A stretch of DNA of 64,000 bases from Halarcobacter bivalviorum (GTDB lineage: Bacteria; Campylobacterota; Campylobacteria; Campylobacterales; Arcobacteraceae), in contig NZ_CP031217.1 of assembly GCF_003346815.1 (NCBI RefSeq), positions 1,364,001 to 1,428,000 of the forward strand. The letters run 5' to 3'. The translations under genes and the position numbers were made by a program. Positions within the stretch are counted from its first letter, which is position 1, and every line of letters begins with the position of its first letter. Positions 1-64,000 of this stretch are shown here, piece by piece. The notes under the pieces are model-generated. The model had not been told where the DNA came from. It did not search any database and saw nothing but the letters and a program-made list of their open reading frames with translations.

Positions 1-20
1 TAATCAATTTAGACTACTTA

Positions 21-563
21 TTAGTATAGTCCAAATTTTCCTTCATCTTTTGATTTGTATAATACTCTCATATTATCATCTTTATCATAGAATACTTTGA
101 AGATAGCATCTGAAGCTTTTAATTCAGTTAATGCTTCTTCAATATCTATTGGTTTATAAGAAGAAAGTCTTACTGGGAAAATTTCTGTATCTAATTTATC
201 TAATTCATTAGCAATTTGATCTTCAATTTCTTGAGAAACTACTTCTGTAAGCTTAGTTGCTTTGTGTCCAGTAATTTTATCATGATGTCTTCTTAAAACT
301 TTTGATACTCTATCTACAGCAATATCTACTGCTGCATATAAATCTTTATCTTTTTGTTTTACAACTACAGTATCTAAATGTGCAATATTTAAAGTGAATT
401 CAAAAGTAAAAGCTTTTCTACCATTTTTTTCTTCTTGTGCAATAATTGCATTCACAGATATAATATCTAAATTATATTTTTTGAAAATTTCAATTGAGCT
501 ATTAATATAATCTTTAATTGGCTCTGTTAATTCTATGTGTCTTCCTACAATACTTGTATTCAT
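21..563 (-). CDS. hpf: Ribosome hibernation-promoting factor, long form
   Basis: A 180-residue protein of the HPF/RaiA family. Residues 1 to about 95 form the ribosome-binding domain that occupies the mRNA/tRNA channel, and the C-terminal part from about residue 128 (FPVRLSSYKPIDIEEAL) is the dimerisation domain that defines the long form, which makes 100S ribosome dimers in resting cells. Length fits long HPF (about 180-190). It is the last gene before the left edge and is read away from ftsK, with about 80 bases between them. Start is the ATG at 563, preceded by AAAGGAG. Identification is by family resemblance. Confidence 0.93.
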   Translation of the reverse strand: MNTSIVGRHIELTEPIKDYINSSIEIFKKYNLDIISVNAIIAQEEKNGRKAFTFEFTLNIAHLDTVVVKQKDKDLYAAVDIAVDRVSKVLRRHHDKITGHKATKLTEVVSQEIEDQIANELDKLDTEIFPVRLSSYKPIDIEEALTELKASDAIFKVFYDKDDNMRVLYKSKDEGKFGLY

Positions 564-644
564 AACATACTCCTTTGCTTATATAATAAAGATATTTTAG
601 CACAAAATAAATAAAAGCAGCATATATAATATTAAAATAGATGA

Positions 645-2870
645 CTAAATTAATATTTCTCTGTTACCTTTTGCATTTGCTTCACTTAGAACACCTGTTT
701 GTTCTAATTGTTCTACAATTGTTGCTGCTCTGTTATACCCTATTCTTAGTTTTCTTTGAATATATGAAATAGAAGTTTTTCTATCTGTTAATACAACATC
801 TTTTGCATCTTCATAAAGCTCATCTAATTCACCTAATTCAACTCCAGTTGCACCAGCTATATCAGAAGAACTTCTATCTTTTACAAAATTCATATCATAT
901 TGAACTTCTCTTTGGTACTTTAAGAAATCAACAACTGCTTCAATTTCATCTTCTTTTGACCAAGGAGCATGAATTCTTACTATATTTGAAGTACCTGGAG
1001 GTGTAAATAACATATCTCCTCGACCTAATAATGATTCTGCACCTAATGAATCTAAAATAATTTTAGAATCTACTTTTTGACCAACCTTATATGATAATCT
1101 ACTCGGAAGATTTGCTTTAATAAGTCCTGTAACAACGTCTACAGAAGGTCTTTGTGTTGCAACAATTAAGTGAATTCCACTTGCTCTTGCCATTTGAGCA
1201 AGTCTTGCTATTGAGTGTTCAACATCTTTTCCACTTGTCATCATTAAATCTGCTAACTCATCAATAACTACAACAATATAAGGTATCTTATCAAAACCTT
1301 CTTTTGTAGCTTTTTCATTATAGTTTTCAATATTTTTAGTTTTTGTTTGAGACATTAAAGTATATCGTCTTTCCATCTCAGCAACCATATTAGATAGAGC
1401 ATTTATTGCATCTGTTGGTTTTGTAATAACAGGTGTTAAAAGATGAGGAATATCATTATACATAGAAAACTCAAGCATTTTTGGATCAATCATTACAAGT
1501 CTAAGGTTATCTGGAGAGTTCTTATACAATAATGATAAAATCATTGCATTAATCCCAACAGATTTACCTGAACCAGTAGTTCCAGCAATAAGTAAATGTG
1601 GTAATTTTTTAAGATCAGTAATAAAAGGTTTTCCTACAATATCTTTTCCTAAAACCATAGTTAATGATGATTTAGAGTTTTGAAAAATTTCACTCTCTAA
1701 AAGTTCTCTTATATAAATAGTTTGCATATCTTCATTAGGAACTTCAATACCAACAACATCTTTACCTGGAATTGGAGCTTGGATTCTTATTGTTTGAGCT
1801 TTTAAAGCCATCGCTAAATCATCTTGAAGATTTAAAATTTTAGAAACTTTAACATTTGGTGCTGGTTTAAATTCAAAAGTTGTAACTACAGGGCCTGTAT
1901 AAGTTCTTACAACATCTCCTTCAATTTTAAACATTAATAGTTTTTCTAATAAATCCTCTATTTTCTTATCTATAACTGCTTCAGAAATTTTTGATTTTTT
2001 ATCTTTTGGAGGACTTTGGAAAAACTTTGTTGGAGGAAGTTCAAAATCCTTTGGTTTTTCTGTTTTCCCTAATTCTATATCTTCTAATAACTTCTTATTT
2101 TCTTCAAGTTCATCTACTATAATTCCATGGGAAGCTGATTCTTCAACTATAGAAATATCAGAAATCTCATCTTCCATATTTAATATTTGTTTATTAGTAA
2201 ACTCTTCTGCTTGATCTAAAGAGATAATATTTAAATCATCAACTCTAATATTTGCAATCTCTTCTTCACTATCTTCAATTATTATTTGAGGAATATTATC
2301 TTCTTCTTTTATAGATACTCTTTCTTCTATAGGTGCAGAAACTTGCTTCTTCTCTCTTTTCTCTTTTGGTCTACTTGTAATTCTTTTTGGCTTAGCTGAT
2401 GTATCAACTTTTTTAAAACTTGGAGTTATTTTTTTTATATCAATATTAAAATTCATATCTTCAAATAGTATTAAAAAAGAGATTACAAAACCAATAAGTA
2501 CAAATATCCAAAGTCCTGCATTCCCGATAAATGGCATCATTGAATCAACTATAAAGTTTCCTATTGCTCCACTCAAAGTACCATCTACAATTAAAGACTG
2601 AAAGGTTAATAATGTAAGTAATAATAATAAAATAGAGATAGTTTTAATTGAAAAATCACTCCAATCAAAATTATCTTTAAAATTTACAATATATAATGGA
2701 TATAAAAAAAGAAATAGATATGCATAAGATAAAAATCCAAAATTTGAGTGTGAGAAATTTGCAAATAGTGAACCTATTTGCCCCACACTACTTTTATCTG
2801 ATACAAAAGTTGCATATTCAAAATATACAATTAAAAAAAGTATAATTAATGAAAAAATTTTTTTTAAAAT
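645..2870 (-). CDS. ftsK: DNA translocase FtsK, probable ATT start
   Basis: Septal DNA translocase that pumps chromosomes toward dif during division. N-terminal membrane segments, an acidic/charged linker (roughly residues 140-300), then the RecA-like motor with Walker A GTTGSGKS near residue 430 and a C-terminal gamma winged helix (about 65 residues). The first ordinary start codon in frame is GTG at 2786, which would give 713 residues but cuts off the first transmembrane helix. The frame stays open upstream to 2883 and encodes a hydrophobic segment (FSLIILFLIVYF). It has no ATG, GTG or TTG, but ATT at 2868-2870 lies seven bases after an AAAGG ribosome site at 2878-2882. I therefore extend to ATT (741 residues). 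The gene follows lpxD directly. Product certain, start inferred. Confidence 0.85.
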   Translation of the reverse strand: MLKKIFSLIILFLIVYFEYATFVSDKSSVGQIGSLFANFSHSNFGFLSYAYLFLFLYPLYIVNFKDNFDWSDFSIKTISILLLLLTLLTFQSLIVDGTLSGAIGNFIVDSMMPFIGNAGLWIFVLIGFVISFLILFEDMNFNIDIKKITPSFKKVDTSAKPKRITSRPKEKREKKQVSAPIEERVSIKEEDNIPQIIIEDSEEEIANIRVDDLNIISLDQAEEFTNKQILNMEDEISDISIVEESASHGIIVDELEENKKLLEDIELGKTEKPKDFELPPTKFFQSPPKDKKSKISEAVIDKKIEDLLEKLLMFKIEGDVVRTYTGPVVTTFEFKPAPNVKVSKILNLQDDLAMALKAQTIRIQAPIPGKDVVGIEVPNEDMQTIYIRELLESEIFQNSKSSLTMVLGKDIVGKPFITDLKKLPHLLIAGTTGSGKSVGINAMILSLLYKNSPDNLRLVMIDPKMLEFSMYNDIPHLLTPVITKPTDAINALSNMVAEMERRYTLMSQTKTKNIENYNEKATKEGFDKIPYIVVVIDELADLMMTSGKDVEHSIARLAQMARASGIHLIVATQRPSVDVVTGLIKANLPSRLSYKVGQKVDSKIILDSLGAESLLGRGDMLFTPPGTSNIVRIHAPWSKEDEIEAVVDFLKYQREVQYDMNFVKDRSSSDIAGATGVELGELDELYEDAKDVVLTDRKTSISYIQRKLRIGYNRAATIVEQLEQTGVLSEANAKGNREILI

Positions 2871-2880
2871 TTTAGAGCCT

Positions 2881-3828
2881 TTATTTTAATAATTTTGCAA
2901 TTCTACCTTGAAGCTTCAACCATTGTCTATGCTCAAATAAAGGGAATCCTGCCCACTGTTTCTTTGGTTCAGTAATTGATTTTGTTACTCCCCCACGTGC
3001 TGCTATAGTTGTAAAAGGTGCAATTTCTAGATGCCCTGCAGTAGCACTTTGTCCACCCATAATTACATATTCATTTAAAATTGTAGAACCAGATAAACCT
3101 ACTTGTCCTGTTAAAATACAACCATCTTTTAAAATACAATTATGTGCAATATGAACTAAATTATCAAGTCTCACACCATTTCCAATAATTGTTGAGTTAA
3201 AAGCAGCTCTATCAATTGAAGAATTTGCTCCTATTTCAACATCATTTCCAATAGTTACATTACCATTTTGATAAATTTTAATATATTTACCAGTTTTAGT
3301 GTGTGCAAAACCAAAGCCATCACTACCAATAACTGTTCCAGAATGGATTATACAATCATCTCCAATAGTACAATCTCTATAAACTGAAACATTAGGATAA
3401 ATTATAGTATTATCTCCAATAGTTACATTATCTCCAATAAAACTACCAGACATGATAGTAGAGTTTTTACCAATCTTTGAATTTTTTCCAAGATAAACAT
3501 TAGGCATTATTGTACTATTTTCTCCAACAATACAATCTTTACCTTGTGTTTCAATAATTTTTGGTGCAAAAAACTTACTTAACATTGCAAGTGTTAAATA
3601 TGGCTCTTCACATACAATTGCAATCGTATCTTTTGGAACCATATTTTTAAAATCTTCTTTTACTAAAACAGCACCTGCATTAGTTTTCTCTAAATCATTA
3701 ATATATTTTTTATTTTCTAAAAAAGAGATTTCATTTTTATTTGCATCTAAAAGTGTATTTAGACCAGAAACTTCTATTTTAGAATCAATCTTGATATCAA
3801 CTTTTTCTAGTATTTCAGATAAAATCAA
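2881..3828 (-). CDS. lpxD: UDP-3-O-acylglucosamine N-acyltransferase LpxD
   Basis: Third step of lipid A synthesis: transfers a hydroxyacyl chain from ACP to the 2-amino group of UDP-3-O-acylglucosamine. Residues 1-95 are the uridine-binding N-terminal domain; residues about 100-260 are left-handed beta-helix hexapeptide repeats (runs of IGxxxxI, such as IGDNVTIGDNTI). The catalytic His is in HIAHN (His229). Length 315 residues is usual for Campylobacterota. It sits between ilvH, eight bases upstream, and ftsK, whose ribosome site overlaps its stop codon. Confidence 0.95.
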   Translation of the reverse strand: MILSEILEKVDIKIDSKIEVSGLNTLLDANKNEISFLENKKYINDLEKTNAGAVLVKEDFKNMVPKDTIAIVCEEPYLTLAMLSKFFAPKIIETQGKDCIVGENSTIMPNVYLGKNSKIGKNSTIMSGSFIGDNVTIGDNTIIYPNVSVYRDCTIGDDCIIHSGTVIGSDGFGFAHTKTGKYIKIYQNGNVTIGNDVEIGANSSIDRAAFNSTIIGNGVRLDNLVHIAHNCILKDGCILTGQVGLSGSTILNEYVIMGGQSATAGHLEIAPFTTIAARGGVTKSITEPKKQWAGFPLFEHRQWLKLQGRIAKLLK

Positions 3829-3836
3829 TTTACTTC

Positions 3837-4334
3837 CTATCTTTCCATTGCTACAACACCACTTCTTACAACTTCTAGTGGTTTGTATTTGTTCATAATA
3901 TTTGTAAAATTTGCAATTCTACTTGGTGCATCAGTTGCTGAGATAACAATTGCATCAGTAGTAACATTTTGAATATGTCCATTATATGCTCTTGCAATTA
4001 CTTCTATATCACTAAGTGGTTGATCAATTGGTATTTTAATTAATACTGTCTCTTTTTCAATAACATTTTGGTGTTCATTTACTTTTAAAACAGGAATTAA
4101 TTTATTTAATTGCTTAACAATTTGATCAATTACTCTTTTACTTCCAGTAGTTACAATAGTCATTCTAGAGTATTGAGTTCCAGAAATTGGAGCTACTGTC
4201 AAAGAATCGATATTATATCCTCTTGCTGAGAATAGTCCTACAATTCTAGATAATACGTTGTGTTCATTGATTACAATTACAGAGATAACTTGTCTTGTTG
4301 TTTCTGAATCATAATAGTGGTTAAAATTATTCAT
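3837..4334 (-). CDS. ilvH: Acetolactate synthase small (regulatory) subunit
   Basis: 165 residues with an N-terminal ACT domain (about residues 15-88, starting ISVIVINEHNVLSRIVGLFSARGYNIDSL) and the C-terminal small-subunit domain. It binds the large subunit and confers valine feedback inhibition in branched-chain amino-acid synthesis. Its start overlaps the last eight bases of ilvB, which implies translational coupling and equal dosing of the two subunits. Confidence 0.94.
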   Translation of the reverse strand: MNNFNHYYDSETTRQVISVIVINEHNVLSRIVGLFSARGYNIDSLTVAPISGTQYSRMTIVTTGSKRVIDQIVKQLNKLIPVLKVNEHQNVIEKETVLIKIPIDQPLSDIEVIARAYNGHIQNVTTDAIVISATDAPSRIANFTNIMNKYKPLEVVRSGVVAMER

Positions 4335-6021
4335 TGTTATCTCCTAATAGAGTCATTTCATTTAAAGCATGTCCATTTGGAACCATTGGTAGTACAATTT
4401 CATCTCTTGCTACAATAACATCAATCATTGCAGGTTTTTTCTTTTCTACTGCATCTTTTAATGCTTCGTCAAACTCTTTTTTACTTGAAACTCTATATCC
4501 ATTTCCACCAAATGCTTCTACAAGTTTTTTAAAGTCTGGTTGTGCACTTAAATCTGTTTCAGATAATCTATTCTCATAAAATAGTGTTTGCCACTGTCTT
4601 ACCATTCCAAGATAGTTATTATTTAAAATAATATTAATAACTGGTAATTCATATTCAACACAAGTCATTAACTCTTGAATATTCATTAAAATTGAACCAT
4701 CTCCTGTAAAATTAATAGAAATTTTATCAGGATTCCCTCTTGCAACTCCCATTGCACCAGGAAGTCCAAATCCCATAGTTCCTAAACCACCAGAAGTATT
4801 CCATTGTCTAGGAAATGAAAATGGATAAAATTGTGCAGTCCACATTTGATGTTGTCCTACATCTGTAGAGATAATAGCTTTATCTCCTAAAGTTTGACCT
4901 ACTCTTTCAATAACCCATTGTGGTTTAATAACTGCATCTGAATCTTGATATCTTAAAGGTTCTTTTTCTCTATAATCTTTTAATAAAGAAACCCAGTTAG
5001 TATAATCATTAAATTTCATATTTTTTGCAGCTTCAATCATACCTTCAACAGTTACTTTTAAATCACCTACTATTGGAAAATTTGTATGAACTAATTTATC
5101 AATAGATGTTGGGTCAATATCAACATGAATAACTTTTGCTTTTTTAGCAAATTCATCAAGTCTTCCTGTAACTCTATCATCAAATCTAGCTCCAAGTGAA
5201 ACAATACAATCTGTATCATATGTTGCCATATTTGCTGCAAACTCACCATGCATACCTAACATTCCTACAAATAATTCATTATCATCACCCATAACACCTC
5301 TTGCCATAAGTGTTTCAACTACAGGAATATTTGCAATTTTTGCAAACTCTCTAATCTCATATGCACAATTTGAAAGAATTGCTCCCCCACCTACATAAAG
5401 TAAAGGTTTTTTAGATTTTGCAATTGCATCCATTGCTTTTTTTAATTGTCTTTTATTGTAATTAACTGTAGGTTTATATGTTGGAATATCAACCTCTTTT
5501 GGATACTCAAAATTTGCAACTTCAGCTGTAATATCTTTAGGAATATCAATATGGACAGGACCTGGTCTTCCAGTTGCTGCTATATGAAATGCCTCTTTTA
5601 TAATTCTTGGTAAATCATTAATATTATTTACTAGATAGTTATGCTTTGTGCATGGTCTACTAATACCTACTGCATCAATCTCTTGAAATCCATCTGTACC
5701 AATAATTGCCGTTGGAACTTGTCCTGAAATAACAACCATAGGAACTGAATCCATATATGCATCTGCAAGTCCTGTTACTGCATTTGTGAAACCTGGTCCA
5801 CTTGTAACAATTGCAACACCTACTTTACCAGTAGATTTAGCATAACCTTCAGCAGCATGAATAGCTGCTTGTTCGTGTCTAGTTAATATATGTTGAAAAA
5901 AACTCTGCTTATAAATTTCATCGTAGACATTCATAATAGCGCCACCAGGGTAACCAAATACTACATCTACCCCTTCCTCTTTTAATGATTCTGTAACCAT
6001 TTTTGCGCCACTTATTCTCAT
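4327..6021 (-). CDS. ilvB: Acetolactate synthase large (catalytic) subunit
   Basis: 564 residues. Thiamine-diphosphate and FAD enzyme that condenses two pyruvates (or pyruvate and 2-ketobutyrate) for valine, leucine and isoleucine synthesis. The catalytic Glu is Glu50 in RHEQAAIHAAEGYA; the ThDP/Mg motif is GDGSILMNIQELMTCVEYELP with NNNYLGM close by. Full length for IlvB/IlvI. First gene of the ilvB-ilvH-lpxD-ftsK minus-strand run; the promoter must lie in the 150 bases shared with the divergent flagellin-like gene at 6176. Confidence 0.95.
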   Translation of the reverse strand: MRISGAKMVTESLKEEGVDVVFGYPGGAIMNVYDEIYKQSFFQHILTRHEQAAIHAAEGYAKSTGKVGVAIVTSGPGFTNAVTGLADAYMDSVPMVVISGQVPTAIIGTDGFQEIDAVGISRPCTKHNYLVNNINDLPRIIKEAFHIAATGRPGPVHIDIPKDITAEVANFEYPKEVDIPTYKPTVNYNKRQLKKAMDAIAKSKKPLLYVGGGAILSNCAYEIREFAKIANIPVVETLMARGVMGDDNELFVGMLGMHGEFAANMATYDTDCIVSLGARFDDRVTGRLDEFAKKAKVIHVDIDPTSIDKLVHTNFPIVGDLKVTVEGMIEAAKNMKFNDYTNWVSLLKDYREKEPLRYQDSDAVIKPQWVIERVGQTLGDKAIISTDVGQHQMWTAQFYPFSFPRQWNTSGGLGTMGFGLPGAMGVARGNPDKISINFTGDGSILMNIQELMTCVEYELPVINIILNNNYLGMVRQWQTLFYENRLSETDLSAQPDFKKLVEAFGGNGYRVSSKKEFDEALKDAVEKKKPAMIDVIVARDEIVLPMVPNGHALNEMTLLGDNNE

Positions 6022-6175
6022 TGTCTTTTCCTTTTATAAAATAATCAAAGATTATACAGAAGTATTGATTAATAGCAGTTTAATAAGCAATTAAATGATT
6101 AAATTTAAATTTAGCTTAGATTTATTATTTTTTGGCTAAAATGTATAAGATTTAAACTACTATAAAAGGTTTTTG

Positions 6176-6976
6176 ATGGATATTAATAACGTAAATAATA
6201 ATATAAATTCATTAAATAATTCAGTTGATTACCAATTAAATAAAACAAATGAATCTTCAAAAATCGAAGATAAAAGTAGTGACTTTTTAAGACTTACAAT
6301 AAATGAGTATAATAAAAAAAGAGATGAATTATCAGAGTCTTTACAAGCTTTTAATAATGGCATTGCTATTACTAAAACAGCTGAAGTTGGGCTTTCAAAA
6401 CAAGAAGATATTTTAAATAGTATTCAATCAAAATTAGATAGTTTAAATGAAGATACTCAAAATAAAAATGAAATTAAAAATGATATAAATAAAGAGCTTC
6501 TAAAATTTAAAGAAGAAGCTTTCCAAACAAAATATAAAAGAGAAAATTTAATTGCTTTAGATGAATATGAAGAAAATTTAGCAATTACAGTGTCAACAAA
6601 AGAGGCTCATTATTCTATAAATAAACCTAATACACCTCAAATTGCAAATAGTTTAGCTCAAGAATTCAGTAGAAATGATTTTAACAATGAAGAGTCTTTA
6701 AATCTTACAAAAGATCAAGTTCAACTAGCAAAAAAAGAGATTCTTGGGATTAAAGAAGAGTTTAGTGATTTATCAAGTAAACTTCAAGATAGTGCAAAAG
6801 ATTCAATAAGTCAACAAATTAATTTATCAAAACAAAATATGAGAAATAAAGAAGTAAACTTTGGTAAAGAAATGAATGATTTCTCTAAATCAAATATTAC
6901 TTCTAATATGGGTTATTTAGCCGCTTCACAAGCAAATATAATGCAAGAGCAGAGTGTAAGACTATTGTCTAAATAG
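6176..6976 (+). CDS. Flagellin-like protein (FlaC-type candidate)
   Basis: 266 residues. The stretch around residues 45-130 follows the flagellin D1 pattern (FNNGIAITKTAEVGLSKQ, then an ILNSIQSKL helix and KNEIKNDINKELLKFKEEA), and the last 40 residues follow the C-terminal D0 helix (FSKSNITSNMGYLAASQANI, ending QEQSVRLLSK). The variable filament-surface domain is missing. Campylobacter FlaC (about 250 residues) has the same design and is exported by the flagellar apparatus without being a major filament subunit. No Cys and no Sec signal, as expected for flagellar export. Start: ATG at 6176, six bases after AAAGG; an upstream TTG at 6173 is too close to the ribosome site. The role is inferred from resemblance; it could also be a minor filament or cap-proximal protein. 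Confidence 0.6.
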   Translation: MDINNVNNNINSLNNSVDYQLNKTNESSKIEDKSSDFLRLTINEYNKKRDELSESLQAFNNGIAITKTAEVGLSKQEDILNSIQSKLDSLNEDTQNKNEIKNDINKELLKFKEEAFQTKYKRENLIALDEYEENLAITVSTKEAHYSINKPNTPQIANSLAQEFSRNDFNNEESLNLTKDQVQLAKKEILGIKEEFSDLSSKLQDSAKDSISQQINLSKQNMRNKEVNFGKEMNDFSKSNITSNMGYLAASQANIMQEQSVRLLSK

Positions 6977-7873
6977 ACAAGAATTAATAGCTACACCTTC
7001 TCTTAAGCCATCATCCAAAACAATTGACTCTTTTTTATTTAATACTTCAAAGATAGCTTTATAAATATAAACACCAACTTCTATAAATTCAACTCTCCCT
7101 CGTCCTACTAATTTTGTGATAGTTGAAGTTGAAGAGTTTCTAAACAGCTCTAAACACTCATCTAAGTCTTTTATTTTGATTTTTGTACCATTTACTGCAT
7201 CTTTATCATAATGAAAGAAATCTTGCCCTAATTTTATAGCAGCTATTGTAGTTGGAGTTCCTGCTGTCGCTACAAAAGTATATTCATCTAAAGCTATATT
7301 ATTTTCTTCTAAAAAGTTTTTAATATCTTTTTTATGAGCTTGTAACTCTTTATTTAAATCTTCATAATTATCATATTTTTGTGTTAAGGTAACTATTCCA
7401 AAATTAAAACTATTTGATATAAACTCATCTTGATTATTAACAATAATTTCCGTTGAGCCTCCACCAATATCTAATAAAATAAATTTTGATGAATTAATTT
7501 TTTCTCTTTTCAAAGCATATTTTACAGCTAAAAGAGTAAGTCTTGCTTCTTCTTGCCCATCTATTATTTTAAAATTAGCACCAACTTCATCTTTTATATA
7601 TTTTAATACTTCTGAAGAGTTTTTTGCTAATCTCATAGCAGCTGTTGTTACACAAACTGCTTTACTTGGATCATAAGATAATTGTTCTGATGAGTTTTTT
7701 ATAGCCTTGATTACTCTTTGCTGAGCTTCAAATGAAATATTTTGAGTATGGCTTAAACCATCAGCCATACCTACTACTTCATTGTATTCACCTAATACCT
7801 CATGATTTAAACAATCATATACTAGAACTCTAAAAGAATTAGAGCCTAAATCAATAGCTGTAACTTGATTCAT
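6962..7873 (-). CDS. Ppx/GppA family phosphatase
   Basis: 303 residues of the ASKHA superfamily. N-terminal phosphate-1 motif IDLGSNSFRV and second motif LDIGGGSTE near residue 138. The family hydrolyses polyphosphate or the pentaphosphate alarmone pppGpp; short forms of about 300 residues are single-domain and the substrate cannot be told from sequence. Its last 15 bases overlap the 3' end of the convergent flagellin-like gene. It starts immediately after the stop of pssA, so it is in one transcript with pssA and the GGDEF gene. Confidence 0.88.
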   Translation of the reverse strand: MNQVTAIDLGSNSFRVLVYDCLNHEVLGEYNEVVGMADGLSHTQNISFEAQQRVIKAIKNSSEQLSYDPSKAVCVTTAAMRLAKNSSEVLKYIKDEVGANFKIIDGQEEARLTLLAVKYALKREKINSSKFILLDIGGGSTEIIVNNQDEFISNSFNFGIVTLTQKYDNYEDLNKELQAHKKDIKNFLEENNIALDEYTFVATAGTPTTIAAIKLGQDFFHYDKDAVNGTKIKIKDLDECLELFRNSSTSTITKLVGRGRVEFIEVGVYIYKAIFEVLNKKESIVLDDGLREGVAINSCLFRQ

Positions 7874-8431
7874 TTATGGATGTCTAATTTTTAGTTTTGA
7901 ATTTAATAAATATCCAATGATAATCATTGAGATTAAAACAATATTTTCATTTATAAGACCTGTTAACCAAACTAAATATACAAGCCATAAAAGAATTGCT
8001 CCTAAAGGCGTAGGAACACCAACAAAATATTTTTCAACTTGCCCTTCTTCAGCATTAATATTAAACTGAATTAATCTTCTAAGACCTGAAATTACATAAT
8101 AGATAAAAGCAAATGCAACTAAAGGCGTAAAAAGCATTAACTCTTTTCCATCAATTACTGCAAAGAAAATAAACATTGTTGGAACAATAACAAATGATAA
8201 AAAGTCAGCAAAAGAGTCTAACTGAATACCAAACTCCGTAGATAGATTGTATTTTCTAGCAATCTTCCCATCTACAATATCAAAAGCACCTGCAAGCCAA
8301 GCGAAAAGTGCAGCTGCAAAAAAATTATCGTGTGTTAGATAGTAAACTGCTAACATCCCCGCAGCAATATTAAAAAAAGTAGCCAAATTAGCTAAGTTGA
8401 AATGGCTATTTTTATTAAATAGAAATGTCAA
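7874..8431 (-). CDS. pssA: CDP-diacylglycerol-serine O-phosphatidyltransferase
   Basis: 185 residues, membrane protein with about six helices. The CDP-alcohol phosphatidyltransferase signature is complete: D54-G-x2-A-R59-x8-G68-x3-D72-x3-D76. The context of the motif (FDIVDGKIARKYN, FGIQLDSFADFLSF) and the GLRRLxxFN segment fit PssA rather than PgsA. It makes phosphatidylserine, the precursor of phosphatidylethanolamine, at the inner membrane. It lies between the Ppx-like gene and a diguanylate cyclase with no gaps. Confidence 0.88.
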   Translation of the reverse strand: MTFLFNKNSHFNLANLATFFNIAAGMLAVYYLTHDNFFAAALFAWLAGAFDIVDGKIARKYNLSTEFGIQLDSFADFLSFVIVPTMFIFFAVIDGKELMLFTPLVAFAFIYYVISGLRRLIQFNINAEEGQVEKYFVGVPTPLGAILLWLVYLVWLTGLINENIVLISMIIIGYLLNSKLKIRHP

Positions 8432-9544
8432 TTATTCTCCTTCATTATAAATCGTAAACTGATTTCTTCCATTTTCTTTAGATTTATATAAACATTCATC
8501 TGCTACTTTATAAAGTTTATTACATGAAACATATGAATATGGCTTATATATTACTGCTCCAATGGAGATAGTTACTACATTTGATATTTTACTATTTTTA
8601 TGCTCAATATTTAATGATTGTACATTTTTATTTATATCACTTAGACACTCTTTTAAGATATCTTCATCAATATCAAATAAAATTACACCAAACTCTTCTC
8701 CTCCTAATCTAAAGACATATTCATAATCTTTATTAAAATAAGCCTTTAGCTCAGAAGCAACTGCTTTTAAAGTTTCATCTCCCATATCATGACCATAAGT
8801 ATCATTATATTGTTTGAAAAAATCTATATCAATCATTATAAAAGCTGTATGCCAAGAGTTTTGATTAGAAATAAAAGGCATATTATCAAATATCTTATCA
8901 AAATATTTTCTATTATAAAGTTTTGTCATAGAATCAGTAATTGATTCTATGGCATATTTTTTTGTAAGTATTTTTAATTGGTTGTCTTTTTTAATAATTG
9001 AATAAATAATAAAGGAAATAAAAAGAAAAGATACAGCTATTAGTGCAATCATATTGTAAAAAAGGTAATCTTTCATAGAGCTATACTCTTTTAAAAACTT
9101 TACTCTTTTTTTATAAGCTATATTTTTTTCATACTCTTTTAAAAAATCTATTTTTTTAATAACTGAAGTATATGTAGATATTTTTGCTTTATTGTTTAAT
9201 GAAGCTTTAACCTCTATATCTATTTTATTTACTACTTTTTTCTCTTCAATATCTTTATAAGAGTTATTATAATAGTCCCAATCTTTTTTAATACTCTTAA
9301 AATATGGTTCTCTCTCACATTTTTTGTAAGTTCTCATACATTTAATTAAATCACTATAATTTTCTTCAATTGTATGTAATTTTAATACTGGAATATAGTT
9401 TCCAAAATATATATAATCAATCTGTTTTTTCAACTTATCAATTTGTGAATTAAACATAAAACTAGATGTAAATAAAGAAGCCAAAATAATAAAACTTAAT
9501 ACACCTAATTTAAAACTTACACTTTTATAAAACTCTTTTTTCAT
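8432..9544 (-). CDS. Membrane diguanylate cyclase (GGDEF)
   Basis: 370 residues. Transmembrane helix about 13-31, a periplasmic domain about 32-160 with two Cys (KCMRTYKKC) that may form a disulfide, a second helix about 162-184, then a GGDEF domain. The active loop is RLGGEEF at 279-285 and the metal-binding MIDIDFFK precedes it, so c-di-GMP synthesis is expected. The inhibitory RxxD site is absent at the usual position. The periplasmic sensor matches no domain I recognise. Abuts pssA downstream. Confidence 0.88.
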   Translation of the reverse strand: MKKEFYKSVSFKLGVLSFIILASLFTSSFMFNSQIDKLKKQIDYIYFGNYIPVLKLHTIEENYSDLIKCMRTYKKCEREPYFKSIKKDWDYYNNSYKDIEEKKVVNKIDIEVKASLNNKAKISTYTSVIKKIDFLKEYEKNIAYKKRVKFLKEYSSMKDYLFYNMIALIAVSFLFISFIIYSIIKKDNQLKILTKKYAIESITDSMTKLYNRKYFDKIFDNMPFISNQNSWHTAFIMIDIDFFKQYNDTYGHDMGDETLKAVASELKAYFNKDYEYVFRLGGEEFGVILFDIDEDILKECLSDINKNVQSLNIEHKNSKISNVVTISIGAVIYKPYSYVSCNKLYKVADECLYKSKENGRNQFTIYNEGE

Positions 9545-9651
9545 GGGAAAATTATATCAAATAAGAATTAAAAAGGCTTATAACTTAGCTTAACTTAATC
9601 TTAAACATATTTTAGATATACTCGCGACTTTATATAAGAAAGGGTTTTATT

Positions 9652-11196
9652 TTGTTAAATATAAAAGAGACAATAATAGGTAAATCAATTAAAAGTGATG
9701 TTTTATCAGGAATAGTTGTAGCTATTGCTTTAGTTCCAGAAGCAATTGCTTTTTCAATTATTGCTGGAGTATCACCTTTAGTGGGTTTATATACTGCTTT
9801 TATTTTAGGATTAATTACTGCTATTATTGGTGGTAAAGCTGGGATGATTTCTGGTGCAACTGGTGCAATAGCCGTTGTTTTAGTGGGACTTGGAATAAAA
9901 GTTAAAGAGTCTATTTCAGAAGAATTAATGGCTCAACTTACACAAAATGGAGAGTTAGCAACATATATTCTTCAATATATTTTGGTAGCTACAATTCTTG
10001 CTGGTATTTTCCAAGTTTTAATTGGTGTATTTAAATTAGGAAAATTAATCAGATTAGTACCCCAACCTGCAATGTATGGATTTGTAAATGGTCTTGCAAT
10101 TGTAATTGCACTTGCTCAATTTCCACTTTTTAAAGGTGAAAATTGGATTATGTATGCACTTGTATTATTAACAATGATAATAGTTAAATTTTTCCCAAAA
10201 ATTTCATCTGCAGTACCTTCTGGTCTTGTTGCAATTGTAGTAATCTCTGCTTTAGTAATTGGTATGGATTTAGATACAAAAAGAGTTGGAGATTTAGCTG
10301 ATATTTCAGGAAACTTACCCTCATTTGGAATTCCTACTTTACATATTGATATGGATGCAATTTTAATGATACTTCCTTATTCTGTATTAGTTGCTCTTGT
10401 AGGACTTATTGAGTCTTTACTTACTCTTTCTGTTTTAGATGAAATGGGTGGGAAAAGAGGAAGTGGAAATCAAGAGTGTATTGCACAAGGTGCAGGAAAT
10501 ATTACTTGTGGGTTTTTCGGAGGAATGGCTGGTTGTGCTATGATTGGACAATCAATTATTAACTTCTCAAATGGTGGCTGGGGAAGACTTTCTGGAATAA
10601 CAGCTGCTGTTTTATTAATCTCTTTTGTTGTTTCTTTAAGTTCTTATATTGCATTAATTCCTGTTGCAGTACTTGTAGGAATTATGTTTATGGTTTCAAT
10701 TGGAACATTTGAGTGGGAAAGTGCAAATAGATTAAAATATATGCCAAACTCTGATAGATTTGTATTAATTGCTGTTACTGTTATTACAGTATTTGCTGAC
10801 TTAGCAATTGCAGTTATCACAGGGATTATTATCTCAGCTCTTGTTTTTGCTTGGAATCATTCTAAAGTTAGGTCAAGAACATATAGAGAAGATGATACAA
10901 CAAAAATATATGAATTTGATGGTCCTTTATTTTTTGGTTCAACAACTTCATTTTTTGAACTATTTGATACAAAACATGACCCAGAAAATATTATCTTAGA
11001 TTTTAAAGATGCAAGAGTTATGGATATTTCAGGAGTAGAAGCTATTGATAATATTACTAAGAAATATGCCGATGCAGGAAAAAAACTTACAATAAGACAC
11101 TTAAGTGAAGATTGTAAAAAAATACTTAAGAATGCAGGTCCTTTTTGTACTTATGAAGAGGATGATCCTAACTATAAAGTAGCTATCAATTATTAA
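9652..11196 (+). CDS. SulP family anion transporter with STAS domain
   Basis: 514 residues: about eleven hydrophobic segments from residue 15 to about 405, including ALVPEAIAFSIIAGVSPLVGLY, followed by a cytoplasmic STAS domain (about 420-514, with LDFKDARVMDISGVEAID). SulP proteins carry sulfate, bicarbonate or other anions; the substrate is not decidable here. Start is TTG at 9652, seven bases after AAGGG, and is the only sensible start. Divergent from the diguanylate cyclase. The nearness of sulfur genes elsewhere in the window does not prove sulfate transport. Confidence 0.9.
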   Translation: MLNIKETIIGKSIKSDVLSGIVVAIALVPEAIAFSIIAGVSPLVGLYTAFILGLITAIIGGKAGMISGATGAIAVVLVGLGIKVKESISEELMAQLTQNGELATYILQYILVATILAGIFQVLIGVFKLGKLIRLVPQPAMYGFVNGLAIVIALAQFPLFKGENWIMYALVLLTMIIVKFFPKISSAVPSGLVAIVVISALVIGMDLDTKRVGDLADISGNLPSFGIPTLHIDMDAILMILPYSVLVALVGLIESLLTLSVLDEMGGKRGSGNQECIAQGAGNITCGFFGGMAGCAMIGQSIINFSNGGWGRLSGITAAVLLISFVVSLSSYIALIPVAVLVGIMFMVSIGTFEWESANRLKYMPNSDRFVLIAVTVITVFADLAIAVITGIIISALVFAWNHSKVRSRTYREDDTTKIYEFDGPLFFGSTTSFFELFDTKHDPENIILDFKDARVMDISGVEAIDNITKKYADAGKKLTIRHLSEDCKKILKNAGPFCTYEEDDPNYKVAINY

Positions 11197-11257
11197 GCTT
11201 ATTTACTTTACTTTTTTAGAACAATTTGCTAAAATTGTTCTATTAAAGGTTTAATAT

Positions 11258-11749
11258 ATGGAAATAAATTCTTACTCTCAATCAGCATCATCTATTTATC
11301 AACAATTAGCTCAAAAAAGAGCTGAACTATCTAATATTGATAAAAAAGAGCTTGAGAAAACTGCTTCTGATAATTATGACAAAACTAATGCTTCAAATGA
11401 AAAGTTTGAGCAAAAAGATTATCAAAGAGTTTTAGAAAAATATAAAAACCTAGATGCAGATGTTAAAAGTCATGAACAAACTCATGCTTCAAGAGGAACA
11501 ACAACTGCTCCAATTCAATACAATTATCATCTTGGACCAGATGGAAGACTCTATGCAAATGGAGGTTCTGTTAGATTAGATACTTCAATTCCTAAGGAAG
11601 AAGGAAGTGCAAATGCAAAACTTGAAGAGTTAAAAAGTGCTTCAACTGCTGTTGATGCTTTAAGTAGTGTAGATGCTCAAATTGCAAGAACTGCTAACTT
11701 AAATAAAATGTTATTACAAGCTCAAGGAGACTCTTATGAGAATAGATAA
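11258..11749 (+). CDS. SprA-related putative metalloprotease
   Basis: 163 residues with a HEXXH zinc motif, H72-E-Q-T-H76, followed by ARGTTTAPIQYNYHLGPDGRLYANGG, the conserved block of the SprA-related family seen in Campylobacterota and other flagellated bacteria. No signal peptide. The family function is not established. The reading frame of the next gene begins 14 bases before this stop, and that next protein resembles flagellar axial proteins, so a role linked to the flagellum is possible but inferred. Confidence 0.75.
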   Translation: MEINSYSQSASSIYQQLAQKRAELSNIDKKELEKTASDNYDKTNASNEKFEQKDYQRVLEKYKNLDADVKSHEQTHASRGTTTAPIQYNYHLGPDGRLYANGGSVRLDTSIPKEEGSANAKLEELKSASTAVDALSSVDAQIARTANLNKMLLQAQGDSYENR

Positions 11750-11975
11750 TAATTTAAATGGAATGATTGCTGCACAAATGCAGATAAATGAATCAGCTCA
11801 AACACTTGCAACAATTGCTGAGACAGTGGGGGATCCTGAACATATGGAAGTTACTGATGATATAATTAATGCAATTGTAGGACAAATTCCACAAATTATT
11901 GCTTATGAAGTAAATGCAAAAGGTATTGAAATGCAACAAGCAGCTGCAGATACTTTATTAAATCTAAAGGCATAA
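11736..11975 (+). CDS. Small protein with flagellar-axial-like C-terminus
   Basis: 79 residues. The C-terminal half (IIAYEVNAKGIEMQQAAADTLLNLK) resembles the C-terminal coiled coil of flagellar rod and hook proteins, where AYxANAKxI and a closing LLNL are typical. The N-terminal half is also helical (MIAAQMQINESAQTLATIAE). No signal peptide. Overlaps the HEXXH gene by 14 bases, which suggests translational coupling, and is followed by trxC after four bases. I do not recognise a named family; the resemblance is by eye. Confidence 0.65.
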   Translation: MRIDNNLNGMIAAQMQINESAQTLATIAETVGDPEHMEVTDDIINAIVGQIPQIIAYEVNAKGIEMQQAAADTLLNLKA

Positions 11976-11979
11976 ATAT

Positions 11980-12411
11980 ATGGATAAAATTAATATTGTT
12001 TGTCCTCACTGTTTAAAAGTAAATAAAATTCCTAAAAAAGAGTCATATGCAAAAGCAAATTGTGGTTCTTGTAAAAATTCTCTACTAGATACAACACCTA
12101 TAAACTTAGATGAATCAAATTTTGATCATGTTGTTGTAAATTCAGAGATACCTGTAATTGTTGACTTTTGGGCACCTTGGTGTGGTCCATGTAAAATGAT
12201 GTCACCTATTTTTAATGAAGTTTCTCAAAAATATGCATTAAAAGCCCTTTTTGTAAAAGTTAATACTGAAGAACAACAAAACTTAGGTGCTAAATATCAA
12301 ATAAGATCTATTCCTACTTTAATAGTATATAAAAATGGAAATGAAGTAAAAAGAGTTAGTGGAGCTTTAGACCCACTAAGATTATCAAGTTTAGTAAATG
12401 AACATTTATAA
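11980..12411 (+). CDS. trxC: Thioredoxin 2 (TrxC-type, zinc-binding N-terminus)
   Basis: 143 residues. Two CxxC pairs, Cys8/Cys11 (CPHC) and Cys28/Cys31 (CGSC), form the zinc finger typical of thioredoxin 2; the thioredoxin fold follows with active site WCGPC at 67-71 and the cis-proline segment IRSIPT. Cytosolic disulfide reductase, in other bacteria linked to oxidative stress. Last gene of the 11258-12411 unit; it ends in a bidirectional terminator shared with the convergent DUF523 gene. Confidence 0.92.
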   Translation: MDKINIVCPHCLKVNKIPKKESYAKANCGSCKNSLLDTTPINLDESNFDHVVVNSEIPVIVDFWAPWCGPCKMMSPIFNEVSQKYALKALFVKVNTEEQQNLGAKYQIRSIPTLIVYKNGNEVKRVSGALDPLRLSSLVNEHL

Positions 12412-12435
12412 AAACTAATTATTAGTTTTTATAAA
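12405..12435. terminator. Bidirectional terminator trxC / DUF523
   Basis: Perfect inverted repeat with 14-base arms (12405-12418 and 12422-12435) and a three-base loop, containing the stop codons of both convergent genes. A- and T-runs flank or lie in the arms, so it can work in both directions. Confidence 0.7.
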
Positions 12436-12909
12436 TTGTTTTAATTCTTTTAATTGATTTTCATTAAACACAGTAATTCCATTTTCATTTAAAAGTCTTG
12501 CAGTCATTCCCTGCCCTTCAATTAAATTATTTGAAAATGTTCCATCATAAATTTCAATATTTCCACATGATGGTGATTTTGCTTTTAATAAAGCAACTTT
12601 GATTTTCTCTTCCAAACATAAATCTAAAGCTTTTTTTGCACCAACTAAAAAATTAATTGTCACATCTTCATTATTTATAGTTTCAACTCTAAAAGGTTTT
12701 GTTAAACTTGTAATTTCAGCAGGATCTCTAGGAGTAGATAATCCTCCTTGAACTTCTGGACAAAAAGAGTAAATTTCATTATCACATAAAATATCCATAA
12801 AAAGTTCTTTTAAAGCAAAAGAGAAATTTGGGTTATATGCTACAGATGAGTTTTCTGCATCATATCTTACATCTTCACCAAGTAAACAAGAAGAGATTAA
12901 TATCTTCAT
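12415..12909 (-). CDS. DUF523 family protein
   Basis: 164 residues. Opens with MKILISSCLLGEDVRYDAENS and contains CPEVQGGLSTPRDPAEI and LLKAKSPSCG, the conserved Cys-rich blocks of DUF523. The conserved Cys (SSCLLG, FCPEVQGG, SPSCG) suggest metal or sulfur chemistry, but the biochemical role is unknown to me. It begins three bases after the stop of ttcA, so the two are one operon; a link to tRNA thiolation or sulfur handling is only positional. Confidence 0.85.
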   Translation of the reverse strand: MKILISSCLLGEDVRYDAENSSVAYNPNFSFALKELFMDILCDNEIYSFCPEVQGGLSTPRDPAEITSLTKPFRVETINNEDVTINFLVGAKKALDLCLEEKIKVALLKAKSPSCGNIEIYDGTFSNNLIEGQGMTARLLNENGITVFNENQLKELKQFIKTNN

Positions 12910-12912
12910 ATG

Positions 12913-13671
12913 TTAATCTCTATCCAGTAATTCTTTTGTAAAGAATGTAGATGTTTGAATATTATTAAAAGCTGATTTCATAGAGATAAACATTTGAGGA
13001 TTTTCTTCTTCCATTTTTTCTAAAAGTTCTTTTGTTTTTGCTCTTGCATGAGGCATTTTAATATCAAATCTCATTGCAGGGCATGCTTCATCACCAATTA
13101 CAGAGATTTCATTTGTTTGTGCAAATGCTCTTAATTGTCTTTCTCTACAAAAAATTAACGGTCTAATAACCTGTAAACCATTTTCTGCTTTGTAAATAGG
13201 AGGCATTGATCTTAAAGCTCCATTATATAAGAAATTCATAAAGAATGATTCCATAGCATCATCTAAATGATGTCCTAAGGCTAATTTATTATATCCTTGC
13301 TCTTGAGCAGTTGAATAAAGGTATCCTCTTCTCATTCTTGAGAAAAAAGAACAAAATGAAGAGTTCTTTCTAATTTTATCTTTTGATAAGTCAAAAATTT
13401 CTGTATCAATAATTTCATGTTCAATACCATGCTCTTTGCAATGATCTGCTAAAAATTGAACTTGTTCTCCCATTCCATAAGTTACTGTTACTGCTTTAAA
13501 TTCAAAATCAAAAGGAGTAACTTTTTTTAGATGGTTTAATGCATGGATTAAAGTTGTAGAGTCTTTTCCCCCTGAGAAACCTACTAAAACTCTATCTCCT
13601 TCTTGTATAAGTCCGTATTCTGCGTTTGTTTTACCCACTAAACTTGAAATCTTTTTACTTAAGTTTACCAA
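12913..13671 (-). CDS. ttcA: TtcA-like tRNA 2-thiocytidine synthetase
   Basis: 252 residues of the adenine nucleotide alpha-hydrolase superfamily. The PP-loop is SGGKDS at 33-38. TtcA activates C32 of tRNA with ATP and inserts sulfur, and in characterised enzymes holds a [4Fe-4S] cluster on three Cys. Here the first (Cys107 in CSFFSRMRRG) and third (Cys197 in DEACPAMRFD) are present, but the position of the second Cys, residue 110, is Phe. Length is shorter than E. coli TtcA (311). Operon with the DUF523 gene. Confidence 0.82.
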   Translation of the reverse strand: MVNLSKKISSLVGKTNAEYGLIQEGDRVLVGFSGGKDSTTLIHALNHLKKVTPFDFEFKAVTVTYGMGEQVQFLADHCKEHGIEHEIIDTEIFDLSKDKIRKNSSFCSFFSRMRRGYLYSTAQEQGYNKLALGHHLDDAMESFFMNFLYNGALRSMPPIYKAENGLQVIRPLIFCRERQLRAFAQTNEISVIGDEACPAMRFDIKMPHARAKTKELLEKMEEENPQMFISMKSAFNNIQTSTFFTKELLDRD

Positions 13672-13788
13672 AATTTCTTTCCTAATAATTTTTTCGCGAT
13701 TATAACAAAAAAAACTAAATTAACTGCTTTTTTAGATAAATTGAATATAATTTCTTTTTTAATTATACCTAGTAAAGATAAGATTGAT

Positions 13789-13983
13789 ATGACACAAGAA
13801 GAAATAAAAGAATTTAAAGAGACTATTGCAAGAACAATTATTCCAATAGTTCAGAATATGACAGAAGAGCAAATTAGAGACATAATTAAGATAGTTGAGA
13901 AAGAACATAAAGATTTACCAGATGGTTTCGGAAATATGCTTTATGAACAAATATTAATTATGAAATATAATGGAAGACATTAA
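13789..13983 (+). CDS. Small conserved-looking hypothetical protein
   Basis: 64 residues from the ATG at 13789 (MTQEEIKEFKETIARTIIPI). Charged and helical with no signal peptide, membrane segment or motif I recognise. The frame is open upstream to a TTG at 13741, but the added segment is low-complexity and has no ribosome site, so I prefer the ATG. Stands alone between the divergent ttcA operon and the lipoprotein gene at 14092. Confidence 0.6.
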   Translation: MTQEEIKEFKETIARTIIPIVQNMTEEQIRDIIKIVEKEHKDLPDGFGNMLYEQILIMKYNGRH

Positions 13984-14091
13984 TAATATTTTCCATAAAA
14001 GCATTTAAACCTTTAAAGTAATTTCTTTACTGCACTTTTAGATAAAAATACTATAATCATGATTTTTATAATGGTTGTAAAGGATAAAATA

Positions 14092-14718
14092 ATGAATAAA
14101 ATTCTTTTTAAATTTAAGATTTATTTTCTAATATTTATATTATTTAGTGGTTGTTCAACTGCTACAAAAGAAGAACAAGTCGATGTTCCTTCAAAATCTA
14201 TTGAAAAAGTAGAAGAAGTAACAAAACCTGTTGAAAAAATAATATATAAAGAAAAAATTGTATATGTTGAAGAGAAAGTAAAAGACTCTAAAATTATAGT
14301 TGGGAAAAATGAATATATTTATATTCCATCTGAAAAACTAAAGTTAAAAGCAAAAATTGATACTGGTGCAACAACAACATCAATTCATGCATTAAATATT
14401 AAGCCTTTTGAACGAGATGGTAAAAAATGGATTAAATTTGATTTAGTAGATAGTGATGGAAAACTTATAAACAAAGCTTTACCTATAAGTAGAACAGTTT
14501 ATATAAAAAGGCATGGTGCAAAAAATCAAAAAAGATATGTAGTTAAAATGAGAATTAATCTAGCTACAAGTAGCCAACTTGTTGATGTAACACTTACAGA
14601 TAGAAGTAAATTTACTTATCCTGTTTTAATAGGAAAAAACTATTTAAATGGCGTAATTTTAGTTGATGTATCTAAAAAATATATGCATGAACCTACAACA
14701 AAATTAAATAAAGAGTAA
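14092..14718 (+). CDS. Retropepsin-like lipoprotein (RimK/LysX-associated protease family)
   Basis: 208 residues. A lipoprotein signal ends at FSGC (Cys21), then a charged linker about 22-68, then an aspartic-protease-like domain with IDTGATTTSIHA (Asp90-Thr-Gly-Ala93), the signature of the family once named putative ATP-dependent zinc protease. It acts in the cell envelope. Start is the ATG at 14092, eight bases after AAAGGA; the upstream in-frame ATGs lack a site. It is followed after two bases by the 7TM protein and then by an ATP-grasp ligase, a conserved trio tied in other bacteria to envelope or osmotic homeostasis; that link is from general knowledge, not from this sequence. Confidence 0.8.
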   Translation: MNKILFKFKIYFLIFILFSGCSTATKEEQVDVPSKSIEKVEEVTKPVEKIIYKEKIVYVEEKVKDSKIIVGKNEYIYIPSEKLKLKAKIDTGATTTSIHALNIKPFERDGKKWIKFDLVDSDGKLINKALPISRTVYIKRHGAKNQKRYVVKMRINLATSSQLVDVTLTDRSKFTYPVLIGKNYLNGVILVDVSKKYMHEPTTKLNKE

Positions 14719-14720
14719 AA

Positions 14721-16250
14721 ATGACTTCAAAAAATCAGATTTTACTTTTTTCAATAGTTTTAATACTAACATCAATTTTATTGATGACTTATAAAGTTAA
14801 AGTTTTAAACTTTCCTCTTTTCCAAGAAGAGACAACTAATATTTGGAATGTAGAAGCAAAAATTAGTTTTGATAGTAAAAAAAATCAAAGTGCACTTATC
14901 TCAATGGCTCTACCAACTAATCAAAATGGATTAATAATCATAAATGAAGAATCAAGCTCTGCTGACTATGGATTTACAAAAAGAGAATTAGAAGGTGTAA
15001 ATAGAGGGGTTTGGTCAAAAAGAGAGATTGAAGGTAATCAAGTAATCTACTACTCTATAGATTTAATTAAAGATAAGTATTATAAAGCTTCAAAAGAAGA
15101 AGAATATACTAATTTAGAACCTATTGAAGTTCCATCAGTAATAGTTCAAGCTGCTGAATCATTACTACATAAAATTTATGACAAAAGTTCAGATTCATTA
15201 ACATTTACTTCTCTGCTTATAAAAGAATTTACTCTTAGTGAACCTTCACAAGCTGCTAAAATGATTAAAAATAACTATATGAACTCTAAAAAAGAAAAAA
15301 GAGATACTTTAGTTCAACTTTTAAATAAAATGAAATATCAAGTTAGAACTATTGGTGCTTTATCTTTAGAAGATAAACAAAGAAATATTGAATTAACTCC
15401 GATGTTTGAAGTTTTCCATAAAGATAGCTGGTATTTATTTGATATAGATAAAGGATTAATTGAAAATAATAGTAATATATTTATTTGGCAAAGAGGTTCT
15501 CAATATTTACTTGAAGCTGAAGGTGTAAAAAACTCTGATGTTAAATTTTCTGTTACAAAAAATATTGTTCCAGCTAGAAATGCAGCTTTATCAAAGGATT
15601 TAAAAAATCAAAGTACTATTTTAGACTTTTCTTTATTTACTTTACCTAATGAGTCTCAAAATACATTTAAACTTCTATTGTTAGTTCCACTAGGAGCTTT
15701 AGTTGTAGTTATTATGAGAGTTATTATAGGACTTAAGACTTCTGGAACTTTTATGCCTATTTTATTATCAATGGCATTTATTGAAACAAGTCTATTACCT
15801 GGTATTATGATGTTTATTTTAGTTGTAACTATGGGGTTAATTGTTAGGTCTTATTTATCCCATTTAAATCTTCTATTAGTTGCAAGAATCTCTTCTGTAT
15901 TAATTGTAGTAGTTGGTATTATGGCATTTGTTGCAATACTTTCTCAAAAGTTAGAACTACAATATGCTACAAGTATTACATTCTTTCCAATTATTATTTT
16001 AGCTTGGACAATTGAAAGAATGTCTATTATTTGGGAAGAAGATGGGCCTAGAGAGGTGTTTTTACAAGGTGGAGGTTCATTAATTGTTGCTATTATTGCA
16101 TATTTTGCAATGACAAACCCTATTCTAAGTTTTATTACATTTAACTTTCCAGAGGTTTTATTAGCAGTATTAGGGTTAATTATTCTTCTTGGAAGATATA
16201 GTGGCTATAGATTAAGTGAACTTTATAGATTTAAATCAATGGTAAAATAA
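14721..16250 (+). CDS. Inactive-transglutaminase-like protein with seven C-terminal TM helices
   Basis: 509 residues. One N-terminal transmembrane helix (about 7-25), a large periplasmic region (about 30-300) of the inactive transglutaminase type, and a C-terminal block of about seven helices (about 312-500; LLLLVPLGALVVVIMRVIIGL and onward) with the conserved LKTSGTFMPILL loop. It is the middle gene of the trio 14092-17186; spacing of two bases upstream and zero downstream implies one transcript and probably one complex. Confidence 0.8.
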   Translation: MTSKNQILLFSIVLILTSILLMTYKVKVLNFPLFQEETTNIWNVEAKISFDSKKNQSALISMALPTNQNGLIIINEESSSADYGFTKRELEGVNRGVWSKREIEGNQVIYYSIDLIKDKYYKASKEEEYTNLEPIEVPSVIVQAAESLLHKIYDKSSDSLTFTSLLIKEFTLSEPSQAAKMIKNNYMNSKKEKRDTLVQLLNKMKYQVRTIGALSLEDKQRNIELTPMFEVFHKDSWYLFDIDKGLIENNSNIFIWQRGSQYLLEAEGVKNSDVKFSVTKNIVPARNAALSKDLKNQSTILDFSLFTLPNESQNTFKLLLLVPLGALVVVIMRVIIGLKTSGTFMPILLSMAFIETSLLPGIMMFILVVTMGLIVRSYLSHLNLLLVARISSVLIVVVGIMAFVAILSQKLELQYATSITFFPIIILAWTIERMSIIWEEDGPREVFLQGGGSLIVAIIAYFAMTNPILSFITFNFPEVLLAVLGLIILLGRYSGYRLSELYRFKSMVK

Positions 16251-17186
16251 ATGCTTGCAAATCCTTTCAAACTAAAAAAACTTGGTATTTTAGGTATGAA
16301 TAATAGAAATATCAACTATATAGGAAAGCATAATGATAGAAAAAACTTTCCTCTTGTTGATAATAAGCTAAAAACAAAAAAACTAGCTCAAGAACATAAT
16401 ATTTCTGTACCAGAGCTTTTAGGATATATTCAATACCAAGTTGAAATCAATCACTTTGAAGATTATATTAAAAATCAAGATGGTTTTGTAATAAAGCCTG
16501 CACAAGGAAGTGGAGGTAAAGGTATTCTTGTAATTGTAAAAAGAGTTAATGATAAGTTTATTAAACCTAGTGGTGAAGAGCTAAACTATACAGATATTAA
16601 AAGACATATCTCTAATATCCTAAGTGGTCTATACTCTTTAGGTGGAAGAAATGATGTTGCTGTTTTTGAGAAATTAGTTGACTTTGATAATGCCTTTGAC
16701 GGGTTTAGTTATGAGGGTGTTCCTGATGTTAGAGTTATTGTTTATCAAGGTTTCCCTACTCTTTCAATGATGAGACTATCAACTTCAAATAGTGATGGAA
16801 AAGCAAATCTACATCAAGGTGCAGTGGGTGTAGGAATTGATATTAAAACAGGTAAAGCTCTAAATGCTGTTCAATTTGGAAAACCAATCACTACTCATCC
16901 TGATACTAATAGAAATTTAAAAGAGTTAGTAGTTCCTTATTGGGATGAAATACTACATCTTTCTGCAAGATGTTATGAAATGACAAATATGGGTTATTTA
17001 GGTGCTGATATTGTTATAGATAAAATAAGAGGACCTTTAGTTTTAGAATTAAATGCTAGACCTGGTTTAGCTATTCAAATTGCAAATGATATAGGTGCTT
17101 TAAAAAAATTTAATTTAATTGATGAGTTAAAAGATAAAAATAAAAGTTTAGAAGAGAAAGTTGCTTTTGCTAAGGAACATTTCTAA
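16251..17186 (+). CDS. ATP-grasp alpha-L-glutamate ligase-like protein
   Basis: 311 residues with the ATP-grasp layout: nucleotide-binding lysine and glycine loop in FVIKPAQGSGGKGILVI (about residues 79-95), and a metal-binding C-terminus PLVLELNARPGLAIQ. RimK-like enzymes join an amino acid to a carboxylate using ATP. Cytosolic; the substrate is unknown, and in this trio it is probably an envelope component or the neighbouring membrane protein. Begins immediately after the stop of the 7TM gene. Confidence 0.82.
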   Translation: MLANPFKLKKLGILGMNNRNINYIGKHNDRKNFPLVDNKLKTKKLAQEHNISVPELLGYIQYQVEINHFEDYIKNQDGFVIKPAQGSGGKGILVIVKRVNDKFIKPSGEELNYTDIKRHISNILSGLYSLGGRNDVAVFEKLVDFDNAFDGFSYEGVPDVRVIVYQGFPTLSMMRLSTSNSDGKANLHQGAVGVGIDIKTGKALNAVQFGKPITTHPDTNRNLKELVVPYWDEILHLSARCYEMTNMGYLGADIVIDKIRGPLVLELNARPGLAIQIANDIGALKKFNLIDELKDKNKSLEEKVAFAKEHF

Positions 17187-17212
17187 AAGTAAGAAGTCTC
17201 CTTCTTACTTTT
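17185..17212. terminator. Bidirectional terminator ATP-grasp gene / putA
   Basis: Perfect 12-base arms (17185-17196 and 17201-17212) with a four-base TCTC loop between two convergent genes; AAAA and TTTT close the stem. Confidence 0.75.
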
Positions 17213-20200
17213 CTAAGTCTCTTGCTCCAATATTTCCATATCTATGGTATGAATGAGAAACTGATTGCTCTATAAAATAGTTTAGAAGTTCTAATCTTCC
17301 TTCCATCATAGGCTTAGCTCTTACTATAAATGTTACTGTTTTTGCAGCTTCTTTAAATACCTCTTCTGAAACCTTTGAGATATCAGAGAAGATTACTCTA
17401 TCATATTTTGAAATCTCTTTTTTAAATTTCTCTTCATCTTGCACTACTAAGTTATCTCTAGCAGTAAATAGAGTTGAATAAGCCTCTTCTAGGAAAGATT
17501 TTACTTTTGCATTTTCATCAAGAGATACTTTAAAATGAACTTTTGCTACTCTTGCTGCTAAGATTCTTGATAATACTTCAAAAAGTGTATCATCATTTGA
17601 TACTCTAATTAATACATTATTTAATGGAAGATATCTAAAATGATTATCTTCTCCTCTAACTTTACAATAATCTTTCTCTTGTGAAAACTCATTCTCATAG
17701 TTTTCATAATATGATTGTAGAGCAAAAGATAGTTTTTCAAAATCCTCTTTATTTTCAGTTTTTGATTTATAAGACTCTATAAATCTTGTTAAATCTGTTG
17801 AATATTTTTTTGATACTGAAGGAGTATTTATCTCTTCAAAATTAACAAACTGTGTAATATAGTTAAAAATACCTACTTTTCTTCCAGCTCCAATTGCAGA
17901 TTTACCCATACCACCGAAAGGTTGTCTTAAAACAATTGCTCCTGTTGTACCTCTATTAATATATAGATTTCCTGCTTTTAAGTTCTCTTTCCAATATGCC
18001 ACTTCTCTCTCATCTAATGATTCAATACCAGAAGTTAATCCATACCCAGTAGAATTTACAATATCAACTGCATGTCTTAAATCATTTGCTTTAATTACAG
18101 CTAGTACAGGTCCAAAAAGTTCTGTTTTATGAATAAAACTTCCCTCTTTTATTCCCCATTTAATTGCTGGTTTTAACATATATTCATTATCTTCAGCATA
18201 TGAAGGCTCTAATGCCCATTCTTCACCCTCTTCTAATTCAGAGATAGCTTGTTTTAAAGCTCCACTAACAGGATTTGCTAATGTTCCAATTCTATTTTTA
18301 AAATCCCAAACTGAACCAACACTCATAGATCTTGCAGTATCAATTAAAGCTTTTTTGAAAGATTTATCATTATAAACTTCCTCTTCTAATACTAAAAGTG
18401 AAGTAGCCGAACATTTTTGTCCTGAGTTTCCAAAAGCACTTTGACAAACATTTTTAACAGCTTGGTCTCTATCTGCCATATTTGTAACAATAGTTGCATC
18501 TTTTCCACCAGTTTCAGCAGTTAAAAATAGATCTGCTCTTGTTTCAAGCATTTTATATGCAGTATCTTCTCCACCTGTTAAGATTACAAAATCAACTTTT
18601 TTATTTGCAATAAGATGTTCTCCAGCTAAAGCACCAGGACAAGGAACAAACTGTAAAGTATTTTTTGAAACTCCTGCATCCCAGAAACATTTACACATTT
18701 CATATGCAGTTAAAGCAGCTACAGAAGCAGGTTTAATAATAACAGTATTTCCAGCTGCTAAAATTGCAGCAATCCCTCCTAATGGAATTGCAACAGGGAA
18801 ATTCCAAGGTGGCACAACAACCCCTACTCCTTTACCTGAGAATTCTAAGTTTTGATATTTTTGAAAATAGTTTACAGAATAAGGATAAAACTCTAAAAAG
18901 TCAACTGCTTCAGAAACCTCTACATCTGTTTCTGTAAATACTTTTCCAACTTCAGCTGCTGCAATACCAATTAAATCATCTCTTCTTTCTCTAACCTTTA
19001 TTGCTACTTGTTTTAATACTTCATGTCTTTGTTCATGAGTTTTACTTCTCCAACCATCAATATCAGCAGCAGCAACTTCAACTGCTTTTTCTAAATCTTC
19101 AGCTGTAGCATTTGCAAATTTTCCTGCTAATACACCCTCTTTTAATTGAGATTTATCTATTGCTTCTATAATTTTTCTATTTTCAGTTAACTCTTCTGCA
19201 CCAACTACAACTGGAACTACTTTATGTTCAATATCTTTTGAGAATTTCCATTTTTTTACAATATTTCTTGCCCACTCTTGATTATTTGGTAAAACAAAAT
19301 CCGTATCAGCTTCTGCATGATACTCTTTTGTATCATAAGAAGAGTGGCTAAAATCTGCCCATTTTTCATTTAATCTATCTTGTTTCCTTTTTGCTCCAAC
19401 AAAAGAAGTAGCCTCTTTTTCAAAAGATTTTCTAAATAACTCTTCTTGCATTTTCCAATCTTTTGAACCTACTTTTAATCCAAATGAGTATCTAATAAAG
19501 TTATTTGGACCTGTATTTTCATCTAATCTTCTTACTAAATATGCAATTGCATTTGTAAACTGCTCTTTTGAGGCTGTAGGACCATATAAAATTACACTCT
19601 TAGAGATCTCTTTAATTGCTAATCTTGCTGGTTCACTCATTCCTTCTAACATCTCAATTGTATGATATTCGCTTGTTCCTAACTCTTGTGCTAATTGTGT
19701 AGCAAAAGCTAATTCAAATAGATTATGTGAACCTGTTCCTACATGCATAAAAGGAGCATTTTCTGGTTGTAATGCATATCTAATCATTCTTTTATAGTTT
19801 GAGTCAGTATCACTTTTATCTGTATAAGTTACCATTTCCCAATGCTTTTGAGATGCTTCTGTCTCTTCCATCTCCATATTAGCACCTTTAACAAGTCTAA
19901 ACTTAATAGGACTACCACCCTTTTCAACTCTTTTTCTTGCCCAATCACATAACTTTTGTTGCCATAAATAAGAGTCTGGTAGATATGCTTGTAAAACAAT
20001 TCCTGCATAAAAATCTTTGAACTCTTCTTTTTCTAAAGTTCTTTTAAATACTTCAACAGTAATTGCTAAATCTCTATACTCTTCCATATCAAGATTGATA
20101 AATTTATTTGATTTTGTGCCATCTGGTGCAATATAAGGATATTTTTGTGCTTGTCTATAAATTGTACTTAATTTTTCTACTAAAACTTCAACGGTATGCT

Positions 20201-20780
20201 CAAAGTCTAAAGCAGAGATTTGAGAAAAAATTGTAGAAATTTTAATTGAGATATAGTCTATATTTGGATTAGCTAAAGCTTTTAAATATTTTTCCATTCT
20301 CTCACTTGCTTCTTCTTCACCAAGAACAACTTCACCAATTAAATTAATATTTACTCTTGTATTCTCTTCTCTTCTCATTTTAAGATGTTTATTAAAAGGC
20401 TCATCTTCTCCTTTTAAAACTACTGTTTTTGTATCTTCTCTAATTTGATTAACAAACATAGGAACAGAAATATTTGGTAAATATTTACCAATATTTTGAA
20501 ATAACCATAATAGAGTTCTATCTTTTGTTGTAAAAAAGTGTGCCATCCCATGTTTTTCTAATAAAAAAACAATTTGATTTGCAACTCTACTATTTGACTC
20601 TGCTCTAAAACATTGATCCATTAACTCAATTAATAGTGCTTTATCTTTTGGATGTTCAAGCATTTTATTCATTTTTATGTAAAATTCTCTATCCCAATCA
20701 CTTACAAGTTCTGTAGCTCTATTTTGCCATCTTTCAGCAAGTTTTACAGCTGATTCAATTACTTCTTTTTCATTTATCAT
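17205..20780 (-). CDS. putA: Bifunctional proline dehydrogenase / P5C dehydrogenase
   Basis: 1191 residues. Oxidises proline to glutamate in two steps, feeding electrons to quinone. Order: helical arm (1-120), FAD-dependent proline dehydrogenase barrel (about 130-440), linker, aldehyde dehydrogenase domain (about 540-1000; catalytic Cys in SGQKCSAT near residue 790, NAD-binding VVPPWNFPVAIPLGG), and an extra C-terminal domain (about 1010-1191). The N-terminal ribbon-helix-helix DNA-binding domain of the E. coli trifunctional protein is absent, but a separate gene for such a domain lies divergently upstream at 21024. Start ATG 20780. Confidence 0.95.
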   Translation of the reverse strand: MINEKEVIESAVKLAERWQNRATELVSDWDREFYIKMNKMLEHPKDKALLIELMDQCFRAESNSRVANQIVFLLEKHGMAHFFTTKDRTLLWLFQNIGKYLPNISVPMFVNQIREDTKTVVLKGEDEPFNKHLKMRREENTRVNINLIGEVVLGEEEASERMEKYLKALANPNIDYISIKISTIFSQISALDFEHTVEVLVEKLSTIYRQAQKYPYIAPDGTKSNKFINLDMEEYRDLAITVEVFKRTLEKEEFKDFYAGIVLQAYLPDSYLWQQKLCDWARKRVEKGGSPIKFRLVKGANMEMEETEASQKHWEMVTYTDKSDTDSNYKRMIRYALQPENAPFMHVGTGSHNLFELAFATQLAQELGTSEYHTIEMLEGMSEPARLAIKEISKSVILYGPTASKEQFTNAIAYLVRRLDENTGPNNFIRYSFGLKVGSKDWKMQEELFRKSFEKEATSFVGAKRKQDRLNEKWADFSHSSYDTKEYHAEADTDFVLPNNQEWARNIVKKWKFSKDIEHKVVPVVVGAEELTENRKIIEAIDKSQLKEGVLAGKFANATAEDLEKAVEVAAADIDGWRSKTHEQRHEVLKQVAIKVRERRDDLIGIAAAEVGKVFTETDVEVSEAVDFLEFYPYSVNYFQKYQNLEFSGKGVGVVVPPWNFPVAIPLGGIAAILAAGNTVIIKPASVAALTAYEMCKCFWDAGVSKNTLQFVPCPGALAGEHLIANKKVDFVILTGGEDTAYKMLETRADLFLTAETGGKDATIVTNMADRDQAVKNVCQSAFGNSGQKCSATSLLVLEEEVYNDKSFKKALIDTARSMSVGSVWDFKNRIGTLANPVSGALKQAISELEEGEEWALEPSYAEDNEYMLKPAIKWGIKEGSFIHKTELFGPVLAVIKANDLRHAVDIVNSTGYGLTSGIESLDEREVAYWKENLKAGNLYINRGTTGAIVLRQPFGGMGKSAIGAGRKVGIFNYITQFVNFEEINTPSVSKKYSTDLTRFIESYKSKTENKEDFEKLSFALQSYYENYENEFSQEKDYCKVRGEDNHFRYLPLNNVLIRVSNDDTLFEVLSRILAARVAKVHFKVSLDENAKVKSFLEEAYSTLFTARDNLVVQDEEKFKKEISKYDRVIFSDISKVSEEVFKEAAKTVTFIVRAKPMMEGRLELLNYFIEQSVSHSYHRYGNIGARDLEK

Positions 20781-20827
20781 TCGTTTATCCTTATATTTTA
20801 AACATAATCAAATTATAGTAATACAAA

Positions 20828-20922
20828 AAGTACTACCTTTAAAAAATTATCCCACATTAAAACTTAAATAGGTCTTAATTTTTATCTATTTTTTATCTAA
20901 TAATTACTTATTTATAGTACTT
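20828..20922. promoter_or_regulatory. Inverted AAGTACTA / TAGTACTT pair between putA and the RHH gene
   Basis: AAGTACTA at 20828-20835 and its reverse complement TAGTACTT at 20915-20922, 87 bases apart, in the 243-base space between divergent putA and the ribbon-helix-helix gene. A related palindrome TAGTACTA occurs at 27033-27040 upstream of livK. Possible operator; weak evidence because the sites are short and the region is AT-rich. Nothing else stands out in this intergenic space. Confidence 0.3.
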
Positions 20923-21023
20923 GTGAAAGTTACAGATATAAAAATACTTTAGCATTACTTCAAGGAGTTTTAAAAGAAATCAAAGTAATATAATATATAC
21001 ATATAGAAACAAAGGATTGTTTT

Positions 21024-21248
21024 TTGGCTAAACAAAAATATGATAGACAGATTATTAAAAATGTTATAGATAAGAGTTTAAAGAATAAAAAAGAAATTAC
21101 TCAATTAACCATAAAAATTGATTCAAAATTAGATGATGCACTTGCAACACTATCTGATAAAATTAATATCTCTAAAAATAGACTTATCGAAAATATTCTT
21201 TATGAAAGTGGCATTATTGAAGAAGTTGAGGAAAACTATTATGAGTAA
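21024..21248 (+). CDS. Ribbon-helix-helix (CopG-like) DNA-binding protein
   Basis: 74 residues. The segment TQLTIKIDSKLDDALATLSDKINISKNRLIENIL follows the RHH pattern of one beta strand and two helices. Start is TTG at 21024, seven bases after AAAGGA. Its stop overlaps the start of the next gene by eight bases. Divergent from putA, which lacks its own RHH domain, so it may regulate putA; alternatively it is the antitoxin-like partner of the overlapping downstream gene. Both are inference. Confidence 0.75.
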   Translation: MAKQKYDRQIIKNVIDKSLKNKKEITQLTIKIDSKLDDALATLSDKINISKNRLIENILYESGIIEEVEENYYE

Positions 21249-21909
21249 TTTTCCAAAACAAAATGAAGTAGTAGATGCAATTTTAAATGGAATCGTACAA
21301 GCTAAGAATAATTTTTTATTTTGGACAAATAATAGATTAAGCCTTTCATATGGTCCTCATAAAATTGTAACTATTCATATAGCACAAGAGATTGCTAAAA
21401 TAAAAGAAAAAGCACCAGAAATTTTTATTAATGCCACAGTTACAGATATTTTAAGATGTACTTTACCTGATAGAACTGAATATCCAAATTTTATGGCTAA
21501 AAGAGGACTTACAGAAGGAACTTTTAGTATAACTTTAGATGAAAGAATTCCTCATAGTAATAATAATGATTCAATTTCAAGAGTAATTATTTCTGTTAAA
21601 AACAATGTAATTAATACAAAAAAAGAGTATTTAGATGAGATTGATAGAATATGTAAAATGGTACAAAGAGATGAAGAATATAAAGAATCAAGCTTAGATT
21701 ATGGAGTATTTACTTTTTATTCAGATATTACAAAAGATGCAAGAAAAAAACTTGATAAAAGAATTCCTGAGATTATCAAAAACTTCGATAAAGTAGTTGC
21801 TCAATACGATAATTTAAAGGCTACTTTTAAAGGTGGAGAGATAAATAAAACAGATAATGACGAAGAGTGGTCAATGAGCTGTTATATTATTGAACCTTTC
21901 TACAAATAA
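21241..21909 (+). CDS. Hypothetical protein coupled to the RHH gene
   Basis: 222 residues from the ATG at 21241, which overlaps the RHH gene's last eight bases (translational coupling). The frame is open further upstream but only inside the RHH gene. Mixed alpha/beta, no signal peptide, no membrane segment; contains ATVTDILRCTLPDRTEYP and a C-terminal CYIIEPFYK. I do not recognise a family. Paired with a DNA-binding protein it could be a toxin, an effector-sensing partner, or an unrelated gene. Confidence 0.65.
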   Translation: MSNFPKQNEVVDAILNGIVQAKNNFLFWTNNRLSLSYGPHKIVTIHIAQEIAKIKEKAPEIFINATVTDILRCTLPDRTEYPNFMAKRGLTEGTFSITLDERIPHSNNNDSISRVIISVKNNVINTKKEYLDEIDRICKMVQRDEEYKESSLDYGVFTFYSDITKDARKKLDKRIPEIIKNFDKVVAQYDNLKATFKGGEINKTDNDEEWSMSCYIIEPFYK

Positions 21910-21999
21910 ACTAAAGTTATAATTCTCATAATTTAAACTAAACAATTCCTTTATAATAAAAGAATAAGATTCTTAAAATTTATTATTGAAGGAGTTGTC

Positions 22000-22431
22000 T
22001 TGAACAATTTTTTATTTAATCAAAAAGCATTATTTGAAAATTTATCTTTATTGCTTTTAAGACTATTTATTGGTGGAACTTTTCTAGGTTATGGAATTTC
22101 AAAAATTCAAAAATTTGAGAGTTTCTATCTACCTTGGTTTACAGATAAATTAGGAATACCTTTTCCTGAGTTAAGCCTAAGTTTAGTTATCTTTTTTCAA
22201 ATTGTTGGAGGAGTAGCTATTATTCTAGGACTATTTACAAGAGTTTTTGCTATACCTTTATTTCTTATTATGTTAGTTGCAATGTTAACAGTTAATATAC
22301 ATAATGGATTTAATACAGCACCAAATTTTGGTTATGAGATAAATTTAGCTTATATGTCTATTCTTTTCATTCTATTTTCATATAATTCTGGAAAATTTAG
22401 TTTAGAAAATATCTTATTTAAAAGAGATTAG
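22000..22431 (+). CDS. DoxX family membrane protein
   Basis: 143 residues with four hydrophobic helices and the DoxX features LLRLFIGGTFLGYGISKIQ near the N-terminus and GGVAIILGLFTR in the middle. The family is linked to thiosulfate:quinone oxidoreductase subunits in archaea and to redox or membrane stress in bacteria; the exact role is unknown here. Start TTG at 22000, five bases after GAAGGAG. Monocistronic, ending in a hairpin shared with livF. Confidence 0.85.
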   Translation: MNNFLFNQKALFENLSLLLLRLFIGGTFLGYGISKIQKFESFYLPWFTDKLGIPFPELSLSLVIFFQIVGGVAIILGLFTRVFAIPLFLIMLVAMLTVNIHNGFNTAPNFGYEINLAYMSILFILFSYNSGKFSLENILFKRD

Positions 22432-22450
22432 AAGGGTAATCCCTTCTAAT
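22427..22450. terminator. Bidirectional terminator DoxX / livF
   Basis: Ten-base arms (22427-22436 and 22441-22450) with loop TAAT and a GGG/CCC core between convergent genes. Confidence 0.7.
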
Positions 22451-23172
22451 TAATGTTTTTTACCAAGATAAGCCTCTTGGATTTTTTCTGATTTTAACAA
22501 CTCGTCAGCTGTTCCTTGGTGTGTAATCTTTCCTACTTCTAAAACATAAGCTCTATCTGCTAACTTTAATGCAGCCTTTGCATTTTGTTCTACTAATAAA
22601 ACTGTAACTCCACTTTGTGAAATCTCTTTTACTGCTTTAAAAATAGCCTTTACTAAGATTGGAGCAAGTCCTAATGATGGTTCATCAAGAATTAAAAGTT
22701 TTGGTTTAGACATAATAGCTCTTCCAATAGCAAGCATTTGTTGCTCCCCACCAGAAAGTGTTCCTGCAAGTTGTTTTCTTCTCTCTTTTAATCTTGGTAA
22801 AATATCATAAATCCAAGATAGAGTCTCTTTATCATGATCTTTTAAAGTATAAGCACCCATCATTAGATTCTCTTCTACTGTTAAAGTTCCAAAAACTCTT
22901 CTTCCTTCAGGAGAATGAGACATTCCAAGACTTACTATATCATGAGCAGGAGTATCAGTAATATCATTTTTATCAAAAATTATACTTCCCTCTTTCGCTT
23001 TTAATAGACCAGAAATAGTTCTTAAAGTTGTAGTTTTTCCAGCACCATTTGCACCTAAAATAGTTACAACCTCTCCTCTTCTAACTTGTATAGAAATACC
23101 TTTTATTGCTGTAATTGCCCCATAAGAGACGTGAAGGTTTTTTATTTCTAATAAAATCTCATTATTTACCAT
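22450..23172 (-). CDS. livF: Branched-chain amino acid ABC transporter ATPase LivF
   Basis: 240 residues. Walker A GANGAGKT, signature LSGGEQQM, Walker B LLILDEPSLGL; the HSPEGRRVFGTLTVEEN block is typical of LivF. One of two ATPases that drive the LivHM permease. Last gene of the liv operon; starts at the stop of livG. Overlapping ends along the operon mean translational coupling. Confidence 0.93.
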   Translation of the reverse strand: MVNNEILLEIKNLHVSYGAITAIKGISIQVRRGEVVTILGANGAGKTTTLRTISGLLKAKEGSIIFDKNDITDTPAHDIVSLGMSHSPEGRRVFGTLTVEENLMMGAYTLKDHDKETLSWIYDILPRLKERRKQLAGTLSGGEQQMLAIGRAIMSKPKLLILDEPSLGLAPILVKAIFKAVKEISQSGVTVLLVEQNAKAALKLADRAYVLEVGKITHQGTADELLKSEKIQEAYLGKKH

Positions 23173-23951
23173 TATTCATCCTCCTCGTCATCATCACTTC
23201 CAATATATGCTTCAATTACTCTTGGATCATTTTGAACAAAGTTTGGTTCACCTTGAGAAATCTCTTTTCCAAAGTTAATAACAGTAATGTAATCAGTTAA
23301 ACTCATTACCATTTCCATATCGTGTTCAATCATCATAATTCCAATATCCATTTGAGATATTTTTCTAATAATTTCTGTTAATTCTATTGTTTCATTTTCA
23401 TTTAAACCAGCTGCTGGTTCATCTAAAATAAGTAGTTCAGGGTTTGCTGCTAATGCTCTTGCCATCTCTACTTTTCTTTGATTTCCATAAGATAAATCTC
23501 CCGTAGGATTTGTAGCTAGGTGAGTTAAATTAAAAAACTCCATTAACTCTTCTACTTTTTTCCAAGCAGCTTTTTCATCTTTTTTATATGCTGGTGTATG
23601 AAAAATTGCATGGTACCATTTCTGTTTTGATTTAGTATGATACCCTGCCATAATATTTTCTGCAACACTCATGTCACTAAATAGCCTAATATTTTGAAAA
23701 GTTCTTAGAACTCCTTTTTGAGCAATTTTATGAGGTTGCATTCCTGTAATATCTTCACCTTTATATTTAATAGTTCCTTGCTCAGGAGTATAAATACCTG
23801 TAACACAGTTAAAAAGTGTTGTTTTCCCTGCTCCATTTGGACCAATGATTCCATAAATTTGACCAGGTTTTACTTTAATAGTTAAATCATCAATTGCAAC
23901 AAGTCCATGGAAAAACTTTGATACATTGTCTATTTCTAGTACATATTTCAT
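23172..23951 (-). CDS. livG: Branched-chain amino acid ABC transporter ATPase LivG
   Basis: 259 residues. Walker A GPNGAGKT, the LivG-specific RTFQNIRLFSDMSVAENIMAG, signature LSYGNQRKVEMARAL and Walker B LLILDEPAAGLN. Acidic tail (GSDDDEEDE). Shares one base with the stop of livM. Confidence 0.93.
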   Translation of the reverse strand: MKYVLEIDNVSKFFHGLVAIDDLTIKVKPGQIYGIIGPNGAGKTTLFNCVTGIYTPEQGTIKYKGEDITGMQPHKIAQKGVLRTFQNIRLFSDMSVAENIMAGYHTKSKQKWYHAIFHTPAYKKDEKAAWKKVEELMEFFNLTHLATNPTGDLSYGNQRKVEMARALAANPELLILDEPAAGLNENETIELTEIIRKISQMDIGIMMIEHDMEMVMSLTDYITVINFGKEISQGEPNFVQNDPRVIEAYIGSDDDEEDE

Positions 23952-24925
23952 TATTTAGTTTCTCCTTTTGGTTTCGCTTTTAAAGCTTTCTCTTTAAGAT
24001 ATTTTGGAATATTTCCAAAACTTGCAGGCCAAACACCATTTGGCCTTAAAACCATAGTTAAAACCATTGCTGCACCAAAGATTAAATATCTTGACTCTTT
24101 AAATTCTGTAAATAATTCAGGTAATACAAACATTACAAATGTTCCAATAATTACCCCAGGAAGTGAAGCAGAACCACCAACAAGAACAATAGCAAAGAAC
24201 ATAACAGATTGCATGAAAGAGAATGACTCTGGACTTACTGCTGAGTATTGAATAGCAAAAATAGAACCTGCAACACCCGCAATTGCTGCACCTAAAGCAA
24301 AAGCAAATAGTTTATAATAAGGAATATTGATACCCATAGATTTTGCTGCAATCTCATCTTTATTTATATAATATAAAGCTCTTCCGTATCTTGAATTATC
24401 AAGATTTCTAATTATTAATAAAGTAACTAATAATAGACCAAATGCCATATAATAAATCGCTTTATCTGAAAATAATTCATATCCAAAGATTCTTACAACA
24501 TCAATTCCAAAAATACCATTTGGGCCACCAGTTAAACCAAATAAATCATTTGATAAAACTTGTTCAAAGATAATATTAAAACCAATTGTTGCAACAAGTA
24601 AATAATCTCCTCTTAAGTGAATAATAGGCCCGGCTAAAACAATTGCTACTATTACAGGAAAAATAATTGCAAAAGGAATTGTTGCAATAATTTCTAATCC
24701 AAAATGTACATTTAAAATAGCCGTTGTATAAGCTCCAATACCAAAGAAAATTGCATGCCCCATATTAAATACACCTGCTCTTCCAAGAATAATATCTTGA
24801 GAGAAAGCAACTGTAGCAAATACTAAAAAGGTAATACCAATAGAAAGCCAAGCTGAATCAACAGTAAAAGGAAAAACAGCCATTACTAAAATAAAAATAG
24901 TAGCAATTAAAGTAGTCTTATTCAT
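23951..24925 (-). CDS. livM: Branched-chain amino acid ABC transporter permease LivM
   Basis: 324 residues, about nine hydrophobic segments; AGVFNMGHAIFFGIGAYTTAIL and RGDYLLVATIGFNIIFEQVL are LivM landmarks. Inner-membrane permease partner of LivH. TAATG overlap with livH. Confidence 0.93.
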   Translation of the reverse strand: MNKTTLIATIFILVMAVFPFTVDSAWLSIGITFLVFATVAFSQDIILGRAGVFNMGHAIFFGIGAYTTAILNVHFGLEIIATIPFAIIFPVIVAIVLAGPIIHLRGDYLLVATIGFNIIFEQVLSNDLFGLTGGPNGIFGIDVVRIFGYELFSDKAIYYMAFGLLLVTLLIIRNLDNSRYGRALYYINKDEIAAKSMGINIPYYKLFAFALGAAIAGVAGSIFAIQYSAVSPESFSFMQSVMFFAIVLVGGSASLPGVIIGTFVMFVLPELFTEFKESRYLIFGAAMVLTMVLRPNGVWPASFGNIPKYLKEKALKAKPKGETK

Positions 24926-25827
24926 TATACTTTCTCCGCTGTTTTTTCACCAAGAATACCTGTTGGTCTAACTATTAGAATAATAATTAAAAGAACAAAA
25001 GTAAATGTCTCAGCCCATTCTGTTGAGATATAACCTGCAATTAAAGCATTAAATAATCCAAGTAATAATCCACCTATCATAGCTCCTGGAATTGAACCAA
25101 TTCCACCAATAATTGCAGCAATAAAGGCATTAAGACCATAAACCCAACCCATATCAAAAGTTAAAGATCTATAATATAAACCAATAAACAAACCACCTAT
25201 TGCTCCAAGCATAGAACCAACAACAAAAATTATCATAATAATTCTATTTACATTTATACCCATAAGTTTTGCAGCATCTTGGTCAATAGCTGTTGCTCGA
25301 ATTGCTGTACCAATTTTTGTTCTATTAATAAAGAAATATAAAGCAATCATTAAAATAGCAGAAAGAGCTAAAATACAAACTTGAGTAAATGAGATAATTA
25401 CTCCTGATATATTCCATGTTGTACTAGGAAGTAAATCTGCTGGAAAAATTTGCATATTTGGTCCCCAAATAAGCATAATTCCATTTTGAATAACTAAAGC
25501 AGCTCCTAATGCTGAAACAACAGCACTAAGTCTTGGTGCCGTTCTTAAAGGTCTGTATGCAAGACGCTCAAGAAGAACACCCACAAAAGCAACAATAATA
25601 GCAGTTAATAAGAAGATAATAATTACATTAACAAAAGAAACTGCACTTGCACCAAATAATTGAGAGAAAATAGTAAGTCCTACATAAGCTGAGAAAGCCA
25701 CAAGGTCTCCATGGGCGAAGTTAATTAACTTCATAACCCCATAGACCATTGTGTATCCTAAAGCAACTAATGCATACAAACTTCCTATCGTTAAACCATT
25801 GATTAACTGTTGAAGAAAAATATCCAT
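24925..25827 (-). CDS. livH: Branched-chain amino acid ABC transporter permease LivH
   Basis: 300 residues, about eight hydrophobic segments; GLTIGSLYALVALGYTMVYG and LINFAHGDLVAFSAYVGL are conserved in LivH. Starts 12 bases after the binding-protein gene and overlaps livM by one base. Confidence 0.93.
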   Translation of the reverse strand: MDIFLQQLINGLTIGSLYALVALGYTMVYGVMKLINFAHGDLVAFSAYVGLTIFSQLFGASAVSFVNVIIIFLLTAIIVAFVGVLLERLAYRPLRTAPRLSAVVSALGAALVIQNGIMLIWGPNMQIFPADLLPSTTWNISGVIISFTQVCILALSAILMIALYFFINRTKIGTAIRATAIDQDAAKLMGINVNRIIMIIFVVGSMLGAIGGLFIGLYYRSLTFDMGWVYGLNAFIAAIIGGIGSIPGAMIGGLLLGLFNALIAGYISTEWAETFTFVLLIIILIVRPTGILGEKTAEKV

Positions 25828-25839
25828 TTAGACTCTCTT

Positions 25840-26967
25840 TTATTTATTAAATGATACTTTATAGCTTCCGTCATTTTGGATTTGATAAACCATTAATGAT
25901 GCTCCAACTCTTTCCCCATCTTCTCTAATGTTAAATGGTCCAGTAATTCCTGGGAAGTCTTTCATATCATTTCTAATATAATCAGAGATTTTTTTAGTAT
26001 CAAAAGATTTAGTTTTTTCAACACCTTCCATAACAGCTCTTAAACCATCTGCATTAACAACTGCCCAAATTGAAGGAGGCTTCATATTAAATCTCTCTTC
26101 GTATGCTGTTAAATACTTTTTAGCAGCTTCATAAGGTAAAATATCAGGAGTTGGTACATTTACTAAATATACACCCTCTGCTGATTTTCCAGCAAGTTTT
26201 AAGAAGTCTGGATTATCATTTGAATCTCCACCAACAAAATCAGCTTTAATACCTAATTGCTCTTGTTGAACTCTTAAAAGTCCACCATCAGTATAATAAC
26301 CAGAATAATAAATTACATCTGGATTTAAAGCTTTTACTTTTGTTAAGATTGCTGTAAAGTTTTGAGTACCTGATTTAATTTTTCCTCTAAATGCAATATT
26401 TCCACCAAGTTTTTCAATTGAATCAACTACTGAATTTGCTAAACCATCAGAATAAGAAGAGTAGTCAGATAAAATTGCAATTCTTTGATATTTTTTTTGA
26501 TTTACAAAATAATCAGCTGTAAACTCACCTTGTGCAGAGTTTGGAAATGAGTTTCTAAAGAATGTCCAATATTTTCTTTTAATTAAAGAATCTGAAGTAC
26601 CATCTGAAGTTTGAAGTACTTTATTTCTATAATAAGTTGTTTGAGCAGCTTCTGTTGCTCCTGAAGTATAAGAACCAATTACTGCAAATACTCCTTCATT
26701 TACTAATTTTTTAGCACAAACAGCAGCTTTTTGAGCTTTTGCTTCGTCATCACAAGTAACTACTTCAATTTTTTTACCAAGTAATCCACCCTCTTTGTTC
26801 TTTTCATCTACAATAAGTCTAACAAAGTTATCAATACCCTGTCCCTCATTTGCATATTTCCCTGTAATTGGAGCTTGAACACCAATTTTAACTGTATCAG
26901 CTGCAAATACAGAAGTACAAACAGCAGCACTTAGTGCAAGTGCACTAGCAAGTCTTGTTAATTTCAT
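25840..26967 (-). CDS. livK: Branched-chain amino acid ABC transporter substrate-binding protein
   Basis: 375 residues with a Sec signal peptide (cleavage after AAVCTSVFA, about residue 22) and a type I periplasmic-binding fold: VKIGVQAPITGKYANEGQGIDNFVRL, PAVIGSYTSGATEAA-like GSYTSGATEAA, and VYLVNVPTPD. Delivers leucine-type amino acids, or possibly another small amino acid, to LivHM. First gene of the liv operon, so the operon promoter lies in the 200 bases upstream. Symbol livK is by convention; ligand not provable. Confidence 0.9.
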   Translation of the reverse strand: MKLTRLASALALSAAVCTSVFAADTVKIGVQAPITGKYANEGQGIDNFVRLIVDEKNKEGGLLGKKIEVVTCDDEAKAQKAAVCAKKLVNEGVFAVIGSYTSGATEAAQTTYYRNKVLQTSDGTSDSLIKRKYWTFFRNSFPNSAQGEFTADYFVNQKKYQRIAILSDYSSYSDGLANSVVDSIEKLGGNIAFRGKIKSGTQNFTAILTKVKALNPDVIYYSGYYTDGGLLRVQQEQLGIKADFVGGDSNDNPDFLKLAGKSAEGVYLVNVPTPDILPYEAAKKYLTAYEERFNMKPPSIWAVVNADGLRAVMEGVEKTKSFDTKKISDYIRNDMKDFPGITGPFNIREDGERVGASLMVYQIQNDGSYKVSFNK

Positions 26968-27027
26968 TTAATCCCCTTTCATTAAAATAAATCTTTCTTT
27001 AGCCTAGGTAAAAACCTCTAATGTTTT

Positions 27028-27042
27028 TTTAGTAGTACTAAA
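27028..27042. promoter_or_regulatory. Palindrome upstream of livK
   Basis: TTTAGT-AGT-ACTAAA inverted repeat about 60 bases upstream of the livK start, containing TAGTACTA. The same core occurs as an inverted pair upstream of putA. Possible operator for amino-acid use genes. The rest of 26968-27165 is AT-rich with no other clear element. Confidence 0.3.
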
Positions 27043-27165
27043 AGTAATGACTTTTAAAAACTATTCATTATTTCACAGTAAAAATAAATTAAGACTTAAA
27101 AAAAGACCATTTTTTATAACTAATAGGTCATTTTATAGTAATTTTCTTAAAATGCTATTTTAATG

Positions 27166-28071
27166 CTACTTTTTTGTCTTTTTTTGCTGAATTAGTAGTC
27201 CTACAATAATAAAAGATAAGCCCATTAAAGTAGATATATAAATTTTTTCATTTAGAATAAAATAGATGAAAATTAATGAGATAAATGGTGAGATAAAAAT
27301 AAGATTTGCTATCTTAGATGTGTTAGTTGCATTTTGCATTGCCTTTAACCAAAAAAGAAAAGTAATACCCATCTCAAATAGTCCAACATAAATAGCAGCT
27401 AATAGCCCATTTGTATTTGGAATAACAAAAGGTTGTGTCAAAATAAAATATATAATAATAATTGGTGTAGCAACTAAAAAGTTTGAAAACAACATTACAG
27501 TTGAATCTCCTTTAGCTTTTGTATTAAATATCCAATATAAAGACCAAAGGATAGTACTAAAAAGAGCCAATAAAACTCCATCAAGATTTGAGAAGTTTAA
27601 AGAGAAAGGTTCTCCTTTTGTAGAGATAATTAAAACTCCAAAATAGCAGATAATTCCAGCTACAATATCATTTAAAGATAATTTCTGTTTTAAAAAAGGT
27701 ACAGAAAGAAAAGCTAACATTAATGCCCAAGTATAATTTATTGCTTGTGCCTCTTGTGCTGGTAAATAATCATAAGCTTTAAAAAGAACTAAATAGTATA
27801 AAAAAGGATTAATAAGTCCTAAAATAAAAACTAATTTTATATTACTCTTTATATAAGGAATCACTTGATTTAGTTTCTTATTTATTATTAATATAGAAAA
27901 TAGTGCAAATAATGATGTTATTGAAGAGAATAAGACTAACTCTTCAGGAGATAAATATTGTAATGAGAATTTAAATGCCGTAGCAACAGTTGACCATAAA
28001 AAAACTGCAATCAATGCAAATTTATAGGCTTGTGATTGAGATTTTATCTTATTTCTCCATGTTTTTTGCAA
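27166..28071 (-). CDS. EamA/DMT family transporter
   Basis: 301 residues with ten predicted helices in two five-helix EamA repeats (AVFLWSTVATAFKFSLQYLSPEELV, and second repeat opening TILWSLYWIFNTKAKGD). Members export amino acids or other metabolites; substrate unknown. A basic N-terminus (MQKTWRNKIKSQ). Stands alone between the liv operon promoter and the rhodanese gene. Confidence 0.88.
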   Translation of the reverse strand: MQKTWRNKIKSQSQAYKFALIAVFLWSTVATAFKFSLQYLSPEELVLFSSITSLFALFSILIINKKLNQVIPYIKSNIKLVFILGLINPFLYYLVLFKAYDYLPAQEAQAINYTWALMLAFLSVPFLKQKLSLNDIVAGIICYFGVLIISTKGEPFSLNFSNLDGVLLALFSTILWSLYWIFNTKAKGDSTVMLFSNFLVATPIIIIYFILTQPFVIPNTNGLLAAIYVGLFEMGITFLFWLKAMQNATNTSKIANLIFISPFISLIFIYFILNEKIYISTLMGLSFIIVGLLIQQKKTKK

Positions 28072-28193
28072 ATTGTACCACAGCTAATATAATATTTACT
28101 TACTTGAATGTTAAGAAGAATATTATTAATTATTTTTAAGTTTAAATATATCTTCTTTTTATAATAATTTATTATATAAAAAAAGGAGCTGTT

Positions 28194-28874
28194 ATGATTT
28201 TAAAAGTATTAAAAATTAGTGCTTTATCGACTATTTTAGGTTTATCATTAAATGCAAATGATTTTAACCTAAGAGGTGAAGGTGTAGATATTACTTATAA
28301 TGAGAAAGAGTTTACAATCAAAAGAATGCATGATGAAGAGTGTAAAACTATAAATGGTGCTGACCCTAAGAATATTTGGTCTGGAAACTATGCAAAAGAG
28401 GGTTTACCTCAAAAATGTGTTAAAAGTTTTGTAACTACTGTAGGGAAAATTACTCCTATGAAAATCAATGACACTATAAAAACTATTGGTGAAATAGAGG
28501 TTATTGAATTTATTAAAAAAGCTCAAGATAAAGAAGATATGTTACTTATTGATGCAAGGCTTCCTGATTGGTTTTTACAAATGACTATCCCAACAGCAGA
28601 AAACATTCCTTTTACATACTTTGATAAAAGTAAATATCCAGATGATTTCTATGATGTATTAGAGATGATTGGAGTAAAAGAGGTTTCAGCTGGTAAGTAT
28701 GATTTTACAGATGCAAAAGAGTTATTACTATTTTGTAATGGAGCTTGGTGTCCTCAATCTACATTTGCAATTGAAAATCTAATAAAAATAGGTTATCCTC
28801 AAGAAAAAATCTCTTGGTACAGAGGTGGAATGTATTCTTGGAAGATGTTAAATTTAACTACAACTTCAGAATAG
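28194..28874 (+). CDS. Exported rhodanese-like protein
   Basis: 226 residues. Sec signal peptide to about residue 21, an N-terminal extension with two Cys (Cys50, Cys75), and a rhodanese domain (about 95-226) with the active-site loop LLFCNGAWCPQS (Cys181, second Cys186) and the closing YRGGMYSWKML. It is a paralogue of the rhodanese in the sox cluster at 35500, with matching VGELE/IGEIE start, PFT and C-terminal blocks. Probably handles persulfide or sulfane sulfur in the periplasm. Start ATG 28194 after AAAGGAG. Confidence 0.85.
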   Translation: MILKVLKISALSTILGLSLNANDFNLRGEGVDITYNEKEFTIKRMHDEECKTINGADPKNIWSGNYAKEGLPQKCVKSFVTTVGKITPMKINDTIKTIGEIEVIEFIKKAQDKEDMLLIDARLPDWFLQMTIPTAENIPFTYFDKSKYPDDFYDVLEMIGVKEVSAGKYDFTDAKELLLFCNGAWCPQSTFAIENLIKIGYPQEKISWYRGGMYSWKMLNLTTTSE

Positions 28875-28899
28875 TAAATCATTAATTTGATTTACTATT
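28870..28899. terminator. Bidirectional terminator rhodanese / HD protein
   Basis: Twelve-base arms (28870-28881 and 28888-28899) with loop TTAATT between two convergent genes. Confidence 0.65.
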
Positions 28900-30055
28900 T
28901 AAAAATCTCTTTAAAATCTATTACTAAAGATTTATCAACTCTTCCTTCTTCTGCCATAGAACTAATAAGTTCAAAAGTTTGTTCCTTAGAAAAAGCCTCT
29001 CTATAAGAGTTTTTACTTGTTAAACTTGTGTAGATATTTATTAAAGCAAGTGCCCTATCCTTTAAGCTCAAATCTCTTGCTTCTAAAGAAAAAGGATAAC
29101 CTTTTGAGTCTATTTGCTCTTGTACTTTATAAGCATACGAGCAAATATCAGAGAAACCAATTATATTAGATAAAATCTTTTTTGTATAATAAGGATAAGC
29201 TTTAATAAGCTCATACTCTAATTTATCTAAAGAGCTTTTTTTATTTAATATCTTTTCATCAATATAGAGTTTTCCAATATTACATAAAGAAGCTGCTATC
29301 ATAAAAGTTTGTTTATCTTTGTGTTCAAAATTATAAAAGTCTGCTACTTTTGAAGCATTGGTAATAATATTTAAATTCTCATTTGTAAATAGTGTAAAAA
29401 TAGAAGTGATTTTTAAAATCTCTTCAAATTCTAGAACTATTGTTTTATCATGTAAAGTAGAAAAAATAAAAGTAAGAAGCTCATTTTCATTTTGTAAATC
29501 AAGCCAAAAACTTTGGTTTTTACTAAATTCTTCAAAACATTCAACTAAATCTTCTGAAAAAAGTATATTCTTTTTCTTTTCTAAAAAATTCAATATCTTC
29601 TCTCTATTTTCAATAGCTGGATTACTTAAATCAAATTTTGTATCAAGAAGATTTGAAAAAGAGATAAACTGAGAAAAAAGTGGGATTTCATAATCTTTTA
29701 AACCAAAAACTCCTGAGCCATCAAAAAACTCTTCTTGATAGAGTAAAACATCTTTTTGTTCCTCAAAACTAAAAGGAAAAAGAGTTACATAATTATTTGC
29801 TAAAAGACAGAACTCTTTTTTATCTTCTTTTGTTTTTAATAGAGCAATATTATGCATAAGTGAGTATGCACATAAATCAAATAAAGCTTCTTGCTTATAA
29901 TTAAACTCTAAGGCCAATTTTAAACAAAGATAAGCAACTCTTTTAGAGTGATTTTTACTTGTTTTAGAATATCTTGATTCTATTTCATCTAAGGCATTTG
30001 AAAAAGAGAGTAAAAAATTATTTAAATTAAAATTCATTTGTTTTTTCTTATCCAT
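28895..30055 (-). CDS. Degenerate tandem HD-GYP-type protein
   Basis: 386 residues with two HD-GYP-like halves. N-terminal half: HSKRVAYLC (about residue 35), SLMHNIALL, then QEEFFDGSGVFGL. C-terminal half: SLCNIGKLYIDEKILNKKSSL where the HD pair reads CN, KAYPYYTKKIL where the expected His is Tyr, and VQEQIDSKGYP with the GYP triad. Most metal-binding His and Asp are replaced in both halves, so c-di-GMP hydrolysis is unlikely and a binding or scaffold role is more plausible. Cytosolic, no signal. Confidence 0.72.
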   Translation of the reverse strand: MDKKKQMNFNLNNFLLSFSNALDEIESRYSKTSKNHSKRVAYLCLKLALEFNYKQEALFDLCAYSLMHNIALLKTKEDKKEFCLLANNYVTLFPFSFEEQKDVLLYQEEFFDGSGVFGLKDYEIPLFSQFISFSNLLDTKFDLSNPAIENREKILNFLEKKKNILFSEDLVECFEEFSKNQSFWLDLQNENELLTFIFSTLHDKTIVLEFEEILKITSIFTLFTNENLNIITNASKVADFYNFEHKDKQTFMIAASLCNIGKLYIDEKILNKKSSLDKLEYELIKAYPYYTKKILSNIIGFSDICSYAYKVQEQIDSKGYPFSLEARDLSLKDRALALINIYTSLTSKNSYREAFSKEQTFELISSMAEEGRVDKSLVIDFKEIFK

Positions 30056-30163
30056 AAAAGTTCCTAAGTTTTATTAAATATCCTACAATATTAATACTAA
30101 TTATACATTAAATCTACTAAAATACTAAAACTAGAAATATAAGAAAAACAAATAAGGAGAAAG

Positions 30164-31087
30164 ATGAGAAAAATCATATCAACTATGGCTATTTTAGGTT
30201 TAAGTACTTCAGTTTTTGCACATGACTATAAGCTTGAACCAAAAAAAATAAATGACAATACTTGGTGCTTTTTAGGTAAGCTTGAAGCTCCTACAAAAAA
30301 CAATGGTGGTTTTATGTCAAATCACTGTTATGTGAATACTGGAAAAAATTATGTTTTAATAGATGCAGGAGCAACTTATGAACTTGCAAAACAAGCTTAT
30401 GAGAAGATGAGTGAAATAAAAAAACTTCCTGTGAGTACAATAATTTTAACCCATGAACATGATGATCATTGGTTAGGTGCTTCTTTTTATAAAAAAGAGT
30501 TTAATTCTAAGTTAATAGGAAGCTCTTTAATAAATAAAAACTATAATGAAAACTCTAAAACAAGAATGTTTAAAATGTTATCTGAAGATGCTATAAAAAA
30601 TACCTCTATTATTAAAGTTGATGAAGAAATTAAAGAGGTAAAAACTCTTAAAGTTGATGAGGTAGAGTTTCAAATAATACCTATAGGTAGAAAAGCTCAT
30701 TCAAGTGATGATCTATTTGTTTATGTACCTTCAAACAAAACTCTTTTTGCTAGTGATGTAGTTATGAATGGAAGAATTACTTCAAATAGAGATGGTTCAG
30801 TTATAGGACAATTAAAAGCTGTAGAGATGATTGAAAAGATGGATTATAATAATCTAATTCCTGGACATGGCTTTGATACCAGTAAAAACGCTATAAATGA
30901 AACAAAACAATACTTTACTCTTTTAAAACAAAGAGTTTTAGAAGCTGTTGAAGAAGAAGTTGGAGCAGCTAATATAACAAAACATGTAAAAATGGAAGAG
31001 TTTAAAGATAAAGCTTTATATGAAGAGTTAAATTCAAGAAATGTTTTTGATGCTTATTCGGAGTTAGAGTTTTATGAAGAAGAGTAA
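30164..31087 (+). CDS. Periplasmic metallo-beta-lactamase-fold hydrolase
   Basis: 307 residues. Sec signal peptide to about residue 19 (TSVFA), then an MBL fold with HEHDDH at 97-102, a further His in GRKAHSSDD, an Asp in LFASDVVMNG and PGHGF near the end: all zinc ligands are present. Substrate unknown; candidates are a thiolester or sulfur compound given the sulfur genes on both sides, or a beta-lactam. Ends back to back with the alpha/beta hydrolase. Confidence 0.85.
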   Translation: MRKIISTMAILGLSTSVFAHDYKLEPKKINDNTWCFLGKLEAPTKNNGGFMSNHCYVNTGKNYVLIDAGATYELAKQAYEKMSEIKKLPVSTIILTHEHDDHWLGASFYKKEFNSKLIGSSLINKNYNENSKTRMFKMLSEDAIKNTSIIKVDEEIKEVKTLKVDEVEFQIIPIGRKAHSSDDLFVYVPSNKTLFASDVVMNGRITSNRDGSVIGQLKAVEMIEKMDYNNLIPGHGFDTSKNAINETKQYFTLLKQRVLEAVEEEVGAANITKHVKMEEFKDKALYEELNSRNVFDAYSELEFYEEE

Positions 31088-31099
31088 TTACTCTTCTTC
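31076..31099. terminator. Perfect palindrome terminator between abutting convergent genes
   Basis: A 24-base perfect palindrome (12-base arms, no spacer) centred on the junction 31087/31088. It encodes the Glu-Glu C-termini of both proteins, so the stop region serves both genes as coding sequence and terminator. Confidence 0.65.
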
Positions 31100-31879
31100 A
31101 AATAGTTCAACTGTTGCAGCAGTTGCAGTATCTGTCATATCTAAATCAAGATGAGCTGCACCTTTTACTTCTACAAGTTTTACATTTAAACCTTTATTTT
31201 TAGCAATTTCAAAAAACTCTGTTGTAACACTTGGTTCAGAAATTTTATCTTCACTTCCATATACAAATAAGATTTTTGTCTCTTTGTCAATATTATCTAA
31301 AATATCAACCATTGAGATTAAACCTTTATCTTTATTAATTTTATGAATATCATATCTTCCACCAGCAAGTACAATATTTTGGATTAATTCAGGTTTTACT
31401 CCAATTAGTGTTCCACCCATCATAGCCCCTGCACTATGCCCAATAAAATTAACACTACTTGCTTCATACTTCTCTTTTAAAGCAGAAATTAATTCTCCTA
31501 AAAAAGTTACATACTCTTTTGTAGCAGCTAAATTTTTCACTTCTTTACTTGCTAATGGCTTTAAATTATTTGTTGAAGATTTTGAATACCCAGGAAGAGC
31601 AACAGCAATTGTAGTTAAATCTGTCATCATATTCATACTCTCTGCAAAAGGAGCATATCTTCCTAAAGTATTTGTACCTAAATCCCAAGTTCCATGAACA
31701 ATAACTGTAATTACATCATTGTTTTCACCTTCAAAGGCTCTATATTCTATACACTCATTACCTGCAAAAATAAAACTTCCTTCTTTTGCTTCACACTCTT
31801 GTTTAGTAACAGAAGAAGCCATTAAAGAAGAAGATAAAACTAAAGATAGAAAACTTGCTTTTAAAACTTTTTTTAACAT
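31088..31879 (-). CDS. Exported alpha/beta hydrolase
   Basis: 263 residues. Signal peptide to about residue 21; an alpha/beta hydrolase with oxyanion VHGTWD (about 62), nucleophile GHSAG (Ser149), acid in YGSEDK and His in KGAAHLDLD. Two Cys (about 29 and 43) follow the signal and may pair. Substrate unknown. Last gene of the minus-strand run that starts with soxW-like, MOSC and DsrE genes, 12 bases after DsrE. Confidence 0.8.
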   Translation of the reverse strand: MLKKVLKASFLSLVLSSSLMASSVTKQECEAKEGSFIFAGNECIEYRAFEGENNDVITVIVHGTWDLGTNTLGRYAPFAESMNMMTDLTTIAVALPGYSKSSTNNLKPLASKEVKNLAATKEYVTFLGELISALKEKYEASSVNFIGHSAGAMMGGTLIGVKPELIQNIVLAGGRYDIHKINKDKGLISMVDILDNIDKETKILFVYGSEDKISEPSVTTEFFEIAKNKGLNVKLVEVKGAAHLDLDMTDTATAATVELFEEE

Positions 31880-31891
31880 AATTACTCCTTA

Positions 31892-32332
31892 TTAGTAAGC
31901 TATAATACCTATATATCCATCAACTTGTCTTTCAATTAGCTCAACAATTCCTGCTTGAACAAAACTTGCTTCACCAATAAAATCATCTTCAGTCCATTTC
32001 ATAGTTTCCATTGTATTTTTACATACAATAAACTCTACATCATACTCCACTAAAGAGATAATTCTTTTTAAAGTTGCTGCGTCATAATCTTTTCTTAAAG
32101 CTCTAACACCATTACCATATGCAATAACTACAACCTTTAAAGATTCTGCTGGATACTCTTTTAAGATATTATAAATAGTGCTTAAATTATGATTTACTTT
32201 CTCTAAATCCGAATCATACAACTGAATTGCAACTTTTCTTGGGTCATCAAATGTTGGAAACGGTTCACTAAAGTCTGATTTTGCAAATAAAAATAGTGCT
32301 AAGGCAAACATTAATATAAAAATTTTTTTCAT
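31892..32332 (-). CDS. Exported DsrE-family protein
   Basis: 146 residues with a Sec signal (MKKIFILMFALALFLFA) and a DsrE/DsrF-like fold (VAIQLYDSDLEKVNHNLSTIYN, VVVIAYGNGVRAL, VEFIVCKNTM, VQAGIVELIERQVDGYIGI). The Cys in IVCKNT occupies the usual reactive position. DsrE-like proteins carry sulfur; exported forms occur next to sox genes. Three bases from the MOSC gene. Confidence 0.82.
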   Translation of the reverse strand: MKKIFILMFALALFLFAKSDFSEPFPTFDDPRKVAIQLYDSDLEKVNHNLSTIYNILKEYPAESLKVVVIAYGNGVRALRKDYDAATLKRIISLVEYDVEFIVCKNTMETMKWTEDDFIGEASFVQAGIVELIERQVDGYIGIIAY

Positions 32333-32335
32333 AAA

Positions 32336-32785
32336 TTATCCTTTTTTTAATAGTTCTATAGAATCATTTTCTTTTATAATCCCACTTTGTACAATAGTAC
32401 AATAAATACCTCTACAATCTTTAATTAAAGAAGGTAGTTCATTTCCAAAAACTGCTAAATGATTACAAATGGTACAGTTTTCAGTTATTTTTATTATACT
32501 TTGCCCTATTTTAAACTCTGTACCTACTTTATATTTATGGGGATTAAAATCAAATAAAATATTTTCCCCTAAACTTCCATACTCTAAGTTTATTTTCTTT
32601 TCTTTTGCAAGAGCATAACTATTAAAACCTACAATCATTACAGTTTTATCTAAATCTTTTCCTGCAAATTTATCATTTTCTATACCAAAATCTTTTACTA
32701 AAGTTAAAGAGTTAACAGTAGGTCTAGGAAGCCCACTCTGCCCTTTTAAAGCACTAAAAGTACCTATTACTTTTCCTATAATCAT
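32336..32785 (-). CDS. MOSC domain protein
   Basis: 149 residues with the MOSC layout (KDFGIENDKFAG, SLGENILFDF, GTEFKIGQSIIKITENCTICNHL, CRGIYCTIVQSG). MOSC domains move sulfur for molybdenum cofactor sulfuration or bind molybdenum substrates. Sits in the sox neighbourhood, where SoxC needs molybdenum cofactor, so a cofactor role is suggestive. No signal peptide. Confidence 0.82.
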   Translation of the reverse strand: MIIGKVIGTFSALKGQSGLPRPTVNSLTLVKDFGIENDKFAGKDLDKTVMIVGFNSYALAKEKKINLEYGSLGENILFDFNPHKYKVGTEFKIGQSIIKITENCTICNHLAVFGNELPSLIKDCRGIYCTIVQSGIIKENDSIELLKKG

Positions 32786-32788
32786 TAA

Positions 32789-33589
32789 TTATAAATTCTC
32801 TTTTAAAATTTGTAAAAAATCACTTTTAATCCAAGCTCCTGGATAAGTATTTAAAAGCTCTCCACCAGAAGTTAAAACAAAAAATGTCGGTGTCATCCCT
32901 TTAAAATGTTTTTTTAAACCAAAGGGTAAACTAACATAATCAACATCTACTTTTAAAAAGATATAATCTTCTGACATTGTTTCTTTAACATCCTCTAAAT
33001 TTAATACATCTTTTTCCATTTTTTTACAGAAATAACATGTTTTTGAAGTAGCATAAACAATAATATGTTTACCTTGTGCTTGTGCTTCTTTTAAAATCTC
33101 TTTCTCATTATAATTTGAAGAGAGCTCTTTATTTGCTTTTGGCATATTTTTTAATCTATCAGCTTTATATCCCATAAAATATTGTGCTAAAAGTTCTGCT
33201 TCTTCATCACTTATTTTTAAAGGTTCTTTCTTTTTATAGTATTTTAATGCTGCTTGGTCACAGATACTATTATTTACATCAGGATTTGCTAAATAGTTTT
33301 TTAAATACTCTTCTATTTCAACAACTCTCATATCAACATCATTTGGGTCACCAATTTTTTTACTACTATCCATAATAGCCCATGCAAGCATATTTTCTGT
33401 TGGTATTTCCAAATTTAGTAACTTATTATTTCTCTCATAAAAATTCTCTTTTAATTTTTTAAAAGAGATAAATCCTTTATGACACTCAGCACATTTTTGT
33501 TCAAAAAGTTTTTTCCCTTCTTGAAAATCTGCAAATAAATTTGTTGATAAAAAACAGGCAAATAGAATTATAAACGCCTTTTTAATCAT
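32789..33589 (-). CDS. Cytochrome c-thioredoxin fusion (SoxW-like)
   Basis: 266 residues from the ATG at 33589, which follows AAGGAC by six bases; an upstream in-frame ATG at 33676 adds 29 residues before the signal peptide and is rejected. Signal peptide to residue 20, then a small c-type cytochrome domain with CAECH at 33-37, a second Cys (110), and a thioredoxin-fold C-terminus (about 160-266) with active site CYFC at 185-188 and cis-Pro in KGMTPTF. SoxW thioredoxins keep Sox proteins reduced; joining one to a haem domain is unusual and suggests direct electron transfer. Downstream of soxB after a terminator. Confidence 0.8.
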   Translation of the reverse strand: MIKKAFIILFACFLSTNLFADFQEGKKLFEQKCAECHKGFISFKKLKENFYERNNKLLNLEIPTENMLAWAIMDSSKKIGDPNDVDMRVVEIEEYLKNYLANPDVNNSICDQAALKYYKKKEPLKISDEEAELLAQYFMGYKADRLKNMPKANKELSSNYNEKEILKEAQAQGKHIIVYATSKTCYFCKKMEKDVLNLEDVKETMSEDYIFLKVDVDYVSLPFGLKKHFKGMTPTFFVLTSGGELLNTYPGAWIKSDFLQILKENL

Positions 33590-33643
33590 TTTTTGTCCTT
33601 CTTTTGATTTATAAAATACTTTCTTAAATACTTTATAAATCAA

Positions 33644-33670
33644 AAACATAAAGGATATTCCTTTATGTTT
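33644..33670 (-). terminator. Terminator after soxB
   Basis: Twelve-base arms (33644-33655 and 33659-33670) with a three-base loop; on the minus strand the stem is followed by TTTTTGATTT. It should end most soxB transcripts before the cytochrome-thioredoxin gene. Confidence 0.7.
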
Positions 33671-33686
33671 TATCATTTTGAAACTA

Positions 33687-35462
33687 TTAAATAATTCCTG
33701 GATTTCCTTTGATACCTACGATATCAGGAGTATCAATTTTCAAATTAGCAATATGTTTTACATTTTTTAAATATGTCTCTACAGTTTCCCATACAGGTTC
33801 ACCTGGTGATTTAGCACCAACTGTAGACCATCCTGCTACTTTATAAGATTTATTTGCTTCTAATTTCTTACCATTTTTAGTAAGAGTAATATCTGTAATT
33901 CTCTCACCCATTTTTGCAGTTGGATTAATTCTATAAGAGATTCCACCTGTTCTAACCATATCTCCACCTTGTTGGTAGAAAGGGTCTTCATTAAATAAGT
34001 TGTCAGCTACATCTTCTAAAATAAGTTTAATATCTTTACCAGAAATATCTCTAGCATAAGTTTCAGGGTAAGTCATTGCTGTTTGAGTCATTAAATCATC
34101 AAAAGTAATATCTTGTCCTGGAATTACTGATGTTCCCCATCTAAATCCTGGAGATAAAGAGATATCTGCTCCTTTTACATCCATTAAAGCATCACAAATG
34201 ATTTGATCCCAAGAACCATTGAAGTTACCTCTTCTAAACAGTGTTTGTTCAGTAGTTGCAATAACTCTATCTAAATCTTTTTTATATGGAGCTCTTACAT
34301 CTTCAATATATTTTTTCATTTGTTTATCTTCAGGAATTAAATCAGAGAAGATTGGAAGTAATGTAAATTTAAAGTCTTTGATTTTTCCATTTTGAATATC
34401 TAAATCAAGTACATTTAAGAATTTACCATTTGAACCAGCATTACAAACATAAGTAACACCCTCTTCATTTTTAACAGGATATGCTTCAGGAACACCATCA
34501 TGAGTATGTCCACCCATGATAAAGTCAATACCAGTAACAACCTCTGCCATTTTTTTATCAGTATCATAACCATTATGTGATAATACAATTACTGCATCTG
34601 GTTTTTCATTTTCTCTTACTTCATCAACTAATTCTTGCATTCCTTCATCATTAATTGAGAATGACCAATCAGGAATAAATCTTTGTGGATTTGCAATAGT
34701 TGTATAAGGGAATGCTTGACCAATAACTGCAACTCTAGCATTACCCATTTTTCTAATAGTATATGGTTTAAATGCATGCCCAGAATCTTTATCATAAGCT
34801 TGCATTGCAACATCAGTCTCTTCAAATAAAGCATCTTCTTTAACTTTAACATTTTGAGCTAAGAATTCTGCTTTTAATTCTTTTACATTTGCTAAAACTT
34901 CTTCAGCTTTATATGTAAACTCCCAGTGACCAACAGCAACATCAACACCTAATAAGTTCATAGCACCAACCATATCTTTACCTCTTGTGTAAAGAGCTGT
35001 TGCACTACCTTGCCAAGTATCTCCACCATCCATTAAAAGAGTTTTATCTTCACCAAAACTCTTTCTTAAATAATCAACAACCGTTTTAATTTGAGCAAAA
35101 CCACCAGTTCTACCCATTACTCTTGCATGTTTTTCAAAATCAATACAAGAATATGCATAAGTTAATCTTTTATCGTTTTTAATCCCATAATAATCTAAAA
35201 ACTTTTCTCCAACAATATGCGGAGGCTTACCATAATTACCATGAAAACCTAGGTTTACACTTGGCTCTCTAAAGTATACTGGTAAAAGTTGTGCATGAGA
35301 ATCTGTCATATGCATAAATCTTGCATTACCAAATGGTTTTAACTTATAATAGTCTTCCATCTTATTTGTATTTGTCATTCTTGTATGAGAGTTTGCAAAT
35401 ACAGGTGCAGCACCAAGTACTGCCATCATATAAACAAATTCTCTTCTACTTAATTTACTCAT
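33687..35462 (-). CDS. soxB: Thiosulfohydrolase SoxB
   Basis: 591 residues. Twin-arginine signal (SRREFVYMMAVLGAAPVFA), then a dimanganese 5'-nucleotidase-type domain: metal ligands in HMTDSHAQ (51-58), GGDTWQGS, GHWEFTYK, SHNGYD and GGHTHDG. It hydrolyses sulfate off the SoxYZ-bound sulfur conjugate in the periplasm. Length is usual for SoxB. Begins 37 bases after the sox-cluster rhodanese. Confidence 0.95.
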   Translation of the reverse strand: MSKLSRREFVYMMAVLGAAPVFANSHTRMTNTNKMEDYYKLKPFGNARFMHMTDSHAQLLPVYFREPSVNLGFHGNYGKPPHIVGEKFLDYYGIKNDKRLTYAYSCIDFEKHARVMGRTGGFAQIKTVVDYLRKSFGEDKTLLMDGGDTWQGSATALYTRGKDMVGAMNLLGVDVAVGHWEFTYKAEEVLANVKELKAEFLAQNVKVKEDALFEETDVAMQAYDKDSGHAFKPYTIRKMGNARVAVIGQAFPYTTIANPQRFIPDWSFSINDEGMQELVDEVRENEKPDAVIVLSHNGYDTDKKMAEVVTGIDFIMGGHTHDGVPEAYPVKNEEGVTYVCNAGSNGKFLNVLDLDIQNGKIKDFKFTLLPIFSDLIPEDKQMKKYIEDVRAPYKKDLDRVIATTEQTLFRRGNFNGSWDQIICDALMDVKGADISLSPGFRWGTSVIPGQDITFDDLMTQTAMTYPETYARDISGKDIKLILEDVADNLFNEDPFYQQGGDMVRTGGISYRINPTAKMGERITDITLTKNGKKLEANKSYKVAGWSTVGAKSPGEPVWETVETYLKNVKHIANLKIDTPDIVGIKGNPGII

Positions 35463-35499
35463 TTATAAATCCTCTTTTATATTTTTGACAACTCTTAAA

Positions 35500-36147
35500 C
35501 TATTTTCCGCTTCCAACTACAGTAAATCCTAATGAAGTCCAAGCTTGCATTCCACCTCTATAATACTTAATTTTTTCAGCAGGATATCCCATGCTTAAAA
35601 GTGAGTATTTAGCTCTTTTAACCATTGCTGGTGTTTGTCCACACCAATATCCATTACAATATAATACTATTGTTTTAGCATTAGAGAAATCTAATTTACC
35701 ATCATTATCTACAACACCCATTTCATCTTCCATCATTTCAATAGCAGTTGCTTTTTCATTAAAATTTGTAAAAGGAACATTTACAGCCCCAGGAATTCTA
35801 AGTTTTGCAAACCATCCTGGTTTTCTTGAGTCAATAATTACAATTGATTTATCTGTTTGAGCTTTTTTCATATATTCAATAAATTCTAATTCTCCAACAG
35901 TCTCAATTCCTTCAGAAATAACCATTGGCTGTGGTGCACCTCTATCAGTAGTATTATAAAGGTCAGAAATAATATTTCCTGCTTTTTGATTTCTCATTAA
36001 AGTAAATTTTTCACCATTTAAATCCATTTCAATTGATTTAACACCTTTTGAAATAGGTACAAATTTTGAAGTACCTTCTGCTAATACAGATGTAGAACAT
36101 ACTGCAAAAACAGCAGAAACTGCTAATAGTTTTTTTAAAATTGTCAT
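35500..36147 (-). CDS. Exported rhodanese in the sox cluster
   Basis: 215 residues. Sec signal to about residue 23; rhodanese domain about 80-215 with active-site loop LYCNGYWCGQT (Cys164, second Cys169) and closing YYRGGMQAWTSLG. Paralogue of the rhodanese at 28194. Placed between the lipoprotein and soxB, it may add or remove sulfane sulfur on SoxYZ or on thiosulfate. Lies downstream of a strong terminator at 36180-36209, so it may have its own promoter or depend on read-through. Confidence 0.85.
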   Translation of the reverse strand: MTILKKLLAVSAVFAVCSTSVLAEGTSKFVPISKGVKSIEMDLNGEKFTLMRNQKAGNIISDLYNTTDRGAPQPMVISEGIETVGELEFIEYMKKAQTDKSIVIIDSRKPGWFAKLRIPGAVNVPFTNFNEKATAIEMMEDEMGVVDNDGKLDFSNAKTIVLYCNGYWCGQTPAMVKRAKYSLLSMGYPAEKIKYYRGGMQAWTSLGFTVVGSGK

Positions 36148-36179
36148 CTCTTCTCCCTAGCTTTTTTTATTTTAAAGAA

Positions 36180-36209
36180 AAAAAGTCAAGGAATTATCCT
36201 TGACTTTTT
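36180..36209 (-). terminator. Intra-cluster terminator before rhodanese-soxB
   Basis: Thirteen-base arms (36180-36192 and 36197-36209) with loop ATTA; on the minus strand the stem ends in a run of seven T. It divides soxCDXYZA-lipoprotein from rhodanese-soxB. Confidence 0.75.
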
Positions 36210-36232
36210 GTACTATTTTTAATTAGTTTAAA

Positions 36233-36673
36233 TTAGTATTTAAAACCGTCACCTGGAACAGCTGCTCTCCAAGTAGTCTTTGCCTCATAAGCTTGACTTA
36301 ATGCTGCAATACCAAATTTACAAGCTCTTGTTGCTGCAAATTCAATAGGTAATACAGTTTTAGACTTTTTACCTTTAAAAGTTTTAGGATTAACTTCTTT
36401 AGCACCAGATTTAATCCCTTCTTCAACAGCAATAATTAAATCACTATTATTTACTTCTAATCTTCTAAATTCTAATTTATTTTGTTTTGCTGCTTCATTA
36501 TATAATTTAGCAGTAGCAAGAACTTTTTCAATACCATTTTTTTCAACACTACAAAGAGCTTTTTCATCTACTTTTGCTGCACTTTGAGGAGTTGGTGTAT
36601 TATTTCCTGTACAAGCTGTAAATACTAATGCAGTAGTAGCTGCAATTGATAAGTTTAATAATAATTTTTTCAT
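36233..36673 (-). CDS. Sox-cluster lipoprotein, candidate SoxAX-binding protein
   Basis: 146 residues from the second ATG (36673), which is six bases from GGAG; the first ATG at 36679 touches the ribosome site. Lipobox VFTAC (Cys20). A helical region with Cys in ALCSVEKNG and ATRACKFG, ending TTWRAAVPGDGFKY. Place directly after soxA and the small helical lipoprotein design fit the SoxK/SAXB protein that boosts SoxAX in some bacteria, but I cannot confirm homology by eye. Confidence 0.55.
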   Translation of the reverse strand: MKKLLLNLSIAATTALVFTACTGNNTPTPQSAAKVDEKALCSVEKNGIEKVLATAKLYNEAAKQNKLEFRRLEVNNSDLIIAVEEGIKSGAKEVNPKTFKGKKSKTVLPIEFAATRACKFGIAALSQAYEAKTTWRAAVPGDGFKY

Positions 36674-36686
36674 AACCATCTCCTAC

Positions 36687-37625
36687 TTACTTTCTAATAT
36701 CTGGACCATCTATTTTTAGTCCATTACTCATATAAGCCATGAAAAATAGAAGTTCTCTCATTTCTTGAGATTCAGCTTTTGGTGGAACTTGACCTTGATC
36801 TTTAACACAACCACCCATTCTTCTTTCTAATGTACCTAAACCATCATTTTTCGCACTTGCAGCTCCCCATTTTAATCTATATACAGGGAAATGTGTTGTT
36901 TGACCTAATAATTGAGATAAAGATTCATTTCTAACTCTTAATGCAGCACCTTGTACGTGACACTCTGCACAGTTAAGTTTTAAATAACCTCTTTGAGTAT
37001 AGTAATACTCTTTTCCTCTTTCATATGCAGCAGCAGCTTCAGCACTTTCAATTTTTACATCAACTGTTTTCTCTTCTTCTTTTGCAGATGAAGCAAAATA
37101 TGCTTGAACGTGAGCCATCTCTCCTTTAGAAGTATTCCATGCTTTTTCACCATTAGAAGTTCTACATTCATTAATAGCTACAGTTAAACTTATTACTTCT
37201 TTTCTTTTTTCATCAAAATAAGGGTATTTAGCACCTGCTTCTACTGGATCAGGGAAACATGTTGCTAAAGAGTTACCATTTGCAAACTTTGTATTATAAA
37301 GTTTTTCACCATTTTCTAAGAACTCTTCATATGGAGGAAATTCATTAATCTCTTCATATGATACTTTTCCATTTTTAGAAAACGCATAGTTTCCAATAGA
37401 AAAATCTTCAAATTTAAGTCCACTAATAATATTCTCTTTTAATTCTTCATCTGTAGAATAAGGGAAAAAAGTAGCTCTATTTTTTTCTGGATTTTCAAAT
37501 TTTGCTTCAAAATAATCAATTAAAGCTAATCTATCTTTTTCTGCTTGTGCATTGTATTCTGCTGCATTTAATGTACATAAAGTAAGAGCAGCTAATGCAG
37601 TTGTTTTAGCAATTTTTAATAACAT
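36687..37625 (-). CDS. soxA: Sox cytochrome subunit SoxA (single haem)
   Basis: 312 residues, Sec signal to about residue 21. One haem motif, CAECH at 219-223, and the active-site Cys in GGCVKDQG (Cys273) that carries the cysteine-persulfide ligand. The first haem site of dihaem SoxA proteins is missing; Cys123 and Cys154 remain and probably form a disulfide. With SoxX it joins thiosulfate to the SoxY arm. The gap of 42 bases to soxZ holds a hairpin. Confidence 0.93.
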   Translation of the reverse strand: MLLKIAKTTALAALTLCTLNAAEYNAQAEKDRLALIDYFEAKFENPEKNRATFFPYSTDEELKENIISGLKFEDFSIGNYAFSKNGKVSYEEINEFPPYEEFLENGEKLYNTKFANGNSLATCFPDPVEAGAKYPYFDEKRKEVISLTVAINECRTSNGEKAWNTSKGEMAHVQAYFASSAKEEEKTVDVKIESAEAAAAYERGKEYYYTQRGYLKLNCAECHVQGAALRVRNESLSQLLGQTTHFPVYRLKWGAASAKNDGLGTLERRMGGCVKDQGQVPPKAESQEMRELLFFMAYMSNGLKIDGPDIRK

Positions 37626-37643
37626 ACATATCTCCTTGTAAGA

Positions 37644-37667
37644 TTAATCACTCAAAAGAGTGATTAA
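37644..37667. other. Hairpin between soxZ and soxA
   Basis: Ten-base arms (37644-37653 and 37658-37667), loop AAAA. No T-run follows on the minus strand, so it is more likely an RNA-processing or stability element in the operon than a terminator. Confidence 0.45.
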
Positions 37668-37985
37668 TTATTTAATTTCTGCTTTATCAGCTCTAGTATT
37701 ACCTTTTAAATCAACCCAAGTGAACTCTAACATATCACCAGCTTTTACACCAATTGCATCTGCATTGAATGAAAACTTCATATAAGGGTTTTTAGATAAA
37801 AATTGACTTGAAGATACTTCATATACGATATTACCATTTACTTTTGCTACTGCATAAGTAATAAAATTAGCTTCTTTTTTTGCTCTTTCTGCTTCTTGAT
37901 AACTTAAGTTTTCGTGGTTAGCAAGAGCTTTAACAGTTACAACACCTTTTTTTAACTTTGCTTTAATTCTAGTTTTTTTAGCCAT
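37668..37985 (-). CDS. soxZ: Sulfur-carrier subunit SoxZ
   Basis: 105 residues, no signal peptide; the immunoglobulin-like fold carries IKAKLKKGVVTVKALANHE at the start and GDMLEFTWVDLKGN near the end, as in SoxZ. Pairs with SoxY and is exported with it through the Tat system on SoxY's signal. Downstream of soxY by 68 bases. Confidence 0.93.
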   Translation of the reverse strand: MAKKTRIKAKLKKGVVTVKALANHENLSYQEAERAKKEANFITYAVAKVNGNIVYEVSSSQFLSKNPYMKFSFNADAIGVKAGDMLEFTWVDLKGNTRADKAEIK

Positions 37986-38053
37986 TATAAATTCCTTTTA
38001 TATATCTTTTATTTTTTAAATTTTTTATTTCTTTATAATTTAGTTGAACTAAA

Positions 38054-38506
38054 TCAACCACCACAACCACCAATAGTTACTTTTACTTCTTTAGAATCAG
38101 AATATAATTTTCCATTCTCTTCAACGATTGCAGTTACATTTCCAGTTTTTGCCATTTTAATTCTTACAGAATAATCAATGATTCCACCTTTTGGAACAGT
38201 AAATACTGCAACTAATGTTTCTGGGTTAGCATCTTGTAAAATTGCTACTTTTGAACCTGCTAAATCAGATGAAACTGTTACAGGAATAACTGCACCATTT
38301 TCAGCAATATCAGGAGCTTTTAATTTAACTTTACCTTTGATTGTTTGGCTAGTACCAAAAATCTCTTTAATTGCAGGCTCTACTTTATTTGCAGTCCATG
38401 CATTTGGTTTTTCTTTTCTAAAATCAATAGCACTTAATGTAGAAGGAGCCATTGATACTGCTAATGCACCTAAACCTAAACCTAAAAAATTTCTTCTATT
38501 TATCAT
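38054..38506 (-). CDS. soxY: Sulfur-carrier subunit SoxY
   Basis: 150 residues from the second ATG at 38506, six bases after AAGGA. Tat signal NRRNFLGLGLGALAVSMA, an immunoglobulin-like domain, and the C-terminal GGCGG swinging arm whose Cys carries the sulfur conjugate. Complete and canonical. Begins 16 bases after soxX. Confidence 0.94.
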   Translation of the reverse strand: MINRRNFLGLGLGALAVSMAPSTLSAIDFRKEKPNAWTANKVEPAIKEIFGTSQTIKGKVKLKAPDIAENGAVIPVTVSSDLAGSKVAILQDANPETLVAVFTVPKGGIIDYSVRIKMAKTGNVTAIVEENGKLYSDSKEVKVTIGGCGG

Positions 38507-38522
38507 CATCTATCCTTTTAAT

Positions 38523-38879
38523 TTATTGAATTGTTTTTAAATAAGCTACTACAGCTTTAATTTGTTCATCACTTAACCAACCTGTTTTACCAAAAGCTGG
38601 CATTGAAGTAATTTTAGCATCTCTTGCACTATAAATATCATATACAGTGTTATAAAGAAGCTCATCTGGCCAATACTGTAAACCAGTTAATTTTGGTCCC
38701 ATACTACCTGGTCCATCAATATTTTTACCATTTACAGCATGACATGCTAAACAATTACCTAAATTTTTTGTATTAAAAATTTTTTCACCTTTTTTAACTA
38801 GTTCTGCATCTGCAAAAGAACTAGAAAAAGATAATCCGCATATAGCAGAAGCTATAAATAACTTCTTGATTAATTTCAT
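38523..38879 (-). CDS. soxX: Sox cytochrome subunit SoxX
   Basis: 118 residues, Sec signal to about residue 24, one haem motif CLACH at 43-47, and a distal Met in KITSMPAFGKTGWLSDEQI. Electron-accepting partner of SoxA in the periplasm. Separated from soxA by soxY and soxZ, and directly follows soxD by 11 bases. Confidence 0.9.
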   Translation of the reverse strand: MKLIKKLFIASAICGLSFSSSFADAELVKKGEKIFNTKNLGNCLACHAVNGKNIDGPGSMGPKLTGLQYWPDELLYNTVYDIYSARDAKITSMPAFGKTGWLSDEQIKAVVAYLKTIQ

Positions 38880-38890
38880 TGCTTTCTCCT

Positions 38891-40087
38891 TTATTTACTA
38901 GAGTTAATCATATAATCAACTACTTCTTTAAACTCTGCATCTGAAAGATCCATTGCTCCACCTTTTGGAGGCATTGCATTTATACCATTTATTGCATTAG
39001 CATAAACAACATCCATCCCTTTAGCAACAACAGCAGACCAAGCTTCTTTGTCACCTAATACTGGTGCACCAATTGCATCATTAGAGTGACAAGCAGCACA
39101 AGATGTTTCATATGTAGTTGCAGCTTTAGAATTTGCTGAACCTGATTCTTGAACCTTCCAAGATCTTTCTGTAGAAGCAGGAGGATTAAAATCATTTAAT
39201 TCATTTTTAATTCTAAGAACTGGTACTTCACCCTTGATACAATCAGTCATACATCTTTCACCCGTACCATAGTTTTTCGGGTCACTTAAGTATGCTTTCA
39301 TGTTTCTTACACCTTGCTTAGGATCTTCTGGTGTATCAACTTTTGGATAAAAACCATCTTCATTTGGCATTTTAATTTTTAAAAATTTTTCTTTATTTAA
39401 AACATATTCTTCATCTAACTCTACACCATCAATTTTAACACCATTTTCCATTAGTAAATATGCAACTAAAGCATATGTTTCACTATTTGTTAATGATTTT
39501 GGATGAGGGAAAGGCATTGCATCTTGAATATACCAAAATAGTGTACTAGCAAACGGCCAATATGTTCCAATAACTTTTGTTGGAGGTTCCATTCCAGGTT
39601 CTTTGTCTGCTGGATTTAATAACTGGTTAGTTAATGTTTTTGTAGAAGCACTACCTGCTGATAATGCAGGATAACCTTTTCCACCAATACCAAACTCTCC
39701 GTGACACATTGCACATTGAGAATCATATAATTCATTTCCTAACTCAACAGAACCTTCTGCTTTTTTAGGATTTCCATCTTCATCTAAAACAATTTTTCCA
39801 TGTTTCATATCGAATTCTGGTAATCCTGTTCCATCAGGCATTGCATCTTTATCCCATGCAGCAACTTCAGTTTTAGTTGGAGTTCTACCAAAGTTAAATT
39901 GTTTAATACCTTGTGTATTTACATGATATTGTGTATATTTCCCATCTTTAACTTCATATTTAACTGCACCATCAACTGCTCTTTCAAATTCTCCGTTTGA
40001 AACACATCCAGAGATTAATAAACCTACAGTTACAACACTAGTAGCTAATAAAGATTTTTTAAGCATTGTGTTTTCTAATGTGAACAT
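38891..40087 (-). CDS. soxD: Dihaem cytochrome subunit SoxD
   Basis: 398 residues from the ATG at 40087, seven bases after GGGGAGG; this start overlaps the end of soxC by 29 bases. A second ATG at 40066 is also possible. Lipobox-like LLISGC (Cys28) suggests membrane anchoring. Two haem motifs, CAMCH in the middle (SQCAMCHGEFGIGG) and CAACH near the C-terminus, each with a Met ligand segment. With SoxC it oxidises the SoxY-bound sulfane sulfur, which allows complete thiosulfate oxidation to sulfate. Confidence 0.9.
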   Translation of the reverse strand: MFTLENTMLKKSLLATSVVTVGLLISGCVSNGEFERAVDGAVKYEVKDGKYTQYHVNTQGIKQFNFGRTPTKTEVAAWDKDAMPDGTGLPEFDMKHGKIVLDEDGNPKKAEGSVELGNELYDSQCAMCHGEFGIGGKGYPALSAGSASTKTLTNQLLNPADKEPGMEPPTKVIGTYWPFASTLFWYIQDAMPFPHPKSLTNSETYALVAYLLMENGVKIDGVELDEEYVLNKEKFLKIKMPNEDGFYPKVDTPEDPKQGVRNMKAYLSDPKNYGTGERCMTDCIKGEVPVLRIKNELNDFNPPASTERSWKVQESGSANSKAATTYETSCAACHSNDAIGAPVLGDKEAWSAVVAKGMDVVYANAINGINAMPPKGGAMDLSDAEFKEVVDYMINSSK

Positions 40088-41393
40088 TATTAACCTCCCC
40101 TTTTTCACTAACTTCCCAAGTTACAATTGCATTTCTATGATAAACAGATTCAACACCAACTGCTGAAGTCTCTTGATCAATTGTTGGTTGTACATTTCCT
40201 GTATCATCAACAGCTCTACTAGAAAGTAATAAAGGTTTCCCTTCCCACTTCATAATATAAGAGAATCTTGTCCATGATTTTGGTAATACTAATCCTTTAA
40301 GATTAGCTTCAACCCAGTTGTCTCCACCATCAAATGAGATGTCAACATTTTTGATTGTACCGTGTCCAGACCAAGCTAAACCTTCGATTTCAATCATATC
40401 ACCTTTTTTAAGGTGTGTCCAAGGTTTCTCTGGACATGGAGAAGTAATAACAGAGTTAACTTCATTTGGCCAGAAATATCTAATTGCCTTACCATTTTTT
40501 TGTAACATTGTATATTTAGAAGTCTCTTCTTTTGCATGCCATGGTTTATCAGAGAATTCTAATCTTTTTAACCATTTAGTATTTAAATTTCCTTCCCAAC
40601 CAGGAACAAGAAGTCTTAATGGATAACCCTGTTCAGGTCTTAAAGCTTCCCCATTTTGAGCCCAAACTAACATTGCATCATCTAAAGCTTTTTCAACAGG
40701 AATAGTTCTTGGATTACCAGCATTATCACTACCTTCTGCTAACATCCAAACTGCATCATCTTCAAGTCCAATATCTTCTAACACAGTTTTTAGCATTACT
40801 CCTGTCCATTCAGCAGAACTCATCATACCCTTCATAAATTGAAGATTATTAAATTGAGGCCCTCTCCATCCAGTTGAACCATTTGCAGGACACTCAATGA
40901 AGTGAATTCTACTTTCACTTGGATATTTTTTTAATTCATCTAAAGTTAAAACAACTTCTCTTTTAACTTTTCCATGAATCATTAATCTAAACTCTTTAGG
41001 GTCAACATGAGCTGTACCACCATGATTTCTAGTAAAGAATAGACCGTTTGGAGTTATAATACCTTGTAACTCATGAATAGGACACATTGAAACAGAAGCA
41101 TACATATCACCTGAAGATAAAAGATCAGTAGTTCTTCTAATAACATTGTGTTCATAAGGTGAAGGTACTCCATATAAGTTTTTAGTAACCAGATCACCAA
41201 GTTTTGTTCCCCATTCAGCTTCATTTACAATAGCCGGATCATCGGCTTTAAGCTTCACAGGTGACAAAACATTAGCTGCAGCAATAGCACCAGCTGAATA
41301 AACTGCAGTTTTTCTAAAAAAATCTCTTCTACTTAGTTTCTGCTCAGAACCTTTAGTAAGTGACATTTCAGAATTTTTACTTGACTTCGTCAT
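40059..41393 (-). CDS. soxC: Sulfane dehydrogenase SoxC (molybdenum)
   Basis: 444 residues from the ATG at 41393, four bases after GGAGG; ATG at 41396 and an upstream frame to 41435 fit less well. Tat signal LSRRDFFRKTAVYSAGAIAAA. Sulfite-oxidase fold with molybdenum-binding Cys in IHFIECPANGSTGWRGPQF and a C-terminal dimerisation domain (WEGKPLLLSSRAVDDTGNVQP). Lead gene of the sox region, divergent from moeA, which makes its cofactor. Confidence 0.93.
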   Translation of the reverse strand: MTKSSKNSEMSLTKGSEQKLSRRDFFRKTAVYSAGAIAAANVLSPVKLKADDPAIVNEAEWGTKLGDLVTKNLYGVPSPYEHNVIRRTTDLLSSGDMYASVSMCPIHELQGIITPNGLFFTRNHGGTAHVDPKEFRLMIHGKVKREVVLTLDELKKYPSESRIHFIECPANGSTGWRGPQFNNLQFMKGMMSSAEWTGVMLKTVLEDIGLEDDAVWMLAEGSDNAGNPRTIPVEKALDDAMLVWAQNGEALRPEQGYPLRLLVPGWEGNLNTKWLKRLEFSDKPWHAKEETSKYTMLQKNGKAIRYFWPNEVNSVITSPCPEKPWTHLKKGDMIEIEGLAWSGHGTIKNVDISFDGGDNWVEANLKGLVLPKSWTRFSYIMKWEGKPLLLSSRAVDDTGNVQPTIDQETSAVGVESVYHRNAIVTWEVSEKGEVNNVHIRKHNA

Positions 41394-41511
41394 CATTCCT
41401 CCTTGAAAATTAGCTACACACATATAATAACACAAAATTAAGCAAAAATGACAATTAATATTATTTAGAGATTAATTAAATCATTTTATAAGCAAATTAA
41501 CTTTTTCTTAT

Positions 41512-41553
41512 ATGTAATATAACGCCCAATTATATAAGTAAATGTTATATAAC
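41512..41553. promoter_or_regulatory. Two ATGTWATATAAC repeats 30 bases apart
   Basis: ATGTAATATAAC at 41512-41523 and ATGTTATATAAC at 41542-41553, same orientation, start to start 30 bases (about three helical turns). In the soxC/moeA divergent space, 120-160 bases upstream of soxC. The second contains the palindrome GTTATATAAC. Possible regulator sites for sox expression; inference. Confidence 0.35.
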
Positions 41554-41576
41554 TATGGTAAATTATTGCCATTTTT

Positions 41577-41590
41577 TTGATGTAAGTCAA
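41577..41590. promoter_or_regulatory. FNR/CRP-family-like box
   Basis: TTGAT-GTAA-GTCAA matches the FNR/CRP-type consensus TTGAT-N4-ATCAA in nine of ten positions. Located in the 362-base space between divergent soxC (184 bases away) and moeA (166 bases away). Campylobacterota have several CRP/FNR regulators. Short site, so moderate support only. Confidence 0.4.
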
Positions 41591-41755
41591 TTATTTTTTG
41601 TAAAAATCTATAATTTTATGTGATTTCGTAACAACTTTGTATTATTTGCTATACTTATGCTATAGAAACCATACAAAAATACTCAATAATTTACTAAAAG
41701 TTACTTTTTTATCTACTATATGCTACTATTCTTTTTTAAAAAAATGGAGATAAAT

Positions 41756-42976
41756 ATGAGAAATTTTATTAATTATGATGACTCTTTAAACATCCTATCT
41801 AGTATAGATTTTAAAGGTAAAGCTAAGGAAAAGCTTTTTTTAACAAATTCTATAGGAAGGACGCTAGCTAGGGATATTATAGCGAATGACCATTCACCAA
41901 AATACAAAACTTCAGGGATGGATGGATATGCAATCAAAGCTGAAGATCAAAACTTGAAAAAACTAACAATTATAGATAAAAATCCAGCTGGAGAAGTTGT
42001 AGAATCTAAAGTTACAACTGGAGTATGTATTAAAACTTTTACAGGTTCTTTAATGCCAGAAGGAAGTGATACTTTAATACCAATTGAGAATGTAACTGTA
42101 GAAGATGATAAAATTATTATTAATAAAGAAGTACCTTTTAAATTTGCAGTTAGAGATATTGGTGAGAATTATAAGAAAGATGAAATTCTTATAAAAAAAG
42201 GAACTAAAATTGGATTTGCAGAGATTGGAGTATTAGCTTCATTAAATATATCTCAAGTTGAAGTTTATGCTAAACCTATTGTTTCTATTGCAAGTACTGG
42301 AAGTGAAATTCTTGATTTAGGTGAAGAACAAGAAAATGATGCACAAATTAGAAGTTCAAACCATCTAACAGTTGAAGCCTTAGCTAAAACAGCAGGAGCA
42401 CAAACAATACAAATGGGTGTTGTAAAAGATGATATGGATTCAATAACTGAACTATTACAAAGTGCTTTAGAAAAGTCTGATATTATTGTAACTACTGGTG
42501 GTGTATCTGTAGGAGATTATGATTTTGTTCAAGATGTAGTAAAAGAGAAGATTGGTGCAGAGGTTTTATTTCATGGTGTTAAGATTAAACCAGGAATGCA
42601 TATCTTAGTAGCAAAGAAAGATAATAAACTAATTATTTCACTTCCTGGTTTTGCTTACTCATCTACTGTATGTGCTATTTTATATCTATTACCTATGATT
42701 TATAAGTTTGAGAACTCAGAAAAAAAACTTCCTATTGTAAAAGCTGAAATAACTGAAAACTTCCCTCAAAAAATGGCAAAAACAATTTTTACAGCTTGTA
42801 ATGTATTTTATGAAGATGGAAAATATAAAATTGACTTCTCTGGAAAAAAACAAGGAACAAGTGCTATTTTAACTAATATGTTAGGTTCACCTGCTCTTTT
42901 AATCCAAAAAGAAAATGGAACTGATTTAAAACAAGGTGACATGGTAGATATATTACTACTTAATGAGTTAAACTAA
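41756..42976 (+). CDS. moeA: Molybdopterin molybdenumtransferase MoeA
   Basis: 406 residues from the ATG at 41756, six bases after GGAG; the frame extends to 41720 without a ribosome site. Domains in order: MoeA N-terminal (SGMDGYAIKAED, FTGSLMPEGSDTLIPIENV), the MPT-binding domain (STGSEIL, TTGGVSVGDYDFV, FHGVKIKPGMHI) and domain IV. Inserts molybdate into molybdopterin. Divergent from soxC, whose enzyme needs the cofactor. Confidence 0.92.
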   Translation: MRNFINYDDSLNILSSIDFKGKAKEKLFLTNSIGRTLARDIIANDHSPKYKTSGMDGYAIKAEDQNLKKLTIIDKNPAGEVVESKVTTGVCIKTFTGSLMPEGSDTLIPIENVTVEDDKIIINKEVPFKFAVRDIGENYKKDEILIKKGTKIGFAEIGVLASLNISQVEVYAKPIVSIASTGSEILDLGEEQENDAQIRSSNHLTVEALAKTAGAQTIQMGVVKDDMDSITELLQSALEKSDIIVTTGGVSVGDYDFVQDVVKEKIGAEVLFHGVKIKPGMHILVAKKDNKLIISLPGFAYSSTVCAILYLLPMIYKFENSEKKLPIVKAEITENFPQKMAKTIFTACNVFYEDGKYKIDFSGKKQGTSAILTNMLGSPALLIQKENGTDLKQGDMVDILLLNELN

Positions 42977-43882
42977 ATGATAAGCACACAACGGGTTTAT
43001 ATCCTATTAGCACTTTGTGTGCTTTTTTGGTCTGGAAATTTCATTATTGGAAGATATGTAAATGAAGATATTGAGGCAATAGAGTTATCTTTTTTTAGAT
43101 GGCTTTTTACTCTTGTATTTTTATTACCTACTCTTTTATATATAGATATAAAAAAAACTCTTAGTGCAATAAAAAACAATTTTCTTATTCTTATAATACT
43201 CTCTTTTTTAGGTATTACACTATTTAATACAATTGTTTATTTAGCATTAAAAACAACAACAGCAACAAATGCTTTATTAATAAACTCTATTACACCTATT
43301 TTAATACTTATTTTATCTTACTTTATTCTAAAAGCAAAGATTTCAAAACTCCAAATAACAGGAATTACTCTTTCTACTATTGGAGTAATATTTTTAGTAT
43401 TAAAAGGTGATTTTACAAATCTTCTATTTATAAAGTTTCAAGATGGAGATTTATGGATTTTAGTTAGTTCTTTAACTTGGGCAATTTATTCTGTATTATT
43501 GAAATTCAAACCAAAAGAGTTATCACATTTAGAACTTTTTGTAAGTTTAGTATTTTTAGGTTTTATTTTAATACTTCCTTTCTATTTTTATCAAGGATAT
43601 ACAATTGATAGAGAAATAACATTAATAAAAGAGCAATGGCATATCTTTTTATATGTATCAATATTTCCTTCTATTCTATCTTTTTATTTTTGGCATATTG
43701 GTGTTGACACAATAAGTGCTGCAAAAACTGGGCAATTTGCTCATTTAATGCCTCTATTTGGTTCAATCTTAGCTTTCATTTTTTTAAATGAAAGATTAGA
43801 CTCATATCATATTGCAGGTGCAGTTATGATAGCTTTAGGTATATACCTTAGTCTTTTTTTAAAAAAGAAAATAAATGAATAA
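42977..43882 (+). CDS. EamA/DMT family transporter (first of pair)
   Basis: 301 residues, ten helices in two EamA repeats (ALCVLFWSGNFIIGRYVNEDIEAIELSF type opening; second repeat from SSLTWAIYSVLLKFKPKE). Likely metabolite exporter; substrate unknown. Starts immediately after the moeA stop and overlaps the next DMT gene by eight bases. Confidence 0.88.
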   Translation: MISTQRVYILLALCVLFWSGNFIIGRYVNEDIEAIELSFFRWLFTLVFLLPTLLYIDIKKTLSAIKNNFLILIILSFLGITLFNTIVYLALKTTTATNALLINSITPILILILSYFILKAKISKLQITGITLSTIGVIFLVLKGDFTNLLFIKFQDGDLWILVSSLTWAIYSVLLKFKPKELSHLELFVSLVFLGFILILPFYFYQGYTIDREITLIKEQWHIFLYVSIFPSILSFYFWHIGVDTISAAKTGQFAHLMPLFGSILAFIFLNERLDSYHIAGAVMIALGIYLSLFLKKKINE

Positions 43883-44768
43883 AAACCTTTTTTATCCCCT
43901 AATGATTTTATCTATGATTTTTTGGGGTGGTTCATGGATTAATACAAAATATTTAACACTATATATAGACCAGTATGAGATTGTATTTTTAAGGGTATTT
44001 TTCTCTGCTTTATTTATGTTACCTCTATTACTATTTTTAAGAGTTGATTTTAAAATAGATTTAAAAACCTCAGTACTGGTTCTTTTAGCTTCTGGTGTAA
44101 TGATTTTATATTCAATATCTCTATTTTTTGGTGTAAACTATGGAACAGCAGGTTTAGGTGGAGCATTAGTAACTACCTTGATTCCTATCAATACTTTTGT
44201 GATACTTGCATTTTTACATAAAAAAACTATCTCTTTAAAACACTCTTTTGCTCTTATTTTAGGAGGCTTTGGAGTTTTAACTATGTTAAATATTTGGTAT
44301 TTTGATATAGAGCAAGTTTTTTCAAAACATAATATATATTTTTTAATAGCTTCTATTCTTTGGCCTATTCTTACAATTATTACTGCTAAAGCTATAAGAA
44401 CTACACCTATTATCTTTAACTTTTATATCTATATCTTTTGTTCAATAATAAGTGCTTTTACTATTGATTTTAAAGATGTAGTTAGAGTTTTAGATTATGA
44501 TTATGTTTTTTGGATTAATATCTTTTGTCTTACAGCTTTAAGTAGTGCTTTTGCCACAACTACATATTTTATTGGTTCTGAAAAATTAGGAGTTAAAAAA
44601 GTTAGTTCATTTATCTTTTTAGTTCCAAGTTCAGCACTTATCTTAAGTGCTATCTTCTTAGATGAAAAAATAAGTTTTAACACCCTACTTGGAACTATTT
44701 GTACGATAGTTGCAATTTATATTTTAAATGATATAAAAATAAAAAAGAGAAGATTACTCACCCAATAA
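43875..44768 (+). CDS. EamA/DMT family transporter (second of pair)
   Basis: 297 residues, ten helices, opening MILSMIFWGGSWINTKYLTLYI. A divergent paralogue of its upstream neighbour; overlapping genes of this kind could form a heterodimer, as paired small multidrug transporters do, although EamA proteins usually work alone. Its 3' end overlaps the convergent rmuC by 15 bases. Confidence 0.87.
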   Translation: MNKNLFYPLMILSMIFWGGSWINTKYLTLYIDQYEIVFLRVFFSALFMLPLLLFLRVDFKIDLKTSVLVLLASGVMILYSISLFFGVNYGTAGLGGALVTTLIPINTFVILAFLHKKTISLKHSFALILGGFGVLTMLNIWYFDIEQVFSKHNIYFLIASILWPILTIITAKAIRTTPIIFNFYIYIFCSIISAFTIDFKDVVRVLDYDYVFWINIFCLTALSSAFATTTYFIGSEKLGVKKVSSFIFLVPSSALILSAIFLDEKISFNTLLGTICTIVAIYILNDIKIKKRRLLTQ

Positions 44769-46112
44769 TTTTTGGGTGTCAATCTTTTTCTTAGCTTTTA
44801 CACCAAGCTCAATAAACTCTTCACTTCTTCTTAGAAGATTTCCTTTTCCAAGGCTTAGTTTTTTCATAGCTTCATCATAAGATTTTTGAGTTCTATTTAA
44901 ATGAGTCCCTATACTCTCAATATCTGTAACAAAACTAGCAAACTTATCATATAAATCAGCTGCTTTTTTAGAGATTAAAAGAGCATTCTCATTTTGATGT
45001 TCATATCTCCAGATATTTTCTATTGTTCTTAATGTTGCAAAAAGTGTTGAAGGAGAAACAAGCATGATATTATTTTCAAAAGCAGTTTTAAATAGATTAT
45101 TATCCTTTGAAGCAGCAAGCATAAAAGCTCCTTCAATAGGAATAAACATAATTACAAAATCTAAAGTCTTAACCTCTTCTATATTTTCATAACTTTTAGC
45201 ACTTAAGCCTTTAATATGAGTATATAAAGATTTAATAAGCTCTTTACTTGCATTTTCTCTTTGAGTATCATCTTGAGCTTCTGTATAACTTACATATGAA
45301 GTTAAAGATACTTTTGAGTCAATAACAATATCTTTATTTTGAGGAAGGTGTACTATTACATCAGGTCTTAATCTTTTACCATTTTCATCGGTATAAGAGC
45401 CTTGTGTAGAGTATTCTACTCCTTCTCTAAGTCCAGTTTGCTCTAAAATCTTAGAAAGAATAAGTTCTCCCCAATCTCCTTGAGTTTTATTCTCACCTTT
45501 TAAGGCTTTTGTTAAATTTAATGCATCTTGTGAGATTTGATTATTTAACTCTTTTAAGTTTTTAATCTCTGAAAGAAGATTTACTCTTTGTTTAGTCTCT
45601 TCATTATGAATATCATTTACTCTCTTTCCAAAACTATTTAATTGGTCTTTGAAAGGTGTAAGTAGTTGGTTTAGATTTGTTGAAGATTTTTTATTGTTCT
45701 CTTCAAAAAGTTTATTTGCAAGATTTTCAAACTCTACTTTTAATCTATCTTTTGAGGTCTCTAAAAGTTCTATTTTTTCTTTTAAACTATCCTCTTTTAT
45801 TCTAAATTCATTCTCATATTGCTCTTTTTTATCTTGAATTAGATTCTCTAAAGACTCTATCTTTGTCTCATAAGACTTTCTCTCTAACAAAATTTTTTCT
45901 TGAGAACTTTTTTCTATATTTAAAATACTCTCTTCTAAGTTTCTAATATTCTCTTTTAGACTTGCAATAAGATTTTCATAAGAGTCTTTAACCAATTGCA
46001 ACTCTTTTGTAGTAAGGTCTATTTTCTGTTTTAAAATAAACCATACCACTAAAGAAGCCAGTAATACTCCAACTACAAAACTTAAGCTTGAGATTAAAAT
46101 TAAGTTTTCCAT
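44754..46112 (-). CDS. rmuC: DNA recombination protein RmuC
   Basis: 452 residues. One N-terminal transmembrane helix (about 5-25), a long coiled coil (about 30-190), then the RmuC nuclease-like domain (GDWGELILSKILEQTGLREGVEYSTQ, LRPDVIVHLPQNKDIVIDSKVSL). Limits recombination at inverted repeats and is a member of the PD-(D/E)XK-like group. One base separates it from the M48 protease gene. Confidence 0.92.
   Translation of the reverse strand: MENLILISSLSFVVGVLLASLVVWFILKQKIDLTTKELQLVKDSYENLIASLKENIRNLEESILNIEKSSQEKILLERKSYETKIESLENLIQDKKEQYENEFRIKEDSLKEKIELLETSKDRLKVEFENLANKLFEENNKKSSTNLNQLLTPFKDQLNSFGKRVNDIHNEETKQRVNLLSEIKNLKELNNQISQDALNLTKALKGENKTQGDWGELILSKILEQTGLREGVEYSTQGSYTDENGKRLRPDVIVHLPQNKDIVIDSKVSLTSYVSYTEAQDDTQRENASKELIKSLYTHIKGLSAKSYENIEEVKTLDFVIMFIPIEGAFMLAASKDNNLFKTAFENNIMLVSPSTLFATLRTIENIWRYEHQNENALLISKKAADLYDKFASFVTDIESIGTHLNRTQKSYDEAMKKLSLGKGNLLRRSEEFIELGVKAKKKIDTQKLLGE
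44759..44778. terminator. Hairpin across the DMT/rmuC convergent overlap
   Basis: Seven-base arms CACCCAA (44759-44765) and TTGGGTG (44772-44778), six-base loop, flanked by GATT/AATC. Lies within the 3' ends of both genes. Confidence 0.5.
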
Positions 46113-46113
46113 A

Positions 46114-47358
46114 CTACTTATTAAATACGCTATCTTTTAATGCTTCTGCACTATTTTCATGTACATCATAACCTAGCTCTTTAAATCTTTCAACTAAAGG
46201 TGGATGAGAGTAATAAAAGAAAATATACAGAGGATGAGAAAGAGGAAAAGATTTATTTTCATTTGCTAATTTTAATAAAGCACTCACTAAATCTTTTTTA
46301 GATGACAAGTTTGAACCAAACTCATCAGCTGCATACTCATTATGTCTACTAATTAAAGAGATTAAAGGCATTAAGAAAAATGATAAAATAGGAGAAAAGA
46401 TTAAAAACAGAGCAATAATAGCGTATGGCTCATTGTTAATTGATAAGCCTAAAAATATCTCTTCACTTAAATTTCCAAAAATAGCAAAAAATACAAACAT
46501 AACAACACCCATAATACCAATATTTTTTAAGATATCTCCATTTTTAAAGTGTCCTAATTCATGTCCAAGTACGGCTAATAATTCATCATGGCTTAACTTT
46601 TCAACTAAAGTATCAAACAATACAACTCTTTTTGTACTTCCTAAACCACCAAAATAAGCATTTAATCTATTATCTCTTTTACTAGCATCTACAGAAAAAA
46701 CACCTGAGCTTTTAAAACCTACTTGGTCTAAAAGATTTTCAATTTTTGCTTCTAACTCTTTATCTTTTAAAGATTCAAATTTATCAAACATCTTATCTCT
46801 AATAACAGGATAAAGCATATTTATTAAAATAATTACAGCAAAAATAAATACAAATCCCCAAACCCACCAAGTTTGAAAACTATTTATAATCCAAGAAATA
46901 GCTGCAATTACAGCAGAACCAAAAATTAAAAATAGAACTCCTGATTTAAGAGTGTCTTTTATAAAAAGTGCTGGTGTCATATTTGAAAATCCATACTTTT
47001 TATCTAGTTTAAAAGTTGAATATAAATCAAAAGGTAAACCTAAAATCCAATTTATAATAATAAATAAATCTACAAAAATAATTGCTTTTAACCAATAAGA
47101 TTGAGTTGTAATTAATGAGTCTAAAGAAGAAAGTCCAAAACCAATCCAAAAAACAAATAATACAAAACTATAAAAAGCTGAAGCCATAGCTACTTTTTCT
47201 TTCTCAATTGAATAATTTGCAGCTTCTATATATTTTGAATTTTCTAAAATAATCGGTTCTAATGCTTTAGCTTTATTTACATAACCAATTTGCATAATTG
47301 AAGTATAAATTGTAAAGAAAAAATAAAGACAATAACCAATAACAAAAATTTCTAACAC
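46114..47358 (-). CDS. M48 membrane metalloprotease (Ste24-like)
   Basis: 414 residues with about six hydrophobic segments and the zinc motif HELGH at 266-270, third ligand in EYAADEFG. The layout matches CAAX-protease-type Ste24 homologues of bacteria, which degrade damaged membrane proteins, rather than HtpX (about 290 residues). Operon with rmuC. Confidence 0.88.
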   Translation of the reverse strand: MLEIFVIGYCLYFFFTIYTSIMQIGYVNKAKALEPIILENSKYIEAANYSIEKEKVAMASAFYSFVLFVFWIGFGLSSLDSLITTQSYWLKAIIFVDLFIIINWILGLPFDLYSTFKLDKKYGFSNMTPALFIKDTLKSGVLFLIFGSAVIAAISWIINSFQTWWVWGFVFIFAVIILINMLYPVIRDKMFDKFESLKDKELEAKIENLLDQVGFKSSGVFSVDASKRDNRLNAYFGGLGSTKRVVLFDTLVEKLSHDELLAVLGHELGHFKNGDILKNIGIMGVVMFVFFAIFGNLSEEIFLGLSINNEPYAIIALFLIFSPILSFFLMPLISLISRHNEYAADEFGSNLSSKKDLVSALLKLANENKSFPLSHPLYIFFYYSHPPLVERFKELGYDVHENSAEALKDSVFNK

Positions 47359-47447
47359 TAAAATATCCTTTTAAATAAAATTAATTTTCAAAAGAGATAT
47401 TTTATCCTTTTTGAGCTTGTTATAAATTAAAGGTTTATATAGTTTTA

Positions 47448-48449
47448 TTATTTAGTCTTAGCCTCATGAAGAATTACTTTATTTCTTCCTTTTCTTTTAG
47501 CATCATAAAGAGCTAAATCTGCTTTATGTAAAATTGCATCTAAATCAGGGTCTGTACCTTCTAAAATTGCAACACCCACACTGATAGTAAAATGTACTTT
47601 TTCTTCTTTTGTAGTCAAATAATCTAAAGTTTCTATCTCTTTTCTTATATTTTCTGCAACTTTTAATGCACCTCTTTGAGAAGTATTAGGTAAAACAGCT
47701 GCAAACTCTTCTCCTCCTAATCTTCCAAAAATATCTGAAGCTCTAAGAATGTCTTGTATTTTTTGTGCAACAAGCTTAATAATATCGTCCCCTACTGCAT
47801 GTCCATAAATATCATTTATCATTTTAAACTTATCAATATCCATCATAAGAACAGCTAAACTTTTATTTTCTCTTCTGTTATATCGAATCATAGGAGATGT
47901 AGACTCATAAAAACTTCTTCTATTATTAACCCCAGTTAAAGAATCTGTAGTTGCTAAGATTTCAAGTTTTACATTAATATCATTTAGTTCTCTAGTTCTT
48001 TTTTCAACAGCACTTTCTAATACTCTTTGATAATCTTTTAATCTTCTTTCTTGAGCATTTAATTTAATAGCTTCTAAAATGATTAATTCAAAATCAATCT
48101 TATTTAATCTTCTTGGTAAAACTTGATATAAAGAGGCATCATTTATAATAGAACTAAGGGATTTTACATCTACAATATCTTCAAAAACAATATTCTTTGT
48201 ATTGGGAGAATTTTTATAAAGTTCAGTAATAAATTTTTCTGGCTTTATTGTAGAAGTATTATTACCTACAATAGTGATTAAAATCTCATTTTTAGAAATA
48301 ATATAATTATAACAACCTATAAGTGCTTGCTCTGCACTAATATAACTTTCAACTATATAATCAGAATCTACAATACGAGAAATTTTGTTATAAAGTTCAT
48401 CTAATAATTCAACATCACTTTCAACACAAGCAATAATATATTTACCCAT
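47448..48449 (-). CDS. Receiver-like/GGDEF diguanylate cyclase
   Basis: 333 residues. N-terminal receiver-like domain (1-130) lacking the phosphorylatable Asp (IVGNN occupies that strand end near 61-64), a helical linker (about 133-165), then GGDEF with RLGGEEF at 243-249 and an inhibitory RxxD site (Arg236, Asp239). Active cyclase with feedback inhibition expected; input is not classical phosphorylation. The ending KADLALYDAKRKGRNKV is typical. Confidence 0.88.
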   Translation of the reverse strand: MGKYIIACVESDVELLDELYNKISRIVDSDYIVESYISAEQALIGCYNYIISKNEILITIVGNNTSTIKPEKFITELYKNSPNTKNIVFEDIVDVKSLSSIINDASLYQVLPRRLNKIDFELIILEAIKLNAQERRLKDYQRVLESAVEKRTRELNDINVKLEILATTDSLTGVNNRRSFYESTSPMIRYNRRENKSLAVLMMDIDKFKMINDIYGHAVGDDIIKLVAQKIQDILRASDIFGRLGGEEFAAVLPNTSQRGALKVAENIRKEIETLDYLTTKEEKVHFTISVGVAILEGTDPDLDAILHKADLALYDAKRKGRNKVILHEAKTK

Positions 48450-48537
48450 TTTAAGACTTTTTAAATAGAAATTAAGAAAAAATCTTAACTAAATTTAAGT
48501 TTAATAAAAATTAATTGTATAATTTATTACAGTAAAT

Positions 48538-48569
48538 ATAAGTATACAAAAGTTGTTTTGTATACTTAT
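48538..48569. other. Perfect 14-base-arm hairpin
   Basis: Arms 48538-48551 and 48556-48569, loop GTTG. Lies in the 221-base space between the ybgC-type stop (48671) and the GGDEF start (48449), both on the minus strand. No long T-run follows on either strand, so it may be a terminator of the weak type or an operator. Nothing else is visible in this gap. Confidence 0.45.
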
Positions 48570-48670
48570 TAATACTATTTATAGTTATCCATTAAAATAT
48601 TGATAAAATTATATTTTTTTAAATAAGTTTTTAAATACCAAAATTAAGGGTTTTTTAAATTTTAATAAAA

Positions 48671-49033
48671 TTATGCAAAAATTTCTAAAATTTCTTTTGG
48701 AATTTTTGTAGGTTTATAATCTTTTAAATAAGCTAATTTTACTTTTGCAGTAAAAATAAGTTCTTCTCTTCTAAAGATTTCATGAAAGATTTCTAATGAA
48801 GCACTCTTTTTAGAAATCACTTTTGAAGTCACTTCTAATTCATCAGCAAAAGTTGCTGATTTAATATAATCTGCTTCTACTTTTTTTACTACAAAAAACT
48901 CATTATTATTATGCGGAGATAAACCTTTTTCAAAAAATATATTGCTTCTTGCTCTCTCACAAAACTTTAAATAGTTTGCATAGTAAACTACACCACCGAT
49001 ATCTGTATCTTCATAATACACTCTTATCTTCAC
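48671..49033 (-). CDS. ybgC: YbgC-type acyl-CoA thioesterase
   Basis: 120 residues of the hotdog fold. Opening MKIRVYYEDTDIGGVVYYANYLKFCERAR holds the catalytic Asp and the conserved YYANY. Cleaves short acyl-CoA or acts on ACP-linked chains near the Tol-Pal or lipid pathway. Start is GTG at 49033, seven bases after AGGGAG (49041-49046). The first 23 coding bases are duplicated twice in the island to the right, marking this 5' end as an integration target; its present promoter and ribosome site come from the inserted DNA. Confidence 0.9.
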   Translation of the reverse strand: MKIRVYYEDTDIGGVVYYANYLKFCERARSNIFFEKGLSPHNNNEFFVVKKVEADYIKSATFADELEVTSKVISKKSASLEIFHEIFRREELIFTAKVKLAYLKDYKPTKIPKEILEIFA

Positions 49034-49040
49034 TCTGTAT
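49011..49040. repeat. Attachment-site copy 1 (5' end of ybgC)
   Basis: Thirty bases covering the first eight ybgC codons and seven bases upstream. Copy 2 at 58681-58710 matches 29 of 30; copy 3 at 56480-56509 matches about 21 of the first 23. Each copy is followed on the right by integrase coding sequence or a remnant, as expected for att sites of tandem elements. Confidence 0.75.
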
Positions 49041-49074
49041 CTCCCTATTTATAGAACTTTTTAATTAACAAAAA

Positions 49075-50229
49075 TCAAATAATGCCCATAATCGTGCCTA
49101 TTTTATTTAATTTTGTAAACCTTGTATCATCATCTTCTTTTATATATTTTGCATAAATTTTTAATGTAATAGATAAGTCTTTATGACCTAACATTTTTGA
49201 TACCCAAAGGATATCTATACCATTTTGAATATTTGATATCATATAACTTGCAAAAGTATGCCTAAGATTATATATAGTTCTTTCTTTGATATTAATTTCT
49301 TTCAAAAGCTCTTTAAACCTAAGATTTAATATATCGTGAGAATAAAAAGGCTTTTTAAAATGAGATATAAATAAATTATCATATTGACCAGTTAAATTAT
49401 ATAAATCTTTTAATAAAGTTTCTGTTTGTGGTAGCATATCAATATATCTAACACTTGATTGTGTTTTAACATCCCCTACTTTACCTTGAACAGTAGTTTT
49501 TTCAACTGCTATTTTCTTCTTCTCAAAATCTATATCTTTCCAAGTTAAAGATATTAACTCCCCTGGTCTAATACCAGTTAAAAACATAAAAAGTATTACA
49601 TAATACAAATTACCTCTTGCATTAGATAATATTTCTTTAATTTCTTTTATTGAAAAAGGATTTACAGTATCACTCTCTTTTTCTACAAGTAGCTTAATTT
49701 TCTTTTTGATTACTAAAGGAGATTTAACCCTAGTTAGAGGATTAAATTTTATTAAATCATTTTGCAATGCTTTTTCAAAGATTGAGAAAAAGACAGAACG
49801 GTACTTATTAACAGATTGAGGTTTATACTTCTTTAATAGAGATAATTGCCATTGCTCTAATTCTATTGGTGTAATATCTTTTAAAATTTTATTACCAAAG
49901 AATGGTTTTATTTTATTCTCATAATTTGCTTTAGATCTTTTATATACATGATCTCTTACTGTTCCTCTATAAACATTAAAATATTCAACCGAAAAATCCT
50001 TAACTAATAAATCTTTTTCAAAGTATTTTATTTGAGAATTTCCAGTTAATGCAATTACTATTTCAGGAATTATTTTAGATTTTATATGCTTTAAATTCTT
50101 TTCATTAACTTTTAAATTAGTACTTCTTCTAATTCTTTTTTTATTAAAATAGAAATCTAACCACCAATAACTATTTATAGATCTTATAGTGATTTTTAAA
50201 TCACCATATAATACTTTTACAGAATTCAT
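49075..50229 (-). CDS. Tyrosine site-specific integrase
   Basis: 384 residues. N-terminal arm-binding region (1-75), core-binding domain (about 80-180), catalytic domain with Arg in TGIRPGELISLTW, Lys in KTQSSVRYID, YNLRHTFAS, LGHKD and the Tyr nucleophile in TLKIYAKYI. All catalytic residues are present. Probably inserts unit 1 at the ybgC 5' end, only about 40 bases away. Starts directly after the stop of the HTH gene, and a decayed relative of its C-terminus lies at 58736. Confidence 0.92.
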   Translation of the reverse strand: MNSVKVLYGDLKITIRSINSYWWLDFYFNKKRIRRSTNLKVNEKNLKHIKSKIIPEIVIALTGNSQIKYFEKDLLVKDFSVEYFNVYRGTVRDHVYKRSKANYENKIKPFFGNKILKDITPIELEQWQLSLLKKYKPQSVNKYRSVFFSIFEKALQNDLIKFNPLTRVKSPLVIKKKIKLLVEKESDTVNPFSIKEIKEILSNARGNLYYVILFMFLTGIRPGELISLTWKDIDFEKKKIAVEKTTVQGKVGDVKTQSSVRYIDMLPQTETLLKDLYNLTGQYDNLFISHFKKPFYSHDILNLRFKELLKEINIKERTIYNLRHTFASYMISNIQNGIDILWVSKMLGHKDLSITLKIYAKYIKEDDDTRFTKLNKIGTIMGII

Positions 50230-50562
50230 TTAAAGAATACCTTTCAATATTTTAGAAGAAGTTTCACTAAGAATAATTTTCTCTTCTTTCTGTTCTATAA
50301 TTTTAATCTTATGATTTGGATTCTTTTTAAATTCTAATATTGCTGATGGTATAAACTCTACTCTTTGATTTTCATTTATAAAATAATGTTTATTTTCAAT
50401 AAATGTTTCATTTTTAATATAGTTGTCTATTGTTTTCTCACTTTTGTTTAAAAACTTAGAAACAGCCTTTTTAGTATTCAAAGAAGTAATCGAAATTTGT
50501 AAAAGTTCAATCACATTAGATAACTGATTTTCTAAAACATCTAATTTTGCTTCAATTGTCAT
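50230..50562 (-). CDS. HTH/excisionase-like protein
   Basis: 110 residues from the ATG at 50562, six bases after GGAG; the upstream ATG at 50580 lies in the rep gene. N-terminal helix (coiled-coil-like), then KKAVSKFLNKSEKTIDNYIK, a MerR/excisionase-type helix-turn-helix followed by a wing region (FIENKHYFINENQRVEFIPSAIL). Placed between rep and int, overlapping signals of both; probably directs excision or regulates the element. Confidence 0.7.
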   Translation of the reverse strand: MTIEAKLDVLENQLSNVIELLQISITSLNTKKAVSKFLNKSEKTIDNYIKNETFIENKHYFINENQRVEFIPSAILEFKKNPNHKIKIIEQKEEKIILSETSSKILKGIL

Positions 50563-50563
50563 G

Positions 50564-51811
50564 TTACACTCCATATTCATTAAGTGAAATTAATTCATCA
50601 CACTTAATTTCATTAGTTTTATTATCAAAATATTTGAAATCTCTATAGATTAATTCATTATTCAATAAACCATAATAATTAGTATCCATAGTTTCATAAT
50701 CAAGGTTATTAATATCTTCTACTATTTGATGTGTAGTTCTTTGATTAATTGGGATAATTGGCTCAAATAGTTTTAATTTTCCATCAGGTAACTGTATATA
50801 TTGCTCTCCATCAATAAAAAGTAAAGGAGTTGTTTTTTTCTTTTCATATTTTAATTTAATAGTTTTATTTTCTTCTTCGACAGTTACTGTTTTTTTAGTA
50901 TATATTTCTCCATATGTATTACAAATAGAGACAACTTTTTTAGTGACAATATCCTCAAATACGGAAATCTCTCTATTTTTATACATATATGTTAATTCTA
51001 GTAAGCTATATTGTCCATTTAGCTTTCTATAAATTTCAAGACTTATAAGAGTTTTAGAAGTATAAAATCTAGTAATTCTATTATGGATATACCATAAAGA
51101 AAGGTCGGTTATATCATCAGGATTAGCTCTTAAATCATCAAATGTTTTTAAAATATATTTCATAAGATATGCAACTGGATTTTGAATATCTATTTGAAAA
51201 TCTGTTCTTTGATTTGGGTAATTGTCATTAAAGTACTTAGTAATCTTTTGGTGTGTAATTTCTAACTTATCAGCTGGTACAAATAAAGAAAAATGTAAAT
51301 GTGGTGTACCATCTTTATGTGGCTCATAAACTCTAAAATAGCACTTATCATCTTTTGATATATCAGTTTTTAGAAAATGAGAATCTAAAAGCTTTTTAAA
51401 TATCTTTGATAACTCTTTTTTTCCTCCATTTGGAGAATATTTTTTATAATCTAATTGGTCACACTTTCTACTATAAGGGCAATATGTAGTTTCAAATTCA
51501 TTTAAAAGATGTTTATTTCTATATTTAGGGTTTTTTCTATTATTACCAATTAATCTATGATACTCTGTTGGTAAAGTAATAGTTCCAAAAATTGGTTTTA
51601 AATTATGATTATCTGCATACTGTTTTAATGAGTAAACTCTTTGATTTACTTCTGCTATATATTTTGTAGTATTATGATAAGCATTTTTTATTACATCAGC
51701 CATTTTTATTACATCATTCCCTACTGTAAAGTAGTTCTTTTCAAAAAACTCTTTTTGTTTTTTAATTTTATTAAGAGCTATTTTTCTTGTTTCTTTTGTC
51801 ATACCATACAT
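50564..51811 (-). CDS. HUH-type rolling-circle replication initiator
   Basis: 415 residues. Rep motifs: KPIFGTITLP (motif 1, about 72-81), GTPHLHFSLFVP with the HxH metal site (motif 2, about 170-181), and VAYLMKYILKTFDDL with the nucleophilic Tyr (motif 3). Resembles phage or plasmid replication endonucleases. A Rep next to an integrase implies an element that replicates after excision. Start ATG 51811 follows AAGGGG by four bases. Confidence 0.8.
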   Translation of the reverse strand: MYGMTKETRKIALNKIKKQKEFFEKNYFTVGNDVIKMADVIKNAYHNTTKYIAEVNQRVYSLKQYADNHNLKPIFGTITLPTEYHRLIGNNRKNPKYRNKHLLNEFETTYCPYSRKCDQLDYKKYSPNGGKKELSKIFKKLLDSHFLKTDISKDDKCYFRVYEPHKDGTPHLHFSLFVPADKLEITHQKITKYFNDNYPNQRTDFQIDIQNPVAYLMKYILKTFDDLRANPDDITDLSLWYIHNRITRFYTSKTLISLEIYRKLNGQYSLLELTYMYKNREISVFEDIVTKKVVSICNTYGEIYTKKTVTVEEENKTIKLKYEKKKTTPLLFIDGEQYIQLPDGKLKLFEPIIPINQRTTHQIVEDINNLDYETMDTNYYGLLNNELIYRDFKYFDNKTNEIKCDELISLNEYGV

Positions 51812-51859
51812 AAGACCCCTTTTTTAGGTTATGCCGAAAGTTTTTAATAAATAGACAAG

Positions 51860-51893
51860 GAATATGAAAAATGCCTCCGCATTTTTCATATTC
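51860..51893. other. Perfect 15-base-arm hairpin upstream of rep
   Basis: Arms 51860-51874 and 51879-51893 with loop CTCC, about 50 bases upstream of the rep start. Could terminate the upstream small gene or be part of a rolling-circle origin or leading-strand/second-strand signal. Read to the right, TTTTCTATTT follows. Confidence 0.5.
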
Positions 51894-51936
51894 TTTTCTA
51901 TTTCTATGCTTCGCAATAAAAAATACATTAAGAAAT

Positions 51937-52140
51937 CTACTTCTTTGAAGAACTTATACATTCAAGGTTTTCTATATCTACATTAAATGTATTACTTAAA
52001 ACCATACAAATTAAATTATAATCTTTTAAATCAAGAGAACCAAAAGCATTAAGAGAGATTAAAAGCCGTACTAATTGGGCTAACTTCTCATTAATTTCAA
52101 TTTGAGTGTAGAGTTTAAAGTTATTATTTACTTTTTTCAT
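51937..52140 (-). CDS. Small element-encoded hypothetical protein
   Basis: 67 residues, starting MKKVNNNFKLYTQIEINEKL, mainly helical, one SLDLKDYNLICMVLSNTFNVD segment. No motif recognised. Codon use is like the element genes. Lies between the rep hairpin and the RHH control region. Moderate support as a real gene. Confidence 0.5.
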   Translation of the reverse strand: MKKVNNNFKLYTQIEINEKLAQLVRLLISLNAFGSLDLKDYNLICMVLSNTFNVDIENLECISSSKK

Positions 52141-52269
52141 TTCTTTTACCTTTTTATCTGTTTAAGGGGAAAATCTACTTTTAATCATAGATTCACTTTA
52201 ATTGCAACCCGCAACAACAATACTTAGGCTTAATTTTGCATACGCACTTACTCAAGAAATATCTGGTAT

Positions 52270-52285
52270 AAATAAGCCCTACTCT
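52270..52285. repeat. AAATAAGCCCTAYTCT repeat, copy 1
   Basis: Sixteen-base sequence found again with one change at 58638-58653, just left of att copy 2. GC-rich for this DNA. It could mark a replication nick site or an element end; function unknown. Confidence 0.4.
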
Positions 52286-52296
52286 GACCGTTGTTT

Positions 52297-52314
52297 ATTC
52301 TTTTAAAAAAGAAT
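52297..52314. other. Short inverted repeat
   Basis: ATTCTTTT (52297-52304) and AAAAGAAT (52307-52314) separated by AA, in the 300-base non-coding stretch 52141-52450 between two element genes. Confidence 0.35.
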
Positions 52315-52332
52315 CAAAACTTTTATGATAAA

Positions 52333-52405
52333 ATACAAACAAGGATTTGTTAATACAAATTTATTACATTTTTGTATTAACATTTAACTATTTTGTATAT
52401 ACAAA
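52333..52405. promoter_or_regulatory. Cluster of five ATACAAA half-sites
   Basis: ATACAAA at 52333, 52353 and 52399 and its complement TTTGTAT at 52371 and 52392. They form a perfect 12-base inverted repeat (52348-52359 / 52371-52382) and a 14-base palindrome (52392-52405). Lies 45-120 bases upstream of the RHH gene; a likely operator array for it, or iterons of an origin. Confidence 0.55.
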
Positions 52406-52450
52406 TTTTACAAGTAAATAATTTAATTATTACTTAATTATTGGAGATTT

Positions 52451-52732
52451 ATGTCTAAAAAAGTAAATAAAACTAAAAATATAATTATTAGAGTAACAGA
52501 AGACGAAGAAAAACTAATATCTAATTTAGCAGCACAATTAAATATTAGTAAATCTAAATTAATAAGAAATCTTGTTTTAGGAAATATTGATGATGTATTC
52601 AACTATGTAAATATGAGATATCTTCCAATTTTCAATGATTTACTTTTTATTGAAAATCCTTCACTTGAAGAAGAAGTAGAAAGATTAAAAAAGATAGAAA
52701 AACTTATTTATGATATTAGAGAAAAAAAGTAA
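52451..52732 (+). CDS. Ribbon-helix-helix regulator
   Basis: 93 residues. KNIIIRVTEDEEKLISNLAAQLNISKSKLIRNLVLG is an Arc/CopG-type RHH domain; the C-terminal half (NPSLEEEVERLKKIEKLIYDI) is helical. Only plus-strand gene in unit 1. Upstream ATACAAA array suggests autoregulation and control of element functions. Ends in a shared terminator with the subtilase gene. Start ATG 52451 after GGAG. Confidence 0.82.
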   Translation: MSKKVNKTKNIIIRVTEDEEKLISNLAAQLNISKSKLIRNLVLGNIDDVFNYVNMRYLPIFNDLLFIENPSLEEEVERLKKIEKLIYDIREKK

Positions 52733-52765
52733 AGAGTAATAGATTACTTTCTATTATTCTTTACT
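52726..52765. terminator. Bidirectional terminator RHH / subtilase
   Basis: Seventeen-base arms (52726-52742 and 52749-52765) with one mismatch and loop TTACTT between convergent genes. Confidence 0.65.
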
Positions 52766-52820
52766 TCATCTTTTGACTTTCCAATATTAACCCAATAAAA
52801 TGACACTTTCTCTCCACCTT

Positions 52821-55004
52821 TTATAAAGTAATTTTTGTTCCAATATTAATTTTAGGCTGAATTTGTTCTAAAATATTTGCATATTTAATTTGTACTGGAT
52901 TAAAAATATCAACTCCTTTTTCACTTTCAATAGTAAGAATTAAAGAAAAAGCTAATTCTCCTGTATCACTTGAATCAGAACCTTTTGCTCTTTCGTGATA
53001 CTTAATTTCAAAATATGGTTTATACAATCCACTTGCTTGCTTTCTTTTTTCAGAATGTAAAACTGTTTCCCATTTTTGTGAATCTCGTCTTAATTCTTGC
53101 TCTGATGTATACATTTCAGAACTACTAAAAAAAGAATCTGTCTTATTACTTTCAGATAAATCACCATTTTTTCGTTTTTGCTTTTTTTCAGAATGAGGTA
53201 TAAATGTTGCCACTAGTCCATGATTTGTATAACTAGGAGGATGTTCTGCATCTGTAGAGCTAGAAAAACAAAATGTAGCTTTAATTTTTAACATACCTTC
53301 AATATCAATATCAGGCAATGGAATTTCTGCACGATAATACTCTTTTACATTAATTTTTCCTTGATATAAAACTTTAATTTCATGATTATGACAAGTCATC
53401 ATATCATCAATATTCATATTAAATCTTCCCCATCCAATTTTTTCCTGAGAAGAATTTCCACTCTGTTCTGCATGATGAATTAAAATAGCTTTTAATGTTA
53501 TAGGTAACAAATTACTTCCATATTTTGCTTTAATGCCAATTGCTGTTCTTAATACATAGGGAGAAGCAAAACTCGTTCCTTGAGTTCCTATCAGATTATC
53601 ATATTCATTAAAAACGTAAAACATTTTATTATTTTTACTATCTCCTCCAAAAGCAATTCCATCAGGCTTAATAAATCCAGGAGAACGACCTGGTCCAATA
53701 TTACTATAAAAAGCTCTATCCCAAATATTACTATTACTATTTGCAGATCCTATAGCCATTGCATTAACACAATCTGATGGTACATGTACTCTTTCATTTG
53801 AATTACCTGCAGCAATACAAGTAAAATAATCACCCGTTGAAAAATGTTTATCTAAAACAGCCGTCCAATAATGAACATCGTCATCTTCAATAGTTTGATT
53901 TGGACCAATACTTAAATTAATAAATTCTATATCTTCATACCTCAATATTTTATCAATTCTTTTCAATATACTATACGATGAACAAGAATCTTCTAATATT
54001 TTATAATTCTTAATATTTGAATATGGTATTAATTCTTCTTCATCTTCTATATGTCCAAATAAACAAGCAGAAGTAACACCTATTCCATGATTTATATATT
54101 TATTGGATTTAGAGATAGTATGATCTTCATATTCAACAAATTGATTCATAAAACTATTCGAATTAAAACCTCCATCAAAAATTGCAACATTAAGACTATG
54201 ATCAATATAATCAGTATTTAATGTAAATTTATTATTTGAGGTAGTATCTGAGTCTGATCTTATAGAGATATTCCTAATTCTTTGTGCTATTCTAATAGCC
54301 CTTATAAATGTATAATCTGCAATATTCTTTATCTTTTCTTTATCAAGTTTTGCATGAATAAATGTTAATCCATCAACATTATCAGTAAACTCATTAATGA
54401 TTTTCGTATTAAGTATTTTTGTATATTTACTCAAATCTTTTAAAATATAACTATCTTCTGGATCATTAAAAGAATGCAATACAATTTCATATTCCTCATT
54501 ATCTAAAGGGTCTTCAAATTTAATTTTTTCATTATTATAAAAAGGTTTTATTTTCTCAATTGTCTGAATATCTGTCTTATGATTTTTTTGATTTAAATTA
54601 AAAATTTCATTTCTAAAGTTCTCTAAATTACCTCTTGATATTAGTATATAATATACATTTGTATCTTTTTTATCTTGATTTGGTAATTGTTTTTCTGGGT
54701 TTATTTCGCTATATTTACTTCCAACCACTTTTGCAGAATATTTTTTTAGAATATTAACAGGGAAATGAGATTTCGCTATATATGCAGGATGAACATAAAG
54801 AGAAAAAACAACTTTATTTTGAGGCATTGCCTCATTTGGAAGTTTATTTATATATTCAATTAATTGATCTAAATTTTTTTGAAGTCTTTCTGCAGATTCT
54901 TCAAAAGTATAAACTTCTTGTCTTTCCCCACCTGAATTTTTTTTTGGTTGAGCTTTTAATATTAATTTTTCTCCATTAATCAATATAAAATTATTCTTTT
55001 CCAT
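52821..55004 (-). CDS. ietS: S8 subtilisin-like protease, IetS-like
   Basis: 727 residues, no signal peptide, so cytosolic. A 260-residue N-terminal region unlike secreted subtilases, then the protease domain with Asp277 (VAIFDGGF), His306 (NHGIGV), Asn401 (AAGNSN) and Ser478 (GTSFASP): all catalytic residues present. A beta-rich C-terminal part (about 540-727). Immediately downstream of an AAA+ ATPase, 20 bases apart. This pair matches the IetAS anti-phage system from the literature. The cytosolic protease presumably cuts a host or phage protein once released by the ATPase; mechanism is inference. Confidence 0.8.
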   Translation of the reverse strand: MEKNNFILINGEKLILKAQPKKNSGGERQEVYTFEESAERLQKNLDQLIEYINKLPNEAMPQNKVVFSLYVHPAYIAKSHFPVNILKKYSAKVVGSKYSEINPEKQLPNQDKKDTNVYYILISRGNLENFRNEIFNLNQKNHKTDIQTIEKIKPFYNNEKIKFEDPLDNEEYEIVLHSFNDPEDSYILKDLSKYTKILNTKIINEFTDNVDGLTFIHAKLDKEKIKNIADYTFIRAIRIAQRIRNISIRSDSDTTSNNKFTLNTDYIDHSLNVAIFDGGFNSNSFMNQFVEYEDHTISKSNKYINHGIGVTSACLFGHIEDEEELIPYSNIKNYKILEDSCSSYSILKRIDKILRYEDIEFINLSIGPNQTIEDDDVHYWTAVLDKHFSTGDYFTCIAAGNSNERVHVPSDCVNAMAIGSANSNSNIWDRAFYSNIGPGRSPGFIKPDGIAFGGDSKNNKMFYVFNEYDNLIGTQGTSFASPYVLRTAIGIKAKYGSNLLPITLKAILIHHAEQSGNSSQEKIGWGRFNMNIDDMMTCHNHEIKVLYQGKINVKEYYRAEIPLPDIDIEGMLKIKATFCFSSSTDAEHPPSYTNHGLVATFIPHSEKKQKRKNGDLSESNKTDSFFSSSEMYTSEQELRRDSQKWETVLHSEKRKQASGLYKPYFEIKYHERAKGSDSSDTGELAFSLILTIESEKGVDIFNPVQIKYANILEQIQPKINIGTKITL

Positions 55005-55024
55005 AAATTAACCTTTAAATATTT

Positions 55025-56119
55025 TTAATTATTAAATCGTCTTATTGAATCCCTTGAGATTTCTAATAATTCACTTAATTTTCTTTGTGAAAGTAACTTT
55101 TTTTTATAAAAAAAATCTGCAATTATAATTCTTTCATTTCTATCAATAATTTTATTTCTTATTGACAAGTTTTCTAAAAGACATATATCAATATTCTTTT
55201 TATTTATTATCATATCTTTTAAGACTTTGTTTAGTTCTTTTTTTATCAAGCCATGTGACAAACCGATACAAGATTTATTAAAAGTATTTAAAACAAGTTC
55301 TGTTGCACTAATATTTTTTAGTTTCTGGCTTACAATTAATTCAATTTCTTTTATATCAGGTAAATCAAATTCAAGAACATGATCAAATCTTCTCCAAACT
55401 GCTCTATCCAGTAGTTCTGGATGGTTAGTTGCAGCAATTAAAATTGAAGTAGAAGGCCAATTATCTATTGATTGTAATAAAACTGTTACAAGTCTTTTTA
55501 ATTCACCTACTTCACTTTCATCAGATCTTTGTTTAGCAATGGCATCTAATTCATCAATTAAAAAAACACACTCTTTTTGCATAGTAAAATCAAAAACTTT
55601 TCTTATATTTTCACCTGTTTTACCTAAATAACTATTCATAATAGTTGATAAATCTAAAATATATAATGGCAAATTATTCTTTTTTGCAATTATTTTTGCA
55701 GTCATTGTTTTACCTACACCTGGTGCACCATGAAACAATATAGATTTTGTAGGCTCAAGTCCATACTCTAAAAGTTTTTCTTTTTGTTTATGTTCTTTAT
55801 ATGTATTTTCAATTAGTAAATCAACATTTTTTTGAAAAATAAATTCATTATTATCAAAATTTAAATCTTCTTCTTTTATTAAATTTAGATTCTCTCCAGA
55901 AACAGGTCTATCTATGTTTTCATTAACAGATCTTAGAAATGAACTATTTTCATATTTATTAATATAAGCATCTTTAATTTTTTTAGATAAACTTTTATCA
56001 GTTTGAGATAGATTTTTAATTAATTTATTAATATTAGTCTTTATATTTTTTTTATTATTTTTTAATAAATCAATAATAATTTCTATGGTTTCTTCACTAG
56101 TCAACAATTCTTCTTTCAT
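55025..56119 (-). CDS. ietA: AAA+ ATPase, IetA-like
   Basis: 364 residues from the ATG at 56119, eight bases after AAAAAAGG; an upstream start at 56185 lacks a site. Helical N-terminus (1-90), AAA+ core with Walker A GAPGVGKT (131-138), Walker B FLIDELDA (186-193), sensor/Arg-finger region WRRFDHVLEF, and a C-terminal helix-turn-helix-like tail (SQRKLSELLEISRDSIRRF). First gene of the ATPase-subtilase operon. The promoter lies near 56224-56256. Confidence 0.8.
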   Translation of the reverse strand: MKEELLTSEETIEIIIDLLKNNKKNIKTNINKLIKNLSQTDKSLSKKIKDAYINKYENSSFLRSVNENIDRPVSGENLNLIKEEDLNFDNNEFIFQKNVDLLIENTYKEHKQKEKLLEYGLEPTKSILFHGAPGVGKTMTAKIIAKKNNLPLYILDLSTIMNSYLGKTGENIRKVFDFTMQKECVFLIDELDAIAKQRSDESEVGELKRLVTVLLQSIDNWPSTSILIAATNHPELLDRAVWRRFDHVLEFDLPDIKEIELIVSQKLKNISATELVLNTFNKSCIGLSHGLIKKELNKVLKDMIINKKNIDICLLENLSIRNKIIDRNERIIIADFFYKKKLLSQRKLSELLEISRDSIRRFNN

Positions 56120-56223
56120 ATACTGCACCTTTTTTAAATTGATGCATTCTATACAAAATGGACTTATCCTTAAATTAATTATCAAAGAAGTCCACTTTTA
56201 ATATTTTTAATATTTATTGTGTA

Positions 56224-56256
56224 ATTATAATAAAAAGTTGTCACAGTTCGTGTCAC
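56224..56256 (-). promoter_or_regulatory. Promoter-operator of the ATPase-subtilase operon
   Basis: On the minus strand: GTGACA (56256-56251), six bases, GTGACA (56244-56239), nine bases, TATAAT (56229-56224), then the gene 105 bases on. The same arrangement precedes the TIR gene. Direct repeats with a 12-base period suggest binding of a regulator overlapping the -35 region. Confidence 0.6.
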
Positions 56257-56436
56257 AAATTAAAAAAATTTAGGATTTCATTTAATTTTATATTATTTAA
56301 ATATAAAAAATTAAAAAGTAATAATTAAAATCTTGATTAAAAGAAAATTTATTTTTAGTTCAAATAATGTCTAAAATCATGCCCAAAAAAATAAAATTAT
56401 CTTAAATTTAAAGAAAAAGTAATACAAATAAAGAAT

Positions 56437-56502
56437 TTAAAATATTGATATAGTGGAAAAGGTAAGAAATAAGGTATTATCATAATACACTCTAATTTTC
56501 AC
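56437..56502 (-). pseudogene. Displaced 5' fragment of a ybgC-type gene (att copy 3)
   Basis: GTG start, codons for MKIRVYYD, then a stop after 21 codons, preceded by AAGGGA. Matches the start of the intact ybgC-type gene with synonymous changes (aaa att for aag ata), so this end came from another strain's or element's copy. Confidence 0.6.
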
Positions 56503-56509
56503 GTTTGAA
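56480..56509. repeat. Attachment-site copy 3
   Basis: TCATAATACACTCT is shared exactly with copy 1 and the similarity runs on to about 56502. Junction between unit 1 and unit 2. Confidence 0.6.
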
Positions 56510-56514
56510 ATCCC

Positions 56515-56589
56515 TTATTTATGGGCATTGTGAGCCCTTATTTTATTAAATTTATTTAATGCTTGTGCCAAATATGTGCCATTTTTAGT
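56515..56589 (-). pseudogene. Possible integrase C-terminal tail remnant
   Basis: An open reading of about 24 codons ending at 56515, with GTYLAQALNKFNKI, resembling the FTKLNKIG tail of the intact integrase and lying at the same distance from an att copy. Low confidence. The rest of 56120-56671 is AT-rich and non-coding apart from the promoter, att copy and repeats listed. Confidence 0.35.
56564..56581. repeat. TGTGCCA-N4-TGTGCCA direct repeat, left copy
   Basis: TGTGCCA-AATA-TGTGCCA, period 11 bases. A copy with N4 = GATT is at 58567-58584 in the same orientation, on the other side of the hydrolase-propeller gene. Confidence 0.6.
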
Positions 56590-56671
56590 ATCTAGATAGT
56601 AGATACGGACTTTCACAATAATATATATTTTATCAAAGAGTTAGCTATAAAAAACTAAATTCTTAGTATAA

Positions 56672-58585
56672 TTAAAAAACTTGAAGTGCAAATTTATTAA
56701 TTGATGTTTTAATTCTATTGTTATGACCATAACTAATATTATATTCTGTGAATACATATAAGTCATTTTTTATTAACATAGTTTTCTTAGCACTACATTT
56801 GTTATTATTTGTAAATGAAAGGATTCCATTATTAAAATACTTTTCATTTAATATACCATCTTTTTTACAGTAAGCTACTAATGCATTTTGATAACTATTT
56901 CCATCATATTCATGTCCTGAAATTATAAAATCGTCATTCTCTAAAACCAAAATATCTACTGCTTCTGTTCTTTCATTTGCAATACAATCAAATATACCAT
57001 TATTACCAAAACCTAAGTCAATATTACCATCTTTTTTAATCTTTACAACTCTTGCTTCATTTTGAACACCCACTATAAATATATTATCTTTTGAATCAAA
57101 GGCAAGCTTTTCAACCCTCAAGAAACCTTTAATTATAACTTTTCCATTATTCCCAAAGTTTAAATCAATTTGACCATTATCAAAAAACTTATCAATATAT
57201 GCAGAATGATTGTTATCTCGACCTGCAACTATTATATAATTATCTTTTTGAATTATTGTATTCAACCAAACATTATCCATAAAATTATTGTTATTTAAAT
57301 TTTCTTCAAAAATAGTATCTATATTCCCATTACTTTTTATTTTAGTTAAATAAAGTTGTTCATTTTTAAAACTTTTACCAACAGTAAAAATATCATTATT
57401 TAAATTCATTATTGAATCCATAGCATATCTATGGTCAGCAAATTGCTCATCATAAAATTTAATACTAAAACTTGAATTAGATTTTTTTAATTTTAAAATA
57501 CAAATAGAAAAATATTTATTTATAACAATATGACCAATTATATAAATAAATTCATCATCAAATAAGATTTTTTTTAAATCAATATTTTCATATTCAGAAT
57601 ATTCAAAGATACCATTATTTGAAAATGAAGTATCTATTTCAAAGTTTTCATTCAATTTTAAAAGAACATTCCTAGTTTTATCGAATTTACTCAATAATAC
57701 ATAATTATCGTTATTTTGATGTTGTATATCTACTATTGAGTAACCTATTCCCTGAAACAAATTACTTTCTTTAAAGTTATTGGAAAAAGAAATGTCTTTT
57801 AAATTTAAAAAATCCTCAAGTAATAGATTAATATGTTGTATTAACTCTCCTAATTCATAATTATCTATTGGTTTTGCAATTTCAGTATGATTACATTCAA
57901 TAGAGGTAGGTCTTATATTGTGATGAATGGGATGAGAAGATTCTCTAGTCACATATTTATCAAAAATAGCACGATAATAGTGAGTATTAATTTTATTGAT
58001 TTTAACTTCATAATCAGTATCTAATTTAAGTAAAAAAGGTGAATCTTTTTTTAATGCAGTAATATGATTATTAAAAAATGACCCTATCTTTGCAAAATTA
58101 CCACCTCTATGTGGTGTGGCAAGTGTTATGTAAAAATTAAATTTATTTAAATGATTTAAATGATTTATTAATACTCCTTTAGCAATTAATCCACCCATAC
58201 TATGTCCAATAAAGCTAATTTTTTCATAATTAGGTATTTCTAATGATACTAATTCACTTAAATGATTAATTATAACTTCTAAATCTTCATTGTATTTTTT
58301 TACAAAATATTTATTGACTTTTGGTATCTTTGCTAATAATGTAGATATATATTTTTTTATATTTGCACTAGAAGGATATACAAAATATGCAATATCTGCT
58401 ACAGACTTTATTTTATTTGAAAAAAACTCACTAAAATACTCATCATTTTCATTTTTAAAGGTGTCTTTACTTCCGGTAAGTCCATGAATAAAAATTACCA
58501 AATGTCGGTTATTGTTATCTATAGTTTTTTCAAGTTTTATTTTAAATCCTTTAATATATAAAATCGTGTGCCAGATTTGTGCCAA
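56672..58585 (-). CDS. Alpha/beta-hydrolase fused to delta-60-repeat propeller-like region
   Basis: 637 residues, no signal peptide. Residues about 25-260 are a lipase/PGAP1-like hydrolase: FIHGLTGS (32-39), nucleophile GHSMGG (Ser129), LATPHRGG (155-162) and a late His in CNHTEIAKP (233), all consistent with activity. Residues about 265-637 hold repeats of the delta-60 type (FSNNGIF, NLNNDIFTVGKS, DLNFGNNGKVIIKG, DLGFGNNGIFD), probably a beta-propeller. The nominal start TTG at 58585 lies inside the flanking repeat and has no ribosome site; AAAGGA at codons 12-13 points to an unusual start near residue 16, or the true 5' end was replaced. Neighbouring defence genes suggest a lipid-attacking effector with a sensor domain, which is inference. 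Confidence 0.75.
   Translation of the reverse strand: MAQIWHTILYIKGFKIKLEKTIDNNNRHLVIFIHGLTGSKDTFKNENDEYFSEFFSNKIKSVADIAYFVYPSSANIKKYISTLLAKIPKVNKYFVKKYNEDLEVIINHLSELVSLEIPNYEKISFIGHSMGGLIAKGVLINHLNHLNKFNFYITLATPHRGGNFAKIGSFFNNHITALKKDSPFLLKLDTDYEVKINKINTHYYRAIFDKYVTRESSHPIHHNIRPTSIECNHTEIAKPIDNYELGELIQHINLLLEDFLNLKDISFSNNFKESNLFQGIGYSIVDIQHQNNDNYVLLSKFDKTRNVLLKLNENFEIDTSFSNNGIFEYSEYENIDLKKILFDDEFIYIIGHIVINKYFSICILKLKKSNSSFSIKFYDEQFADHRYAMDSIMNLNNDIFTVGKSFKNEQLYLTKIKSNGNIDTIFEENLNNNNFMDNVWLNTIIQKDNYIIVAGRDNNHSAYIDKFFDNGQIDLNFGNNGKVIIKGFLRVEKLAFDSKDNIFIVGVQNEARVVKIKKDGNIDLGFGNNGIFDCIANERTEAVDILVLENDDFIISGHEYDGNSYQNALVAYCKKDGILNEKYFNNGILSFTNNNKCSAKKTMLIKNDLYVFTEYNISYGHNNRIKTSINKFALQVF
58567..58584. 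repeat. TGTGCCA-N4-TGTGCCA direct repeat, right copy
   Basis: TGTGCCA-GATT-TGTGCCA; see left copy at 56564. Contains the nominal start of the hydrolase gene. Confidence 0.6.
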
Positions 58586-58637
58586 AAAATGTTCAAAAAT
58601 GCAACATTTTCATCAATTTTAGAAATTATAAAGCCTT

Positions 58638-58653
58638 AAATAAGCCCTATTCT
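58638..58653. repeat. AAATAAGCCCTAYTCT repeat, copy 2
   Basis: Differs in one base from 52270-52285; lies 28 bases left of att copy 2. Confidence 0.4.
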
Positions 58654-58703
58654 AAGGTATTCTTATGAAAGTAAGTAAAGTCATAATAAACTCTTATCTT
58701 CAC
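58647..58703 (-). pseudogene. Displaced 5' fragment of a ybgC-type gene (att copy 2)
   Basis: GTG start with AAAGG ribosome site at 58713-58717, codons for MKIRVYYD, stop after 18 codons. Nearly identical DNA to the intact ybgC-type start. Confidence 0.65.
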
Positions 58704-58710
58704 TCTGTAT
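58681..58710. repeat. Attachment-site copy 2
   Basis: 29 of 30 bases match 49011-49040 and similarity continues weakly into the integrase 3' flank (ATAGAACTT). Junction between units 2 and 3. Confidence 0.7.
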
Positions 58711-58735
58711 AACCTTTAAAATAGAACTTCTTATT

Positions 58736-58962
58736 TTATTTATTAAGAAAAGGGACAAAAAAGGGAACAATTTTTGATAAATTCTCTAACCTTTCCTCTT
58801 CATTTTCTTTTATAAATCTTGCATATACTTTTAATGTTATTGATATATCTTTATATCCTAACATTCTTGATACCCAAAGGATATTTTGACCTTTTGTAAT
58901 CATTGTACTTGCAAATGTATACCTAAGATTATATATAGTTCTTTCTTTAATATTAATTTCTT
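58736..58962 (-). pseudogene. Integrase C-terminal remnant
   Basis: About 75 codons open from near 58962 to the stop at 58736, reading like the last part of the intact integrase (INIKERTIYNLR, LWVSRMLG, ISITLKVYA). No start and no N-terminal two thirds. LRHTFAS reads LRYTFAS and LGHKD reads LGYKD, so both active-site His are Tyr; the Tyr nucleophile codon is kept. The tail SKIVPFFVPFLNK has diverged. The remaining non-coding stretch 58963-59084 shows nothing else. Confidence 0.8.
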
Positions 58963-59084
58963 ACAAAATCTATATATTCTCAACTTAAATATCAAGTTTC
59001 CTATTCTTTAATTCTAATCTAAACTATAAAAATCTTCTCATATAAAATTAAAATTACAAATAAATTTAGAGAACTAATATTTTA

Positions 59085-61544
59085 TTATTTATTTGATAAT
59101 TTATTTAATTTTTGTAAAATAAAATCTTTAGATTCATCTGGATATGATTTTAACTCTTTATTTACTAAAGCTATTGCTGATGATAAATCTCCTTCACTAG
59201 CAAGCAAGTAAGCTTTTTGTTTAATATACGTTCTTAATGAAATTGTTCCATTTAAATTAAATTCTTCTAAAGAAAAAATAGCTTCTTTCATTGATTTAAT
59301 ATCATTGAAAAAAGTAGCAATATCGAACTTTGTTAATAAAGGATAATGACTGTCTTTAAATGCATAAATAGCTTCATTAATCAAAAGTATTGATTTTTCA
59401 TGATTTTTTTCATAAATAGCAACACATAAAGCTTGTGCTCTTCTACCCATATCTGTTTGTATTTCTTCACTTTTCTCTTCTAGTTCTGTAGCTAATTGGT
59501 AAGCTATACTTTTATTATTTTGGTTTTTATCGCTATAAATTATACATGTGAAGTAAAGTAATATATGATATATATTATTTTTATTTTCAAGATAATTTTC
59601 TTTTGCATATGTTAATGCATTAGAATACCCTTCTGTTTGAATATAGATATGAACCATTTCTCTTTTTGCTCTTGCTTGTATATATTTTGAATTAACTATT
59701 CTATTTAATCTCTCAATAGCCAAATCATATTTTCCTATTATTCTATAATAATATCCTAAAATAAAATTATGTTGATCTCCATTTAATCTTTGTACTTCTG
59801 AAAGTACCCTTTTTTCTCTACTCTTAGCTAAAGCAAGACATAAATAGTATTTTATATCATTTACCAAATAATAATCAATAAAATCTTCTTTTTCAAGGAC
59901 TTTATCAGCTAATTCAATTACCCGTGTATAATTTCTATTATGATACAAATCTTTCATTGTTCTTAAAAAATGTGAAGGGAAAAGTAAAGTTTCATCAATT
60001 ATTTCTTCATTTAATATTGCTTCTTTTATTGAAAACAAGAAATCTGAAGAATCAAATTCATACTTATTATCTGATTTAATAAAATCAATTACATGTTCTT
60101 TAACTTTCTCTTTAAACTCTTCTTTAACTTCTAATTTATTTCTTATAATATAATCTCTGATAGAATCATTTAACCTTATAAACTGGCCATCATATCCAAA
60201 ATATTCACAAATATTTTCTGTTACTAATTGTTCTAAAATAGGCATAAATACTTTAGAATCAACAATATTAAATAAGAAATCTAAGCTAATAATTTCAAAT
60301 TGTGCTATTAATCTAATAAAAGACAATATAGGCTCATTCTCATTATAATGTTTAATTAGCATTGATGCTTTTTCATCATTAAATTCTCTAATTAAATGAA
60401 GATTATCTTTTACATTTTCAATATTTGTTCTAGCAATAAAATCTACAGTATATAATATTTGTTCTGGAAAACCCTGAAATTGATTACTTATTAAAATAAA
60501 GTCATCTATACTTAAATTTATTTCATATATTTCTAATAAGCGTTTAAATAATCTTTTTCTCTCAGATACAGATAAATCATCAACATGTATAGAAAAAAAT
60601 TCATCACTATTTAATTCAGAGAAATTAACTTTATATTTTGATGCAGTACATATAACAGTCTTATCTGAAAGATCTTCAGAAAGGATAATATCTTTAAACC
60701 ATTTTGATATTTTCCTTTCATAATTTATAATTGCACCATTATCAAGAACAATAACTATTTCATTGTTATCTTGTAATTCTTTTAAAACTGTTACTGCCAA
60801 TTGAACTTTATATTCTTGGCTCTTCATAAGTAAATTATGAAGTTTTGAATCAATATCTAAATAACCTAAATCATTAATTTTTAAAATAAAATCTTCAATA
60901 CTATCATTTATATCTAAATAAATAGTATAAGGTAAATAATATTGTTTACAAATATCAGTTTTCTCCATTGCAAATTTCAAAAAAGTTCTTCTACCTATCT
61001 GAGGAAAGCCTGAGGTAACTATACACTTAGGAGTTTTTTTAGAATAGTCATCTATTCTTTCTTCAAACTCATCAAGAATCTTGTTTCTACCAATACATAA
61101 ATTATTTTTCTTTTTTAATTTAGGATGTTTTTCTAATGAAATTTGCCTTAGCTTTTGTTCTATTCTTTTTGCTGAAATAGTTGGTTTTGAAACATATTTT
61201 AAATTATAATTTTGTTTTAGCCAATCGGGAATTCTTTTATCTTCAAATGTAATATTTTTATCTATAATTACAGGATAAAACTGGCTAATCCCTTTTCCTA
61301 ATCTTTTCTCTGCAACTAATAGTTCTTTTTTTACCCATTCAGAATTTAAAGATGAATCTGATATAAAAAAAACAAATAAATCAGTTTTTTTTAGACTATC
61401 CATAATTTCGTCTAATGTAAGGTTTCCCGCTTCAAATGTATATTCATCATAGTGAATACTTAACTTATTCTTTAACTTGTCTGCTACCAACCTAACATAA
61501 GAACTCTTATCCTTGCTAGAATGAGAAAGAAATGCTTTTATCAT
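59085..61544 (-). CDS. TIR-NTPase-TPR protein
   Basis: 819 residues. N-terminal TIR domain (1-135) with AFLSHSSKD and the catalytic Glu in SEWVKKEL (Glu74), as in NAD-degrading TIRs. Residues about 145-500 form a STAND-like NTPase whose P-loop reads GFPQIGRRT (179-187) with Arg for the usual Lys; the Walker B strand reads IVIVLDNG. Residues about 540-819 are TPR-type helical repeats (YYYRIIGKYDLAIERLNRIV). This design is typical of anti-phage sensors that deplete NAD on activation. Ribosome site AAAGG precedes ATG 61544. Shares a promoter-operator design with the ATPase-subtilase operon. Confidence 0.85.
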   Translation of the reverse strand: MIKAFLSHSSKDKSSYVRLVADKLKNKLSIHYDEYTFEAGNLTLDEIMDSLKKTDLFVFFISDSSLNSEWVKKELLVAEKRLGKGISQFYPVIIDKNITFEDKRIPDWLKQNYNLKYVSKPTISAKRIEQKLRQISLEKHPKLKKKNNLCIGRNKILDEFEERIDDYSKKTPKCIVTSGFPQIGRRTFLKFAMEKTDICKQYYLPYTIYLDINDSIEDFILKINDLGYLDIDSKLHNLLMKSQEYKVQLAVTVLKELQDNNEIVIVLDNGAIINYERKISKWFKDIILSEDLSDKTVICTASKYKVNFSELNSDEFFSIHVDDLSVSERKRLFKRLLEIYEINLSIDDFILISNQFQGFPEQILYTVDFIARTNIENVKDNLHLIREFNDEKASMLIKHYNENEPILSFIRLIAQFEIISLDFLFNIVDSKVFMPILEQLVTENICEYFGYDGQFIRLNDSIRDYIIRNKLEVKEEFKEKVKEHVIDFIKSDNKYEFDSSDFLFSIKEAILNEEIIDETLLFPSHFLRTMKDLYHNRNYTRVIELADKVLEKEDFIDYYLVNDIKYYLCLALAKSREKRVLSEVQRLNGDQHNFILGYYYRIIGKYDLAIERLNRIVNSKYIQARAKREMVHIYIQTEGYSNALTYAKENYLENKNNIYHILLYFTCIIYSDKNQNNKSIAYQLATELEEKSEEIQTDMGRRAQALCVAIYEKNHEKSILLINEAIYAFKDSHYPLLTKFDIATFFNDIKSMKEAIFSLEEFNLNGTISLRTYIKQKAYLLASEGDLSSAIALVNKELKSYPDESKDFILQKLNKLSNK

Positions 61545-61617
61545 TATATACCTTTAATTAAATTATTTAATTACAAAAATAATCATCTTCTTAACAATTA
61601 TAAAAAATTGTATCAAA

Positions 61618-61650
61618 ACTATATCAAAAATGTGTCACGACTGATGTCAC
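61618..61650 (-). promoter_or_regulatory. Promoter-operator of the TIR gene
   Basis: Minus strand: GTGACA (61650-61645), six bases, GTGACA (61638-61633), nine bases, TATAGT (61623-61618). Geometry identical to that upstream of the ATPase-subtilase operon at 56224-56256. Confidence 0.6.
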
Positions 61651-61792
61651 AGTTTTAAGTTTGACCAAAGTTAAAATATACTGTTTATGTATAATTTTTA
61701 TCATATGCTTAACTATACCACTCTTATATATTCAATATTTAAAATCAAAATATGTTAAAATTAGTTTTAAACTAATATATTTAAGGGGATTT

Positions 61793-62188
61793 GTGTCTAT
61801 TTTTGCTTTACAATCTTTAGCTGGTGGATTTCTAGATGAAGATTTAGAACATTTTAATAAATATTTTGATGATTGGTGTATTCAATTTGATAGTTATGAA
61901 GATGCTATGGATATAGTTCAAACGCTAGAAAATCAAGAATCTATTGATATTGTTGAAATAACACCATTAAGTTATCCAAAATACTTTTTTAATTCTCTTC
62001 AAGGAACTGTGTATGCAACAAGACAGATTGGAGATGAAATAATTTGTGTAGTAGAACCATTTATGGGTTCTAATTTTAGAATTGCAATTTGTGATCTTAA
62101 AACTAAAAATGTAAGATTAACTAAAACTCATTATAAAAATATTCCAAGTGTTGAAAGTGCCTTTGCAGGTTTTAGAGATAATATTTAA
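61793..62188 (+). CDS. Small unknown protein divergent from the TIR gene
   Basis: 131 residues from GTG at 61793, four bases after AAGGGG. The frame is open to a TTG at 61661 (175 residues, with a hydrophobic N-terminus), but that start lacks a ribosome site and lies by the operator. Acidic, with DEDLEHFNKYFDDWCIQF, a TVYATRQIGDEIICVVEP strand pair and TKTHYKNIPSVESAFAGF. No family recognised. Divergent from the TIR gene and could be its partner or a separate host gene. Confidence 0.6.
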   Translation: MSIFALQSLAGGFLDEDLEHFNKYFDDWCIQFDSYEDAMDIVQTLENQESIDIVEITPLSYPKYFFNSLQGTVYATRQIGDEIICVVEPFMGSNFRIAICDLKTKNVRLTKTHYKNIPSVESAFAGFRDNI

Positions 62189-62218
62189 GTTTAACTAATT
62201 TCTTCTATAAAAAAACCA

Positions 62219-62416
62219 TTATGTTTTTATATCTTCAAGAAGTTTTGGCATTGCCTGACCTATCTCATGAAACTTATAATCTAAGCTTTTTACAACAACA
62301 TCATATAGTTGATGTTTTTTATAAGTTTCATGCCATTTATTCTCTTTTTTTTCATAAGTATTAAAATACTCAAATCTTAATCTATAAGCTTCTTTTTCTA
62401 AATTATCTTTCATCAT
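62219..62416 (-). CDS. Small charged hypothetical protein
   Basis: 65 residues (MMKDNLEKEAYRLRFEYFNT), helical and highly charged, no motif recognised. No strong ribosome site. Could be host or island; moderate support. Confidence 0.5.
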   Translation of the reverse strand: MMKDNLEKEAYRLRFEYFNTYEKKENKWHETYKKHQLYDVVVKSLDYKFHEIGQAMPKLLEDIKT

Positions 62417-62584
62417 ACTTCTACTAAATCTATTTTTGTGATTATATAGTAACTTTTATTTTTATATTATTAGTAAAGCTAATAATTCTAAAAAAGCAAA
62501 ATTACAGAAATTACTTTATAATTTAAATAATTATAAATATACTTTCGGTTATACTTTGCATTTTAATTAAAGGAAAATACTCTA

Positions 62585-63685
62585 GTGAATAAAAGTACTA
62601 AAGAGATTATGAAAATTACATTGGATACAGTAAAAGAGAAAGAGCTACCATTATTAGCTGGATGTGATAATATTTTTCAAACAAATTTACAATATTTTGT
62701 TGAAAATTTATCAGAAATAATTATGCCTTCAATTGATTTTAATAATGATGATAAAATAAATAGTTTTATTGAAATGATTTCAAAAAATCCAGTTGATTTA
62801 TTAAAAAAAGATTCAATTGATCAGTTAATAACTATTACAAAAAATAGAGTAAATGCTGATAGACAAGTTCTTAAAAATAAAACAGATGATATTATTAAAC
62901 TTAGTACTTTAATGGAAAAATATTTTGATAAAACTATTTTAGAGAGTTCTAATGCTAGTGAAAAAATAGAAAATATTAAAAATGAACTTCAAGAATTAAA
63001 TATTTCAAACTCTTCACAAAGAGAACTGGGACAACTTCAATCTAAACTTATTGATACTATTTATAGTATAGAAAACTCAATGCAAGATAATAGAATTATC
63101 CTAGGGGAAAGTAAACAAAAGTTCAATAGTTTAAATGAAAAGATAGATAACCTTCAAAAAGAGCTTGCCATTGTAAAAAAAGAGAAATCTATAGATTTTC
63201 TAACTTCTTTATTAAATAGAAGAGCTTATGAAGAAGAAGTTAAAAAAATAGAAAAAAAACATGAAATATTCAACTCAAAATATGCCATAGTTTTTTATGA
63301 TATAGACCATTTCAAACAAATAAACGATACCTATGGACACTCATTTGGAGATACTGTTTTAAAAACTTTTGGAAGCATTTTAAAAAGCTTAACAAGAAAA
63401 GAAGATACAGTAGCTAGATATGGTGGAGAAGAGTTTATTGCTTTAATTAATTATGAAGAAGAAAAAGAGCTTTATAAATATATTAAAAGAGTGAAAACTC
63501 TTATTGATTCTACAAAATTTAAATATAGAGATATAAGTATTAATATTGAGTTTAGTGCGGGAGTTAGCTTTAGATATAAATATGAAAGCTATCTTGAAAC
63601 TAAGAAAAAAGCAGATACTTTACTTTATCAAGCAAAAAAAGAAGGAAGAGATAGAGTTATTTTTGATAATAACTATATTATTTAA
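62585..63685 (+). CDS. Cytosolic diguanylate cyclase (GGDEF)
   Basis: 366 residues, start GTG 62585, preceded by AAAGGA at ten bases. Helical N-terminal region (1-125) without membrane segments, coiled coil (about 125-203), GGDEF with YGGEEF at 279-284, an inhibitory RKED site (271-274) and metal-binding FYDIDHFK. Active cyclase expected; sensor input unknown. Overlaps the convergent small gene by four bases. Confidence 0.88.
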   Translation: MNKSTKEIMKITLDTVKEKELPLLAGCDNIFQTNLQYFVENLSEIIMPSIDFNNDDKINSFIEMISKNPVDLLKKDSIDQLITITKNRVNADRQVLKNKTDDIIKLSTLMEKYFDKTILESSNASEKIENIKNELQELNISNSSQRELGQLQSKLIDTIYSIENSMQDNRIILGESKQKFNSLNEKIDNLQKELAIVKKEKSIDFLTSLLNRRAYEEEVKKIEKKHEIFNSKYAIVFYDIDHFKQINDTYGHSFGDTVLKTFGSILKSLTRKEDTVARYGGEEFIALINYEEEKELYKYIKRVKTLIDSTKFKYRDISINIEFSAGVSFRYKYESYLETKKKADTLLYQAKKEGRDRVIFDNNYII

Positions 63686-63909
63686 TTCTCTTTATTCTCA
63701 ACTTCTACTGATTTAATAGCTTTTTTACTTTTTGAATCATAAAGAAAAGTATGCCATAAAGCAAAACCACAAAATGCAGAACCCGCAATTATATGTGCTT
63801 TTTTTGCTGCACTATTTTTCATAAATAAAGATGTTACTACTGTTACACCTAGAGTTGCTGTCATACCTATTTTTGCAGCTTCTCGTTGAAGTTCTTTATC
63901 AAATTTCAT
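63682..63909 (-). CDS. Small membrane-associated hypothetical protein
   Basis: 75 residues with two hydrophobic stretches (IGMTATLGVTVVTSLFM and AHIIAGSAFCGFALWHTFLY) and charged ends. No family recognised. Its start overlaps the 3' end of the upstream partial gene by 11 bases, so the two are coupled. Confidence 0.65.
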   Translation of the reverse strand: MKFDKELQREAAKIGMTATLGVTVVTSLFMKNSAAKKAHIIAGSAFCGFALWHTFLYDSKSKKAIKSVEVENKEN

Positions 63910-64000
63910 TTTTTGTTTTCCTTGCTTTTCTTTTACTGATTTTTTTAGATGTTTTATCTAATGTTTTAACAGTAATTGCTGCTGTAAGTATTGTAGCTAA
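63899..64000 (-). CDS. Partial gene cut by the right edge
   Basis: Open frame from the edge to TGA at 63899: ends LDKTSKKISKRKARKTKNEI after a hydrophobic ATILTAAITV. Only the last 33 codons are visible. A basic tail after a membrane helix; probably a small membrane protein paired with the next gene. Confidence 0.45.
   Translation of the reverse strand, partial: LATILTAAITVKTLDKTSKKISKRKARKTKNEI

What the first reader, a model, noticed from the sequence alone, without database searches (positions are those of the whole stretch)
59085..61544. TIR-STAND-TPR protein with a non-standard P-loop
The P-loop has Arg in place of the usual Lys (GFPQIGRRT) and the Walker B strand lacks a second acid. 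The NTPase may bind but not hydrolyse nucleotide, so TPR-sensed signals may drive assembly directly.
Basis: partly seen in the sequence, partly recalled or inferred. Interest (0 to 1): 0.55.

Follow-up and report, generated by a model that had tools for sequence, protein, structure and literature searches.

The report
Bacterial TIR-NLR immune receptor with arginine P-loop
This gene is a member of a known bacterial anti-phage receptor family that resembles plant and animal immune receptors; its unusual arginine in the nucleotide-binding loop is not an oddity of this protein but a fixed feature of the relatives examined, which suggests a switch that binds a nucleotide but does not burn it.

Summary
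In detail: an intact 819-aa minus-strand ORF (59085-61544) has TIR, STAND-like and TPR parts, Arg185 where Walker A has Lys, and one Walker B acid (D268, then N269). The family is not new. The protein matches PADLOC's TIR-NLR model end to end (E 1.4e-233) and is 45% identical to PDB chain 9m0n, itself 98% identical to an E. coli protein in P4-like satellites, the setting in which Rousset et al. (2022) showed anti-phage activity of a TIR-NLR.

The useful point: the Arg is a family rule. All 74 family members whose P-loop could be read have it, with all six Arg codons and eleven phylum-level labels; six more distant STANDs keep Lys, as do two shorter TIR proteins left out of the family. Outside the TIR, only G152, G184, R185 and P360 are invariant (55 of 55), all in nucleotide-pocket motifs. 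The usual Mg-binding Ser/Thr is replaced in 49 of 55. The missing second Walker B acid is not a family trait (24 of 55 have one).

Best reading: a nucleotide-binding, hydrolysis-poor switch that clusters TIR NADases after TPR sensing. Binding, hydrolysis and assembly were not tested. The gene ends a roughly 12.7-kb mobile island that also carries IetAS.

The parts
59085..61544 (-). TIR-NLR gene, 819 aa: TIR - STAND-like domain - TPR-like helical repeats
   Evidence: PADLOC TIR-NLR E 1.4e-233 over 1-818; PDB 9m0n_A E 2.8e-217
61146..61544 (-). TIR domain (about residues 1-133)
   Evidence: Pfam TIR_2 E 4.3e-13; AbTir 7uxu Z 16.2 over 1-133
61323..61325 (-). E74, candidate catalytic Glu, invariant 55 of 55
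   Evidence: its role is taken from known TIR NADases (recalled)
60105..61127 (-). STAND-like domain (residues 140-480)
   Evidence: profile-profile match to canonical STAND/AAA_16 domains, E 5e-11; fold matches
60984..61010 (-). variant Walker A, G179-FPQI-G184-R185-R186-T187
   Evidence: R185 Arg in 61 of 61 aligned
60741..60743 (-). Walker B D268 (52 of 55 in family); next residue N269
60465..60473 (-). GxP motif G358-F-P360; P360 invariant 55 of 55
59088..59996 (-). C-terminal TPR-like repeats (about residues 517-819), proposed sensor
   Evidence: NprR/Rap TPR structures Z 19.0-20.1 over about 517-819; Pfam TPR_14 only E 0.063, below cut-off
58735..58976 (-). approximate extent of a 3' remnant of a tyrosine integrase downstream of the TIR-NLR gene (72% identical to the intact integrase over 50 aa)
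58681..58703 (-). relict attachment-like site: copy of the first 23 bases of the YbgC-like thioesterase gene; further copies at 49011-49033 and 56480-56502
   Evidence: 3 matches, 0.00 expected by chance (pattern taken from the copies themselves)
52821..56185 (-). neighbouring defence system IetAS (IetS 52821-55004, IetA 55025-56185), same island
   Evidence: PADLOC E 4.4e-48 and 1.2e-83
49034..61735 (.). approximate mobile island holding the above, between the thioesterase gene and the flanking 61661-62188 ORF
   Evidence: near-empty site in L149: the flanking homologies lie 60 bp apart against 12.7 kb here

Best explanation
The gene encodes a single-protein anti-phage receptor of the known TIR-NLR family (Rousset et al. 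2022), carried as cargo of a mobile island. Proposed working: TPR repeats hold the protein inactive and sense a phage component; the STAND domain keeps a nucleotide pocket (VGR, P-loop, GxP) in which an invariant Arg replaces the Walker A Lys and a basic residue usually replaces the Mg-binding Ser/Thr, so it binds an adenine nucleotide but hydrolyses it poorly or not at all; sensing lets subunits assemble, perhaps as a tetramer as in plant TIR-NLRs; clustered TIR domains cleave NAD+ and stop the infection by metabolic arrest. Shown here: architecture, family membership, invariance of the Arg and of the pocket motifs. Published for an E. coli TIR-NLR: anti-phage activity. Inferred: nucleotide binding, lack of hydrolysis, assembly, NADase, trigger.
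For: End-to-end PADLOC TIR-NLR match and 45% identity to 9m0n_A. E. coli relatives (one has 805 of 821 positions identical to that chain) lie between a phage polarity suppression (psu) gene and an integrase beside tRNA-Leu, a P4-satellite setting; Rousset et al. report a TIR-STAND-TPR protein from P4-like satellites that protects E. coli (passages). E74 is invariant in 55 of 55 and R185 in 61 of 61; 2 further genome loci and 11 viral contigs agree. All six Arg codons are used, 22 of 55 one step from Lys. Six canonical relatives of the same phylum keep Lys, five of them aligned there. Best Foldseek match is the plant TIR-NLR RPP1 tetramer. In Avs5 (a SIR2-STAND), changing E410 of the single-acid Walker B to Gln keeps immunity, and its authors infer binding rather than hydrolysis (section read).
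Against: No biochemistry was possible. In Avs5 the Walker A Lys is essential, so loss of Lys without loss of function needs the Arg to do its work. Arg can sometimes support slow hydrolysis (recalled). 24 of 55 relatives have an acid after D268. Two TIR-matching loci, L092 and L095, have a canonical GKT P-loop at about the same place; they are about 500 aa and match only to residue 203 (L092, through the P-loop) or 75 (L095), so I left them out of the family. Foldseek TM-scores by query are at most 0.36. What ligand 9m0n/9umd holds is unknown to me. That the protein cloned by Rousset et al. is the one I aligned is inferred from PADLOC's name, the domain order and the P4 setting, not from their sequence.
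Confidence: 0.6

Rival explanations
1. R185 is a working substitute for Lys: the domain is an ordinary STAND ATPase that binds and slowly hydrolyses ATP, and the Arg is a frozen historical accident of the family.
For: R185 aligns exactly with Lys; D268 is kept in 52 of 55 and an acid follows it in 24 of 55; the pocket motifs are invariant.
Against: The Mg-ligand position next to it is S or T in only 6 of 55 and basic in 46. A frozen accident should revert now and then where one base change suffices (22 of 55 codons), and none of those examined did.
Confidence: 0.22
2. The P-loop has a one-residue insertion: R185 is extra and R/K186 plus S/T187 are the true Lys and Ser/Thr, so the NTPase is near-canonical.
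For: 186 is R or K in 46 of 55 and 187 is S or T in 44 of 55, so many members read G-R-K-S or G-R-R-T.
Against: Profile-profile alignment needs no gap and puts R185 on Lys; in the model strand 1 ends at 179 and the helix starts at 185, the usual spacing (recalled); 186 is S, T, E or Q in 9 of 55 while 185 never changes.
Confidence: 0.1
3. A dead STAND scaffold, as in iSTAND proteins: no nucleotide is bound and the domain only transmits TPR movement to the TIR.
For: Catalytic residues are altered; inactive STANDs, some with N-terminal TIR, are described (passages of PMC7159879).
Against: BREX-type iSTANDs are described as having lost or eroded Walker motifs and evolving fast (passages of PMC12839542); here G184, R185, G152 and P360 are invariant, and none of 38 members matched Pfam iSTAND at E 0.01.
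Confidence: 0.08

Closest known systems
TIR-NLR of E. coli P4-like satellites (Rousset et al. 2022, PMC9122126; PADLOC PDLC03015; PDB 9m0n, 9umd)
   Same: TIR-STAND-TPR over the full length, 45% identity to 9m0n_A, E74 and R185 shared, single gene on a mobile element
   Different: Host lineage and island differ; here it sits with IetAS at a thioesterase gene, not in a P4 satellite
Plant TIR-NLR RPP1 / WRR4A resistosomes
   Same: TIR plus STAND layout and fold (7crc_B Z 17.2 over 3-505; 9qlv_A Z 16.5 over 147-484)
   Different: TPR-like instead of LRR sensor; plant NB-ARC has a Lys P-loop (recalled)
Avs5 (SIR2-STAND)
   Same: STAND sensor with an NAD-cleaving effector and a single-acid Walker B
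   Different: SIR2 not TIR; canonical, essential Walker A Lys
iSTAND of MoxR-vWA systems and BREX
   Same: STAND fold judged unable to hydrolyse; some carry TIR
   Different: Walker motifs lost or eroded in the BREX type, strictly conserved in variant form here; no vWA gene and no MoxR-named match among the 14 neighbours scanned

Membership tests
TIR-NLR (Rousset 2022 / PADLOC PDLC03015) | full-length similarity to the family model | tested here: met
   E 1.4e-233, residues 1-818 to model 1-822 of 824
TIR-NLR (Rousset 2022 / PADLOC PDLC03015) | N-terminal TIR with the catalytic Glu | tested here: met
   TIR_2 E 4.3e-13; E74 55 of 55
TIR-NLR (Rousset 2022 / PADLOC PDLC03015) | central STAND domain | tested here: met
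   hhalign probability 97.1, E 5e-11 to canonical STANDs; fold matches
TIR-NLR (Rousset 2022 / PADLOC PDLC03015) | C-terminal TPRs | tested here: met
   helical repeats like NprR/Rap TPR, Z 19.0-20.1; Pfam TPR_14 below cut-off
TIR-NLR (Rousset 2022 / PADLOC PDLC03015) | anti-phage activity | not testable with these tools
   published for an E. coli TIR-NLR only (passages)
canonical STAND NTPase | Walker A GxxxxGK[ST] | tested here: not met
   GFPQIGRR; Arg in all 74 readable family members
canonical STAND NTPase | Walker B hhhhD[DE] | tested here: not met
   IVLDN in this protein; in the family the first acid is kept in 52 of 55, a second present in 24 of 55
canonical STAND NTPase | GxP motif | tested here: met
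   G358-F-P360; P360 55 of 55
iSTAND (Pfam PF19995) | match to the Pfam model | tested here: not met
   0 of 38 STAND domains at E 0.01 (five families listed); the laxer one search lists 25 families, a full list, and iSTAND is not among them
iSTAND (Pfam PF19995) | MoxR and vWA partner genes | tested here: not met
   no vWA and no MoxR-named match among 14 neighbours scanned; the one AAA+ neighbour is IetA

The most novel reading that the evidence does not exclude
TIR-NLRs form a clade of immune STAND receptors that gave up ATP hydrolysis by fixing an Arg P-loop that usually lacks the Mg ligand, so their switch is one-shot or driven by ligand and nucleotide binding (perhaps with a nucleotide other than Mg-ATP) rather than by an ATPase cycle, across about ten phyla.
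Probability: 0.4. Interest if true: 0.55.

Novelty: new member of a known kind. Interest (0 to 1): 0.36.

Why it matters
Whether NLR-type receptors need ATP hydrolysis, or only nucleotide binding, to fire is a long-standing question in plant and animal immunity. A whole bacterial family with a naturally fixed Arg P-loop is a clean natural experiment: one mutant series at R185 and R186 in the E. coli laboratory system would test it. The single gene itself is ordinary.

Tried and rejected
Considered and rejected: decay of an unused P-loop (invariance and six codons argue against it); a sequencing or frame error (intact ORF, and 73 other readable family members agree); a GR-type STAND shared with other effectors (tblastn of the E. 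coli STAND-TPR part found 3 plasmid records, the same Photobacterium, Phocaeicola and Zymomonas TIR proteins, and no phage record).

Led nowhere: single-sequence scans of genome contigs and viral contigs and tblastn of the phage collection found no relative. The PADLOC model over 397 genomes of the window's phylum matched in 13, but only the window's own is full length; the rest match within model positions 1-124, the TIR part (its one control hit, in Bacteroides ihuae, was not looked at). No paper in the held library names 9m0n or 9umd, and they did not appear among the Foldseek rows shown, so their title, ligand and state are unknown to me. Literature searches that might have shown an earlier report of the Arg P-loop gave none in their listings; I read only listings, passages and one section, so it may be in print elsewhere. 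Promoter and terminator scans were not above chance.

Rows dropped: six fragments under 700 aa (L052, L058, L060, L061, L074, L077), leaving 55 of 61 for column counts; the codon count instead uses the 55 loci L023-L077. Of the 80 loci (L078-L102) were not aligned; of these L080 and L083 carry the Arg P-loop, L092 and L095 carry GKT at about the same place, L089 and L098 show a GK[ST] pattern much further on (222 and 387), and the others show neither pattern behind the TIR. Of 14 viral loci, L119 is cut by a stop before the P-loop and L127, L128 are TIR-sized.

Full report
What is there. The ORF at 59085-61544 is on the minus strand, 819 aa, intact, and the only match in its 2.68-Mb genome. 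It has a TIR domain (Pfam E 4.3e-13), a middle domain that Pfam does not name in this protein but that matches canonical STAND domains by profile-profile comparison (hhalign probability 97.1, E 5e-11), and C-terminal helical repeats. The AlphaFold2 model from an alignment of 46 sequences has mean pLDDT 89.9, pTM 0.66. Foldseek's best match is the plant TIR-NLR RPP1 tetramer (7crc_B, E 7.3e-7, TM by query 0.36); VIA-align gives 7crc_B Z 17.2 (rmsd 7.0, 432 aligned) over 3-505, AbTir TIR Z 16.2 (2.2, 130) over 1-133, 2qen Z 18.3 (3.8, 296) over 145-468 and NprR Z 20.1 (4.9, 297) over 517-819.

It is a known family. PADLOC's TIR-NLR model matches residues 1-818 at E 1.4e-233. The PDB holds a full-length relative, 9m0n_A (also 9umd), E 2.8e-217 and 45% identity. 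An E. coli protein with 805 of 821 positions identical to it lies between a phage polarity suppression gene and an integrase at tRNA-Leu (likewise), and genes at least 99% identical to the PMV-1 copy occur in 26 of 5,426 complete E. coli genomes. In strain IMT5155 the annotation splits this gene in two. Rousset et al. 2022 report a TIR-STAND-TPR protein from the hotspot of P4-like satellites, protection including against P2-like phages, and propose ATP/GTP-dependent oligomerisation and NAD+ degradation (passages of PMC9122126). That their protein is the one aligned here is inferred from name, domain order and setting.

The Arg is the family rule. A scan whose patterns came from the TIR domain, and so could not select for the P-loop, gave 80 loci. 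I aligned 61 proteins: 55 of those loci plus six others (the window protein, four plasmid proteins, one E. coli protein). R185 is Arg in 61 of 61, and in 40 of 40 after thinning at 50% identity. Two more loci (L080, L083) and 11 of 14 viral contigs also carry it; the other three viral loci end before the P-loop. That makes 74 of 74 readable family members. The 55 longest span pairwise identities from 15% to 98%, and the tree labels them with eleven phylum-level names, ten if Melainabacteria is counted with Cyanobacteriota. In the 55 loci L023-L077 all six Arg codons are used: AGA 16, CGA 16, CGC 7, CGT 7, AGG 6, CGG 3; 22 are one step from Lys.

Contrary results. L092 and L095, two TIR proteins of about 500 aa from the same scan, have a GKT P-loop at about the same place, and the match of L092 runs through it (residues 5-203); I left them out of the family because nothing beyond that matches, but they show that a TIR-STAND with Lys exists. 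The first glycine, G179, is Asn in 3 of 55 and not Gly in the viral locus L124 either.

Control. With a profile of the STAND part alone, 12 of 397 genomes of the window's phylum match, only the window's own strongly. Of the 11 weak hits, six (L104, L106, L107, L108, L113, L114) show a P-loop to a pattern that accepts Lys or Arg, and all six have Lys; L109 and L111 match across that region but show neither; L105, L110 and L112 match elsewhere and were not read. Five of the six aligned as a profile have the Lys invariant, and hhalign puts R185 on it without a gap.

What this implies. Beyond residue 133 only G152, G184, R185 and P360 are invariant in 55 of 55. In STAND proteins these belong to the VGR lead-in, the P-loop and the GxP motif, which contact the nucleotide (recalled from NLR structures). 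So the strongest constraint in the roughly 680 residues behind the TIR is on the nucleotide site. Yet the Mg-ligand position (186) is S/T in 6 of 55, basic in 46 and E/Q in 3. I infer binding kept and hydrolysis lost or slow. Avs5 gives a partial precedent: changing E410 to Gln in its single-acid Walker B keeps immunity while changing K363 to Ala does not (section of PMC12931631).

Mechanism, with status. TPR sensing: inferred from architecture. Switch through a nucleotide-bound, non-hydrolysing STAND: inferred, about 0.6. Assembly, perhaps a tetramer: by analogy with plant TIR-NLRs. NAD+ cleavage by E74: inferred from invariance and TIR relatives. Anti-phage outcome: published for an E. coli TIR-NLR only.

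Context. The island runs from the start of a YbgC-like thioesterase gene (49033) to about 61735. In relative G407 (L149) the two flanking homologies lie 60 bp apart, against 12.7 kb here. The first 23 bases of the thioesterase gene recur at 56480-56502 (2 mismatches) and 58681-58703 (0.00 expected), next to an intact integrase (49075-50229) and an integrase remnant (about 58735-58976): elements appear stacked at one attachment site. No fourth copy was found in the window at up to 3 mismatches. Cargo: IetAS, a DUF676-type hydrolase with a sub-threshold beta-propeller match, and TIR-NLR at the far end. Relative G403 (L152) holds at the same site an integrase 77% identical to the one here, with Rep and Zot proteins as in filamentous phages (the phage type is my reading).

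Verdict. Real observation, known family; the fixed Arg P-loop is the part worth a specialist's look.

Noticed in passing
49011-49033, 56480-56502, 58681-58703 (minus strand): Three copies of the first 23 bases of a YbgC-like thioesterase gene mark stacked integrations at one site (0.00 expected by chance). In the four relatives with both flanks matched (L149-L152) the gap between them runs from 60 bp to about 14 kb; three others (L153-L155) lack a match to the near right flank.
   Followed up: partly
52821-56185: IetAS defence pair (AAA+ ATPase and subtilisin-like protease) in the same island.
   Followed up: partly
56672-58585: Fusion of a DUF676-type serine hydrolase with a C-terminal part weakly like DUF5122 beta-propeller repeats; sits alone between two attachment-like sites, a possible unrecognised cargo or defence gene.
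   Followed up: no
L152:3296-15822: At the same site in a relative: PAPS-reductase-like gene with two neighbours unnamed by Pfam, plus Rep, Zot and a 77% identical integrase, suggesting filamentous-phage-type elements use this hotspot.
   Followed up: partly
L021:3124-5597: In E. coli IMT5155 the TIR-NLR gene is annotated as two pieces, and viral contig L119 is stopped at about 180 aa: broken alleles occur.
   Followed up: no
L092:6001-7464, L095:3890-5356: TIR proteins of about 500 aa with a canonical GKT P-loop, each with a nearby frame holding a VGR...GKT NTPase motif: a different TIR-NTPase kind.
   Followed up: no
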